A stretch of DNA of 64,000 nt from Calonectria ilicicola (Eukaryota; Ascomycota; Sordariomycetes; Hypocreales; Nectriaceae): assembly GCA_020809705.1 (NCBI GenBank), contig CP085827.1, positions 2,728,001 to 2,792,000 on the forward strand. Reading direction: 5' to 3'. The translations under genes were made by a program, and so were the position numbers. Below the pieces are notes generated by a model, which made no database searches, had not been told where the DNA came from, and was given only the letters and a program-made list of their open reading frames with translations. The stretch's first letter is position 1. Each line of letters begins with the position of its first letter. This document shows positions 1 through 64,000 of this stretch, in pieces.

Positions 1-1115
1 CCGTTGCTCGGGAAGAGAGAGGGGGAATGTGTCGGCATTCATCATGAGGTAGGAAACGGTTGTTCGGTCGGTGCTTGTGATTCGGGCGCATCTTATAGAC
101 TCTGTTCTGTATGCATCCCATTTTCCGGACTTGGAATCATCACCAATTTCCATGGTTTCCTCCAATGTCAGGATTCAAGAGAAGCAAGCCCCCGGCAGTG
201 ATTGATCTCTACTTGAAACAACGGCCAGCAACACTCAATGCCGGACCAGTTTCGAGACTCAACACGCGAGAGGGCTTGGTCTCCATCGAGAACCCAACTG
301 GCACCCATGTGATTGGAATTTCTGCCCCCCGATCCCGATATTAAAAATTTCTTTCCCAATAGTTGGAAAGAAACGCAATTGGGAAACGGAATCGCGGCTT
401 CAAACACGGGATAAATGAAGACTCAGAGCAAAACTGGGGAATAACCGGAGACACTGTAGTCAGTGGGATCTTTGGCCTGGCCATGTCTGGTGATCAACAT
501 CAATATCTATGTCTTAAAAGGAAACGAAGAAAAGTATGAAGACATATTTGGTCACAAGAGGCATACATACGGGTGGGTATTGTATGCAAGATTATTAACT
601 TGAAGGTGGCATCAATGGTGATGTTACGTACTTGTCGCAGAATTGAGGCTTTTCTTTCTATTTACCAGTAGAAAAAAAAAGCTATTCTAAGGCATCAAAG
701 AGGATTGATTCTATTGGTAACGGTTGCGATTTTTTCTCATGCAGTAAAGACTGATGCATCTGTATCTGTTGCATCTTGGCTTTCATCGGTGTACAGTACA
801 ATCCCTGAAAGATTGTGACGCTCTACCTTTTTTCATCATCTTCTAGCCAAATTTTAAATAAATAAATAAGTTAAAAATTTTTTATTTATTTATAAGGTTT
901 ATTATTATTTATTTCCTTTCCTTTCTTTACTATTAGATTGATATCTTTAGGCGGTTCAGTTCCATGCTGCTAAAGGTACGGAAGTCACAGGGGGACAATC
1001 TTTCTAGGGTTGTGTTGTATTTGCAATGGTAGAACTGCTTAGTAAGCGGAGATAGCGACATTGGTCTGTCTGGGCTGCTGACATTCTCCTTTCCCAGCAT
1101 CATATGCATCTGAAG
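1..1115. other. gene-poor upstream region
   Basis: No coding region is supported here: open frames are short, overlap on both strands and show no recognisable motif. An AT-rich, partly self-complementary stretch of TAAATAAATA/TTTATTTAT type lies at about 855-920. The last few hundred bases presumably carry the promoter of the regulator starting at 1116. Confidence 0.5.
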
Positions 1116-3160
1116 ATGGAGACGGGACCCTCGCGTAAGCGCTTACGGCGTAGCACCCGCAGCTGTTATCCATGTAGGCATAATCATTTCGATGATGGTT
1201 TGATTGAGGACTAACACCTCGCTCCAGGCAGAAAGCGCAAAGTTAAATGCCAGCTCACCGACGAGAGCGTCGAAACTTGCGCCGAGTGCCTCAAGAGTGG
1301 GACGCGATGTACTCTTCAGCCTCCTGGAGCGGAACTTAGTAACGAAAGCTCACCTGCCAATATCGATAAGAACGAACATGAAGCAAGATTAGAGCGCATT
1401 GAGGCTCTTTTGAAAAAGCTAGTTGAAGCGCGGGAGCAACCCCACCCAAGTGCAGACTCCACTCAGACCCAGGCTGCGGTTCCCGATTCTCTTTGGAATG
1501 AATTTGTAGGTCATTTAAGTGGATAGGCAATCCTAAAATGACACTAATTGGAAAATATCAGTTGTTTCATTCGTCAGCTGATGAGATTCCCCCAACAATC
1601 AATCAGCTTGGATACGCCACGCCTCAACTGCCGGACACTTCAGATGTCAAGCAATCACTTATAGCTCTTTTACCCTCTGCCCAAGATGCGGTTACTATCG
1701 TTACAAACACCACCGCTTGGCTCTGGGGAGCTGAAAGTCCACCTGGGAGCGTCTTGAAACCGAGCGATACCACTCAGCTCCTAGAGATTGCCGACATTTC
1801 AAGAGGTAGTGCAATGGACATTGCGAAAGCATTGCTATTATTTGCATTGTATATGCAACAACTGCCAGCTAGATTTGATGTGAAATTTCTAGAATCCCAC
1901 AGCATCGAAACAGCCATTGAGCTGATTGTTGGGCGGGTCAAGTTGTTCATTGCATCCCGCGAGGATGAAGCTTATTCGTTAGATGACATAGAATGCTTGA
2001 CCTTGATAAGTTTGATTCACTTGAATGACGGTGCGCTTAGAAAGGCGTGGATGACATTTAGAAGAATCCTCGATATTTCTAGACTAAAAGACCTTCACAA
2101 AAGCTTCTCCATTCCGGCGCGCAACTCGTCTTGCAGCGATATGGCTCTTCGCCGACGGTTGTGGCTTTCGGCCGTCTGCGGAGACTCCTATTGCAGCCTT
2201 GTACTCGGGCTTGAACCTGCCGCTGGCATCGCACCATTTGGTCCTGACTCTGATGCTTGGGATGACCCATTTACTGACTATGATGCAAACGTCCAGCGTC
2301 GGATTGGCTTAATTGTGACAAGAATCGCTCAAAGAAACGCTGTTGGCCTTTATAAAGATATCCATACCCTTCAACAAATGGATATGGCATTGGAAAAGTT
2401 GCAGGACTCGTTGCCATCGTCTTGGTGGAGAGTGCCGTCTTTTGGCCGAGACCAATTTCTAGACTCGGCCAAGGAGCCTAACCGCCTGATGTGCCAAATT
2501 TGGTTTTACCAAGCACGCATATTTGCACACATGCCATTTGCTTTCGGAAACCCCACTTCGTTGAACAGTCTTGAAAATTGTATGGAGACATCCAGGATTA
2601 TACTTCAACGATGTCTTGGACTGCAGCACGCCAAGGACCGACTATCTCGTTGCCGGAGTGTCGATCAGTCAGTATTTGTGGCCGCAGTGGTTCTTATCCT
2701 CGCCAAGATGCAGCGTCAACCTGCCAAAATAAAATCTAGGCACGATTCAGACCGTGCTCTGATTGAGCAAGTCATTGATTCATTCGATGCTGTTGGAAAG
2801 ATATGCAGCAGAGAGCATGTGGCACGACAAAGTTCTGAGATTCTCTCTGCTATGCTGAGACTTGCTGCTGCAGACCCCCATGATTTTCCTTGTGAATCAT
2901 CTATTTATGAAGCAAGAAATCCTTTGGGGTTTGAAAATACCTTGGACCCTGAGGGTAATGGTGCTTTGGATGCGCCAAGTTCCGGAATGGAAGACATCAT
3001 TACCTCTTCAATTCAGCCAATGCTTGATGAACAGAGCCCAGCCTATCGCTTCCTCAGCCAGTACTTTGCGTCGGATAGACGGACGCACAGTAAAGAATCA
3101 TGGAGCAACTACGGAGGGCTTTTTGCGGATGGTTTGATAAACTCAAATATCCTGCAATAA
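1116..3160 (+). CDS. Zn(II)2Cys6 transcription factor with fungal_trans-like middle region
   Basis: Likely a nuclear DNA-binding regulator of about 644 aa. Exons are 1116-1173, 1228-1505 and 1562-3160; the introns (54 and 56 bp) have GT-AG ends, and the first contains a CTAAC branch site. Joining exons 1 and 2 gives a perfect binuclear cluster: C17-x2-C20-x6-C27-x9-C37-x2-C40-x6-C47, with the basic RKRKVK between the second and third Cys. A short Leu/Glu-rich linker (LERIEALLKKL) could dimerise. The long third exon has the helical pattern of the fungal-specific transcription factor domain (RRLWLSAVCGDSY near the middle). The stop codon lies at the very edge of a MITE-like repeat (3156-3416), so the C-terminus may have been set by that insertion. 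The target genes are not evident from sequence. Confidence 0.88.
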
Positions 3161-3416
3161 TATTTATGAGTCTTGCTGCGCGCATGCATACATTTTGATA
3201 AGTGTACATATCAAACTATTATTTAGCAGGGCTTTTGTCGAAAATCCTAAAATAATCCAAATAAAATACTAAAGCCCTAATTTATTTTATTATAAATAAG
3301 TTTAGAAATAGATATAATATTATTTATTTTTTTTATCTTGATATTAAATTCAGGTGCTTTATGTGTGCACCTAGCGAAATGCATGTGTGCGCGCAGGAAG
3401 ACTCATATTTATTATA
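3156..3416. repeat. palindromic MITE-like element, copy 1
   Basis: The left end (TTATGAGTCTTGCTGCGCGC, from 3164) is repeated in inverted orientation at the right end (GCGCGCAGGAAGACTCATAT, to about 3408). This gives imperfect terminal inverted repeats of about 45 bp around an AT-rich core. A related copy lies at 8338-8532. No transposase is encoded, so it would be non-autonomous. The exact ends and target duplication are blurred by surrounding A/T. Confidence 0.65.
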
Positions 3417-3539
3417 CATAGTGTGGTTGTATCTAGCCATTTCGGTTTGGTTTGTCTGGACTCGGAGACCCTATGACCAGGAATTGTCCTGGATGATAGG
3501 TAAAAATATACATCGTCCTCATGGCTCCATTTCAGCTTT

Positions 3540-4392
3540 TCATTTGTCTCCTCTCCAAAACTCCGGGTTGTCCTTTTGCGACTCCAATATTTCTCGTCCT
3601 TTTCTGGCAATACGGGCATTTTCAATGAGAGCATCCTCTCCTTCGCCACTTATGGCAAGGTGTGTCATGAATGCGCCCAGTTCTTGAATTCGGATCGACC
3701 AATTCTCGCCCAACACAGCGGCAAGCCCAGTGACTACGCCGGTTGCACCACCAGACAATATCGTCTTTGGCACGACTCCTCCTGGCTTGATGATGAAAGT
3801 CTTCCATATGGCCGGATGGCTCTCGGCGTATGCGAGAGCCTTGGTCTCAAGAACGCCCTGGGACGTTGTTAGACTGGAATGAAAACATCGATGCATTGGG
3901 CCATACCTTCAACTTGCGCGGTTTGTCCAAGAACCACAACTTTTCGTCCTGGTTCTGGCGTACAAACTTGCCGCTTAAATGGACGTAGCGAAACGGAGTT
4001 CTGACATGGTTTGATTCCAAGATGAGTCCCATGCTCTCTATGAAGGCAAGCGGATACTGCAAATCGGCAGTCTCACTGCCATTGTATGATCCCATGGCCC
4101 TTTGGACAGTTAGTTAGCTGGAGGACTTGGTGTTTTTGAAGCTCGTTTATTATTATTATTTGTAGGCTTACCAAATCATGGCAGCGGCGTCTGAATGCAC
4201 CTGCAACACATCTTCCGGCCACGTAGCAAAGTCCTTGACGACGACACTCTTAAGCTTGCGGTGACTAGATACATCGGAAGGGAGATCCTGGCGCACAAAG
4301 GCAACTACACTCGAGATCCTGGGATGAGCGAGACACTGGAGGAGGGCCTCGCCTCCAATCATGCCGCTCGCACCAACGATGAGTACTTTCAT
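3540..4392 (-). CDS. NAD(P)-binding Rossmann protein (HTATIP2/NmrA-like)
   Basis: Three exons on the minus strand (4392-4172, 4099-3907, 3857-3540) encode 243 aa. The N-terminus MKVLIVGASGMIGGEALLQC is a classic dinucleotide-binding beta-alpha-beta with the GASGxIG glycine pattern; an upstream in-frame Met exists, but this start fits the fold. The length matches the HTATIP2-type atypical short-chain dehydrogenases (about 242 aa), which lack the full SDR catalytic tetrad or use it weakly. Both introns are GT-AG (about 72 and 49 bp), the second with a TCTAAC branch site. Substrate unknown; it could be a redox sensor rather than an enzyme. It converges with the regulator at 1116-3160. Confidence 0.8.
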
Positions 4393-5159
4393 GGTGAGGG
4401 AAATGGCGTGCTTGACAATCGAGAACGAGGGCGACTGTGAGAATGAAGGGAGATGCGTATGATGATGGGTGATTTGACAGGAATGCATTCCAAAGTTAAA
4501 TAGAGGTTGACGAACTTGGGGATTGGTGCTGTCGGCCGAGTCGGCCGAGGGACCTGTGATCGCCGCCATGCGCCAGTTCCAGTACTAGCGGAGATTGGAA
4601 TGAGCCGCTAGAGCACGCCACTACAATTGCGGACTCCGCACTACAGTCTTGACTTTGGAAACATGTCCGCCTCCCCATGCTGGCTGGTTTTTGTTCCGAA
4701 AATTAATCAAGTAGTATTATGTGTATGTATGTATATAGATGATCTGCCTCCAAGTTCTAGGAGACTGATTATGGCTTGTCTGCGACGAAATGCAACCAGG
4801 ACATGTGCGCTGAAATACTTAGAAGTAAGTGAGTTGCAACCATCACAAAACAAAGGGCACAATGCAATAACAATGACTGGTGACGAGAACGGTGGTAAGC
4901 ATCATATAGTAAGCATATTATTCACTTTAGTCTCCTAATTGTCTCATAAATTGGTGTTGGAACTAACCAGCTGGTGGTGTGCGACTCATAGTGTTTTCGT
5001 GCTAGGCTTGGTGACAGCCTCAATGAACCAACCCTCCCTCACACTGTGGATCCGACACAATTAGATGACTGGACAAGCAACTGAACAGAGAAACAAAAAA
5101 CATCCGATGGCAAGAAAACTGTTCCCACACAAAAAGAGAGCCTGGGAGGCAAAAGAGAA
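4393..5159. other. intergenic, no gene seen
   Basis: No open frame with coding character is visible on either strand. The first part is presumably the promoter of the minus-strand Rossmann protein. Confidence 0.4.
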
Positions 5160-5249
5160 GGTCCCACCGGGGTTCGAACCCGGGACCTAAACCGTACTGG
5201 GCGTTTTACTGCCTGTGAAGGTTGCGTCATACCACTAGACCATAGGACC
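5160..5249 (-). tRNA. tRNA-Val(CAC), intron-containing
   Basis: Read on the minus strand: a 7 bp acceptor stem (GGTCCTA with TGGGACC), a D arm GGTCTAGTGGTATGAC, an anticodon loop TTCACA placing CAC at 34-36, and a T arm CCGGG-TTCGAAC-CCCGG. The 90 nt length needs an intron of about 19 nt after position 37, the canonical site. No other anticodon with U33 fits well. The acceptor stem and the T following it resemble fungal tRNA-Gln, so the isotype is less certain than the tRNA call itself. Confidence 0.75.
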
Positions 5250-6659
5250 TGTGAGCCAATTACTTGACTTGTTGTGATCAGCGGGTCGCAAACACGAGTC
5301 AGATAGGCTCGCAGCTGGCAGCACGATGTGCTCGACAACCACCGTCCACTTTGACTATTGGTGGCCCATCGGCTGCTGCAGCGTTGAGGTCAAATTCAAG
5401 TTTAGACTAAACCTTCTTGGTCCGAAAATTATCTCTCCGAATGATCACGGCGAATTGTCAGAATACCGTGTGTGTACGCGCCCATCTAGTCACGTTAATA
5501 TGACAGGAGCATGGCATTATGGGACTGTCCTCCAAGGGATTGATGGAGAGGCCAACAGTTTTTGTATTCACGCATGTGATTGAACTAACAAGACTAAGAC
5601 CATCTACAAGGCCCATTCTCAGACATGGAGTTGGAGAGAAAAAGAAAAAAATGCTAGACGGGTCAACGGGGCTGGTGCTACAATCTGAGAGAAGCAAGCT
5701 ACGGAACGGTTTGAAGATGGCACGGTCCGGGTAAAATGCTTGTGGAACTAAGGGTAAAAAAGGTAAAACCAGGCGCAGAGCGGAATTACCGTCAGCAATT
5801 GCGCGGTCAGCATGAACAGACAGCAATTGTACAGTCAGCCGCAGAGTTTCAAGTGGGCCTACATCGATGCGAGAAACTGGGTAATCTACGAAGTAGCGAA
5901 TTACGACGTAATCTCTGATTGGATGAAATGAATGGGCCAAGATCTGTCCAGGTTAACGCTGGCCCACAGGCTTCTGGGATGTCTATGATTAGCGAGATAT
6001 GTATTGATGAATAGGAGTAGGTGACGTTTAAGGAGCGTAAATATCTTTGTGTTTGCCAAAATTGCCCCAAAATATTGTCGATACATCACACCCTCTGAAG
6101 CTTACATCCTGTTGGCGACATCACAAGATGGGTTCAGCTGAAAAATGCAGTGTGGGACTGTGGGGATGGCCTTGGCTCAAGTCTCACTTCTACAAGCTCG
6201 GCCGCCAATCAAAGACCCTGTATGCATTGAAGCATGGTGCGGCCAAGACTTGGCGCCTCTAATTTATGCTGAGAGTAAGATCGGCATGGGGCTTTTTGAA
6301 GCTTGATGCTCCCGTTATCTGCGCGTCCCCATCTCGTGAAACTTCGTAATGTATCCATCATCAGACTACCCTGGGTCGACGCACTAGAAAACCAAAAGTA
6401 TATAGCCGGTGCTACGTGCTGTCGTCGGGGTCTAGAAAGAGCCCGTCTCGGCCGACATGAACTATGCACTTGCTGCGTGACGGGTTTCGGGCCAACTACG
6501 ACCAGCTGCCCCATTATGGATAATCCTATGCTCGAAAAATAGGAAATCACGTCAAAATATCGCCAGGAGGCGAAGCTGTATATTAAGACCAGCGTAGGAC
6601 CGCAGTTTCTCTCAACTCATCATCTCTTTACCAACCAAACCACAACCAACGGCAGCATC
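5250..6659. other. intergenic, no gene seen
   Basis: Frames up to 160 codons occur on the minus strand but overlap frames on the plus strand and show no domain or coding rhythm. The last 100 bases, pyrimidine- and CAAC-rich just before 6660, look like the 5' leader of the monooxygenase gene. Confidence 0.4.
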
Positions 6660-8138
6660 ATGTCAACTGAACACAAAAAGCACCAAGTCATCATTGTTGG
6701 TGGCGGTATCAGTGGCCTCACACTGGCATTGATGCTGCAGCACCTAAATATCGACTATTTGTTGCTTGAGGCGTATAGGAGCGTGACCCCGAACGTTGGA
6801 GCCAGCATTGGCCTCTTTCCAAACGGATTGCGAGTCTTAGAGCAACTGGGGGTACTAGAACAAGTGTACGCCAGAGGACAGCCCGTAGGAGAGACTATCT
6901 ATCGAGATGGAAAGTCTGGGAAGCGCATCATGACGCGCTTTGCCGCACCGGTCCTGAAGGAGCGACATGGATATACACAATTGTTTATGGAGCGGTACAA
7001 GCTGCTCTGTGTCCTGTACGATGCCTTGCACGATAAGAGCCGGATTCTCGTCAACAAAAAGGTCAAGCGGGTTGTGACTCAGGAAGATGATGCTCTCGTC
7101 TATACGGAAGACGGGTCCGTGTTTTCGGGCCAGTTGGTCGTTGGTACCGACGGCGTGCACAGCACCACGAGGAAAGAAATGTGGAGAAATGCTGATGAGA
7201 AGGAGCCTGGAGCTATTCCAGCACGGGATCGACAAAACATCTCTGTCGAGCATGCGTGCGTCTTTGGGACTGCCTCCCCAACTGCCGGTGTAAATCCCGG
7301 CCAGGTGGTTGGCGCGGCAGGCCATAGTACCGCAGCCGGTGTCATGGGCGGTCCTGAGCGAGAAGTCTTTTTCTTCTGGTTCTGGACGCTCCCCAAGTCG
7401 ATGCGCTCAGTACCAATTGATCAGATTCCACGTTTCACTGAAGAGGACAAGGAGCGCGAACTGGCCCGCGGAGCGGAGACAATCCTCAGTGATACAGGGC
7501 TTCGCTTGCGTGACGTTGCCAAGAACTTGGAATTCAGCGCCCCCACAGCCTTGCCCAACTTTGTCCTTCGACGCTGGCATTATGGTCGCATCGTCATTAT
7601 TGGTGACGCTGCGCACAAGTTCAACCCACTCGTTGGGCAGGGTGGCAATAGCTGCATGGAGTCGTGTGCTGCACTGGTAAACTCGCTTCAAGAGTTTTTG
7701 GGGCCTCAGCCTGCGCAGGTTTCTAGCTGGAAGGTTGATACGCTGCATCAAGTTCTGCGCTCCCTTGAGGAGAAACGCGTCGATCGCCTCACAGTGATGG
7801 TCGACACATGCCAAGATGCTATGCGTTCAGTTGCTTGGGAAACATGGAGCACCGAATTGACTCTGCGCTACCTAGCACCATTGGTATCACTCCCTAAATT
7901 CACCGATTTCCATACCAAAATGATCAAGGGTGGCGTGAGCCTGAAGGGAGATTTCAATCCACCCACCGCCGCCCACAAGGTGCCGTATGACGACGAAATA
8001 ACCACTCAAGCCTTGCCGAGCACTGGGGTTATCACCAAGGCCGTTACTGCAGCTTCTTTGGTAGCCTTTGCAGCTCTCTTTTACGCAAAACTAGACTTTA
8101 TTCACCGAGGATTCTTGTCAACCAATCTTTCGAATTAA
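6660..8138 (+). CDS. FAD-dependent monooxygenase, PaxM-like
   Basis: Uninterrupted frame of 492 aa. Residues 9-30 form the FAD-binding motif (VIIVGGGISGLTLALMLQ), followed by the GASIGLFPNG segment typical of the PaxM/epoxidase group. The central VVGTDGVHSTTR corresponds to the DG motif, and GDAAHKFNPLVGQGGN is the GD motif binding the FAD ribityl. The C-terminus has one hydrophobic segment (about 461-480), as in membrane-bound PaxM homologues that epoxidise prenyl chains in indole-diterpene and meroterpenoid pathways. Related genes often have introns; this one has none. No terpene cyclase or prenyltransferase is in the window, so the substrate is unknown. Next to a drug antiporter, a regulator, an epoxide hydrolase and a methyltransferase, it looks like a tailoring enzyme. 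Confidence 0.88.
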   Translation: MSTEHKKHQVIIVGGGISGLTLALMLQHLNIDYLLLEAYRSVTPNVGASIGLFPNGLRVLEQLGVLEQVYARGQPVGETIYRDGKSGKRIMTRFAAPVLKERHGYTQLFMERYKLLCVLYDALHDKSRILVNKKVKRVVTQEDDALVYTEDGSVFSGQLVVGTDGVHSTTRKEMWRNADEKEPGAIPARDRQNISVEHACVFGTASPTAGVNPGQVVGAAGHSTAAGVMGGPEREVFFFWFWTLPKSMRSVPIDQIPRFTEEDKERELARGAETILSDTGLRLRDVAKNLEFSAPTALPNFVLRRWHYGRIVIIGDAAHKFNPLVGQGGNSCMESCAALVNSLQEFLGPQPAQVSSWKVDTLHQVLRSLEEKRVDRLTVMVDTCQDAMRSVAWETWSTELTLRYLAPLVSLPKFTDFHTKMIKGGVSLKGDFNPPTAAHKVPYDDEITTQALPSTGVITKAVTAASLVAFAALFYAKLDFIHRGFLSTNLSN

Positions 8139-8337
8139 AAAATGTCGACCGGTGGCTAGGACTTTGTACAGATGACTTGAACGGGCCATTCAATATATAT
8201 AACGATGATTCAGCAGCGATATGCTTGGAAGCTAAAGAAAACCACTCGAACATTGACTGTAAATTCTGGAAGCGATGTAGAGATGATTACAGACAAGGAG
8301 CTTGATTCATGCCTCTCACTTTGGAGCCCATTGAGAA

Positions 8338-8532
8338 TATTATATTATGAGTTTTCTTGAGCGTATATACACATTTTGCTAAATACATAGATAAAAGCCC
8401 AAGTCCAAGATATTTATGTTGAACGAATAAATATGAAATAAATATTTTGGGCATTTCTTAGAATTTTCTTGGAACATCTTTGGACGTGGACCTTGCAAAA
8501 TGCATTTGCATCTAGGAAGACTCTATATTATT
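8338..8532. repeat. palindromic MITE-like element, copy 2
   Basis: Left end TTATGAGTTTTCTTGAGCG (8344 on) and the inverted right end TCTAGGAAGACTCTATATTA match each other imperfectly and match the ends of the copy at 3156-3416. Inside are GCCCAAGTCC and TATTTTGGGC, which could form a hairpin. Like copy 1, it lies about 200 bp or less behind the stop codon of a plus-strand gene. Boundaries are approximate. Confidence 0.55.
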
Positions 8533-8740
8533 TCTATTCTATCTATGTGATAACTATGTTGCTCACAACAATCTATAATCTATATATTCAAGTAATAAAA
8601 GGGAGCAGTCCCTTTAATGCACAAACCGGCGCAAAGGAAATAAACGATCTAATATTTTCTGGATTGTGTTCAGAACTAGAGCGGGGTAATCCAAGATGGT
8701 AGTGGCTTTGCCCATTATGATAATGAAGCTCGTTAAAAGG

Positions 8741-10376
8741 TTAAAGCTTGACGAAAAACCTTTCCCGTAGCTGCGATCCATACTTGTAAAATATGATGGG
8801 AGCAGGTGTAAATGCAAGCGCAATGAATCCTAAGACACTGTTTCCCCATCCTAATCCGATGCTTTTGTACAGCGGATCCGCAGCCAAAGCCAGGAACGCT
8901 CCCGAGGCATTTCGAATTAGAATCATGGCTGCCAATGCTGAAGCCGCGCCCTCTGGGCCGAACATATCCATCATGTAAAGTTGCGAAGAAGAATTAACGA
9001 CCATGGCGCCAATGCCGATGAAGACAGTGCCAATGATGGGGACGATCCAGTGCACAGCGTAATCGGCTGCCCAACCGTACCAAAAAATGCCGATGGGCAT
9101 GACTGGGCCGGCCCAAATCATTAGGAGCAGCCGGCGCTCTGGCCCACCATCACCTTTACGGAGTAGTTTGTCGCTCAAGTCGGCGGAAACCTTGAGTCCT
9201 ATGAAACATCCAATCCCTAGACCGAGGTATGCGAGACCCGAAATACCGACACTCCAACCGTACGTGGTTTGGAAGACGGTCGGAAAGGTGGCGAAGAGCA
9301 GATAAATCAAACCAAAGACGACCGCCATGTACATTCCGATGATGAGGACGATAGGCGAGAAAAGGAGAATACGCAACGGTCGTAATAGAGCACGTTCAAA
9401 GATCTTCCGCGTCGGGATTTTCTGAACTCTTGCGGGCTGGAGGTCGGCGTTTCCAGTTTGCTTACGAAGACGGGCTGCCTTTTTGGACAGGATGATATTG
9501 GCATTGGTCTCGCGCATCGTGATCATAGCTATAGCTGTGATTGTACCGGCCTTGTAGAATGATTTAGTATTCCGTTATGGAGATCGCAGAGAAGGGATCG
9601 GCACTTACAAGCATGAGCACCAAATAAAAAGTCCATCGCCAGCCTAATGCTTCAGTAGTAAAGCCACCCACGATGGGGCCAATGATAGGACCAAGAACTG
9701 GACCAGCGCTAAACATGGCTGTGGCAGCACCGCGCTTTTCCTTGGGTAACAAGTCGGCAATGGTGCCACCACCACAAGTCATGAAGGAAGCGGCGCAAGC
9801 ACCACATAAAAAACGAAATACGAGGAACATGGCGGCATTGGTGCTGCGAGCACAACCGACGGTGCAACAGAGGAAAAGCGTGCTGCTGGCCCAGTACATG
9901 GGCACGCGACCGGACACTTCAGAGAGCGGTGCAAACAGCAACGGGCCCATTGAAGCACCTAGAGAGGGGATTGTGACAGCTAGTGTTGCGACCAGACTGT
10001 TGGTGATGTGGAACTCGGAAACAAGGGCTGATGCACCCGGGGCGAACATTGTTGTAGAGATGTTGCTGCATTGAAGGGGATTTGAATCAGTTTATCAGTT
10101 TATTCAACGGAATTTCGGTTGACATGATATGACTTACGAGTAAAGCACTGAGAGGCTTACCAACCCGACATTCAACATCTTTTGCATCCTGGTCCAGTTG
10201 CGCGGATTTGCAGGGTCATCGGGACCATCCCAGTCAACGATATTTGGGTCATTAGAGACGACATCATGATCAACGGCAGGGCCATTTTCGCTGGAAATGT
10301 CCTTGTTTTGGAACTCTTGAACATGGTCGGAGCTATCCATCGGGGCGGTGTCGCTCTCAGTTGCACTTGTTGCCAT
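8741..10376 (-). CDS. MFS drug/polyamine:H+ antiporter, DHA1 family
   Basis: Three minus-strand exons (10376-10138, 10065-9609, 9550-8741) join in frame to 501 aa. The cytosolic N-terminus ends in [19 protein letters not shown], the usual lead-in of fungal DHA1 transporters. The segment [16 protein letters not shown] is antiporter motif C at the end of helix 5, preceded by the helix 4-5 loop [12 protein letters not shown] basic cytosolic loop ([19 protein letters not shown]) separates two sets of six helices. Plasma-membrane export of a toxic compound or pathway product is likely. It converges with the monooxygenase and diverges from the regulator at 10774 across about 400 bp. Confidence 0.88.
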
Positions 10377-10773
10377 TGCAAACGACTGGTCGTATTCTTT
10401 ATTTTTGGATTTTTTGGATGCTGGTGATCGACAGTGTCATTTCGGAACATAAATCCAAAACCACGCTCGGAGTTTTATAGTTTGAAAACAATCCATTATT
10501 AGCTGGGTAGTGATCAATTGAGCGGTTGAATTGAGGCAAAACCGGCATCTTTGTCCCGGGTTACGTCCGTTTAGCCCCAGCTTTCACGACTGTGGAATTG
10601 CCCGCGTAGATCATGGACACGTGGAGACGCGAATTATCTCCGTCGATTGCTCCGTCTCCGCCAGATCATCCACTGACGGACTGGGGCAATGCGACGACCG
10701 CACACTCACAAGTTAAATTTCCTAAACGAAAGAAAAAAACGGGAGGCCATAATTAAATCCGTTTATAGAGACC
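10377..10773. promoter_or_regulatory. divergent promoter between transporter and Zn2Cys6 regulator
   Basis: A 397 bp region between the two start codons, with no coding frame of note. The arrangement suggests that the regulator could control its own gene and the transporter from shared sites. No single operator could be defined by eye. Confidence 0.45.
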
Positions 10774-13172
10774 ATGGCCCACCAGATCGGCGACCCCCCG
10801 GACCTCTTGGCCGAAACGGCCCGTCAGAGAGACCGTCGGCGCGAAAGACCCCAGTTGTCGTGCACATTTTGCAGACGGCGCAAGTAAGTGGCTTTCTGCT
10901 TTACTCTTTATGTGTGAAGCCGCGATTATTGAATTGTCATCTATAGGATGCGGTGTGACCGTCAGCTTCCATGCAAAACCTGTGTGGACAAAGGCATCGC
11001 CATTTCGTGTGCCTACACTCCAAACACGCAGCGGCAGAGTAAAGATAGTGTTGGTGATCGCATCCAGCAGCTGGAGGCTCTGGTGCGCTCTCTGATGCAC
11101 AAGCAGCAGACAGAATCGAGGACTCCAGAATTCCAAAGCCACAAGGAATCCCCGCATGAATCAGGAGGACTCGCTGCCGAAGATCTTGCACAGCCTTTGT
11201 CCACGATGGACATGGACTCCGCATCATCGCCTGCACCCCCAGAGCAAGGCAGCATGAGAGTTCACTCACATGGTGCTAATTACGTCAGTGGCTTTCATTG
11301 GGCTGCAGTTCTTGACAGCATATCTGAACTGAAACATCAATATGAGGAAGAGGTCGAGGAGAGGATGCTGGCTGATGCTGGAACTTATGCACCGCCGCAC
11401 AACTTTACTCCTCGTCTGCTGTACGAACCCGTTCAAGCGACCAAGACCGAAATATTGGCATCAATACCACCTAGGCCTGTGGTAGACCGTATGATTGCCC
11501 GATACTTTAATGCCCAAGGCATTGCAGTAGGTATGGATGCGTGCATGTTCGTTAGCAATTGCTTTGCGCAAAGATCTAACGGCTAGATAGTCATCCTTCA
11601 CAGCCGTCAATTTCTCCGGGAGGTAACAATATCCGTTCATATTTTGTTATTTTCCCATGGCTAACACTTCCCCAAGTACGAAAACTTCTGGAGGAATCCA
11701 AATGAAACACCCTTTGCGTGGATAGGTCTCTTATTCAGCATCATGTGCCTTTCTACGCAGTTACTACAGTTCAGTGAGAGCTGTCCGGATCCTAACAATT
11801 CAGCGAGCGTATATCTATTTCGTGAGCGGACCGTTCATTGTTTGGTCCTCGCCCACTTCACTCAAGGAGGCGCACATGTGCTTGAGGCCATGATTAATCA
11901 CATCGCTAGTGAGATATTGCTGTGCAAGGATGCCGAAATTGGGCTCTGGATTTTGTTAGGGATTGTTGTACAACTTGCCTTGAGCCAGGGTTATCATAGA
12001 GACCCTTGCAACTTTCCTCATATTTCTTTGTTTGATGGCGAGATGCGACGGCGTGTCTGGGCGTCCGTTGTGCAGATGGACTTGCGAGTGTCCTTCCAAA
12101 TGGGACTGCCACGCATTCTCAAGACCCAGCAATGCGATACAATTGAACCTCGCAACCTGCTAGATTCCGATTTTGACGAAGACACAACTACTGCGCAGCT
12201 ACCCCCATCCCGGCCTGAAACTGAAGTCACACCAGTGCTCTATCACTTGGCCAAGAATAGGATCGACATGACCGGCGGGCTGATCAGCGATCTTCTTGCT
12301 GAAACAAGGGAGCACATGTATTCAGAGATCATGGACTTGGATCATAAATTGAAAGAAGTGGAAGCTGCGCTGCCGCCTGTCTTTCAGTGGAAACCTCTGA
12401 ATCAGTCCTTCATGGTACCGCCTCAAATTATCCTGCACCGGATATGGCTTCAACTGGCCCTCCAGAGACTGAGCATTTGTCTGCATCGAAAATATCTTGC
12501 ACCCTCTTATACACAAGACAAATACGAATATTCTAGGAACTCTTGTCTACAGGCCGCAATCAATATTCTTGAATTCCAGCACCTAATTGACGAGGAAACC
12601 CAACCTGGAGGTCAATTGTATCCAGTCCGCTGGATGCAATCATCATTACTACAGTTCAACTTTTTGCTAGGCATGAGCGTTCTGTGTTACTACATCCAAC
12701 TGAATAAAATCGCTCCAGACGTGCCTTTAAATGAAGAGACGAGAGTCAAGATATATGGCCTGCTGCGGAAGACTTATCCTCTGTGGTTGAGGTCAAGTGC
12801 CGTATCCAAAGATGCTCGCAAGGCTGTTGAGCATCTGAGCCTTATACTAGGGCTGCAAAAGGAGCAGGAAAATGAGTTTGTTCAGAAAACGGCTAAAGAT
12901 ACCGTGCCGCCTCTCGATACCTCCATTTCTGTTGACCAAATCACTTGGGACACTTACCAAGGTAAAAACTATGCATTGAACGCTTTTATTGCTCAAAAGA
13001 TAAGAGGAAACTGACAGGTATAGAATGTATTGCAAATTTCCCTACGGCATTAGACGCTGAGTTTCTGATTCTCAACCCTTCCAAATCGTCATCTACTGCG
13101 AGTATTTCCATGCCAGACACAGTCCCTGAAAACCCAACGCAGTTGGAAGAATGGATTGAGGCAAGTGCTTAG
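10774..13172 (+). CDS. Zn(II)2Cys6 transcription factor with fungal_trans domain
   Basis: Five exons (10774-10883, 10947-11530, 11591-11622, 11677-12961, 13018-13172) give 721 aa. The zinc cluster spans the first intron: C30-x2-C33-x6-C40-x5-C46-x2-C49-x8-C58, with RRRKMR basic residues. A heptad-like linker (VGDRIQQLEALVRSLMHKQQ) follows and may dimerise. The large fourth exon carries the fungal-specific transcription factor domain (LALSQGYHRDPCNFP ... EMRRRVWASVVQMD), which is strongly diagnostic. The last intron and the final 51-codon exon are inferred from a GT-AG pair that restores a long open frame; otherwise the protein would end at 13014. Position between a transporter and a hydrolase suggests a pathway-specific regulator. 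Confidence 0.88.
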
Positions 13173-13381
13173 TAGGAAACTTCATCTTGATAGAATGCTA
13201 ATCTTCTCCATCAGAGCCTGGGTGGTTTAAAATGAACGGTGATGGAAAATAAAACATTATAATTCTAAATTTATTCATTTGTTTTCGGGTTTACTTTTAC
13301 TTATGCACCAAGGCAGTTTCGCGATGACGGAGGGTTTTCAGCTTTATTCAGGAAAATATATCTCTCAAGTACATATGCGAC

Positions 13382-14605
13382 CTATTTAACTGAAGCTGCC
13401 AAATCTAAAATTTCTCTGACGCATTCATCGGGCTTCTCCATATTGACCCAATGTCCAGCACCTTCCACTATCTTTGTTCCTTTGTAGCAACCCTTTTCCA
13501 CGCTGTGCCCCTGCTCCATGGCCTCTAGCGCTCCAGGCTCTTGATATGCACCCCAGTCAAGCTTTCCAACGACATATATTGTCGGAATTCGAATCTTGGA
13601 GGAGGCAAAGAGGGTGAGGACAGCAGCCGTCGCAGGATCTGCCAACACTCGATACCATTTCAACGCGTCTGAAAAGGTCGTACGAGACCACTCTTGGGCA
13701 TAAACGGTTAGATCCGAGCTAGGAAGCCAAGGCCGGTTTTCAAGCTGATCGATGACACTCTGTGGCTCTTCAGACATTTCCAGTTCAATGTTTTCACGCA
13801 TCGAGAGACCAGCTTGCATTATGTAGTAACGGGGCATGGTGGCTAATTCTTCTGCGGTCCAGGATTTTAGAGGTTGCGGGTTATTTCGAATGCAGTCACC
13901 CGATTTGACGTGGAAGTAACCTCTTAGGAATCGACGAAGGGGCTCTCCTTGCGGGAAGCTCCACTCAGACGAGGCAGCGGGGGAAATATTATACCACTTG
14001 TAATGTTTTCGTGGAGGATCAAGATTGAGTAGAGCCGAATGGATATCAGGATCCCTAGTGGTCTCGGATTTGTTGGCTGGAGTTGGTGCTACTGAAGGGA
14101 GAGCTTCCGACACAGCAGTCCCAAGCGGGAGTTTGGGTGGCCCCTTGAATGGATGAGACATCAATACAAGGCTTTTTATCATGTCGCTGCGGCTCAGAGC
14201 GCAAAACGTAGAAGTAACAGCTCCCAGATCATGGCCGACAATTGTATGAATTGACGTGTATCCAAGTGCATGCACCAGAGCGATCACGTCACACGCCAAG
14301 GTGAATGGTTGAAAGCCAGCCTCGGGCAATGGACTCAAGTCGGCGTTATGGGTTCGGCCGAAACCTCTCTGATCAAACGCAACAACATAGTAGCCTGCCA
14401 AGGCAAGTTTCGGCATAACAAAACGCCAATCATAGGCCAAGTTTGGAAAGCCGTGTACGAGCAATATCAAGGGCGGCCGGGCACTTGGCGGGTTTGGTGG
14501 AATGCTCTCTAATATGTGAAATTTTATCCCGCCTGGCGATGTGTCCACATATCGAGAGATGATCCCGGACGGGAGTTCGACTGGTGGCAGTTGAGTGAGA
14601 TCCAT
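13382..14605 (-). CDS. alpha/beta hydrolase, epoxide-hydrolase type
   Basis: About 407 aa. HGFPNLAYDW supplies the HGxP oxyanion motif, VGHDLGA the nucleophile elbow with Asp (the epoxide-hydrolase/dehalogenase signature rather than Ser), and EGAGHWVNMEKPDE the catalytic His near the C-terminus. A long cap region lies between. An in-frame Met 12 codons upstream exists, but a splice-acceptor-like TTACAG falls between it and MDLTQLPP, so the later start is preferred. Together with the monooxygenase at 6660 this could open an epoxide made by that enzyme; this is inference from context only. No signal peptide, so probably cytosolic. Confidence 0.85.
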   Translation of the reverse strand: MDLTQLPPVELPSGIISRYVDTSPGGIKFHILESIPPNPPSARPPLILLVHGFPNLAYDWRFVMPKLALAGYYVVAFDQRGFGRTHNADLSPLPEAGFQPFTLACDVIALVHALGYTSIHTIVGHDLGAVTSTFCALSRSDMIKSLVLMSHPFKGPPKLPLGTAVSEALPSVAPTPANKSETTRDPDIHSALLNLDPPRKHYKWYNISPAASSEWSFPQGEPLRRFLRGYFHVKSGDCIRNNPQPLKSWTAEELATMPRYYIMQAGLSMRENIELEMSEEPQSVIDQLENRPWLPSSDLTVYAQEWSRTTFSDALKWYRVLADPATAAVLTLFASSKIRIPTIYVVGKLDWGAYQEPGALEAMEQGHSVEKGCYKGTKIVEGAGHWVNMEKPDECVREILDLAASVK

Positions 14606-15155
14606 ACTTTGATTTGATTTACCTGTAAGAAAATGGTTCAAGCGAGTTTGAACGAAGTGTGAAGGAGAGTGTTGCCTAAATATTTCTTAGAATCTGACGT
14701 GATCAACCGAAATAGCCGGAGCTGGCATTGTCGGCTGACTAACAACACATTTGGTTTAATCACATGGTGGTATTGCGATAGGCTTCCCCGCAGCAAAAAT
14801 CATTGAGTAAGTGATTATCAATACACGGATATGAAGATTAGGCTAAGCCTTTACACCTCGAAGATATCATGTAACTAGAACTAGGCAACCTGTAAGCTTG
14901 TATGCATCTGGAAATTGAATTCATGGGGGAACTATTTAGGCTGTCTCACTCGAGACCAAAATAGCTATAGAATCCAGCCTCGGCATCCTATGCGGCCGTC
15001 TCGGATGCCAGGAATATACTTGACATGATCAATTGGACACTGGCTTAGCTCAATTCTTCTTCTCCTCCTCCGGGCTTCTGTCCGTAAACAATAGTTCTGG
15101 ATTGGCTCTTGGTTAGTTTTCCTTTCGACAACGCAAAGGAGGGGAATTTAGAAAT
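14606..15155. other. intergenic, no gene seen
   Basis: Moderate AT content and no coding frame. Contains the promoter of the hydrolase and the 3' flank of the methyltransferase. Confidence 0.4.
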
Positions 15156-16601
15156 TTAAGTCGGGTATTCGTACATGTCGGCATAGCAATGAATTTTTAG
15201 ATCCATTATCTCCTTTCGCAGCTCAGCAAGGAATAGTTGAGCATCCTCGTAGCTCCACTAAAAACACAGCTAGTTAGTCGATAACTCAGTGGTTAGGTTG
15301 TGATTTGGACCAGAACTTACTCCAAGCATCTCTGTTAGACCGCGGATGGAGAATCCCTCTATTCCTTGTAGTAGAAACTGGCGGTTCCATAAGCCCCATT
15401 GCTTGAGTTGCTTATCCTTTGGCCATGTGCCAATGGGGACCTTGACTCTTCGCTCAGTAACGCGAGCAAAACCAGCGTCCCTCACCACTTCGGATGCTCT
15501 GTGGCCATTAAAAAAACCCTTACCCATCGTTTTCCCAATCTGCTCAAAAATCTCAACCCATTTCCCGTATGGTGAGTCAGGTCTGAGGGTTCCATCGTCA
15601 GACTTTACATTACCCCACATCTCAACGTGCTCAATCCAACCACCAGGTTTCAAATGTCTGATTTAAAGGTTAGTTTGAAGTTTATATCACGCCGAGTCCA
15701 TAGCCTACTTAAGCGCTTTCTTATGGAATTCGGTCCAGTCCGGTATGCAGCCTGTCATGGCACGGATGTGAACAAAGTCAAATTGGTTTTCAGGGTAAGT
15801 CCACACATTGTTGACATCATCAACCTCAAATCTGCAGTTCGGCGGAACAAAATTTGGTTGAATGGGAGACAAATCGACACCAATTACATCGGCAGACGGG
15901 TTTTCGTCCGCAAATTCTCTGTCTTCAATATTAGCGCTCTGGTCCAAGTCTTATGAGTGGACGCAAAACTTACATGGCCCAGATGCCGGTCCCGCAACCT
16001 ACGTCCAGAACGTTCTATAGGTCTTTGTGAGTTTTATGAAATTGATAGTAGGTGGGGGAAGTGTACTTGTGGTTTATCTGAAATTGGTGCCGAGTAGAGT
16101 TTCCCGTCCAACACAATGCGATACATTTCGTGCCTGAAAAATGATTAATGATAAATTCGAAAAACGACAATACAACTTGCATTAGATCTTCAGCTTCCTG
16201 TTGGCGATTATCATTTGGACCCCTTTTAGAGATTAGAAAAAATAAAAGAGTGTTTTTGGCTTCAAAGTGCTCACCAATACGCTCCATCCTGATACGCATG
16301 ATATCGTCGTCCATTTTCCCACTTGTAACTGAGGATGGATGTTCGGAGTGACGCCGTATCGGTAACTTGGCTCCTATTCGCGTGCGTTAGTAAATAAAGA
16401 AAATGAAGAAACCATAATCTTACAACCCTGAATATGTGGAATCGGAGTCATCATCCTGGAAGAGTCGAACCCATGGTGAGCATCTGTCTATGCAATCTAC
16501 AGAAAGTGGGTCGCAAATCAATCAGAAGGTAGACCTACGACTTCGATGGTCCCACCGGTATTCACAGTTGCTGGGTTTTGCTCTGTTTCAGGACCACGCA
16601 T
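15156..16601 (-). CDS. LaeA-like SAM-dependent methyltransferase
   Basis: A heavily split minus-strand gene of about eight exons, start near 16601 and stop at 15156-15158, predicted at about 340 aa. Diagnostic segments in order are: SILSYKWENGRRYHAYQDGAY, the conserved entry of the LaeA-like/UMTA family (about 16375-16280); DGKLYSAPI; LDVGCGTGIWAM, the SAM-binding motif I (about 16010-15975); GVDLSPIQP, motif II; FDFVHIRAM; HLKPGGWIEHVE (about 15660); and WPKDKQLKQWGLWN. The family includes the velvet-associated regulator LaeA and many small-molecule or protein methyltransferases inside clusters. The exact donor of the first intron is uncertain. Position beside the hydrolase and regulator argues for a cluster tailoring enzyme rather than the global regulator. 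Confidence 0.82.
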
Positions 16602-17328
16602 GACGGTAGTGAAAACTCGTTAACAAGATAGATACTAGCCAAAGGAAAATACAGAGAGCGGATTGAATGGAAGAGAGGGGTTTTCAGTTGGAGTTTAACC
16701 GGAGGTGGATGCTAATCCTTGCTCTTACATATTTAGAATACAGTAAAACGTTTTGGATACACACACGGCGTTGCATAATATAGCACAAACCCCTTGCAAA
16801 TTATCGGAATGCAAGGTGATTTGGCGCATGTGGAGTTGCTGTTGGTTCGGTCAAGCAGCATCTATGACGCCTCGCTTAACAAATTCGGACGTTGATGGCA
16901 TGATTACGCATTGGTACGGTTCTCGCGCCACCCATTTCAACAAGATGACTGAGTCTAGGGAGCAGCATGGAAACAAATCATTAGTTGGCGCCAGGCGGTA
17001 AAAAGATACCATCCCAAGACCTCAGCCACTTTCATCAGCCTTCAAACTGCTTTCGCTTTGGGTTCTCAGAAAACACGTTCTTTGGACACAAATCTGCAAG
17101 GGTGCCCTGAACCCTAGGCCTGGTGGGGCCTGCTGTTGCATGTAGGCGAGGTCGACCAACAGCCAATCCACTGCGAGTGTCTTGGCGTTAGCAAGATTAT
17201 CATACCCAATTATCTGACTTGGACATTGCATTTACGCTATCAAATAGAGATGTTTTCAAGTTGACTCATGATTTATGGATTAAACCATACATTGGCGGAA
17301 GTGTAGGAGCTCTGGTTCAAAGGACAAC
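16602..17328. other. intergenic, no gene seen
   Basis: Nothing coding is supported. This stretch separates the putative cluster genes from the helicase. Confidence 0.4.
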
Positions 17329-19722
17329 TTAACCAAGCCGGTACACAACCTCCCTGCCATCTATTTCTTCACCGTCGTCATATACGACTCTTCCATGCTC
17401 ATCTGTTGAAGATTCGCTAACCGAGTCCCAAAGTTCTTGACCAAACCTTTCTTGTAAAAACCCTAACACGTGAGCGTTTGCGCGGGAACTGGGCAGTCCT
17501 TTCCAAGGATTCTTGACCTGAAGCCCTTGGAGGCTCGTCACTCGAGATAAGGCAACATATACCTGGCCGTCCTCGAAGGCCCTTCCGAGGTCAACTATGA
17601 CCCGGTTTAGCGTCATGCCCTGGCTTTTGTGAACAGTGATGGCCCAGCCCGCAGCGAGGGGGACCCGCGTGCGGTGCAGCACGTCATATGGCTCGAAATG
17701 CCCAACATACTTTGTGATGCACCAGGGGTAAATGGTCGCCTTCCTGCCATTGGTGAATTTCACCACAGGCCAAGCCTTTGCCATCATTCGGTCATTTTGC
17801 TGCAATTGCATAAAATTCTTGACCATCTGCTCCCTGAATTCTTTGAGCCCATCGTCCCCGATGATATATCCACTCGGAGAAAGGTTTTGGCTCGTATCAG
17901 TTCTGGCTTCTGGTAGCCTTCTGGGGTCAAAAGGTTCCCAGCCACAGATGTAGCCCTGACTTCCGTTGACTAACCCTTCGTCTTGCTTTAGGTTTACTAA
18001 GAGTACCACCGGCATACCTGCTCGCAGTTCAACGTGAGTTGCCAATGGGAAATCTTTGCAGGCCGTCAATGTTCCATCTTCAGGATCGCGTTCATTGCAA
18101 GGCGCGAGGTATGGGTGTCTTCCTCGATTCCAGGAAAAGCCATCCTGGACTTTAAATTGATATATTGGCGTTTTCATCGTTTGAAATCCTTTCTTGTTCA
18201 CTTCAGAGACTTCATCTCTTGTGCAGAGGATTTCTATGGCACGTGTAACCTCACAGGGATGGTTTAATAACAGGTTGCTTTCCAGTGTGGAAAACGGGAT
18301 GCCGAGGCGAGATTTTTGCAGTGCTTTGATGAAAGCTTTGTCGCTTTGGCGATGGATCTCCTTCAAATGCACGTGTGCGAAGTCGGCTTCCTCCCAAGCA
18401 CGACTCGTGAAGGTCCATTTGTCTGACTCCACATAGGAGCCATGACCATAAGGGCATTCAAAGTTATCTCTGGTCTCGTCGGCGATCATTTCCTTCCCAC
18501 ATTCCATGCAGAACTGGAATGGGGTGACTGGAGGTAGTTGACAGAAGTCGCCCGTTGCGATGATTTGAACCCCTCCAAATGCAGCAAGTCCGAGCCCTCT
18601 TTCAAAGGTATGCTCTCTGTGTGGATACCAACGGTTCCAATCTCGTACAGCTTGCAGGCAGACATTTATGCGTTCCAGATGAAAGTGCTCAATCATACTA
18701 ATTTCATCGATGATGAGGACGTCAGTATTTTGTAAGCGACGCCTTTTGGTCTTTTTATATGACTCTTTTGCAAGCTTAGCAATAGATAGTTTTTGAAAGG
18801 CTGGGGTCCATCCCATATAGGTCCACGTCGTCGTGCCACCAATTTCAAGGGCGGCGCGGCCGGTAGGAGCAATAACAGCAACGTTCTTGCCCAAACCTAC
18901 CAATTTCTTGACAGCAGCCTTCAAGACAGTTGACTTGCTGGAACCTGCTGAGCCAGTATAGAAGACATTGCGTCCCGTTAAAATTAGGTTAACGAGATCT
19001 TGCTGCTCTTTGGATAGCTCTGGTTCAGGGGGAATTTGAACCGGCTCAGTCGGATAAGGCTGGGCACCAGCATGATTATTTTGGTCAGTGTTATTGAGGT
19101 TGCCGTTGGATTCATTGAGTTGGGTCTCGTTGAGATTCGCCATCCTGAAATGTGGTGCTTCGACGACACGGGGTGCCTGAACAATAGAAGGTGCCTGACC
19201 AACAGAAGGTGCCTGACCAACAGAAGGTGCCGTGACAATGGCAGGGGCTGCAACATGAGGCGTCGCAACAACATGAGATGTTGCGACAATAGAAGGTGTC
19301 TGAACGATGGAAGGCGCCGCAACAACACGGGGTACATCCATAACATGGGAAACATTGGCAGTACGAGTTGCATCGACGACACGAGGCACGGCGGCAGCAC
19401 GAGGTACATTAACTGTACCGGGCACGTTGGCTGTACGAGGTACTTCAACATTACGGATTATATTGATAACGGGCTCATGGTGACCCGACGCGCCTTCACT
19501 GGACTGAACGGGAATAGGTTGAGCCACACGAGCACCTATTGGGTGTCGAGGTTGCTGAGCAGGAGACTGCTGAACAGGACGCTGAACTGGGCGCTGCTGA
19601 ACAGGTGACTGTTGACCAGGAGACCGCTGAGACGGGGAGCCATGGCTGCCAGGTGAACTGGCCGCAAGAGAATCAACCCGGTTCCTTTTGGGAGTAGGAG
19701 AAGGAGTGAAATAAGCCGTCAA
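17329..19722 (-). CDS. PIF1-like ATP-dependent DNA helicase
   Basis: Intronless 797 aa frame. The first 200 residues are low-complexity: a Ser/Pro/Gln stretch (SPGQQSPVQQRPVQ), then degenerate Val-Pro/Ala-Pro units such as APSVGQAPSVGQAPSIVQAP. The helicase core starts at about residue 235 (ELSKEQQDLVNLIL). It includes Walker A GSAGSSKST, Walker B VLIIDEISM, motif III GDFCQLPPV and the C-terminal HKSQGMTLNRVIVDL with VYVALSRV. A Cys pair plus CPYGH inserted after motif III may form a zinc knuckle. The usual Walker A Gly before Lys is Ser here. PIF1 proteins unwind G-quadruplexes and R-loops; dispersed fungal copies like this are often relics of Helitrons, but no Rep domain or Helitron end is seen. 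Isolated from its neighbours by large spacers. Confidence 0.85.
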   Translation of the reverse strand: MTAYFTPSPTPKRNRVDSLAASSPGSHGSPSQRSPGQQSPVQQRPVQRPVQQSPAQQPRHPIGARVAQPIPVQSSEGASGHHEPVINIIRNVEVPRTANVPGTVNVPRAAAVPRVVDATRTANVSHVMDVPRVVAAPSIVQTPSIVATSHVVATPHVAAPAIVTAPSVGQAPSVGQAPSIVQAPRVVEAPHFRMANLNETQLNESNGNLNNTDQNNHAGAQPYPTEPVQIPPEPELSKEQQDLVNLILTGRNVFYTGSAGSSKSTVLKAAVKKLVGLGKNVAVIAPTGRAALEIGGTTTWTYMGWTPAFQKLSIAKLAKESYKKTKRRRLQNTDVLIIDEISMIEHFHLERINVCLQAVRDWNRWYPHREHTFERGLGLAAFGGVQIIATGDFCQLPPVTPFQFCMECGKEMIADETRDNFECPYGHGSYVESDKWTFTSRAWEEADFAHVHLKEIHRQSDKAFIKALQKSRLGIPFSTLESNLLLNHPCEVTRAIEILCTRDEVSEVNKKGFQTMKTPIYQFKVQDGFSWNRGRHPYLAPCNERDPEDGTLTACKDFPLATHVELRAGMPVVLLVNLKQDEGLVNGSQGYICGWEPFDPRRLPEARTDTSQNLSPSGYIIGDDGLKEFREQMVKNFMQLQQNDRMMAKAWPVVKFTNGRKATIYPWCITKYVGHFEPYDVLHRTRVPLAAGWAITVHKSQGMTLNRVIVDLGRAFEDGQVYVALSRVTSLQGLQVKNPWKGLPSSRANAHVLGFLQERFGQELWDSVSESSTDEHGRVVYDDGEEIDGREVVYRLG

Positions 19723-21119
19723 TGAAGTTTGGTGAGTTTGAGGCGAAGGGGGTACTTTCTGATGGTCAAGTTAGCGGCCTTGCACTTCTTTCTCCATAAC
19801 AGCTGGCAAGTGGATAAGACAAGGGCAGGGCGCGGATTCCTACTCGTTTCGTCGCCATATTTTTGTTTTACTCGGTAATTTGTCAATTCTCGGTAGTTGG
19901 TCAATTCCCGGTAGTGGACGATTCCATGCTAGAGAGAATGTGGTCGACGCGATCGACGCATTGTCATTCCCATCAGCTCAGCAGGGTGCACCGCCACACT
20001 TGTGGCGACCCGGAGGGCTGATGAAACATTCCAAGTAGTCATCAGTAGCAGAAGCAAAAATGAAATAATACACAAAGAAACTAGACAAAGAAAAGAAAGC
20101 GTCACAAATGTCTGGTCACGGCTGAATTTTCCCGTCAAGCGTCCAAGTCTGATTGATCATCGTGGAAAGATCCGCAGGATCCAGCAAGGCTACCCTTGGT
20201 CTTGAACTCCGCAATTATCGAGCTTATGACCCAGCAAGAGGAACCAGTGGTCCAAGACGGCGAAACGATCGAGACGACAGATCATCATCTGTTCGACATC
20301 AAAAGAAATGGCCATAACTTCCGAATGCGTCTCCTCCGCAATTTGCTTCTCCCGCCCCCCTCCGAAATCTACGGTTTTGGAAAAGGTATATGGAGAATCA
20401 TCTAGGCCCCAGTCCAGACTCCTCCTGTCCGCTTTTGGCGAATGGAATAACATCCATGAAGAGATCGAGTCTGCCTACCTACCCAGCCGCCCGATGCGAT
20501 GCAAAATGGCTAAATAAAGCAACCAGCCGATGGATAGTACCTTGATCTCATTGGGCTTTCAGTTGCTGGGCTTGCACTTGGAAACTGCCAGACTGAACGG
20601 GTGGTTGGGCTACCGTCGATGCTATTAACATTTGGAATGCTGGTTGTGGGCCCCGTCAAGTCTCGATTCGTAAATTTAGCACAGCTTAGATGACTTTTTT
20701 GGTCCTAACCCAGTGGACCTAACTTTGAGAGTTGGTTTTTTTGCGTTAAAGGCAAAGTCGTGATACAGACTTTCACTAAAAACCTCCTACTGCACCGGCT
20801 AGAGCCTTTCCCACAGCATTCGACGAATGGGCTGCGAAAAGACGCGTGACGGCAGGTTACGAAGCCTCAAACTCTGAGTTAGCCTTTTAATGAAGGCATT
20901 TGGATGACCAAGATTCCCGCAAAGGGCGTAGTTCGTGGCGCATGCCGAGATAGTGTTGTGTTGGCAACGGGACAGCTCTCACTTTGGCATAAAACCCAGA
21001 CCTCCCCCATTCCATTTCCATCGCCCACCGAAAGACTGCAACTGAACCTACCGTCGCACAACCCAACCACAAACTTGTCCAAACCACCAAAGTAAGAGCT
21101 GGGCACAGCGGGCATAAAA
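19723..21119. other. intergenic, no gene seen
   Basis: Frames below 110 codons overlap on both strands without motifs. No tRNA, repeat pair or promoter could be defined. Confidence 0.4.
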
Positions 21120-22391
21120 ATGGCTGCCATTGAAAACCCCCACACGCTCAGAGAATGGGTAGTCACGACCTTTGAGCCCTTGAAAAATGACACCAAACTC
21201 CGTTCTGAAATGACAACGGAGAAGGTGGCGAGAGTGTTTGTTCAGTGGGTTGCCAACCAAGTCGAGGAAAACCGCAAGAAGCTGCTGGACTTTGCCGAGG
21301 CCGACAGAAACGAGCAAGAAGAGCAGTTTTTGACAGCCCTTGCGCTCGACATTGAGGTGCTATTGGATCGGATCCACGAAGAAGAAATGAAGGTAGAGCT
21401 TAAGGGAGATGATCCTGCCAAATTTATCGAGCGCTTTTTGGAGCACTTGCGACGGCATACTGAAAGAACAGCGGGAATGAACTGGTTCGAGGACCAAAGC
21501 ATGGAGTGGGAAGCCGAAGCTTCATTCGTGTCCCAGCTGGTTGGTGGAGGCACAGAGGCTTGGATAACCAAGGCTGTTGACACGCTAAAAAAGGGCGACA
21601 ACATGACCTCAGAGCGGATAGCACACCGATGGCCCTCATTTTCTGCCTGGTTAAACGACAAGTTACGGGAGATCAGAGACGAACTCTCCAGAGAGATCCT
21701 GTTCAAAAACCAGGTTCTTGCACAGTTTGAAACCATGACACGCGATCTCGAATCTGCTATTCATTGTGCCAGGAATGTGACGGGTGAAAGTGCTGCTGAG
21801 AAAAAGCCATATGTGAGTCCAGATTTCTATGTGATGAACCACAATGCTGACTTGGTATCCAGGAAGTATGGTTAGGGTTGACGGGCCAAAGTGCCAACAT
21901 GGCCGCCATTGAAGACAGGATGTTGACAGACGAGGACCTTGAAGCAATTCCGTGGAAGGTTATCATTGCAGCGACAGAAGAAGTGAGTTTCACACACCTA
22001 AAGACCGAAATGCGTCGTATAGTTCCAAAACGACTGACTCTTACAGTGGTTGGATGACTATTGGGTGTTGATTGCGGCCGTTCGGGAGATGTTCATGCGC
22101 CCCGAAGTCAGGGAGAAGTTCGGCCGATTCCTGGTGTGGAACTCGACAGAAGTCAATTTTATTGAGACTCTAGAGGACAGCAAGTATAAAGTAGCAGTGA
22201 GTGCGCTCGGAAACCATCCCTAAAAGCTCAGCTAACCCGCCCAGTGTCTTGACGCCGCATACAATGCACTGCTGGAGAAAGGGATGGTGAATGGAGATTT
22301 GAGCATGGAAGTCAAAGACAAGGTGAATGCATGGTTCCAGGTAACTTACAAGAAGATTGAAGAAGCTTTGAGCTCGACTCGAGGTGAATAA
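21120..22391 (+). CDS. hypothetical protein, charged and helical
   Basis: Four exons (21120-21812, 21863-21982, 22047-22196, 22245-22391) with good GT-AG introns of 48-64 bp give 369 aa. I do not recognise the family. The product is strongly charged and predicted mostly helical (EEEMKVELKGDD, KLREIRDELSREILF), with no signal peptide or membrane segment, suggesting a soluble intracellular protein. Two Trp-rich regions, EDQSMEWEAEASF in exon 1 and WLDDYWVLIAAVREMF in exon 3, may be partners in a helical bundle. The consistent phasing of all three introns is the main evidence that this is a real gene. Confidence 0.72.
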
Positions 22392-24064
22392 TAGTCGAAT
22401 TCACGAGATGGATGTGGTGAGCGGGAAGGGTGGACAAAGATACAGGATTAAGATTTCCCAAGGCGGATTTTTCATATGTTGGGACCTGCGATTGAGCATA
22501 TTATTTTTCATTGTTTGCTTTGGCACTTGGTAGTTGCATGGATTTATTGCATCACTAAAATTGACCTTGCAATATGGCTGGAGATGGCATTCCAATCTCA
22601 CTCACAATGATTTCGGTCCCATTTCCAGATTTGTACCCCATCGCAACAAAATCAGTCTACATATGAAGCATCATCTCGATCAAGTAATCCTGGAGCACTG
22701 AGTTCTCAATGTCCGCCATCAAGCTCCATATATGTAGTCGCGATCTGAATCGCCTCAATGAACTTGCGGCGATGCCTAGCTTATGAAAAAGAGTTCGGAC
22801 CACGTGGCCCCATTATCGTTTATTCCCCCTTCTAAACAAAGAAAGTAGCCGTTTTTTGAGGCTATAAACGGGTACATCAGGCTGAAGAGCCTGTCAATGG
22901 GAGAATGCGTACCCATGGTAACATTGAATTAGCAGAAAATCAGCGACTTTCTTGGGTTAGAAAGCAACGAATAATTACAAAAGCAAGTGCTTCGTTTAAA
23001 TGGTTCCTGAAAGCCTAGGCTATTTGCGTACCAAACGCCTTTGGTCATTGGCCTGCCTCTGCCCCATTTAGTGTTGGTAGTGTAGCGGAGGGCGCAATAG
23101 TGGGCGCTACAAAACAAGTGTAGCCTGCGCAGTGAACGATTCACGCTGAAGTTTTAGCGCAACAACGATGACAGTGATCTGAGATTGGCGGTTTGTCCGA
23201 ACGCACAGGGCAGACGAGCGATAACGGTGGGGGCTAAACACTTCTAAAAGAACCCACCAACACTCGTATGCACCACGAAGCCAAGCTGGTGGTGGGGCTA
23301 CAAGCGAGATCGGCAAAGATAAGATGCTCAGCGTACATAGTTGTTAGGCCTTCTCTTACCGAGGTATAACTTGGCTGCGGATGATCACCAATAGCTCTTA
23401 TCGCATCTTATCAGCAAGGTGCACCCATGCTCACAAAAAGGAGGCTAGATCCTCGTGATACCACCGTTTGCTTGTTGCTGACACATGATCTGCACTACAA
23501 GACTCAGCAGACCGGAAATGCCGGTCCAGTATTCATTCAAGGGAAAGGCCATTCGTCACGACATGGAGCACATGGCAGAACTAGCCCGTCAGAGTGCGCA
23601 AAAGTTCCGTGGGGCAAGCATCGGGCGCGCCCTTTGATATTATGTAAACCAACCGATCTGAAGGGTGGGGTATGGCCGCCTCCTCCAAGACGCTCGCTTG
23701 CAACTTTACACGGAACAAGCCAAACTGATGGGACAAAAGTTACTTTTGATTTGAGACACAAGTTTATGCATGTTGGCCAGTGCTGCCAAGAGAGTCACCT
23801 TGCCATGGTATGGTGTGGAACATAGGGGAATCCGGGGCTGTCGATAGTGATTGATACCGCCTTCGCTAACTAGCGACGGAGACTACTGTACTTTTGCAGG
23901 GTCTTGCAATTTGAGTTTTTGACTTATCAGTGTTCCCACCGACCACTTGATTGCACATAGCAAAGTCTCATAATTAAACCTCCGATGGGCTACACGGTTG
24001 TCCATCGAATTATGTGATAGAAATTTACAAACTATGTACTCGAAACGGGAATATCCCAAGATAT
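22392..24064. other. intergenic, no gene seen
   Basis: About 1.7 kb without a convincing coding frame. The longest open stretch (23427-23825 +) has an open complementary frame and no motif. Confidence 0.4.
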
Positions 24065-25740
24065 TTACTCTTTTTCAATCCACCCATTGACTTCATTGTA
24101 CTCATCAACGGTCGTAGTACCGTGAAGCACCTCATATCTAGTCATCTGCCCATCCTTTTCCGTCACATTGCCGGAAATAATGTTGGAGATGCGCTCTCCC
24201 ACTTCCTGGCCTTCCAACCAAGCACCCTGCAAGAAGCCAAAGAATTCGGCTGAATTGGCCTCTCCAGCAAACCAGAGGCGATCTACGTTCGCTCGAATGT
24301 TTTGGTGCTTTTCAAGAGTCATTCCGACAGGCCAGTTGCTGTATGATCCAAATGCCCATCTAGGATTTTCCGGTTAGCCTTATTCATAGAAATTTGCGTC
24401 CGAAAACTTACTCTTCCATGCTCCATCGGGGATACATAAAGTCAATGGGTTCCGGGATAGTCTTGTCAGGGAACATAGATTGTAGCACATCCATAATTTC
24501 CGCCTTGGTGGTTTCGTCGGACTGCTTCTCGACCCTCCATGCTTGCGAGGCCACTACGGTGCCGAACAAAATATTGGAACCCTCTGCGAAACCGGGTGCG
24601 CCAAGGTTCTGGAACAGAGGGTAGTAGCCGCGGTCTTCGGGGTCGGCATAGAGGAAATATTCCTGGTCCTCTGGCCAGAAGGTCTCGTTAAATTGCATGA
24701 AGATTTTGGTGTAGGTTCCCATCTGGAATTGCTCAATGGCCTCGCGCTTCCATTTTGGCAAAGTGGGCTTGAATTCGACGACTTCGTTTTGCAAAACACC
24801 AACGGAAAATGTGCAAATTGCAAAGTCGGCCTCGATACAGCTGTCATCCTTCATGCTGATTTTCACGCCATCTGTGGTGTAATTGACGGCCTTGATGGTT
24901 GTGTTAAGCAAGAGTCTCGCGTCGTTCTTCTCCAAGAAGGAATACGCCTCTTCAACCAAAAGATGGCTGTAACCACGCTGATCCCATACCAGGTTGCTTT
25001 CGTCATTGAAGTAGTTGAATGTCGCATTGTTTCCGGCGATACCAAACTGGAAACCGCTCTGCTCCGGGGGCCAAGCAGACTCAAAGTCCCATCCCCACCA
25101 TTCAGCAGCCTAGGAACCGTCAATACAAAGTTATAATGGACAGACCAAAACCAAAAAAACCACTCACCTGTCTATGCATGTCCTTTTTGGGTTTCCATCC
25201 AGCGACGCTCAGTCCAGCACGGACTGACGTGTCTTGCAGATTTTCGGTGAGAATATAGCCCGCATCTTGTGAGGCGATTTCGAACTTTGCATCAAACTCA
25301 TCAAAGAGGTAGGTGTAGTCATTTGCTCCATCTTGGTCATAAGTCGTAATAGAGCTGTAGTTGGCATAAGTGCTCTTGATACCATACTTTTGAGCAAGGG
25401 CCCAGATGGGATTAACGTTGGTTTCTGACGAACCAAGACCCTCAATCCAGTTGGCTCCAACTTCGACCGTGTATGGAGTTCCATCGGCAGATTTGCCAAA
25501 TGACACATGTTTCATACGTCCGCCAATATAATCATTTCGATCAACGATCAAAAAGTCATCAATGGAGGCGTTTGTTAGAGCTTGTGCGGCTGTGATTCCA
25601 GAAACGCCTGCACCCAAGATTGCTACCTTGGTTTTCTTGCAAACAGTAGCGCTGCTATCACGAGGAATTGCAACAGCTTCTGAAACGCCGGCAAACAAGC
25701 CACAATAAGTGGCGAGGAGCCAGACAGCAGAGAGAGCCAT
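24065..25740 (-). CDS. secreted flavin amine oxidase / polyamine oxidase
   Basis: Three minus-strand exons (25740-25168, 25109-24412, 24359-24065) encode 521 aa. A signal peptide (MALSAVWLLATYCGLFAG) precedes the FAD-binding motif VAILGAGVSGITAAQAL and the flavin-contacting GGRM and VEVGANWIEGLG segments. Exon 2 carries the substrate domain, including CTFSVGVLQNEVVEFKP and YTKIFMQFNETFWP. Exon 3 ends the FAD site with RLWFAGEANSAEFFGFLQGA. Enzymes of this group oxidise spermine/spermidine or related amines to an aldehyde and H2O2 outside the cell or in the secretory system. The divergent permease at 26516 could import the products or substrates; this is inference. Confidence 0.9.
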
Positions 25741-26515
25741 CTTGGCTAGTCACAGCGCAAGCAGAGGACCAGGGTTGGACCAAAAAGAAAGAAAGAAAAA
25801 AAAGCGTGGGAGTGCTCGGGAAACCCCAAGGTGTTGCTTTGTTTCGTTTATTATGATGGCTTCAATTCTATCTGGGAATACAGAGTTTCTTAAATACTCT
25901 AAGCTTTTTAACAAGTCTAATAGACATGATCCTAGACGTAGAGATATGACATCGGTTGTATCCACACCTCCCGGGCGGTCTGAAGTCCCCGCTTGCCAAG
26001 CGGAAGGGTGCGAATGCGAGGCACAAAAGCCGGGCGAGCCGTTTTGGGAAGTTAACTAGCAATTCTCCCGCTGTGGGGTCCGGCAGCAGGTGATTTCCCA
26101 TTTTCGCCCTTGCCAAGTTGAGGTAAAAGATAGCATCTCATCGGAGGTGCGGCTCGTGGGGACCAGGGGTGCAATTCTGCATCTCCCTCAACCTGCCCGA
26201 TGGAGCTATTCCCCGCACTCTAGCAGTCGAAAGAGAAGACTACCCCAGATTATTGCCGCCTGGCCACGCCGAAGTGGAGAGGATTTCGAGCCGCGACGAT
26301 AGACATAAGCTGACAAGCGTGATAATGTCACAATTTTGTCCGTATGGTGGACGCTATTTTCTGCCCTCGATCGCTGCTTGGGTCCCCTGTCGAGTAGTCT
26401 CCGGAACACAAAACCAACGCTTCGTCCTCACCGAGAGGACCGATATCACGACCATGGTTATGTCTTTTACGAACCAGTCTTCTGCAAATTTCCCTTCATC
26501 ATCATCAGTTACACA
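25741..26515. promoter_or_regulatory. divergent promoter of amine oxidase and permease
   Basis: 775 bp between two start codons facing away from each other, with no coding frame. The amine oxidase side has a purine-rich stretch of AAGAAAGAAAGAAAAAAAAG type (about 25783-25804). Confidence 0.4.
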
Positions 26516-28033
26516 ATGAAAGAATCTGCAAACGTTGATGATTTGCAATTGGCCCAACTCGGTCATGGCCAATCGTTTGAGCGGCACTTTAGCCGCTGGA
26601 CGATGTTGGGGTTAGCCTTTGCCATTCTGAACTCGTGGACGGCCCTTGCATCCTCGTTGTCTTTGGCGCTGCCATCTGGTGGACCTATTGGCATTATCTG
26701 GGGGCTCGTCACCGCAGGAATTTGCAATCTTTCTCTTGCGGCGAGCTTGGCCGAGTTTCTCTCTGCTTGGCCCACTGCGGGCGGCCAGTACCACTGGGTT
26801 GCCATGATTGCTCCCCCATCACTAAAGGCATCTTTGTCTTGGGTAACCGGTTGGGTCAACATGTCTGGATGGGTGTCCTTGGTTGCGACAAATAGTTCGC
26901 TTGCCAGCACGCTCATTATCAACATCATTTCGCTCCTGCATCCAACTTACGAATTCAAGCGCTGGCATCAATTCCTCATCTACCTAGCAATCACACTCAT
27001 TGCATTTATTATCAACGCATTTATGCATTCGATCCTACCACGAATCAACGGCTTGGCTCTTGTGTGGAGCATCGCCGGATTCTTTATTCTCTCAATCACA
27101 TTGTTGGCTTGTGCTGCGCCCGATTACGCTACGGGAGAATACGTGTTTGCCACTTTTATCAATACCACTGGCTGGCCTGATGGCATTGCGTGGCTTCTGG
27201 GTCTTCTACAAGGCGGCTTGGGTCTGACCGGGTTCGACGCAGTGGCCCACATGATTGAAGAGATCCCTGGCGCAGCAGCCGAAGGACCCAAAATTATGCT
27301 GTACTGTCAGTACATTGGTATTTCAACCGGTTTCCTCTTTCTAACCGTGGTACTCTTCGTATCCGGTGGAATGAAAAACACTGATACCATCATTGGATCT
27401 TCGGCTGGTCCATTGCTTGAGACATTTTACATTGCCACAAACAGCAAGGCTGGCGCAGTTTGCCTGCTCATGTTCCCACTTGTTTGCCTTGTGCTCGCTG
27501 GCACGGCTGTGCTGACGACTTCATCGCGAATGGTCTTCGCATTTGCGCGAGACGGAGGCCTTCCTGCCTCTCCACTTTGGTGGAAGGTACATCCCAAGTT
27601 GGGCGTGCCCTTGAACGCTATTTATTTGAATATCATGATTGTGGTCATTTTTGGGTGCATCTATCTTGGCTCAAGTGTGGCGTTCAACGCAATCATTGCC
27701 TCCTCCGTCGTGGCTCTTGGAATTAGCTATGGCATTCCCATTGCCGTAAATCTTGCATATATGCGAACAAAGCTCCCAGAACGATCATTTGCACTGCCGT
27801 CATGGCTCGGCTGGAGTGCAAATTTGATTGGCCTCGTTTATACGATCGTCACGAGTGTGTTGTTTTTGTTCCCTCCCGCACTACCTGTGACTGGAACATC
27901 AATGAATTACTGTGTGGTTGCATTTGGTGTTATTATCGCCATTTCGATGATTCAATGGATTGTGGATGGGAGGAAAAACTACAAGGGCCCTCGTATCACA
28001 ATCGGCGAGCACGAAGTAGAACTTGAAGAATGA
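26516..28033 (+). CDS. APC-family amino-acid/GABA/choline permease
   Basis: Intronless 505 aa protein from MKESANVDDLQLAQLGHGQ; the frame is open further upstream, but only this Met gives the short acidic cytosolic start usual for the family. RHFSRWTMLGLAFAILNSW, GGPIGIIWGLVTAG and AEFLSAWPTAGGQYHW are the characteristic helix 1-3 motifs of fungal GABA/choline permeases (Uga4/Hnm1/BAT1-like). GLTGFDAVAHMIEEIPGAA and SSRMVFAFARDGGLP are further family hallmarks. About twelve hydrophobic helices can be counted. Plasma or vacuolar membrane; substrate within amino acids, GABA, choline or polyamines cannot be fixed from sequence. Confidence 0.9.
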   Translation: MKESANVDDLQLAQLGHGQSFERHFSRWTMLGLAFAILNSWTALASSLSLALPSGGPIGIIWGLVTAGICNLSLAASLAEFLSAWPTAGGQYHWVAMIAPPSLKASLSWVTGWVNMSGWVSLVATNSSLASTLIINIISLLHPTYEFKRWHQFLIYLAITLIAFIINAFMHSILPRINGLALVWSIAGFFILSITLLACAAPDYATGEYVFATFINTTGWPDGIAWLLGLLQGGLGLTGFDAVAHMIEEIPGAAAEGPKIMLYCQYIGISTGFLFLTVVLFVSGGMKNTDTIIGSSAGPLLETFYIATNSKAGAVCLLMFPLVCLVLAGTAVLTTSSRMVFAFARDGGLPASPLWWKVHPKLGVPLNAIYLNIMIVVIFGCIYLGSSVAFNAIIASSVVALGISYGIPIAVNLAYMRTKLPERSFALPSWLGWSANLIGLVYTIVTSVLFLFPPALPVTGTSMNYCVVAFGVIIAISMIQWIVDGRKNYKGPRITIGEHEVELEE

Positions 28034-28921
28034 GCAGGAAATATTAGTCTAGCAACATGCTTATCAAGATTGCAGTTCTATAATTTTAAAAAACGGTCGT
28101 TTGACCCATGCACCTAGTGACATCTTCTAAACCAAAAAAAAAAAAAAAAAAAACAGGGGTGATTATGCAAGTCAGCTAAACAGGACATCGATGTACGAGC
28201 ACACCAATCACGTTGTGGAGGAGCATAGGATCTGGTGGATCAACTTGGCTTGAATACCAATCAGCAGGTTCAGAAAAAACAAAGCCACACCACCCATGCA
28301 GTGTGTGTGTCTTCAGCTGTGGCATAATTCACTATCGCCCGCTTCTACGGAATCAATGCGATCGATTGACCAAAAAGCTTTTGTCACGATTGTGGATTTC
28401 GGAGTGGAACTCGGCTTGCCGATTCTTGGAAGTTTGCCTCGGTAATACAGCAACGCCCGTACCAATACATCGGACAGCCTTAAAATATTTGTGCCATATT
28501 CATAATATACTTCAGTTTGTACTTTTTCGCGCCCCATTCTAAACATTCGATATCAATATGTGGGAAATTTGGGCCTGGCATTCTTCGAGCAAGAAGGATT
28601 TAAATCACACTCTCAAATCCATCCAGAATGATGATGATTCGGTGGGAAATCACGTTGATTATATTCAATTTTACTACGCACAACGTTAATAGTAACTAAA
28701 TTATGAACAAGACCGTTCCCATAAGTTTGGCTATCAGTAGACTAAAAAAAACAGACTCTCCGTCGCAGGCATTCATTATTTCCAAGATTGTATCACCTTC
28801 GCCACTTCAGTCACCAAAGTTATCCCTTGTAATGAAAGAAAAGAGAAATACCCCTGTTATCAAGATATAGAATTCGTGGTCCCGATTTATCCATTATGTG
28901 ACCCTTGTAGCTCGTGACTCA
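28034..28921. other. intergenic with poly-A tract
   Basis: No gene seen. Contains an uninterrupted run of about 20 A at 28134-28153. Confidence 0.45.
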
Positions 28922-31238
28922 TCATCCGTCAACAACAGTTCCAAGCTCGGCCGCTGTTAGGTTGCGGGCCGTCTCCTCCATTTCCGCCAGAGTCGTATTT
29001 CTCTGGTCCTCCCCTCCCTCATTTTGAGAGTTACCCGGAACATCATCAGCATTGACATATGGGGTATCGTAATAGTCGATGTGGGTGCGGTAATCACCTC
29101 CCAGCGATCGAGATGATTCTGGTAGGAAAGGCTCCTCGTTGTCTGCCACCTGTACCTTGAGGCATTCCTTGAACTGAACGTCAGGCAAGCTCTCAAAGAA
29201 ACTATCATATTTCTCTGCCAAAGCAGTCTGCAGATTGGAAAAGATCTCGCCTGACTCCGGGCAATTGTCATTAGAGTCACAGCTACTTTGAAGCACTGTC
29301 CACGGATTCCGACAGTTGTCACGTTCGCAGGATTTAGTTACCAGTAATATGGCATTCAGTCGACTTATTAGTCGGCGAGTTTCATTAGTTGGGTTATTTC
29401 CCTCGTAAGCAAGGTTGTTGATCTCATATGGATCGGTCTGTGTAATGTAAGCCGTTGGGGGTTCACAAGGTGAATATGTTCTTTCGCTCCACTTACCGAG
29501 GTATCGTATAGCTCAGTATCGCCGGTACACCACTTAGTAAACAGATAGGAAGAGCTCTCATCAACAATACGCACAGCTTTGTAACTGTTGTTAGGATTAC
29601 CTGATTGCGTCGGCGACTCTAGAACTGATTGACCCCAAAACTCGATATTGATGATATCGCGATGCCCTGACTCCGTACTATTGGCTTGTGGAGAGTGCCA
29701 ATCATCCAAGAGGCTACGGCCATCCAAAAAGACAGGAAGATCATCACTATCAACGCATGCAATGTCTAAAAATGTCGGCGCTAAATCTAGGTGACTTCCT
29801 GGGAGTCGTGAAGTTTGCCCTTGCGGGACGTTGGGGCCTCTGACGATGAACGGAACATTGGTATCGGTAATATATGGCAGTGTTTTCCCAGCGGTGACAC
29901 GGTGTTGACCCAAGTGATATCCGTTGTCTGACGAGAGGAGGACTAAAATGATATGTTTTGTTAGCACTCGTATCATGCAACATCACCAGAAACCTTGACA
30001 TAAAATATGCATCATTCTCAACCATGACGCAGAGGCAGACATTAAAAGACCACCCCTGAGCAAAAGTACTCCCACTTACTATATGTGTTATTTAGAAGAT
30101 CTTTTGCTTTTAGGAATTCGACTACATCGTGGACAATTTCATCAACACCCTGTAAAGCTTGGATTCGACGACGATAGTGCGTATTGATCCGGTCAATCTG
30201 TGTCGAATTCAACAGGGCCAGGTTTTTAAGCCACGAGGGCTTCCCATCAGTATACTTTTGCTCTGGATTGAAGCTCGCATCTTGAGGAGCGTCGAGGTCT
30301 GTGTATTCAGTTGTATGTCTTGCCAAAGGGACCGGGTATCCCTCGCCACCAGTTCGTACGTGTGGTGCCACAGTCGCAATAGTAAGATAGAATGGCTTAT
30401 CTTGGCTTTCAGTTAAATATTGAAGCCTTGATATTCTGTGACGTATTAGATTACAACCCAAGGGAGACATTTCTCTCACATGATGCTCTTACGCTTTGGC
30501 ACGAAGCACGTCCGTCTGATGATAGCCATGATAGAGTATGGGCGTCTCTCCGTTCTTAGAGAAGACTGGAGTATTGAATACGTATACGTAAGGATCAACC
30601 TTGAATATTTTAGTCATTTTTTTCAATAAGACGATTTTCAAACACTGCAGACAAACCAATGCGTCAACAACATCCCAACCTTTGGGGTTGTCTTGGTAAA
30701 GCGCTCTATTGTAGCCATTTAAAAATTTCCCAATATCTAATAAAATATCATTAATTCAAGTCTCCGCAAAAGTTGTAATGGCTTACATTCTGTGCGGTAA
30801 CCCGCATTCCCCAGCCATGTTGGGAGGTAGTTGTCATTTTCACCAGAGAGACGCCACTTTTGATAATCGCCTCTGGGGGTTGAGGTGTAAATGAGATTTT
30901 CATGATCTTTTTGGGCACAAGTCTAAGAGTGCTACTTACCCTGGATTAACGACATGTGTGATATTAGTGTTGTGTCCATGTTGGCCACGAAACAACGACG
31001 CGCGGCTTGGACAACAATTCGAGACTGTAGCGAAGTGATTCGTAAAGGTGGTCCCTTTTTCCGTAAGCTCACTCTTCACATTTGGCATGTAATCAAGCGA
31101 ATTAAGGTGAAGGTCTTGGTCATCTGTAAATATGAAGACGATATTGGGTCGTGTTGATGGGCAACTGTCAGCATCATCTGCTGCAAGGCTACTCCCAAGG
31201 AGGAGAGCACCAATCAAAATTCTGAACAGAGAGTTCAT
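28922..31238 (-). CDS. secreted sulfatase (arylsulfatase, CCPSR type)
   Basis: Minus-strand gene with about seven exons. The first is 31238-30940 and the last two join at about 29494/29443. Start is at MNSLFRILIGALLLGSSLA, a clear signal peptide; an earlier in-frame Met would mask it. RPNIVFIFTDDQD supplies the metal-binding Asp pair and NCCPSRASLFRGQ the C-x-P-S-R motif whose Cys becomes formylglycine. Later pieces are YLPTWLGNAGYRTEYIGKF, PFYLTIATVAPH, SSDNGYHLGQHR and LYDTSTDPYEINNLA, all in family order. The CCPSR context resembles glucosamine-6-sulfatase and Neurospora arylsulfatase rather than bacterial AtsA. It probably releases sulfate from extracellular esters. A Glu/Asn-rich tail of about 100 aa follows the catalytic domain. 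Confidence 0.85.
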
Positions 31239-33770
31239 AGCGCGTATCAATAATTGATTTGAAGACAAATTAAAAACAACCTAAAACCAGTTTTCTGGCT
31301 GTGTACTATAAGGTATTTTAAATTGTTCCTGCTGGCTACAACTACATCTCATCCATCAGCTTGAGCTTTCATTGCCCCGCACCCTTATGCACCAGCCCCC
31401 ACGCGCAGGTTTTAAGTATATATCCTTGCTTTATGTAGTATTTCTAGTGGTCATCCTCCCTCTCAACTCCCAATCTATGATCTGCGATGGCGGTCGCTAT
31501 CCGCGTTTAACGGCCACTGTGTGGGGTTTTTCTCCGCGCATCGGGGAACAGGGTTCATTTAGCTATTGTGCAATTCGCGATGCAAAATACATCATTCTCT
31601 GTTGCTATCCCTATTGGAGCCGATCCCTGCTCAACAATTTAGTCATGGAGCAAATTCCAGAGAAAAACACCACCAGACGGCTTGTGGGCGTGAATTCCGG
31701 ACCATTGCTGCGTCAAATTGTGACGCAACCCATCCTCAGTAGCCTTCCATCAGACCCCGCACATCATCAGCCCACGAATGATAGAACCTACTAGTTTGGG
31801 GCCATTCCGAATAGTCAGCTGATTGAGCGAGCCATCGGCTACACACGAATCTAGGCCATGAATGGACCGGGAAGGACGGCAACTTAGTCGATGGCAGAGC
31901 ATGAACAGCCTGAATCGCATTGCGACGCTCTTTGATATCACTTCCAAGGAATCCGCCCTGTCATCTCACAACTGCATTGCTACCATCCAACCCCCTCTTT
32001 TTCTCCACCTGCCTAAACTGAGAAGTGATTTGTTTGTCGCATTGGGATGCCGAAAAAGAATTTCTGACAACGATCGCTAGCGTTGTGAATCTGCATTCGC
32101 ACCGAGTCGTAGCCAAACCTCGGAAAACGATACGAGATCAAAGCAGCTGGTAGGTTTAAAATATGTGTTACAGCTAGGACTTTTGCATTGTTGGTCTGTG
32201 CCAACTTCGAACGGCACAGGTACCTATAACTACAACAATTCGTGATAAGGTTCAGTATTTTCACGAATAGGTCCTAAGTGTTTAAAGGAAGGATATTTTC
32301 CCTTCTCAATTTGATATATGGCATCGTGCTGGTATCAAACTTCATATCATTGGAGCCTTTGTATTCCAAATCAGCGAAACTACCGAGTTCGAGTAGTTCG
32401 AATTGATTAAGAACCCAGAGCCAAAAAAAAAAAAAAAAAGAATCATTACCACAACTTCAAACTCTAAATCTTTCTTAAATTCAAAGCTATTCAAATCGTA
32501 AGACTTGTTCCCTGGAACGTATTCCGCAATGTTGAATGCAAACCATGCTAGTTACACGAGTAGTCTCATTTTTACAAAGTGGGCGCGACGCGAACCCCTT
32601 TAGACAGAAGAACATAGTTAGGAGCAGAAAATAAAAAGCGGATAATATGAACCAGTAGCCATCAGTTAATATATAAAACTATCTTGGTTGTTATTCGGAA
32701 TATCGGTCTTTGTAGACGTCATTTCTTTTTTCGAGCAGTCAAAGTGTCTAGGCCAACTTCATACTCTTGGCTATGAGTGTAAGGTTTAAGGTGACTGGGA
32801 TAAATGCTATGTCGTTCAAAATTTTATAGGAAATCAATCATCAACCAATTCTATCCAGCATCCACTACAGAAACTAGACATCGTATCCGGTAGAGATTCG
32901 TTTTCAGAGTACATTACTTCCAATTGAATGTCAGATAAGGAGGTCAAAAGCGGCATAGCCAGGGAATTCCAAGCCACTCAGCAAGCCCTCTATGCTCGTG
33001 GCCCTTTTCGGAATGTGATTATCTAGCTCTCAGTGCCATTGTTTGAAACTCAGCCACGGCGCATAAATGATCGACGTGGCCCCGTCATGACGTGGCCAAG
33101 ATAAGCTATAGGCTTACATGACAACCAGCTGCGAATCGCGCAAGTGCGCGACGTCAGATAAAAATAAATTTGCCCCAGTCGCTGCCTAGAGGCAACAGGA
33201 ACAACAGGTCAAGCTCAGGAGGAACACGAGGGTCAATGGGGAATGCTGGCCTTCCATGTCTTTAGTATCTTCGGAATCTCCGGGTTGGTTGCGCGCCCCA
33301 GTATCACGAGGGACGTGCTGCGTCCCGCAGTCTGCAATGCAAAAGTAAATAATATACACAGCTTTCAAAGGCGCTCGTTGCCTAGGCATCCGTTGCCCCG
33401 AACTCCATTCGCCAGATTGTTACAGCTCAGCCCATTTTTCAGCTACGATTAAGGGGAAAGTAGTGAAGTATGTGCGGAATCCTAGATCAAGTTCGCATTT
33501 TAATAAGTAAATTGTAGTACAATTCGATTTTTTCCAATCCTGCTAAACGCTGCGCCGACTACCTATTAATCCAATGGGTATCTATCTATCCGTCTACTGA
33601 AGATACAAAGGGAATAATTAAAGCCAAGAATGAAGAAGGACTGACACCCAACAACCAATATCCAATATCCGGTTAAGACCAAAAATAAAAATAAAAAAAA
33701 GGAGAGGAGAGAAGGAAGGACAGGAAAGAAAGAAAAGAGAATGAGAGAAAAGCTTCAAGGTTGAATGAAA
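31239..33770. other. gene-poor stretch
   Basis: About 2.5 kb in which no coding frame holds up on either strand. Contains a poly-A run at about 32424-32440. The part next to 31238 is presumably the sulfatase promoter. Confidence 0.4.
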
Positions 33771-34810
33771 TCAAATGCGGTTTGTTAGAGCAATCCCGGG
33801 CGAGGCCGGTCGCTCAAGTTCCAAGCGCTTCATAACCTCTTCCAATCCGGACTTGGTGACCGGACCACCCGTAGAAGTGTGTCGCTTGTGCTTGCTAGCG
33901 GCGCTCATCTTGCGCGGACGTCCGTGATCGTCGGGCGACTTCTTATCGTGCGTCGAAACGGACGAAATGGAAGAAGATGTCGAGTGCAGAGAAGCGGAGC
34001 TGAAATAAGATGAGGATCGGGAAATCGTGGAACTAGGGGTCGAGGTGACCGGGGATGTCGTGGGCGAAAAGGCGTGGTCGGCAAGTTCGGACAAGGTCTC
34101 CTTCGGGGTCCTCCGCCTGTCGGGCATCTTGCCCAGCGATCGCTGCCACCAGCTCTTATCTTGGTCGGGCAAGCAGAACTCGACGACGTCTGGGAGAGCC
34201 TGCTCAACCCGGTCCATCTTGTCCTCGGCCAGAATCAGGGGGCAGTGTTCCGCGCCAACCTCGAGAAGCGCTGCGGCAACCAGCGCCTCGCGCTTCTTGT
34301 TTGCCGGGTTTTCGTGAAGACCGCATTCGTCCACCTTGAAGACGAGCAAATCCTCCAGAGAAACATAAGGAAGCGTGTCGGCGTTGTCTCGGGCCGGTCG
34401 CGCGGCGTCGGGGAGATAAGGGCACAACCAGTCGGGAATGAGCTTGACCTTGATTTCCCAACCGCTTGTGTGTCGATAAAAAACCTCGCCCGCTCTCTCC
34501 TTCAAAGGGCTCATGGGATGGCCCACAATCTCCTTTCTCACACGGCCGGGTGACGAAGACTTGCTGACGACTAGATCGATGCTCTGGATTTTATTTTTGT
34601 TAGACTAACAAGTACTACAAAAAACGAATGATAAATAACAAATGCAGTCGTGGGACGTACCACAATGTGATCGTACTTGGGCAGATACTTGCGCACGGCC
34701 AAGTCGCCAATGACGGCCAGTCGCGTGTTCTCCAATCCGCGCGTGCTTCTAATGAGTTGCACGATTTGACAAGCCGCCTGCTCCAGCTGGGCGAAGGTAG
34801 GAGGCGCCAT
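33771..34810 (-). CDS. nucleotidyltransferase-fold-like protein with Ser-rich tail
   Basis: Two minus-strand exons (34810-34661, 34583-33771) give 320 aa. The join brings together RLAVIGDLAVRKYLPKYDHIV and SIDLVVS, a pattern reminiscent of minimal nucleotidyltransferase/AbiEii-type folds, in which a Gly-rich helix precedes a strand with the metal-binding D-x-D/V. The second Asp is not evident, so activity is doubtful. Residues 40-170 resemble the remainder of that fold (YVSLEDLLVFKVDECGLHENPANKKREALVAAALL). The C-terminal 120 residues are disordered, Ser/Thr-rich and basic (SSTISRSSSYFSSASLHSTS, then PRKMSAASKHKRH). The family is known to me only as fungal hypothetical proteins. The function assignment is inference. 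Confidence 0.7.
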
Positions 34811-37800
34811 GACTCTCTGTTGATCTCGACTTGGGTCGGCTGGATCTTGCTCGCAGAGGTCGCTCAGCTGGAGCCTGCTAGAGTGCAGTCACTCCTGTGT
34901 ATTAAGTATTAGGAAAGCCTGTTGTGCTCGGGGAAAACACACAACCAACGAGAAAAATTTCTTCCAATATATACCACCCATATCTTAATTGCCACAGTCA
35001 ATAACATTGGCACCCAAATGTGCCCAACTGGGGAAATCTGACACTAATGCCAGGGGCTAGAGCCACTAAGGAGCCTGTGTTCTAGACGCAATCTTAGAGC
35101 CCAGGCATTACCCTAGTCAGCTGAAAGCCTAAACAGTCATACCCAGCCTAATTCATGCGAAAAGAAGAAGGGCATAATCAGGAAAAGGCAAACATGACGT
35201 CAAAGAGTCAGAGGACGAGAGCCTACGGCTTGGTCGGCGTTGTTGGTTGATCAAAAGGGCGCCATCCAATGTCTTCTAGAACCCGAAACTTGACGAAGCC
35301 GGGCGCAGTGGAGAGCCGTGTTGCATTGGCCCACCCTGTCAAAATCCCAGGGAAGGGTATGTTAGCCTATTGGCCCGACATTTCCCGCATGCCACATGGA
35401 AGCCGGACAGAATACGCCAATAGCCATAATGACGGGCCAGGGCTTCTATAGCTGAGCCCCTGATAATGCGGAGAGATGCACCAGATCCGGCAGTTGCCAT
35501 TCTGTACTTTTGGCCAATTCTACTGTCCTTCCTCCCTGGGCCATTCCCCCATTACCTCCATTACCTGGGTAGGAGGAGAGTTACAGGGTGTGCGACCGGT
35601 GTCAATCACGGGAAGCAAATGGTCCGATTGTCCATAACCAAATAAATAAAACATGTGCGTAAAAAAAGAATTGGCTGGGCGAGACGGAAGACAAAATGCC
35701 CCGAAAATAAATTAATTAATTAAAAAATCCCATCGGAGAATTTGGCCTCGTGGTTTGACAGGCATTTTACAGGCATGAAGTCAATCTACCCCTCCATGCC
35801 ACAAAATCGCTAGGGCTGGACAAAAAAAATATTTCATTGAGTGTCAGCATTGAAGACTAAGGTACCAACCCTCTTCATTGATAGTAAACTCAATGCTGGT
35901 TATTACCCATACATGTGGCGGGGGAAAAGGGGGGAAAGAGGGGGGGAAAATGCCGAGGTTCAATTGCCTCCTGGAGTTGAACCTTCGCATTCAGTTGAGA
36001 GTCCATCTTGTCAGCTCATTTCATGTGATTTGGTCAGTAGTAAGGAGCATCAGTTTTTAGGGTAGGAATCACTAGCAGAGCGAAAGTCGGGACTTTAGTT
36101 GCAGATGGGATTCATATGGAAAACCTCCGTTAGTACTCTCCCTTTTCTTCCTTTCAGTATTCCTGCCCCCCCGTATTTTCACTATGCGTGCTCTTTCCTA
36201 ATAACCTGGAAATTGTCCGAAACCTGTTATGGTTCAAAGGGCAACAATGAATCAATATGGTACCATCTTAAAGCTCGTAACTAACACGCTCAGTGACGAA
36301 TCCTTGCATCTCGTACGAAAGCAATGACCTTGGCCCAAGCATCGTGAATGTCATACAGACGGCTGTTTTACATGGGTGGTTTGCCCTGTGGGGCACTTCA
36401 TCTCCAATCGTCCAGCCCAACTCTAGAAGAAATAGGCTCGAAACGCATCTGAACAAAAGTTCGCACTCCCCATTGCCATAAATAGCAATGGTCTTCAGCT
36501 GTGGAGACAGGTACCCCAAATGCGTCCTAGTCTAGGGTACACGGGTTGCGCTTCGCCGTCCTGGGACTAGAGTGTCCGAATGGCATTGATCGAAACAGAC
36601 AAATGTTGGAAAGGTCAACGTAGTATGACCGCTTTAATATTGCCACAGAGTGCAAATTTAGTGAACCAATGCGTATGCGGCACACCTTTCAGTCAAAGGC
36701 TACAAGAAAGAAGAAGGCATTGCATGACTGCGTTCAGAGCTCTAGTGTGGAAGGGACGGGGATTCTGTCTGCGCGTTGCAGGGTGGCAATAACATCAACT
36801 TGATATATTACAAGTCAAGCAAGCAGTAGAAATCGGAGTTTTCTGGGAGAATATACACTTCCGATATGCATGGGTGGATACATGTCTATCGAAACCATTA
36901 CTTCCTATCAAGTGCACCCTAGTAGATAAGTATAGATCAAGACTAGATTAGATTGTCTGCGTCATATTTTGCTCAGAATTGATAGTCTCTGTTGTAAATG
37001 TCAGACCTATACCTTTGGGAGAAATCCTGTCGAGTGAGTAATTCTCAACGAATCAGAGGATGTATGATCTTCATAAAGATGGGGAGATCGGCACCTCTTT
37101 GAACTACACACACATAAAAAAAAGGAGTAATCAAATGATCTCATGTGAGAGGGCCACTTTTCAGTGAAATTACTATACAAATAGCATGATATAGCACTGT
37201 TCAAAAGCTGCCTGTGAAAGAAAGTAGATAAATTAACACTTTGCTGGGCAAAAGACTCGACCGTTGTGCCATTGGGGCAAAGGATAGGTCAATACTCGCT
37301 ATTGTGGCAATTACCGCAGGACGTACTAGCGCCAAAGAGTGCTTTATAGTGAACCAGGCCGTCACAGCATGCCTTAGGATACTGAAGGCAGACGCTTGTC
37401 GTGCCCAATTTGTCTATCATAGGCATCTCCTTTTATCCTCCTAGCTAAACTTGCTCTAGAGGAGGCTAGCCGCTTTGTCCACGGAAGAAAAACCCACCAA
37501 CACAATAATTATCATGAAACTGATTCTGTATTGTTCATGATGCTGTTATAACTGCGGGTTTGGACACATCGAGACCCTAAATTGTGGCGGTTTCTGGGCT
37601 TTTGTAAATCCGTACTTCCCATTACGTCCCTTAGCCCGTCCGGCCAAAAGAGAAGTCAATAGCCACAAGAATTGTGGTTACCAGTGTGGACAATAGCTGC
37701 TAAAAACACTGGGGCCCCGTACGCCAGCTAACTGCTGGGCCTAGGTCCTGACAGCTTTTGGGACTCTAGTTCACGTAGGCGCCGTGAATGCCTTGTGATA

Positions 37801-38401
37801 TTCCTGTTAATTAGCGACGAATGCACCCAAGCGGGAAAACATGGTTTAGTTACAGATTAGAAACAAGCAATCGACCTGGATCCTGCCTTCGTGATTGGTT
37901 TGATTTGTTTATCGGGCTGTGGCTTCAAATTGCAAAACGGCGGCTGACTGAGTAGAATGCGAATCACTAAGACTACTCTGGAAAATTGGAAAAAATGAGT
38001 TTTTAGGCTTTAATTAGTATTAGATCTATTTTTTCTTTTTTTTTTATTTATTTAGTAGGCACCTTCTCGCAAGAGAAGAAAACACTGGATATCAACTCCA
38101 GGCCAAGATCGGTGAAATTCGTGCAATAAGGCTCTTCCTGCCTCAATTCATTATTATCACTGGTTAATTACAGACACTGATACTCGGTGCCTTTGGTAAC
38201 ACGAACGAGCATATAATGATAGAGATTGTTCTGCAAGTTCGATGACCAAATTGATCGGCACATCGTTTCATGAGTTGGAAGACCAGATTTGGTTGAGCAT
38301 CAGTCCGTTCTGTCCGGTCCCTGGCCGCCACACCGTCAGTGGCGTGAATGTCCCTATTAGCACAAGTTACTTGGGCTAAGCGAATGAATAGTCGATGTTT
38401 T
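34811..38401. other. long gene-poor stretch
   Basis: About 3.6 kb without a supported gene. Frames are below 100 codons. GC content is ordinary, so this is not RIP-type sequence. Confidence 0.4.
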
Positions 38402-38778
38402 AGGTCCTGAACTTTTCGAGGCGTAGGTCTGATCTCAACGCCCCCGCAGTGACATCCAAGATAAACATAAATCCACCTTGTATCCCTATGTACCTCGTTA
38501 GTCAGCTATGCAACCTGTGGATGAGCCAGATTAATCCTGCACACCGATTCTGCTGTGCAGTCCTATGCCTTGATAATTAAGAAACAACCAATTGCCGTTG
38601 AGACGCTATAACAGATACGGAATCCCGACAAAGAGTACAAAGCGACACTTGCATAATTCTGTGTCTCAAAATCAGACCTAAAAGCACTGCTTTTTTAGGT
38701 CTAGCGGACGGTTTTATTTATTTTTTGTCCCCACATCTTACGTGAAAGCAGACCTACGCCTCGAAAAGTTCAGGACCT
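38402..38778. mobile_element. 377 bp non-autonomous element with perfect 29 bp terminal inverted repeats
   Basis: The 29 bases at 38402-38430, beginning AGGTCCTGAACTTTTCGAGG, recur exactly as the reverse complement at 38750-38778. If the outermost base is read as flank, both sides show TTTA, a possible 4 bp target duplication. Near the right end (38674-38702) AGACCTAAAA and TTTTAGGTCT form a second hairpin that reuses the AGACCTA motif of the repeat's inner edge. No coding capacity. The perfect repeat match implies recent insertion. The superfamily is not assigned. Confidence 0.8.
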
Positions 38779-39371
38779 TTATTAGTGTCCTTCACAATCT
38801 TGCTGACTGTATGACTACACCCAAGCATTCTCTATATTTAGATGGGTGATTTGGGATTCAACCGAAGAGTTTCCTACAAAAAAGAAAAAACCAATTGTTT
38901 CGAAAGCATTTTCATTGATTTCAGTACAAATTGAGTACACATCTTGGAATAAATAAAAAACTTCTCAAATGTAGGAAAGGCCCAAATGCTAAGCGAGCGG
39001 AATCCTAGTGCAACTAGTCTCTGCTGCCGCTCGACATTAGTGACAATGTCTTATTTTAGCGGTGATTCATGCAATACGTGCCTTACCTGTCACATAGTGG
39101 ATTATTTCTATTCGCCTAAAGTAAAACAAAACTGGGAAGGTCATAGTTGTGATGTCAGCGGCGTCTTCCAAGTGACTTGGTTGACACAGCTGGCGAAGGA
39201 CAGCGATTCTTTAAATTCGGTGGGAATCTTCCCAGATTTTTGGACCGAAACCATCACTCAGCTTGTTTCCAATACAATCGAATCCATCACAAGTAAAAAC
39301 AATCTCACCTCCATCGGCTTTTCTTTTTCTTTTTCTTTTTCTTGAGAATACCAATATTTCTGTATCCGAAA
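38779..39371. other. upstream region of the split chitin-binding gene, with CT microsatellite
   Basis: A (TTTTTC)n microsatellite lies at about 39319-39345, about 30 bp before the start codon at 39372. Pyrimidine tracts at this position are common in fungal promoters. A 119-codon frame at 38986-39345 ends in the microsatellite and has no other support. Confidence 0.5.
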
Positions 39372-39450
39372 ATGTTCCATCCGACTAGTATCATCATCAC
39401 GCTATTTCTAGCCGTTTGTGCTGCTGCCTTCCCAACATCACAGCCCCCTG

Positions 39451-39455
39451 TGAAT
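39451..39455. repeat. target-site duplication, left copy (TGAAT)
   Basis: Five bases immediately before the left LTR, identical to 46732-46736. Five-base duplications are typical of LTR retrotransposon integrases. Confidence 0.92.
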
Positions 39456-39618
39456 TGATACGGAAATGGTGTCAACACATATGGAACCCTGTAAGTGTGT
39501 GCCTTAGGCACCTTTGGAAGGCATATATAAGCCTGTTATTAAGGTAGATAGAGAAGAAGATATTAATCTTTCTATTATATATTATTAAGATTTTTATTAT
39601 TTTAATTTTATTATATTA
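39456..39618. repeat. left LTR (163 bp)
   Basis: Begins TGATACGG and aligns base for base, with no gap, to 46569-46731. All the differences I checked by eye along most of its length are C/T or G/A. The outer part (to about 39560) keeps its G and C; the inner 50 bases are converted to A/T. Confidence 0.93.
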
Positions 39619-42600
39619 TATAATAATAATTATTTTTTTTAAAATTAATATTATAATATTATTTTAAAAAAAAGAAAATCTTTTTTAATAAATTTAATTT
39701 TTAAAAAAGATAAAAATAAAAAGGTAAAATTTATAAAAGATAATATCTTTTAATTTTAATTAAAGCTTTAAAAAGTTAAAATTATTAATTAAAGAATATT
39801 TATTATAAAATCTAATAAATAATATAAAAATTAATTTTTAAATAAAAAGAAAATAAGAAAAATTATAAAATAGAAAATTTATTATAATAAATTAATATTT
39901 AAAAAATAATTAATAAAGATTTTTAATAAATTTATTTTTTAAAATATTATCTTTATTTAATAAATAAAAAATTATATAAATAATATTATTAAATAAAATT
40001 ATTAAAATATTATTATTTTAATTAATATATCTTAAGCTAAGATTTAATATTTAAATATTTTAGTAATTTAAAGGTAAGAAATTATTAAATATATTATATT
40101 TTTAAATTTCTTTAGATTTCTTATAATCCCTTTTAATAAAATATTATAATTTAATAATATATTTATAAATATTATTATATTTAATTTACTTATTTTAAAA
40201 AACCTAATCTTTATAAATAAATAAGAACCTAAGTAATAAAGTAATCTTTTTAATTTAAAAAAGGTTAATTATTTTATTTAATTAATTTAATTAATTTAGG
40301 AGAGAAGTTTAATATACTTTAACTTAAATATCTTTAGTAGTAAAAGATTATAAATCTTAGTTTATTTAAGTAAATATTATTATAAATTAATATAATTATA
40401 AATTAAATATAATAATAATAATTATTTAAATAATTTATTATCTTTTTTTAATTTATTAATTTTTTAAATATAAATTTTAATTTATTATAATATATTTAAT
40501 TTTATATATTATTTTTAATAAGTAATTAAATAAATAAAAGATAAATTAAATATAATATTATTAAAATCTTTAATTTAGATTTTAAAAATTTTAAAAAGTA
40601 AGAATTTATTATTATATAAAGTAAATAATTTTATATTAATATTAACCTTTTTTATATATTTTTTAAAATTTTTAAATAATTTAATAAAAATTCTTTTTAA
40701 AAGTATTATCTTATAATACTTTAAAATATAGTTTATAAGTAATTAATAAAAGAGCTTAATAATAAAAAATAAATTAAAATTATAAAAAGCTTTATCTTTT
40801 ACTTTTATTAAGATTTTATAAGATAATTTAAGCTTTAAAAGTTAGATTTATTAAAAGAATATATAATTAAAAAATATATACTTAACTTTATTTAATAAAA
40901 TATATCTCTTTCTTTTTAAATATAATATAAAATTAAGCTTATTAAATAAGCTAAAATATAGATAGATAAAGAGATTTTTAAAATAATCTTCTTATTTATT
41001 AATTATAAGATTATATATTTATTATAAATTCTAATATTTAAAATAACTATTATTAAATTTATTTAAAATTATAAAAATTAAAAAAAAATATTAATATAAT
41101 AATATTTAAAAATAAATAAATAAACTTTTAATAAAAATATTAAAATAATTAATAATTATATTATAAAAGAAAATATAATAATATTAATAGATAAAAATAC
41201 TATATTTATTAAAATAATAAATAATCAAATAATTACAATTATAATTACTATTATAAGAATAAATAATACAAAGATCAGAATTAATCCTAGAAATAATAAT
41301 ACCTTATTAAAGATAGCTTATATAAAAATAAGAAGGTAAAACCTAAAGGTAAATACCTTACTAAGGAAGAACTTACTAACTAAGAACAAGAACCTAGCCT
41401 TAAGGAGAGTAAATTAAGCTCTAATAAGTCTATTAATTTTAAAGTTTTTTAAAATAAATATTATATATTATTATAAGGATAGATTTTATAAAGTGCTTAG
41501 GGAAAGAATAAATATACTTAATATAAATATACTTTTAATTTCTTAATTCTTTTTAAAGAATATATATATATTAATATTTATATAAAATCTATAAAATTAA
41601 TTAAAGAAGTATTTATAATCTTTTTTAAAGAAGTATATTATAAAAGTTATAAGCAAAATTTCCTTTTTATAATAAATTTTTTATATATTTTAATAAAAAG
41701 TATTAAGGATTTAAAAAAGAAATTTAAATAATTATTATTTATAAATAAATTATTTATTTTATATAAAAAGGTAAAAGTAAGTAATATATATTATATTTAT
41801 ATATATATTAAGATTAAGATTAATAAAAATAGTAAAAAAGAAAAGAAAATCTATATTAATATAAAATATAGAAATCTTATAATTAATAAGAAATTATTAT
41901 AATTATTTAATTATATTATAAAGTAAAGAATTTTAATATTTATTAATAATATTAATAATATAATCTAAATTAATAAATAAATAATCTTTAATATATTTAT
42001 TAAAGAAATAAATATTAGTAAAATTATTAAATAGATAATAAAATTTATAATTAATATATAAGTATAAGATAGATTTAAATTAAAGGCTCTTCTTAGGAAT
42101 GATTTCTTAAACCCTTATAAAATTAATATTATTATATTATAAAAATAGTTTTATTATAATACTTTAAATAATTTCTATATCCTATATTATATTAATTACT
42201 TAGGGAAGAATATAATTTAATAAATTAAAGTAGCTAAAGATATAATTATTTTTATAAAGTAAATATATATTATATTAATAATTTAAAAAAGATTTTTAAA
42301 GATTAAATATTTATATTTTATATTTTTACTAAATATATAATAAATATAATAATTAATTATAATATTTTAATTAAGATTATAATTATTAATAACTCTAAAA
42401 AGGCTATTAAGCTCTATTAAAAATAAAAGCTTAATAATATTATTAAATATAAGAAGGAATAGGTATTTATAATTACTATATAAATCTAAGTACTTATAAT
42501 TATAATTATAATTTATATAATATTTAAAAGTAAAGCTCTAAATATAATATCTAAAGAAAAAAATATATCTTTATTATAAATAAATATTATAGGATTTAAG

Positions 42601-45600
42601 TTTATACTTACCCTAATTAATATAACAATTATTACTAATAATTATAAAATAAACTAAAATTAACTAATAATAATTAATATAATTATAAAATTATTTAATA
42701 ATACTATTTTTATTAATATATATATAATTAAGCTACCTTAAAAGTAAAAAAGAAAATTATTTTTAAAAATAATAATATATTTTATATAAAAATTAAAAAT
42801 TATTATTATTAAAATAAATAATAAAATTATTAAGAACTTTACCTTAATACCTAAAAAATAACTAAGTATTCTATATTAAATATATATTTAGTAAATACTT
42901 AATCTTCTTAAAATTATTATAATAAAAGAAATATATATTTATAATTAGAATAATTATTTTATTAAAAAAATTAAAATTTTAATAAAAAAGTATATTTAAT
43001 TATAAAATAATATAAACTTAATAAAAATATTAAAAAATAAAAAGTTATAAGTATTATTTATTAATAATTAATATAAGTAAACCATCTTCTAGCACCCCTA
43101 CCTATCTAATCTAAAAGATTAATAATTTATTAATATAAAATTTAATAAACTCTATTAATAAGATAGATTAAAATAGATTAAAAAACTAACCCTATTTATA
43201 ATATTTATTTTTATTATATAAAAAATAATTAATAAAAAATTAAAAGGAAGAATAATAGTAAACTTATATACTCTTAATAAGATTATTATCTTAGATAATT
43301 ATTTATTATTAAAATAGAAAGATATTATCTAGGTACTTTAAAAGATCTAATATATTATAATTATTAATATATTATTTTTTTTTAATTTAAAGTAAGATTA
43401 AAGTATTATAATTATTTTATAATAATTAATTATTAAAGATTAAAGTAATTAATAATTACTTTAATAGGATTCTAGAACTCTCTAATATATATATAATAAT
43501 ATATAGATTATTTATTATATTTATATTATAAATTTTATAAAGCTTTTATTAATAATATTATAATTTTCTTTAAAATAAAAAAGAGTATTTTAAATATTTA
43601 TAGAAATTATTTAAACTTTTTAAAAAAAGAATATTATTATCTTTTTTAAAAAAAGTTAGATTAAATATTTTAATATATAAATACTTAGCTTTTAAGTAAA
43701 TACTTTTAATTTAATTATTATAGAAAAGTAGATTATATTATTTATAAAATTAAAGTTTCTAATCTAATTATTAGCTTTAAAATAATATATTAAAACTATA
43801 GGATATATTAAATATCTTATTTTATATTATATTTAATTTATAAAGCTTTTATAAAAATATAAGATTATATTATTAAAAGTAAGATATAAATAAGATAAAA
43901 TAATTAATAAAAATCTTAATAAATAAAAGGCTTATATTTATATAATATACTATAATCCTATAAAAGAAAAAAGATTTATATTTAAAGTAATTTAATATAA
44001 AGTAGTTAGTATAAGAATACTCTTTTACCTTAAATAAAATAAGAAATTATACCTTTAAATAAATATAAGTATTTAATAAGATTTTAAAATAATACTTTTT
44101 TATTTTAAGAATAATTATAAATAAAATAGGATATTATATATCCTAGTAATAATAATAAAATCTATTTACTTTTTAAATTATACTTTTAATTTAATAAAAA
44201 GAAATTATAATTTATTAAAATTAAAAATAATATATTTAATATAAATAATTAAAAGATTATATATATATATTTAATTATTAATATACCTAATAATTACCTT
44301 TATAAACTACTTTATAATAAAATAAATTATAAAAAAAACTATACTTATTATATCTAATATAAATTAAATAAATTATAAATTAATAATTATTTTAATCTAT
44401 TTATCAAAATATAAACTTAATATATACTACCTTTTAAAAAAGAAAAACTTTATTCTAAATATATTAAATTATTTAATAGCCCTAGAGATCAATAAGAACT
44501 AAGTATAATTATAATCTGATTATATAGTTCTAAATAATGTGCTAGTAGTAATAAAAGCTTTAATAATAAAGAAATCTAAGAGAAAGTTTTAAAAAAATAT
44601 TTTAATAATATATATTATATAAAGATTATTAATATAATAATAAAAAAAAGATTTTAGATTTTTTAATATTTAATAATAAAAATATTATAAATATTTTAAA
44701 ATATAAAATATATTTTAAATTATATAAAGGACTTTTATATTATTATAGTTAATTTAAATATTATAAGTTTTATATTTTTTACTTTATAATTAATAAATTT
44801 CTAAAAATAGTTTATAATAATTAATATTACTTTAATAAAAAAAGAATATTAAAAAAGTTTTTTAGTCTTTATATTAAAAACTTAATATAATAGGCTAAAA
44901 AGTATATTTATAAATATAAAATATATTATTGTAAGTAAATTAACTATTAATAAGTTATTAAGAATTACTTATTAAATAGATCTTTAATTTTATCTATATA
45001 TATAATAATAATAAATTTTATTATTAAACTTTTATTAACATTAATAAAAGAATTATTATAAATATTAAAAGAATAAAATATTTATAATTAATTAATAATA
45101 ATTATTTATATAATAAATAAAAAATATTTATTAATTTTAAAATTTATTAAATATATAAGTAAAAAGTAAATAATTATATTAGCTTAATAATTTATACTTT
45201 TTAATTAAGATATATTAAAAATTATTATTTTAGATTATAATAATAAATTTAATTTAAAATTTTAAAAAGATTTATAAATAAATTTTAAAATAAAAATAAT
45301 AATAATAATAATATATTATTTATAAATTAATAAATTAATAAAAAGATATAATTAAATAATTAAAATAATAATATACTTTTATTATATAAAGTATTTAATA
45401 AAAGATTAATTATATATTCTATTTATATTATAATAAAATCTAAATAAAATATTTAATATTATAATTAAAGCCTTTATATATAAATTTATTTATAAAATTA
45501 CTTTTTAAAATCTAATAAAATTAATATAATTAGTAATAGAAAATATAGACCTATTATTTTTAAAAGAAATTATTTAAAAGAAAGTATAATTAATTATAGA

Positions 45601-46568
45601 TTTTATAATAATTAAAGTAAAAAGATAGTATAATATTAAGTATTAATTAATTTAATTTAAGATTAATAATAAGCTCTACTTATAATTATATTATAAATAT
45701 TATTTATTAAATAAGTTATTATATAAATAATTATAATAATAATTAGGTCTATTTATAATCAAGAGAATAATTAATAATCTAATATATAAGCTAGATTTAT
45801 TAAATAATATAAAGATATATTTAGTAATCTTATATTAATAGCTTATATTAGCTTATATTAATAACTTTTAATTAAAAAATTTTAAATTAATTTTTAAAGA
45901 TAATAGAATTAATTAATATAAAATAAATAAAATCTTTAATTAAAAAAATTAATATATTAATAAATATAATTTAATAATTATAAAAAAATATTAAATAAAT
46001 TAAAAAAATTATAAATACTATTAGATTATATAGATCTAAATAAAGAATATTAATTTAAATTTAATTATAAAATTTTAATATTAATAAATTTTTAAAAATA
46101 ATATTCTTTAATTAATCTAATAACTTTAAGATTATAATAAAAAATAAATTAAAATCTTTATTATTACTTCTAATTTAAAAAAATTATTAAATAAAAAAAA
46201 TTAAACTAATTTTATAAAATCCTCTTATTAATAATTAAAAAAGAAAATAAAATTATCTTATTATTAAAATAATAATCTAAAAGATTTTATAAATATTTTA
46301 AATTAGATTAATAAAAGAATAATATAAGCCTAAATCCTTTTAAATAATAATTAAAATAATTATATAAAACTTTTTTATTAATTATTAATTTAAAATCTAA
46401 TTTAAATTCTTTTATAAAAAGATTTAAAAAATAATCTTTTAAAAATAAAATTATTATTTAAATAAATTAAAAAAAAATTATATAAAATATAAAAATTTAA
46501 AATAAAAAAATATATATAATATTTTAATTATTAAAAATAATAAATAATTTCTTAAATATACTAAAATA

Positions 46569-46731
46569 TAATATAAAAATAATATTAATATATATAAAAT
46601 CTTATAAATATATATCTTAAATACCCTTAAAAAACATATATAAACCTATTACTAAGATAGATAGAGAAGAAGATATTAACCTTCCTACTACATATCATTA
46701 AGACCCCTACTGTTCTAATCCTACCGTATCA
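46569..46731. repeat. right LTR (163 bp)
   Basis: Ends CCGTATCA, the inverse of the left LTR's TGATACGG start. Here the inner (5') half is converted to A/T and the outer (3') half keeps its C and G, a mirror image of the left LTR. Confidence 0.93.
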
Positions 46732-46736
46732 TGAAT
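46732..46736. repeat. target-site duplication, right copy (TGAAT)
   Basis: Directly follows the right LTR and matches 39451-39455. Confidence 0.92.
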
Positions 46737-46930
46737 GAAGAGCCCCCCCTCTGGATGAACACACCTGCGTGTCAGAAGGAACTTTTAGTCATCCTACCGC
46801 TTGCGATAAGTTTATTATATGCGTGGGCGGCGTGGTAGGTATCCAGACAATAGTGCAGCAATGTCCCGCTGGTACTTTGTTCGACAAAAACATCAAAACA
46901 TGCAATTATGAAAATCTAGTGGATTGTTAA

Positions 46931-48356
46931 CCAGGATGGGTACACCATGCTTGATATGTTTTGTCGAAGCAACTTGATAATTGGCTTTGGTTTTGAGGAT
47001 ATTATTTGATTTCGATAACTTGAGCTGGGGGAAGCAATGAAGACCTTTTGATAGCTAATACTTGGCTGTCAATGAAGTCTTCTATCATGGCATTGATAAC
47101 GGTATCTATAGGCTATCACGATGTCTGGCAACTTTTTCATTCTTGGCTTGCATTGGCAAGGCTTTGGGGTATTGGCTTTCTGATGCTGTTTGATGGTTAG
47201 AAATTGTGCTTGGGTAAAAGGAGCTTTGCATTTGACTTAGTCAAAATTCTAGACTAGCTGTGGCTTGGAGATGCCACCTATCCCCTCATGTTCAACACTC
47301 AGATGAAATGTTTTTTAGATGATATTGTGTGGTACTCGAATTTATTTGTCCCGTGTCCGTTCATGGTTTCAGAATGATCTGATGATACGGATCGTAGTGA
47401 GAGCCTCGAGACAAACCTCTTTCTCTTTTTTTTTCTTTTTTGCAAAACATCCGAAGCTAATGGATTCTGGATTACAAAACTGACGTGTTTTGGATGATTA
47501 TATATATTTGTATCTGTTCCGTGATACCCGCGAAAATGGGCCATGTGAAAGGTTCTTGCCAAGGATAAATGTGGGGGTAGGAATGACGATCGCGTCCCTC
47601 AAACTGGCAGTAAGCTTCAAGCGATGCTTCGATTTAAAAATGCTGAAATCTTCATGGAGAGGCTTTCTCCATTTAAAATAACTCATTTCCTTGTAATTGG
47701 ACGGAAATGTTGAAGATCTTTGCAGATCCTCATTTATTCTGAGGCTTGGTATGAGTATATTCCAATGACATCGGTTGCTTTTGCCGAGAAGAAACTTGTA
47801 TCAGCCAACGTGATAAAAGTATCGGTTACTAGGGCGGTCCCGCGGTCTGTTTCAAGTGAATCTTCCAAAGGCGTTTTCCCATCCCCTTTTTCGCTTTACC
47901 TCGGTAGTGTGATGACGACGCCACAGAGGAACCGCGTCAGATTTTTCGCTTGCACTGCCACAGGCTTGTCACAGAAGGGAGCAGGAACTGGCACGAGTTG
48001 TGGAAATAAATGGTCCGGCGTTAGTGTTGGGGCCGGATTTAAGCCCACAGTCCAGCCCACAGTCCAGCCCCTGAAAGGTGCAGCTCCCTCCAGGCAAATT
48101 ACCTTTGGGGACCTGTTGGATGAATTGTGGGCCTGTTTCAACGGCTGGACTGGACTGGGCCTGTGGCTATTTACCGCTATTATTATCAACCCTGTCAAGT
48201 CGGCGCGTCGTCACTGCTTGACGACGTTCGGCTGATATGAACCGTCTGCGGACCCTGTCTTGGCCGACCTTTTCCTCTTCTCACCATTCACAATCTGCAG
48301 ACGGACCTTGGAGTCGCTAGCTAGGCCTCGGCTCAACACCACCACACTCGTTCACC
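46931..48356. other. intergenic with a GC-rich inverted repeat
   Basis: No gene is supported; the 171-codon frame at 47720-48235 has an open frame opposite it and no motif. At 48043-48069 a duplicated CCCACAGTCCAG unit faces GGCTGGACTGGACTGGGCC (48143 on) in inverted orientation, an imperfect hairpin or a fragment of a transposon end. Confidence 0.4.
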
Positions 48357-49910
48357 ATGGCTGCTAGACGATCATCTGCTGATGCCGACCGTAAGCTGGA
48401 GAGCGGCACCGCGTCCGCTCCCAACAGGCCCGAGAGCCGTTTGCACCCGGCTGTTTTCATTGGGTACGCGTTGCTTCTGTCTTTCCTGCTTGTCCTGCGC
48501 CGATAGACTGAAGCTATACTCACACAACCAACAGCCTATGGATTTTCCTCAGTTCAAGTGTCATTCTCTTCAACAAATGGGTGCTTGCGACCGCAAAGTT
48601 CAGTGAGTCCCCCTGACTGGCCAATTTTGCTGATCTGATTGCTGACAATGATGCTTATCACAGATTTCCGTATGTCCCGCTGCGACCAATAGTCGCACAA
48701 CGCAAATTTACTGACATGAGTATGCAGCCTTGTTCCTGACAACATGGCACATGATTTTCGCGACCGGCGTGACCCAGTTCATGGCTAAGTTCACCACTGT
48801 GCTCGATTCACGACACAAGGTGCCCATGAATCCTACCACATATTCGTAAGTGCTTTTCCCAATCGTCTCTGCTTATCACGCTTGGAAACCTATTCTAACA
48901 AAATAATCATGTAGAAAGGCTATTGTCCCCATTGGTGTCATGTTTAGCTTCAGTTTGATCTGCGGTAATGTGGCGTATCTGTACCTCAGCGTATCCTTCA
49001 TTCAAATGCTCAAGGTACATTACCAGCTGCCTTCTTTGTCACATCATCCTATCCATGAATGCATCTGACCGTATATAGGCTACCAACGCTGTTGCAACAC
49101 TATTGGCAACATGGGCATTTGGCATCACTCCACCTAACTTTAAGGTGCTAGGTAACGTGTCGCTAATTGTGATCGGTGTCATTATTGCATCATTTGGCGA
49201 AATTAAGTTTGACACTGTCGGTTTCATCTGTATGTGATATCTTAGTCATAAACTAGCCGCAATTAGCTAACAACTAGTCACAGACCAGGTCAGCGGCATC
49301 GTCTTTGAGGCTTTGCGTCTCGTTATGGTGCAGCGTCTGCTGAGCTCTGCTGAGTTCAAGATGGATCCTCTGGTCTCCTTGTACTACTACGCTCCCGCCT
49401 GCGCAGTTGTCAACGGAATGTTCACTTTGTTCATTGAGGTGCCCAGGATGACCATGGGTGACATTTACTCTCTGGGCTTGTTTACGCTTTTGGCAAACGC
49501 ATTCGTTGCTTTCCTGCTCAACGTTTCCGTTGTGCTCTTGGTATTTTGCCCACCACTTGGCTCTCATTTCACATCTAACACTTTCACAGATTGGCAAGAC
49601 ATCAGCAGTCGTGCTGACTATGTCTGGCGTGCTGAAGGACATTCTCCTTGTCTTCTCATCCATGGCTATTTTCGGTGACCCAGTTACTGGCCAGCAGTTC
49701 TTTGGTTACTCCATCGCTCTGGGTGGACTCGTGTATTACAGACTGGGCGCTGAGAAGATGCAAACTCTCATCACAGATGCTCGCCTTCAAGTGGGTGAGT
49801 TTCGCCAGAAGAACCCCGCCGCTGGTAAGGCTCTGGTCTATGGAGGTGTTATCGCAACTTGCCTTCTTCTTTGGTGGGGTTGGGTTCCAGGTGGTCAACC
49901 AAACGTCTAG
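48357..49910 (+). CDS. TPT/nucleotide-sugar-type transporter (drug/metabolite transporter superfamily)
   Basis: About eight exons starting at 48357-48463 (MAARRSSADADRKLES...) and ending at 49910, estimated at about 400 aa. Segments in order are: WIFLSSSVILFNKWVLATAKF, the first helix with the FNKW signature of triose-phosphate/nucleotide-sugar translocators; FLTTWHMIFATGVTQF; IVPIGVMFSFSLICGNVAYLYLSVSFIQMLK, the G-N-x-x-Y/L-S-V-x-F-x-Q-M-x-K motif; GEIKFDTVGFI; VSLYYYAPACAV; and GKTSAVVLTMSGVLKDILLV. Ten hydrophobic helices are expected. The family exchanges nucleotide sugars or phosphorylated sugars across Golgi or ER membranes; the substrate is not predictable here. Intron phases agree throughout. 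Confidence 0.85.
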
Positions 49911-50108
49911 ACCCGGTAATAATTTATTGATTCAATGGTTACGGAATTGGATAGAGCATTTTTGGATTGAACGAGTTTCACATAGAGAGCACACTGCTGG
50001 ACATCAGGATGTTTATGTGCATTTTTCCTAGTTGTATTTAAGATAGGAGACATTTATGACCTCTGGCCCTCATAAGACACGATTAATCCCCCACAACAAT
50101 ATATTTAA

Positions 50109-51317
50109 TTATTTGAAAAAGAGATCGTCAAGCCAATCGAAAGCGATTTGGTTAAACAATGTCTGAGCTCCAACGTGACAATGATTCCCAGCGGCGTCTT
50201 CTGATGTGAGGGCCACAAACGTAGCCTTGTCGCCAAGAGCGTCACGTACTCTCTCTGGCTGGCCTAAGAAGAATTGGTCTTCTGCGGCCTCGCCCACCCA
50301 AACAGGGCACTGTACTTGATCCGCCAAACCTTCGAGTGTCATTTTCTTAGTCATTTGCATCCATTCCCATGGTGAGCTGGCATTGAAGCTCCAAAGACCT
50401 TGCTCAATTCCCCATCGCATTGCCATGGGAATGTTGTCGGACTTGAGACCCTCTCTCACTTGGGCGTCAAACTTCTCTTTTTCTCCGGAATCTAAAAGGT
50501 CTTTCAATGGTGGCGGCATTGCATTTCTGTAGGCCTCATAAATATCGTACACGCCATCATTGGCAATTGTAGCGGCAATACGATGTTCGAAGGCCGCAGC
50601 GCGTACGGCAAGATAACCACCCATGCTCAACCCGAACAGTGCAAGCTTTGTTACATCCACACCCGGAATTGTGACTAGATAATCCACCACAGGAGTCACA
50701 ACATTTTCCCAATCAGGAATAAACCCAAGATTTTGCTGTCGAACAACCGTAGGCTGGCCAGGACCTTCATAGGTAATGAAATTGTAGCCTCGCTCAAGTG
50801 CGGCGAATCCAACAAGATGCAACAACTCTTCTTGTGCACCGTCGTAACCACTACCGACAATGAGGGTGGGCTTTGGAGTTGAAGGGTCGCCTGAAGCGGG
50901 ATAGTAAATGGCGGGGATATCAAAACCATTTCCACGCAGAGTTATTCTCTGACCCGGGATATTCATCAGCGCAATGGCCTTGTTAAATGTGACAGTCTGT
51001 TTCTCCCACAATGCATTTATCCTCTGATCGGATGGATTTCCATGCAGGTAAAAATCCGCAACACGATAGTAAGATGATGCGCGGAAGTAGGCATCACGAG
51101 CTGAAACGGGATGTCTAGTAACGTCAATGACGTTGGCCTGAGACTCAACTCTCTCGGCCAAGGCAATGAAGGCATTGTAAAAAGTCTCCGTGTTTGGTTT
51201 ATCAATACGACCGGCCGCTGCGAGGACCTCTGCAATATCTGAACCGTAGTACCGGGCAAGAGAGAGGACTCGAAGCAGCTCAAAGTGGAATGATTTGTCA
51301 GGGTTGAGAAGAAGCAT
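50109..51317 (-). CDS. alpha/beta hydrolase, Ayg1/FrsA-like
   Basis: 402 aa from MLLLNPDKSF; the frame is open 34 codons further upstream and that extension begins with a hydrophobic stretch, so a longer secreted form cannot be excluded. After an N-terminal helical domain (residues 1-130) comes the hydrolase core: TLIVGSGYDGAQEELLH, the nucleophile elbow FGLSMGGYLAVRAA and the terminal His in NHCHVGAQTLFNQ. This architecture is shared by Aspergillus Ayg1, which shortens a melanin polyketide chain, and by bacterial 2,6-dihydropseudooxynicotine hydrolase; both break C-C bonds. No polyketide synthase is in the window. It is divergent from a Zn2Cys6 regulator, which may control it. Confidence 0.83.
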   Translation of the reverse strand: MLLLNPDKSFHFELLRVLSLARYYGSDIAEVLAAAGRIDKPNTETFYNAFIALAERVESQANVIDVTRHPVSARDAYFRASSYYRVADFYLHGNPSDQRINALWEKQTVTFNKAIALMNIPGQRITLRGNGFDIPAIYYPASGDPSTPKPTLIVGSGYDGAQEELLHLVGFAALERGYNFITYEGPGQPTVVRQQNLGFIPDWENVVTPVVDYLVTIPGVDVTKLALFGLSMGGYLAVRAAAFEHRIAATIANDGVYDIYEAYRNAMPPPLKDLLDSGEKEKFDAQVREGLKSDNIPMAMRWGIEQGLWSFNASSPWEWMQMTKKMTLEGLADQVQCPVWVGEAAEDQFFLGQPERVRDALGDKATFVALTSEDAAGNHCHVGAQTLFNQIAFDWLDDLFFK

Positions 51318-52173
51318 GGTGCTTGTCTTGAAGTATATATGCGGAGTTGAGATGCAGTTTTCCTGAGAGATGATTTCAAGGATGTAAGAGATGAACAGAA
51401 TGATAATTGTAAGTTGCAAGTGAGGATGAACAGGACTTTTTTTATGGATGGCATCGCGTTATTTATATTTGTGACATGAGAGATTTGGCTATTGACATTG
51501 AGACAGTGGAGGGATGAATGACGATTGTTGACTACCTTTTTGGGAAGCATTTTGCGCGGACTGCTGCAGCATTCGGCACGTCTCATGCCTTAATGGGATC
51601 GCAAGACATCGCATGTCTGATTGGCTGAGCCAACGATGTGGGAAGCAGAGCAAGATCTCGCTACACTAGACTGGTTTAGGAACCATTCCACGCCTTCTGC
51701 AGGAGATTCTTCCCCACGTGTTGGCTCTGGGGACGCCCAGACCCGGCGTAAACCCGTCAGGGAATGCCAGTGTTTCCTGCTCAGTCTCAACTGTGGTTTG
51801 TGTTCTTTTTAGTACGCTTTCTGGCGGGTATATAAAACTATCAATGCCATAGAACAAATGACGAGAGACACGAGGACGAATCGATGAAATGAACCACGTA
51901 AATTATATGAAGTTAAACAGTATGGTGTAAGACCTGTTTGGTCTATAATATTGGTGCAGGGGTGTGAACACCTGCCTGATATCGGCCCACACCCGCTTTG
52001 TAGGATCCGGATCCTTTCGCTCATGCATGCTTGTGTTCAATCTCACCAGCTGACACGAACGAGTTTTAGGGGAATGCACACATTGTCGTAACCAACCAGC
52101 ACACTCATCATCTTTGAACCTGTACCACCAGCCAATCGGGTCCATCTGGTGACATCTAATAGTTTCTTGCCTA
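51318..52173. promoter_or_regulatory. divergent promoter of hydrolase and Zn2Cys6 regulator
   Basis: 856 bp without a supported coding frame between two outward-facing genes. No repeated operator was clear by eye. Confidence 0.4.
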
Positions 52174-53882
52174 ATGGTTGGCGTTCCTGGGCGGTCCAAA
52201 GCCTGCCTCACCTGCAAAAGGCGCAGGAAGGGGGTAAGTCTTGAACCAGTGGATTATTAGCAGATTTTATCAGCCTACATTCCGAATGCAAAACCGAGTT
52301 TGCCTTTGCTAATGTACATATAGTGTGATTCACAACGTCCAGCATGTGGTCAATGTCGGCGAGCGGGTATTGAGTGTAGTGGTTATTCAGCGCAGAGCAT
52401 ATTTCTGAACAGCACCCCCCAGGCAGTCAAAGGAGAGGGAGTTAAACTAAAAGCCGAAACTTATTCTACGATATCCCGGGGCTCAAAGTCGGCAGCTCCT
52501 CTGGCTCGCGCCTGGCAGAGTACTCCACTTCATATCCCTGGTCTTGAACGTGATGTGATAGCCCCAATCTCACTGACACAAAAGTCGTTCGAAAGTCAAC
52601 TATTGGGAATATACTGGAGTCTTTATCTCCCCAATGGTCGCTCTAGCTCCATTGAGGCGACGAAATACTCTACGGCGGGTTGGATGACTGTTGTACAGGA
52701 GCTCCATCAGACCGACGAAGCAGTGCGATTGGCGCTAGTGGCCAACAGCATGGGGCTGGTCGGCCGAAGGGACAAGAAGCAATGGATGATTGTCGAAGGA
52801 CAGAAGTTGTATGGCAAAGCACTGATGACCGTAGCATCATCAGTTGGTGATCTTAAAAAGTCAAAGGGTGATGGGTTATTAACAGCATCTAGATTATTGA
52901 GCTTGTTTGAGGCAGGTGTGCCGCTATTAACTGCCGAGTATCATAGCGCTAACAGCAATATTTTCATTAGTTATCATTTGGAACTAATGAGGCTGGCGAG
53001 CCATCACTGACGCAGAAATGGGGTGCTCATGCCAAAGGTGACATGGCCATTACAATCTCAAGAGAGCCGCAAGCATATATGAAAGGGAACGCTCACCGCC
53101 TATTTGTTGATGGGAGGTTGCTCCAAGTGAGATCAAACGAAGGGATGATGGTAGCTTTCGCTATAGCTAATCTTTGCCAGATCATTTCTGATATCCAAAA
53201 AGGCCGGCCGTCATTTTTAAGCCATCCAAAATGGAAAAGCGTTCCATGGTCTGAGGTTGAGAAAAGCCCAAAGGATGTTTTGCTTGATATCTTGGTCGAG
53301 ATTCCGGGAATACTGGCCCGGAAGAATATCATTGATGGGTGCAATAATACCGCTGACCATGCTTTGCAACGAAAGAAATTAGTACAAGAATGTTGGGCTC
53401 TCCATCATGAGTTACGTGCCTGGTCCACTGGAATAGGTCAACCCACCATGGCGGTTGCAATCACAAAACTAGACGCAGATGAGAGCGAGAATCGTCTCCC
53501 ATCGAACGATGAGCTAGCAATGGTTCATTTAGGGATTCTCTACTGGACTACTTGCATATTTTTATACGGGGTTTTACAAGAGGCTTCCAACAATGTTTCG
53601 GCGGATCTTGTTGAATCGGACATGCATCCAAGGTACTATTGCCACAAGATTTCCCAAGTTGTTCCATTTTTCTTTACACCCAGCGCAGGGTGTTTTGTCA
53701 TGAGCATATTGACATTTCCGGTTGGAATAGCACTCAGGTATTTGGCAATGGTGGATGCACCTGATCAGCCGTCGGAGGAACAGGAGATGCTAAAACGTGC
53801 ATTTTCAAGTCCATACGGCCAGGAAATGGGGAGATTTCTTTTGGGAACTGTGAGTACAAAGCACACGCCGCAATCAAGTTGA
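52174..53882 (+). CDS. Zn(II)2Cys6 transcription factor (short fungal type)
   Basis: Three exons (52174-52233, 52324-52917, 52971-53882) give about 521 aa. The cluster is C11-x2-C14-x6-C21-x6-C28-x2-C31-x6-C38, interrupted by the first intron just before the third Cys. The remainder follows the DUF3468-type regulators: AGEPSLTQKWGAHAKGDMA, a conserved AH-x-KG segment, then YMKGNAHRLFVDGRL. The second intron uses GTGCCG as donor, the only choice that keeps frame and family sequence. A GTGAGT just before the stop could start one more intron, so the last few residues are uncertain. It likely regulates the divergent hydrolase, by position only. Confidence 0.83.
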
Positions 53883-54168
53883 AGGAAAATGAAATAAGAG
53901 TGGCGCTGACTGGAGCAGAGAGATTGGCGTATTCGATGAATTCACCCATCAGGAGTAAGCTACAAGAATGTACTCGCAGACTTAATTAGAGATAAACAAC
54001 CCTGAAAAAAAAGATTGCAGCTATATATACCATGTTATTTGTGTAAATTTTCCTGGAACTGGAAATACCGGATTAAGCGATATGATTAAGGAAAATACGA
54101 TGGGTTAGAGGACGCATTGTGGAGCTTGAGATTATTCAAGAAAAATAACGCATCAGCCAACATCAATT

Positions 54169-54249
54169 GGGGGGCTGGCGCAACGGTAGCGCGTCAGATT
54201 CCAGATCCGGAATGTCCTGAAGGTTAAGAGTTCAAATCTCTTGTCCCTC
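54169..54249 (+). tRNA. tRNA-Trp(CCA), intron-containing
   Basis: Acceptor stem GGGGGGC pairs with GTCCCTC (two G-U pairs), discriminator A. The D arm is GCGC-AACGGTA-GCGC and the T arm AAGAG-TTCAAAT-CTCTT. The anticodon loop reads TT-CCA-G, followed by about 10 extra bases as expected for an intron after position 37. The 3' flank has a T run (ATTTTTT) that can terminate RNA polymerase III. Confidence 0.85.
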
Positions 54250-54526
54250 AATTTTTTGCTCTCAGTCGCCATGTCAGGCAGGCTATGATTGCATTCGTAT
54301 TTATTCTCTCTTCTCCCTCTGAGGGAAATTGCTCTGCTTTTTGCTACTATGCCTCAACCAATAAAAATATAAACAAATAACATAAAGACGCGCACGGCTA
54401 CTGATCAACCGCGACGGAACAATAATTGAATAGCGATATTTATTCTCGTCCATGAAATTAGACTATCATGGAGTTAAGATGACGCTTTGGCATGAATCAG
54501 CGTTTACAATGCCTTTATATGTTCCT

Positions 54527-56541
54527 TCATACATGGGAATTTGCTTCGTCAATATGGGCATGTTGACCAGTCATCGTCTCCTTATCCCCGTTTTCATTGA
54601 CTTCGCGCTCCGTGATAGAAGTGCGAATATTTGTGGGACGAAAAGGGTTAAATGGGACTTCGAAGACAGCGTCGATTTCCTCCAATGCAAGGCCCTGCGA
54701 AACACATTAATTGTTATTTTACGCGTAATTTAATAAACGGAGACCGTAACAATCTCACCTTGGTTTCTGGAAGGAAGAAAAAGGTATATGCGAGTGCCAA
54801 GGCGGAAACGCTCCCAAAAACGTATCCAAGCTTGAAGTGAATGGCTTTAAGCATATACGGGATGGAATAGTTTGTCACGAATGCCCAAATGACATTCCAT
54901 GAGGCACCCAGCGATTGTGTCTTTTCACTAATCGCAGCATTGGGAATCTCAGTACCGAGAAGGTAGGGAATGGAGGCACCGCCCATCTAACAAGAGTGGC
55001 ATTAGCAAGGCACTTTGCGATTAGGTCCAAGTTAGAATCTTACATTGTAATGCAAAGAAAACAGCATAAACGCAGCAACAATCGTGCTCTTCTCCGTGGA
55101 CGACTTATTTGCTTTTGATCCTAGACCCGCCAAAAGTAGGATCCAGAAGGCCTGGAGAGAGTAAGAAGCCATCAAATTTATACGACGACTATGATCGAAT
55201 CCGTCAGAAGAAGTTCCAAAAGAAATTGAAGAGATAGATTCTCAACATACCCAAGCTTGTCAATAAAGTACATGGCTGGCATGACGGCGAGAAAGCCTAG
55301 ACAGCTACTGATAATAGGATATGTAAAGGCCTTGTCCGCGTAGCCATTCTCTTTGTAAAAGACTGTCTGGTAAGTGGAGACGAAGGCTTGACCAGTGGCC
55401 TGCGTATTGTGGGTTAGAGAATTCCTGCTTGTCAATCATGAACGCTTACCTGTTGGAAAAAGTAATAAACAATGACAATTGTAGTTCGGCGAAGGTTGGT
55501 GCCTCGGAGAAGATCAAGCCATGGAGCTTTGTGAACATGATCCTGAAGAGCCTCTCTGATGGTATTTATCTCGGCTTCACAACCACCCTCACTAGCGTAA
55601 TCCTTTGGGCGAAGGCGGCAGAGAGCTTCAAGAGCATCCTCTTCTCTGTCCTTGGAGAGGAGCCAACGGGGAGAGCTAGGAATAAAAAAGGTAAAGGCGA
55701 TGATTACTTTAATCTGCCATTAGTACATAAAGCCCAGATTTGCTGCTGCGGACATCCGGCAACTCACAAGTCGGGAAAACAAACTGAATACCGGTGACTG
55801 TTTTCCAGCCCACTGAGCTGGTATCGGTAGAAAATGCCTTGTTAATACCAGTCGCGAGGATAGTACCAGCACTAAGGAAAAGCTGCAGAGAGATAACGAC
55901 GAGACCTCGAAAAGAGGCTGGGACAATCTCGGATTGGTATGTGCTAAGACAAATATGTTAATTTCGCTCGATATAGAGATGAAGAGGGAACTTGCGTTAC
56001 GTCTACCTCAACTAGGCCGACAGAAATGTACACAATGATGCGACCGACGACGAATTGCCAGAATCGGCCTGAGCCTGGTGCAGTACCGGCAGAAGTAATC
56101 TCAACTAGGGTTGTCGTTGGTCAGTTTGGAATCTCCACTTGGGAGCGAACAATTTAAGCTTACGTATAACGCCAACATACGACACGATTGACAACGCAAT
56201 AAACACCACACGGTGACCATATCGTTCAATGGCAGGGCCCGCAATGAAGCACCCTAAAAACTTGCCAATGAATGGAAGAGAGGAGACGAGGGAGGTATGT
56301 TGTGAATCGAACGCCCAGGTGCTCGTTTCAGAGTTGTATTTTCCGAATTGCCTGATGAAACCCTTTGTAACGCGTCAGCTTCAGAGAAGAATTTACCAAC
56401 GTTTTACCTACTGGGTTCGCAAGAATGCCCCCCAAAGGAACCTGTGTCATAGCCAAATAGCATGTCACCAGCCAAAAGACAAAAGCATGAAAACAGGAGC
56501 ATTGGGGTCACCATGGACCATCCAGAGCGTTTGTTTGCCAT
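54527..56541 (-). CDS. MFS sugar-transporter-family protein
   Basis: Minus-strand gene of about eight or nine exons, about 500 aa, start MANKRSGWSMVTPML near 56541 and stop at 54527-54529. Family motifs in order are: CLLAGDMLFGYDTGSFGGIL (helix 1); PFIGKFLGCFIAGPAIERYG (helix 2-3 loop); VGRIIVYISVGLVE; VPASFRGLVV; TFFIPSSPRWLLSKDREEDA (PESPRWL-like, end of helix 6); NMGGASIPYLLGTEIP (helix 10); and FFFLPETKGLALEEIDAVFE (PETKG). All introns found are GT-AG. Plasma-membrane uptake of a hexose, oligosaccharide or similar polyol is expected; the substrate is unknown. It is divergent from the sulfatase at 57399. Confidence 0.87.
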
Positions 56542-57398
56542 CTTGTTTGATGCTCAATCAAAACAAAGACTGTTTCGTAATGCTTGACAACAAAAGAGCA
56601 TATAGGAAGAGGCAATCTCAATGCCTTTTTGGTGTTGTGATATCTTGTACAATCCGGTTCCATTCACATGGCGGATTTGGCTGGATTTGTATATGTTCGT
56701 CTCCCAGCTGGCTACGACGGGCTAGAACCCCAGGATTTACGCCACCGTTGCCCATGATCACAACATACCCCCGGATTCTGTCAAAGACTGGGGTAGTGCA
56801 CTGATCGCGGGGAAAGACTCCGAGCGAAGGCGGCTCAGAAGAGCTCGCTCGGAACACCGATGGAGATCTTCCGAGCGAGGTCGACTGCTCACTCGCTAGC
56901 ACCGACCCACTATCCTCCACTCGTTCCGAGCGAGGTGGGTATACTAGCCTATTTTATCGTTCACGACCCAGGGAACGAAGGGCTGGGCTCATATGACCAT
57001 GTTTGCGTGGGTCATGACACGGCGACATAACGACCCAATTTCACTAGCTGGCGAGTCGCAGTTTTATTTTATCTACCGACTTTTCCGAGTCTTGGCTTTC
57101 TCTATTTGACGCGTGCCAACCCAGCTGTCATTGCTCCCTGTCCGACGCTATTCTTATTCTTGTTTGGCCGTAACAATTGCAGGACACCGTTGTGTTGGTA
57201 GCTCACCTCTTTGGTTGTGCAATTGGATTTAGATCTCATCTTCTTCCTCATAAAATCAGGGCTCGCAGATAAGATTCCTGCGTAATTTATGCCTTGAATC
57301 ACGCAATTGGATTGTTGCAGAGGCCCTGAAAAAGAGTCTCGTCAACACGCGTCTTCTCTCTTCTCTCATACACCCCTTCCCTAGATAACCCCGCCAAA
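56542..57398. promoter_or_regulatory. divergent promoter with repeated CCGAGCGAG sites
   Basis: Four close copies of TTCCGAGCGAGG-like sequence are present: 56819-56830 (+), 56841-56855 (reverse strand, within GAGCTCGCTCGGAAC), 56869-56880 (+) and 56923-56936 (+), plus a partial ACTCGC at 56891. Spacing of about 20-50 bp and both orientations suggest a binding site for a dimeric or clustered regulator shared by the transporter and the sulfatase. I cannot name the factor. Confidence 0.6.
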
Positions 57399-59670
57399 AT
57401 GGCGTCCAAACGTCCAAACTTTCTCTTTGTCCTTGCCGATGACCTCGCAAGTTTCTTCCATCATCAAACATAACTGCATTCGACTAACTGACCATCATCC
57501 AGGGATTCTCAGACATAGGTTGTTATGGCGCCGAAATCCAAACCCCCAATATCGACCAGCTAGCCTCAGAAGGCGTTCGAATGCTCAATCACCATGCGGC
57601 CGCTGCTTGCTCTCCTACACGCGCAATGCTCCTTAGCGGAACTGATGCGCACCTTGGCGGGCTGGGCGTGTTGATAGAGTATAAACTAAACGAGATGGGC
57701 GCCAAGCGATGGTCTGGCAAGGCAGGCTATGAAGGCTACTTGAATAACGACGTGGCAGCGTTGCCTGAAATCCTCGAGGATAATGGATACTTTACGGCCA
57801 TGTCTGGCAAGGTTAGTTGCTTCCTTATTCCAGCGCTTTACACGTCACTTGTCCTGCGCACAGTATCTGACCACGAAATAGTGGCATCTAGGGTTTCGAG
57901 CCTCTCAGGGCCCTTGGGCGCGTGGATTTCAGAAGGCGTTTGCTATGCTTCCAGGTTGTTGCAACCATTATGGATGGGAGCCTGTCCAAGAGCGATTTCC
58001 CGTCGGTGGACGACCTATTCACGCTGAAAAGGGAAAGAAAGTCGACGTGTAAGTTCATCTCCATGCATATGTGGAATAGTCCCTGATCAGTCGAGGTTAC
58101 AGCACACCAAACAAAACAGAGGACCCTGAAGGCTTCTACTCGACCGACACTTACACAAACCGATTGATCGATTATCTCGAGAACCGATCGGAAGACGATA
58201 AGGAAAAACCATTTTTCGGATTTTTGCCGTATACTGCTCCGCACTGGCCTTTGCAGTGCTCCAAAGCACAGCGTGACAAGTGAGTTTTCGTAAAACGAAG
58301 AGTTGGCTGCTTACTTTGTCGTCTTTCAACTGACACAAGTCGCTTTTTCTTTACAGGTATAAGGGAATGTACGACGACGGTCCATACGCATTACGAGAAC
58401 GCCGGCTTCAAAAGTTGGTTGACATGGGCATTATTGATAAAGACGTCATCCCGCACCAGGTCGAAACAGCCACGGTTGGTTCTGGTGAATGGGAGGAGCT
58501 TACTCCAGATGAAAAGAAGCTATCAAGCCGAGCTATGGAAGCATATGCGGGCATGGTGGATTCGATTGATGTCAATGTCGGCAAGGTGGTCGATTATTTG
58601 AAGAAGACTGGAGAGTACGATAATACGTTCATCGTATTTATGAGTGACAACGGAGCAGAGGGTGCTGCGTAAGTATCTATTTGCCCTAATTCAGGTTGAA
58701 CGCACACTAATGAGACTTCGTTGATAGATTGGAGGCTGTCCGTAAGTAAAGTGAAATCTTGAAGGATGATCTGGTTTAACTAATGATCAATTCAGCTGTT
58801 ATGGGGGACAATATCAGACGTGCCATCCACCAGTACTACGACAACTCATATGATAATATTGGATCCTGGAATTCTTACACGTGGTAAGTGTCTCCGAGGT
58901 CGTGAGTATAGGCTTTAGCTGACCAGTGCATCACTAGGCTGGGACCACTTTGGGCGCAGGCGTCGACGGCCCCATCGAGATTATTCAAATGCTTCCCTTC
59001 GCAAGGTGGAATTCTGGTACCTTGTGTTGTCAAGCCTCCGGCCAATTCTTTTCTGCCCTCATTCATACCAGGATCATTTAGTCGGTCCTTCACGACCGTC
59101 ATGGATTTTGTTCCAACATTTCTAGAACTGGCCGGGGTGTCTCTCCCGTCTCCTGTTGAGAAAAAACACAATCCCTTGGGCGGAGCACCAGCGGAGCGCA
59201 AGATGACAACGTTTAGAGGAAAGGAAGTTCATGCTGTTCGTGGCAAGTCGTGGATGCCGTTTTTCGGGCAAGGAAAAAAGGCCGAAGAACAGGAGATGTG
59301 GGCAATCCACCCATCATCGGAACCCGTTGGTTGGGAGCTATTTGCACGCGGCGCACTGCGAAAGGGAGATTGGAAAATCGTCCACTTTGCCAAAGCCCAA
59401 GGTGGTGCAGGAGAAGGTGACGAAGGCTGGGAGCTGTTTAACGTAGTCCAAGACCCAGGTGAGACAAAGGATCTAGCTCAGGCCGAGCCAGAGAAGCTGA
59501 AGGAACTCTTGGCGCACTGGAACGAGTACGTTGTCGAATGTGGTATTGTATGGGGAGACTCGGCTGCGACGCCAGGACTCGGAATGGACGTAGCACCACA
59601 ATTGTGGGAAGATGAAGTCGAGTTGCAAAAAGTATGGATGGGTGCCAAAGGAGGAGAGTGTCCAATGTAA
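57399..59670 (+). CDS. sulfatase (arylsulfatase, CSPTR type)
   Basis: About eight exons, about 560 aa, start MASKRPNFLFVLADDL and no signal peptide, so probably intracellular. The first intron has a GC-AG end pair (GCAAGT donor after DDL); the next exon continues GFSDIGCYGAEIQTPNIDQL exactly as the family requires. ACSPTRAMLLSGTDAHLGG carries the Cys that becomes formylglycine, in the CSPTR context of Pseudomonas AtsA. WHLGF, PFFGFLPYTAPHWPLQ, VFMSDNGAEGAA, VDYLKKTGEYDNTF and MDFVPTFLELAGV follow in family order. Together with the divergent transporter it suggests uptake and desulfation of a sulfated carbohydrate or choline-like ester; the substrate is inference. Confidence 0.88.
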
Positions 59671-60057
59671 CATATAGAGACTATACATTCAATGTAGGAT
59701 ACATAAAATACACCCCTTGAAGGATTACGTCTTGGTGACTTCTTCACCTTGGATACCACAAAACTCAACTGCGCTGAAGTATCAACTCAACAGCAAGATG
59801 AAAATTGGGGTTTCTGTAAAAATAGCTCAATCCATTACCAGCTTGCTAGAAGTGGAGTGGGCAATGAACTGAGCCTTCATTTGTAGATTAGTCAATAATT
59901 GTCCGTTCCGACGCTTGCACTCAGCCCGGGACACTGGGACCAATCGGCACCCGCGAGATCCTTGCGCCCTGCTGAAGGTTAAAGAATTGTACCCTCCGCG
60001 CGTTTAGACCTGGGACTCTATTTCCCATCCAACTATATACTGCGTGGACATCTCGGG
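59671..60057. other. intergenic, no gene seen
   Basis: Short spacer holding the 3' flank of the sulfatase and the promoter of the next regulator. Confidence 0.4.
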
Positions 60058-62856
60058 ATGGACGGCATAGATCCGCTTCATGCCACTGGCGAAGCACGCG
60101 CCTCTCTCCTCAATCGCGTCGAGCCCCGCAATTCCCCAGCAGACGAGACGGCGACACCAGAGAACAAAGCCAAGATCCACAGGACACGAACTGGATGTCG
60201 CACTTGCAGGTGCAGGCGGGTGAGTTATGAGTCTCGTGATTGGGGGCGGATTGGGCACGCAAGTAACTCTCATCTCATAGGTCAAATGCGACGAAGCAAA
60301 ACCCGTGTGCTCACAATGCCGTCGAGGGAAAAGGGCTTGTGAGTGGCCCGCACCCGATGAGAAGAGAGCGAAGGTCTCGAAAAGACCCAACGCGACGGCC
60401 TGTGATGCCTGCAAGGTGAAAAAGCTCAAATGTGCCGGCCAATTGCAGGATTCGTGTGTGCGATGCATCACCAAAGGCATACAATGCGTGCGATCGCAGC
60501 AGGATGTGAAATCACTGGATGTGCGCCACTTGAATGAGAGCGGCCTATCAACAACTGTATTGTCTCACCCATCAACCTCCCCTTCGCATCTTAGTGACTC
60601 CGATGCAGAGTTTCGTTCGCCGCTGGTCCCCGATCCCACTCACTCCGGGGGCACAGAAACAAATGCATCACCCAGGCCGGATCCCTCCGGAGCGCTACCC
60701 GACCCCCAGGAGCTTGAGGAGTTGGTGCAGCTGTACTTTTCCTCAGTACACCGTATGTATTGCATTTGTCTGGTCGCTTACAAAAATAGCTGATTGGCTA
60801 CTGATAGATTATGGGTATTTTGCTTTTATTCACGAGCTTCATTTTACTCGCCTTCTTGCCAAAGGCAAGGCGCCCCGCGAATTGACTCTGCTCATGATTG
60901 CGAGCGCCACGAGGTGGGCTTTTCCGCTCATGGCGAAGGTCTTGAAATACTGACACACACGTCTAGATTTGCTGGCCAACCGACACCGGAGAATTTGGCT
61001 CGAGCCGATGCATGGGCAGATGCAGCGATTGACGCTGTTGTGCCAAGCATCCGCCAAGGATTTGGGGCTATTCAGCTAATGGTACATGCCAATTCAATCC
61101 AGTGGAACAAATTGGATAAGGCTAATAGTAAAAACAGACGCTCTTGCTAGCTCAACACTATGATCAGAACCGCGGGAACGTTACCTCTGCGTGGCTACTG
61201 GGAGGCGACTGCACAAGGTGAGCATTGAATGCTTCCTAACATATTTATTTTTATTCTAATGTTTCCTGCAGGATGATGCAAATGATGTCCCTACAGACTT
61301 TTGACAGGACTTTTCCAGCGAGTTTTGCACCTGACCCGCGCCTTTCACCACTTCTCTCTAGAGAAGCTTTGCGCCGAGTTGCCTGGGCCACGTTTTATGC
61401 CGACGCGATGATTGACGGCGGTCGGTATGGCTTTCACACTATCGACGAAAAAGCGTATCGAATCCAGCTGCCTTGCGATCAGGCGACATTTCTGAGCAAT
61501 GAAGTCGCTGTAACAGAACACCTCATACCCAACCGGATTAGCCCAGATGAGCCCGCTACTACAACCATGGAGCGCGTACCTCTCGATATGTCGGCATACC
61601 TCATTAGGACGGCCGCTGCGCGTCGCCGGGCTTTGCACTTTGCATTTCGCGCCTCACATTGGGAGGAGACACCTGAATCGTTAGCCGCGGAGCTATCAGC
61701 TCTTGAGGCTGACATTGAAGGAGTGATTGCTGATCTGCCAAGGAGATTTCACTTTAATACGGACAACATGTTTCTTCATAGCAGCCGACTGACTACTTTT
61801 ATTTTATTGCATGTTTTACGCCACAATTTGTTCATCATTATCGGTCGAGCCTCGCTCCAAGTTTTCCTCCGCGATCCGGCCAAGGTGGAGCTCATCCCCC
61901 AAGTACGACGGAAAAGAATATCGCATGCCTTGCCAATCGCCGGTCTCTTTTCTGAAGGTTTAAAGGCTGGAGTGAGCTTTGATCCGCATCTTGGCGTGCA
62001 GGCTTATGTGGCCTTAGAAAGTAAGCCGTCCACCCAGTTTCCCTCCCTTGGCTTCGACATAGTAACCATGTCAGTTCTTTTGTTTGAACCGCGGCGTCTG
62101 GCCGAAACTGACCCATCTATTGACACCAAAGCGCCTGAATTGATGGAGGCTATTCCTCATCTTCTTGCCGCCATTCGGGATCTTGCGAATCGATCTGAAA
62201 TTGTCAGGCGCATGGTGAGTGTGAAGCTCAACCCCAAAAGATCAAGGAACATATACTAATAGCTGCAATAGCATATCGAAGCAGTCCATCGCCTTTTACG
62301 ATGCGATTGTGTGGATCTATTAGTGCAGTCTGATTTGTCTTCTTTCCTTAGGTCTGCTCACTTTTGGCGATGCTTGGTGGCACTCACTAACGATTTACTT
62401 GATAGCGAATATCAACTGGTGGGCCAGGATCCCGCTGAGTACGATTTCCACGATTTTCGATGGGCCAAGCTTGAGCGATTGCGGAGGGGAGCTTTATCTT
62501 CTACAAATCCGGGCCGTGACGAGGCCTTACTTGAATACAAGATGGGTACAGACACGCCAGCCCCATCAGCTGCTCCTTCGCCCCGATTGGACGCCATGCA
62601 CGTTCTTGTACGGCCTGCAACAGCCGGGCCATCCTCTGATTCCCCTGGGCCCTTGAATCTAGGGGAGACCCGGCCTATTGTAGGAGCCGAGTTAGCACAG
62701 CCTGTACCTCAATGGTGGAGTCTTAATGAGCAAGGAAATGCCAGCAGCAGCGAAGACCTTCCAGTTGACTGGTCTTGGTGGACCTGGCTCCTGGGCGAAT
62801 CCGGGAATCCAAGAGATCAAACTGGCGATCCAACAACATTTTGGAGCCAATTATAG
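60058..62856 (+). CDS. transcription factor with two tandem Zn(II)2Cys6 clusters
   Basis: Seven exons (60058-60219, 60281-60752, 60808-60913, 60967-61081, 61138-61217, 61272-62214, 62272-62856) join in frame to 820 aa. Cluster 1: C47-x2-C50-x6-C57-x6-C64-x2-C67-x6-C74, with an extra Cys at 52. Cluster 2: C95-x2-C98-x6-C105-x7-C113-x2-C116-x6-C123. They are separated by a 20-residue basic linker (KRAKVSKRP). Both keep every Zn ligand and the basic residues between Cys 2 and 3. The C-terminal two-thirds has the helical fungal regulator pattern (ELEELVQLYFSSVH ... HELHFTRLLAKG ... LRRVAWATFYAD). Most fungal regulators have one cluster, so DNA recognition here may be unusual. Target unknown. Confidence 0.87.
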
Positions 62857-63173
62857 ATATTGTTCAAACTCTTCGAGCATGATCATTACGAGGGGGACAT
62901 TCCTCATGATTCAGATGTCAGCGTTCGACATCATTTACACCATCATCCTTGAAAGGTTGCAACCTCAATAAAAAGCATCATGTCAATATGATAAAGAGCG
63001 AAATAATTTTACCATGAGCTGTTTTTCTTTATTTATTTTTGTGCGCATGACTGGACACAATCTTGAATATCTCATACAAGCCTAAATTAATGTACAAATC
63101 TGTGTCTTCAATGGTGCAACTCGCTACATCTATTCTTTTGGTAAACAGAGTCATCCTCCGGTTTTTCCTCCCT
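62857..63173. other. convergent 3' intergenic region
   Basis: Nothing beyond the 3' flanks of the two converging genes is seen. Confidence 0.4.
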
Positions 63174-64000
63174 TTAAAACGTGAGGCCCTTGGCACAAGT
63201 AATCGGCCGGGTGTAGTCCTCCGTCAACTCATTGATAATAAGACCCCAAACAGTATGGTCCCATGCCAGACCAGCATGACCGACAGGGTCATCAGGGCAA
63301 GTATCCTGCACAATAATGTTCCTCACACCATCTTCGTCCACTCTGCTTGTTGCGGGCGCCACAAGAGTGTCCGAATTGGACATGATGATGCTGGCTTTAT
63401 TTCCGGACTGCACAATCTTGTCGGCGTTCTTGAAGTCGTTATAGATGTTTCCATCAGTGGCCATGTCATCGCATGCAGGGCATCCCAAGACACTCAGAGC
63501 CAGTGAAGCAAGTGTGCGGGTGGCGGTACCTCCAAGATAAAAGAGGTCGGTGAATCCATAATATTGTGCACCATGAACAGCAGGCCCGAGAGCAATGTTG
63601 TGATCGACAATCTCGGAAATGCCGTCCTGGGTCATGGGAACATAGAGAGCCATGACACCGCCCTCACTATGGCCAACGAGATCGACCTTATCGGCCGTTG
63701 TCTTTTTCTTGACCTCTTTGATGAAGGAGGCAATGTCCTTGGCGCTTTCGCGCATGGCTGTAAGGCCACCGATCCAACTAGGAATGGTGTGTGCACCGTA
63801 TGTCTTTCCGAACACGCAGTAACCGGCATCGGTCAAATTCCAAGCCAATTGGTTAAGATCAATCTCTCTGTTTGCGGAGAGGCCATGGAGGAGAATGACA
63901 GGATTGGGGTGGTCATTGCTGCGACAATCGAAGTCATTCGCTGGGGCACCGTAGAGTGGGCTTGAGAGGAGATCAGCAGGAGCCGACCAGTCAATTGCAT
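63174..64000 (-). CDS. secreted lipase-like alpha/beta hydrolase, 5' end beyond window
   Basis: The minus-strand frame is open from the stop at 63174 to the right edge, so the N-terminus is missing. The visible 275 residues include DWSAPADLLSSPLYGAPAND near the edge, PVILLHGLSANREIDLNQLA (oxyanion motif), VDLVGHSEGGVMALY with the nucleophile Ser in GHSEGG, and a late His in VGHAGLAWDHTVWG. Cys-x2-Cys and other scattered Cys suggest a disulfide-bonded secreted protein. It matches the fungal class-2-lipase-like family; the substrate is probably an ester lipid, but related proteins include inactive or unspecific esterases. Confidence 0.8.
   Translation of the reverse strand, partial: AIDWSAPADLLSSPLYGAPANDFDCRSNDHPNPVILLHGLSANREIDLNQLAWNLTDAGYCVFGKTYGAHTIPSWIGGLTAMRESAKDIASFIKEVKKKTTADKVDLVGHSEGGVMALYVPMTQDGISEIVDHNIALGPAVHGAQYYGFTDLFYLGGTATRTLASLALSVLGCPACDDMATDGNIYNDFKNADKIVQSGNKASIIMSNSDTLVAPATSRVDEDGVRNIIVQDTCPDDPVGHAGLAWDHTVWGLIINELTEDYTRPITCAKGLTF

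What the first reader, a model, noticed from the sequence alone, without database searches (positions are those of the whole stretch)
39372..46930. A chitin-binding (Avr4-like CBM14) effector-type gene cut in two by a retrotransposon
Seen: the sequence just left of the element is an ATG plus signal peptide, and the sequence just right is an open frame with six Cys spaced C-x11-C-x5-C-x13-C-x12-C-x7-C and the stretch CPAGTLFDKNIKTCNYE. The break coincides exactly with the TGAAT target duplication. Known: small secreted CBM14 proteins such as Avr4 bind chitin and protect hyphae from chitinase. Inference: this lineage lost one such protein by insertion, which might have altered host recognition or chitin protection. 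The gene is invisible to an ordinary gene finder because its halves lie 7.3 kb apart.
Basis: partly seen in the sequence, partly recalled or inferred. Interest (0 to 1): 0.87.

Follow-up and report, generated by a model that had tools for sequence, protein, structure and literature searches.

The report
Chitin-binding gene split by dead retrotransposon
A fungus carries the two separated remains of a small secreted chitin-binding-type protein gene, interrupted by a heavily mutated mobile element; this is a well-preserved case of an ordinary kind of gene loss, and any role in plant infection is unproven.

Summary
A 7,276-bp LTR element (39456-46731) with TGAAT target duplications lies between a 28-codon signal-peptide-like piece (39372-39455) and a 63-residue CBM_14 frame (46739-46930; Pfam E 2.8e-13). 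An intact relative on contig C5 (97 aa) starts like the left piece and ends like the right one, so both pieces belong to one gene type. The element family shows 5-bp duplications in 8 of 8 paired copies and 6 of 6 solo LTRs tested. Its inside has 8.7% G+C and a strong RIP signature; the flanks have none.

Corrections: (1) The CBM_14 frame starts at 46739, not 46737, and is out of phase with the left piece. As assembled, the site would not code across even without the element: a second lesion, earlier or later, or an assembly error. (2) It is a CBM_14 protein but not shown to be Avr4-like: 6 cysteines against 8, and Thr and Asn at Avr4's Trp100 and Asp102. (3) Effector role, host recognition and adaptive loss are untested; CBM_14 proteins also occur in a non-pathogen. 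A real but ordinary gene loss.

The parts
39372..39455 (+). 5' piece of the gene: ATG plus signal-peptide-like 28 codons
   Evidence: 12 of 26 identities to the N-terminus of the intact C5 relative, pair E 2e-7; its score of 67 is reached by 0 of 5000 plain and 0 of 5000 block shuffles and by 1 of 187 hydrophobic 28-mers after ATG in the window, by its score the piece itself
39451..39455 (.). target-site duplication TGAAT, left copy
39456..39618 (.). left LTR, 163 bp, begins TGATAC; its first three bases (TGA) end the left reading frame
   Evidence: 23 of 163 changes from an intact solo LTR, all C>T or G>A, 0 in the outer 40 bp
39619..46568 (.). internal part of the element, 8.7% G+C, no recognisable domain
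   Evidence: CpA 0.09, TpG 0.05, CpG 0.00 of expectation; no Pfam match in six frames with X at stops
46569..46731 (.). right LTR, 163 bp, ends GTATCA
   Evidence: 33 of 163 changes from an intact solo LTR, all C>T or G>A, 0 in the outer 43 bp
46732..46736 (.). target-site duplication TGAAT, right copy
46739..46930 (+). 3' piece of the gene: CBM_14 domain (Pfam part 46766-46927), stop 46928-46930; no Met in the frame; not in phase with the left piece

Best explanation
The locus held a small single-exon gene for a secreted protein (signal peptide plus one CBM_14 domain). An LTR element of a family with more than 40 LTR places in this genome inserted just after the signal-peptide codons, making a 5-bp duplication. 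RIP then turned the element's inside into about 9% G+C sequence but stopped inside its own LTRs and left the gene pieces unmutated. Shown: both pieces, the family of the right one, the duplication, the RIP-type changes and the intact relative. Inferred: that the gene is dead (the left frame ends at the first codon of the element, the right frame has no Met, and the pieces are out of phase). The order of insertion and phase lesion is not resolved. The former function is inferred to be chitin binding in the fungal wall or apoplast, from the domain alone.
For: CBM_14 E 2.8e-13. C5 relative with the same two-part build, CBM_14 E 4.1e-8, matching the left piece and the right piece separately; shuffle and window controls. 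Each flank has one match in the genome, its own place (simple repeats are skipped by that search). LTR searches: 40 of 40 scored matches, from 72 and 74 candidates. Matching 5-bp duplications in 8 of 8 paired complete copies and 6 of 6 solo LTRs. All 56 changes of the window's two LTRs against an intact solo LTR are C>T or G>A. CpA in the left and right flank is 1.09 and 1.08 of expectation, no RIP.
Against: The two pieces are not in one phase, so part of the history is missing. No reverse transcriptase or other domain was found in the copy, so 'retrotransposon' rests on LTRs and duplications. No relative with an uninterrupted site could be examined. No protein-database homologue was found for the right piece or for the C5 relative, so orthology to any named gene is unknown.
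Confidence: 0.9

Rival explanations
1. The gene was already a pseudogene, out of phase, when the element landed, so the insertion caused no loss of function.
For: The halves are out of phase in the assembly as given.
Against: The right frame is otherwise fully open, with six Cys and a full-length Pfam match, so decay was slight; the phase lesion could equally be later.
Confidence: 0.3
2. The phase offset is an assembly error and the insertion alone inactivated a working gene.
For: One small offset in an otherwise open frame with a full domain; the assembly is highly contiguous (69.93 Mb in 12 contigs), which suggests long reads, where small indel errors are common (recalled).
Against: No reads are available here; nothing in the sequence shows an error.
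Confidence: 0.33
3. The two pieces are unrelated: a chance hydrophobic ORF on the left and a CBM_14 remnant on the right.
For: Different reading phases; signal peptides share composition and can look alike.
Against: The left piece matches the start of the C5 CBM_14 gene, including the PTxQxP stretch after the hydrophobic core; 0 of 5000 composition shuffles and 0 of 5000 block shuffles reach its score, and the next best of 187 hydrophobic 28-mers in the window scores 39 against 67.
Confidence: 0.04
4. The element sits in an intron and the gene still works by splicing.
For: An intron would explain the phase offset.
Against: The C5 relative has one uninterrupted frame. The left piece has no GTRNGT donor. 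Only 29 bp lie between the right duplication and the first Cys codon, and the last GT of the left piece is 6 bp before the insertion, so an intron of usual size (recalled) would remove signal-peptide codons that match the relative.
Confidence: 0.03
5. Adaptive knock-out of an Avr4-type effector that escaped host recognition.
For: Transposon insertions in avirulence genes are on record: Avr2 of Cladosporium fulvum in three Japanese isolates (PMC4406682, passages read).
Against: Avr4 features tested are mostly not met; host and lifestyle unknown; CBM_14 proteins occur in the non-pathogen Pyronema confluens (PMC3778014, passages read); no population data.
Confidence: 0.06

Closest known systems
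CBM_14 (Pfam PF01607, chitin binding Peritrophin-A domain), small secreted fungal form
   Same: Full-length profile match, six Cys, short protein with signal peptide, like the 13 Pyronema confluens proteins, mostly 80-140 aa (PMC3778014, passages read)
   Different: Split by an element and out of phase
Avr4 of Cladosporium fulvum / Pseudocercospora (PDB 6bn0, 4z4a)
   Same: Same domain; weak sequence match of the right piece to 6bn0, E 0.0042; the C5 relative matches 4z4a at E 8.3e-8 and 6bn0 at E 3.1e-6
   Different: 6 instead of 8 Cys; Thr and Asn at Trp100 and Asp102; better-scoring solved chains are 8in3 (25 kDa polyphenol-binding protein, E 5.2e-9), 6g9c (chitinase, E 2.1e-6) and 2mfk (Blo 1 12, E 0.003), of animal origin as recalled; 4z4a is not among the right piece's matches
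Transposon insertion in the effector gene Avr2 of C. fulvum (PMC4406682, passages read)
   Same: Mobile element interrupts an effector gene
   Different: Other gene; there linked to a known resistance gene and to population data
RIP-mutated LTR retrotransposons of filamentous ascomycetes (recalled)
   Same: LTRs, 5-bp duplication, CpA/TpG depletion, C>T and G>A changes
   Different: Superfamily not determined for this copy

Membership tests
CBM_14 (PF01607) | Profile match over the curated cut-off | tested here: met
   50.2 bits against 22.1, profile 1-53/53
CBM_14 (PF01607) | Six conserved Cys | tested here: met
   Six Cys, C-x11-C-x5-C-x13-C-x12-C-x7-C
CBM_14 (PF01607) | Binds chitin | not testable with these tools
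   Inferred from the domain only
Avr4 effector family | Eight Cys in four disulfides (Cys40-70, 50-56, 64-109, 86-101; PMC6128652 passages) | tested here: not met
   The piece has six Cys; the C5 relative has eight
Avr4 effector family | Trp100 and Asp102, needed for (GlcNAc)6 binding (PMC6128652 passages) | tested here: not met
   Thr and Asn in the alignment to 6bn0. Not decisive for chitin binding: the CHIT1 domain also lacks both
Avr4 effector family | Pro87, Leu90 and Tyr103, aligned to the CHIT1 chitin-binding residues (PMC6128652 passage) | tested here: inconclusive
   Pro and Tyr kept, Leu90 is Thr
Avr4 effector family | Secreted during infection, protects hyphae from chitinase | not testable with these tools
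Intact gene | One reading phase from ATG to stop apart from the element | tested here: not met
   84 nt from ATG to the insertion, 29 nt from 46737 to the first Cys codon at 46766; the sum 113 is not a multiple of 3; the phase from 46737 gives no CBM_14
LTR retrotransposon | LTRs with TG...CA ends and a constant-length target duplication | tested here: met
   163-bp LTRs; 5-bp duplications in 8 of 8 paired copies and 6 of 6 solo LTRs tested
LTR retrotransposon | gag-pol domains | tested here: inconclusive
   None found in this RIP-mutated copy; none of the 150 scored RVT_1 places (of 283 candidates) or 18 RVT_2 places lies in it
RIP target | C>T/G>A changes, CpA/TpG depletion, high TpA/ApT ratio | tested here: met
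   Window LTRs 56 of 56 changes; element TpA/ApT 1.15 against 0.63-0.66 in the rest of the window

The most novel reading that the evidence does not exclude
The lineage lost a diverged, non-Avr4 secreted CBM_14 protein recently and adaptively by this insertion, and RIP edge-sparing keeps such host-gene remnants readable beside fully RIP-mutated elements, so fungal genomes hold a hidden record of effector-like gene losses at element borders.
Probability: 0.06. Interest if true: 0.6.

Novelty: new member of a known kind. Interest (0 to 1): 0.3.

Why it matters
It is a clean example of a secreted-protein gene lost, wholly or finally, to a mobile element, and easy for ordinary gene finding to miss because each piece is short. 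The pairing of intact solo LTRs with RIP-mutated full copies gives a natural control for where RIP stops. It would matter more if an uninterrupted allele segregates in a plant pathogen with a host-linked pattern.

Tried and rejected
Protein-database searches with the right piece and with the C5 relative found no candidate (2 of 3 searches used). NCBIfam gave nothing for the right piece; Pfam gave nothing for the left piece alone. Pfam on six frames of the element's inside, X at stops, gave nothing. Copia or Gypsy membership could not be assigned. Paper searches: 'CBM14' with 'retrotransposon' and 'effector' (5 papers, listing only) and 'Avr4' with 'transposon insertion' and 'chitin' (2 papers; passages read of one, PMC4406682) showed no description of this locus in what was seen; the library holds open-licence PMC papers only. 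Two searches on RIP (listings only) did not settle whether the edge effect seen here is in print. LTR divergence was not used to date the insertion, because RIP makes it meaningless. Structure prediction was not run, since Pfam already settles the domain.

Considered and rejected: chance hydrophobic ORF, intron insertion, duplicate of the flanks elsewhere in the genome.

Full report
What is there. The window lies at C3:2728001-2792000 of a 69.93-Mb, 12-contig genome held without a name. The RIP signature and gene content suggest a filamentous ascomycete (inference). At 39372-39455 an ATG opens 28 codons that look like a signal peptide (no predictor was run). The next codon, TGA, belongs to the element. 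At 46739-46927 a frame of 63 residues matches CBM_14 over the whole profile (E 2.8e-13, 50.2 bits, cut-off 22.1), ending in TAA at 46928-46930. Between the pieces lies an element of 7,276 bp with TGATAC...GTATCA ends and TGAAT on either side.

Do the pieces belong together? A six-frame search of the genome with CBM_14 finds two places (3 candidates, 3 scored): this one and C5:6277821-6277973 (exons split by introns could be missed). The C5 gene is one open frame of 97 aa with eight Cys, CBM_14 E 4.1e-8. The left piece, alone, matches its first 25 residues (12 of 26 identical, pair E 2e-7). The right piece, alone, matches its second half (12 of 45 identical, pair E 2e-7), although the genome-wide search with the right piece ranks that place only at E 0.247. 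As a control for signal-peptide composition, the left piece's score of 67 was reached by 0 of 5000 shuffles (best 45), 0 of 5000 shuffles within its first, middle and last parts (best 52), and 1 of 187 hydrophobic 28-mers after an ATG in the window; that one has the piece's own score and the next has 39. The right piece's score of 66 was reached by 0 of 2000 shuffles, best 55. Each flank has one match in the genome, its own place.

The phase problem. The left piece is 84 nt, ends on a codon boundary at 39455, and would continue at 46737. Read from 46737 the right side gives no CBM_14 and stops after 33 residues. The CBM_14 frame begins at 46739 and is preceded at once by TGA (46736-46738). So the locus as assembled carries a second defect besides the element, or an assembly error. 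An intron does not explain it well: the C5 gene has one uninterrupted frame, the left piece has no GTRNGT donor, and only 29 nt lie between the right duplication and the first Cys codon. The right frame contains no Met, so it cannot start at an ATG of its own. The flanks were not joined.

The element. LTR searches of the genome reach 40 scored matches out of 72 and 74 candidates. Of 24 LTR ends fetched, 16 form 8 pairs, this one included, chosen as neighbours on one strand; in 8 of 8 the 5 bp before and after agree. The other 8 ends had no fetched partner and were not tested. Six low-mutation matches were fetched, of 14 that are 99-100% identical to the LTR; they are solo LTRs, 163 bp, identical in 6 of 6, each with its own 5-bp duplication. 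Of 40 scored matches to that LTR, 9 are 100% identical and 5 are 99%. The family was therefore active recently on the scale of substitutions (inference; no rate was applied). The internal part has 8.7% G+C with CpA, TpG and CpG at 0.09, 0.05 and 0.00 of expectation, against 1.09 and 1.08 for CpA in the left and right flank. No domain was found in it, and none of the RVT_1 (150 of 283 candidates scored) or RVT_2 (18 of 18) places lies in it.

RIP stops inside the element. Against the intact solo LTR, the window's left LTR has 23 changes and the right LTR 33, all C>T or G>A. By LTR bins 1-40, 41-80, 81-120 and 121-163 the left has 0, 2, 6, 15 and the right 16, 14, 3, 0. In 11 left LTRs (12 fetched, L013 left out; the window's own included) the first bin has 0-3 changes and the last 12-16; in 12 right LTRs (the window's own included) the first bin has 8-16 and the last 0-4. 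In these 23 LTRs 5 changes are not of RIP type: 4 in the left set and 1 in the right set. The copies were chosen by likeness to this one, so they are biased towards its pattern. The same sequence is mutated when it lies inside and largely spared when it lies outside. This fits the gene pieces beside the element being unmutated.

Avr4 or not. The best solved-structure matches of the right piece are 8in3 (E 5.2e-9) and 6g9c (E 2.1e-6), of animal origin as recalled; CfAvr4 6bn0 follows in fourth place at E 0.0042. The piece has six Cys where CfAvr4 has four disulfides, and Thr and Asn where CfAvr4 has Trp100 and Asp102, whose replacement by Ala abolishes detectable (GlcNAc)6 binding (PMC6128652, passages read; alignment). 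The CHIT1 domain also lacks both and binds chitin through other residues (same paper), so this argues against Avr4 kinship, not against chitin binding. The C5 relative is nearer to Avr4: eight Cys, 4z4a E 8.3e-8, Asp kept, Trp100 replaced by Val. In Pyronema confluens, a non-pathogen, 13 CBM_14 proteins are predicted extracellular (PMC3778014, passages read), and none were detected in the plant pathogen Ramularia collo-cygni (PMC4979122, passages read). Presence and loss of CBM_14 genes therefore do not by themselves point to host interaction. The genome also has 19 LysM matches at E 0.001 or better, another family that binds chitin.

Verdict. A secreted CBM_14 gene lies in two pieces around a RIP-mutated LTR element: real and well supported. 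That the element killed it, rather than landing in a gene already out of phase, is open. The effector reading is a guess. Transposon insertion into an effector gene is on record (Avr2 in three C. fulvum isolates; PMC4406682, passages read), so the kind of event is known.

Noticed in passing
39456-39618 and 46569-46731; L007-L012, L014-L030: RIP fades towards the outer border of the element. In the window copy the outer 40 bp of both LTRs are unchanged; over 11 left and 12 right LTRs the outer bins carry 0-3 and 0-4 changes, while the same sequence at the inner position carries 8-16 and 12-16 (copies biased by the way they were found).
   Followed up: partly
L031-L036 (C4, C11, C3, C1, C8, C4): 163-bp solo LTRs of the same family escaped RIP and are identical in 6 of 6 fetched; 9 of 40 scored genome matches are 100% identical.
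   Followed up: partly
L002:1372-1665 (C5): Intact 97-aa signal peptide plus CBM_14 gene with eight Cys, nearer to Avr4 than the split gene.
   Followed up: partly
39456-46731: The element has 9.4% G+C in a window otherwise at 43-52% per 2-kb step; CpG is absent from its internal part.
   Followed up: no
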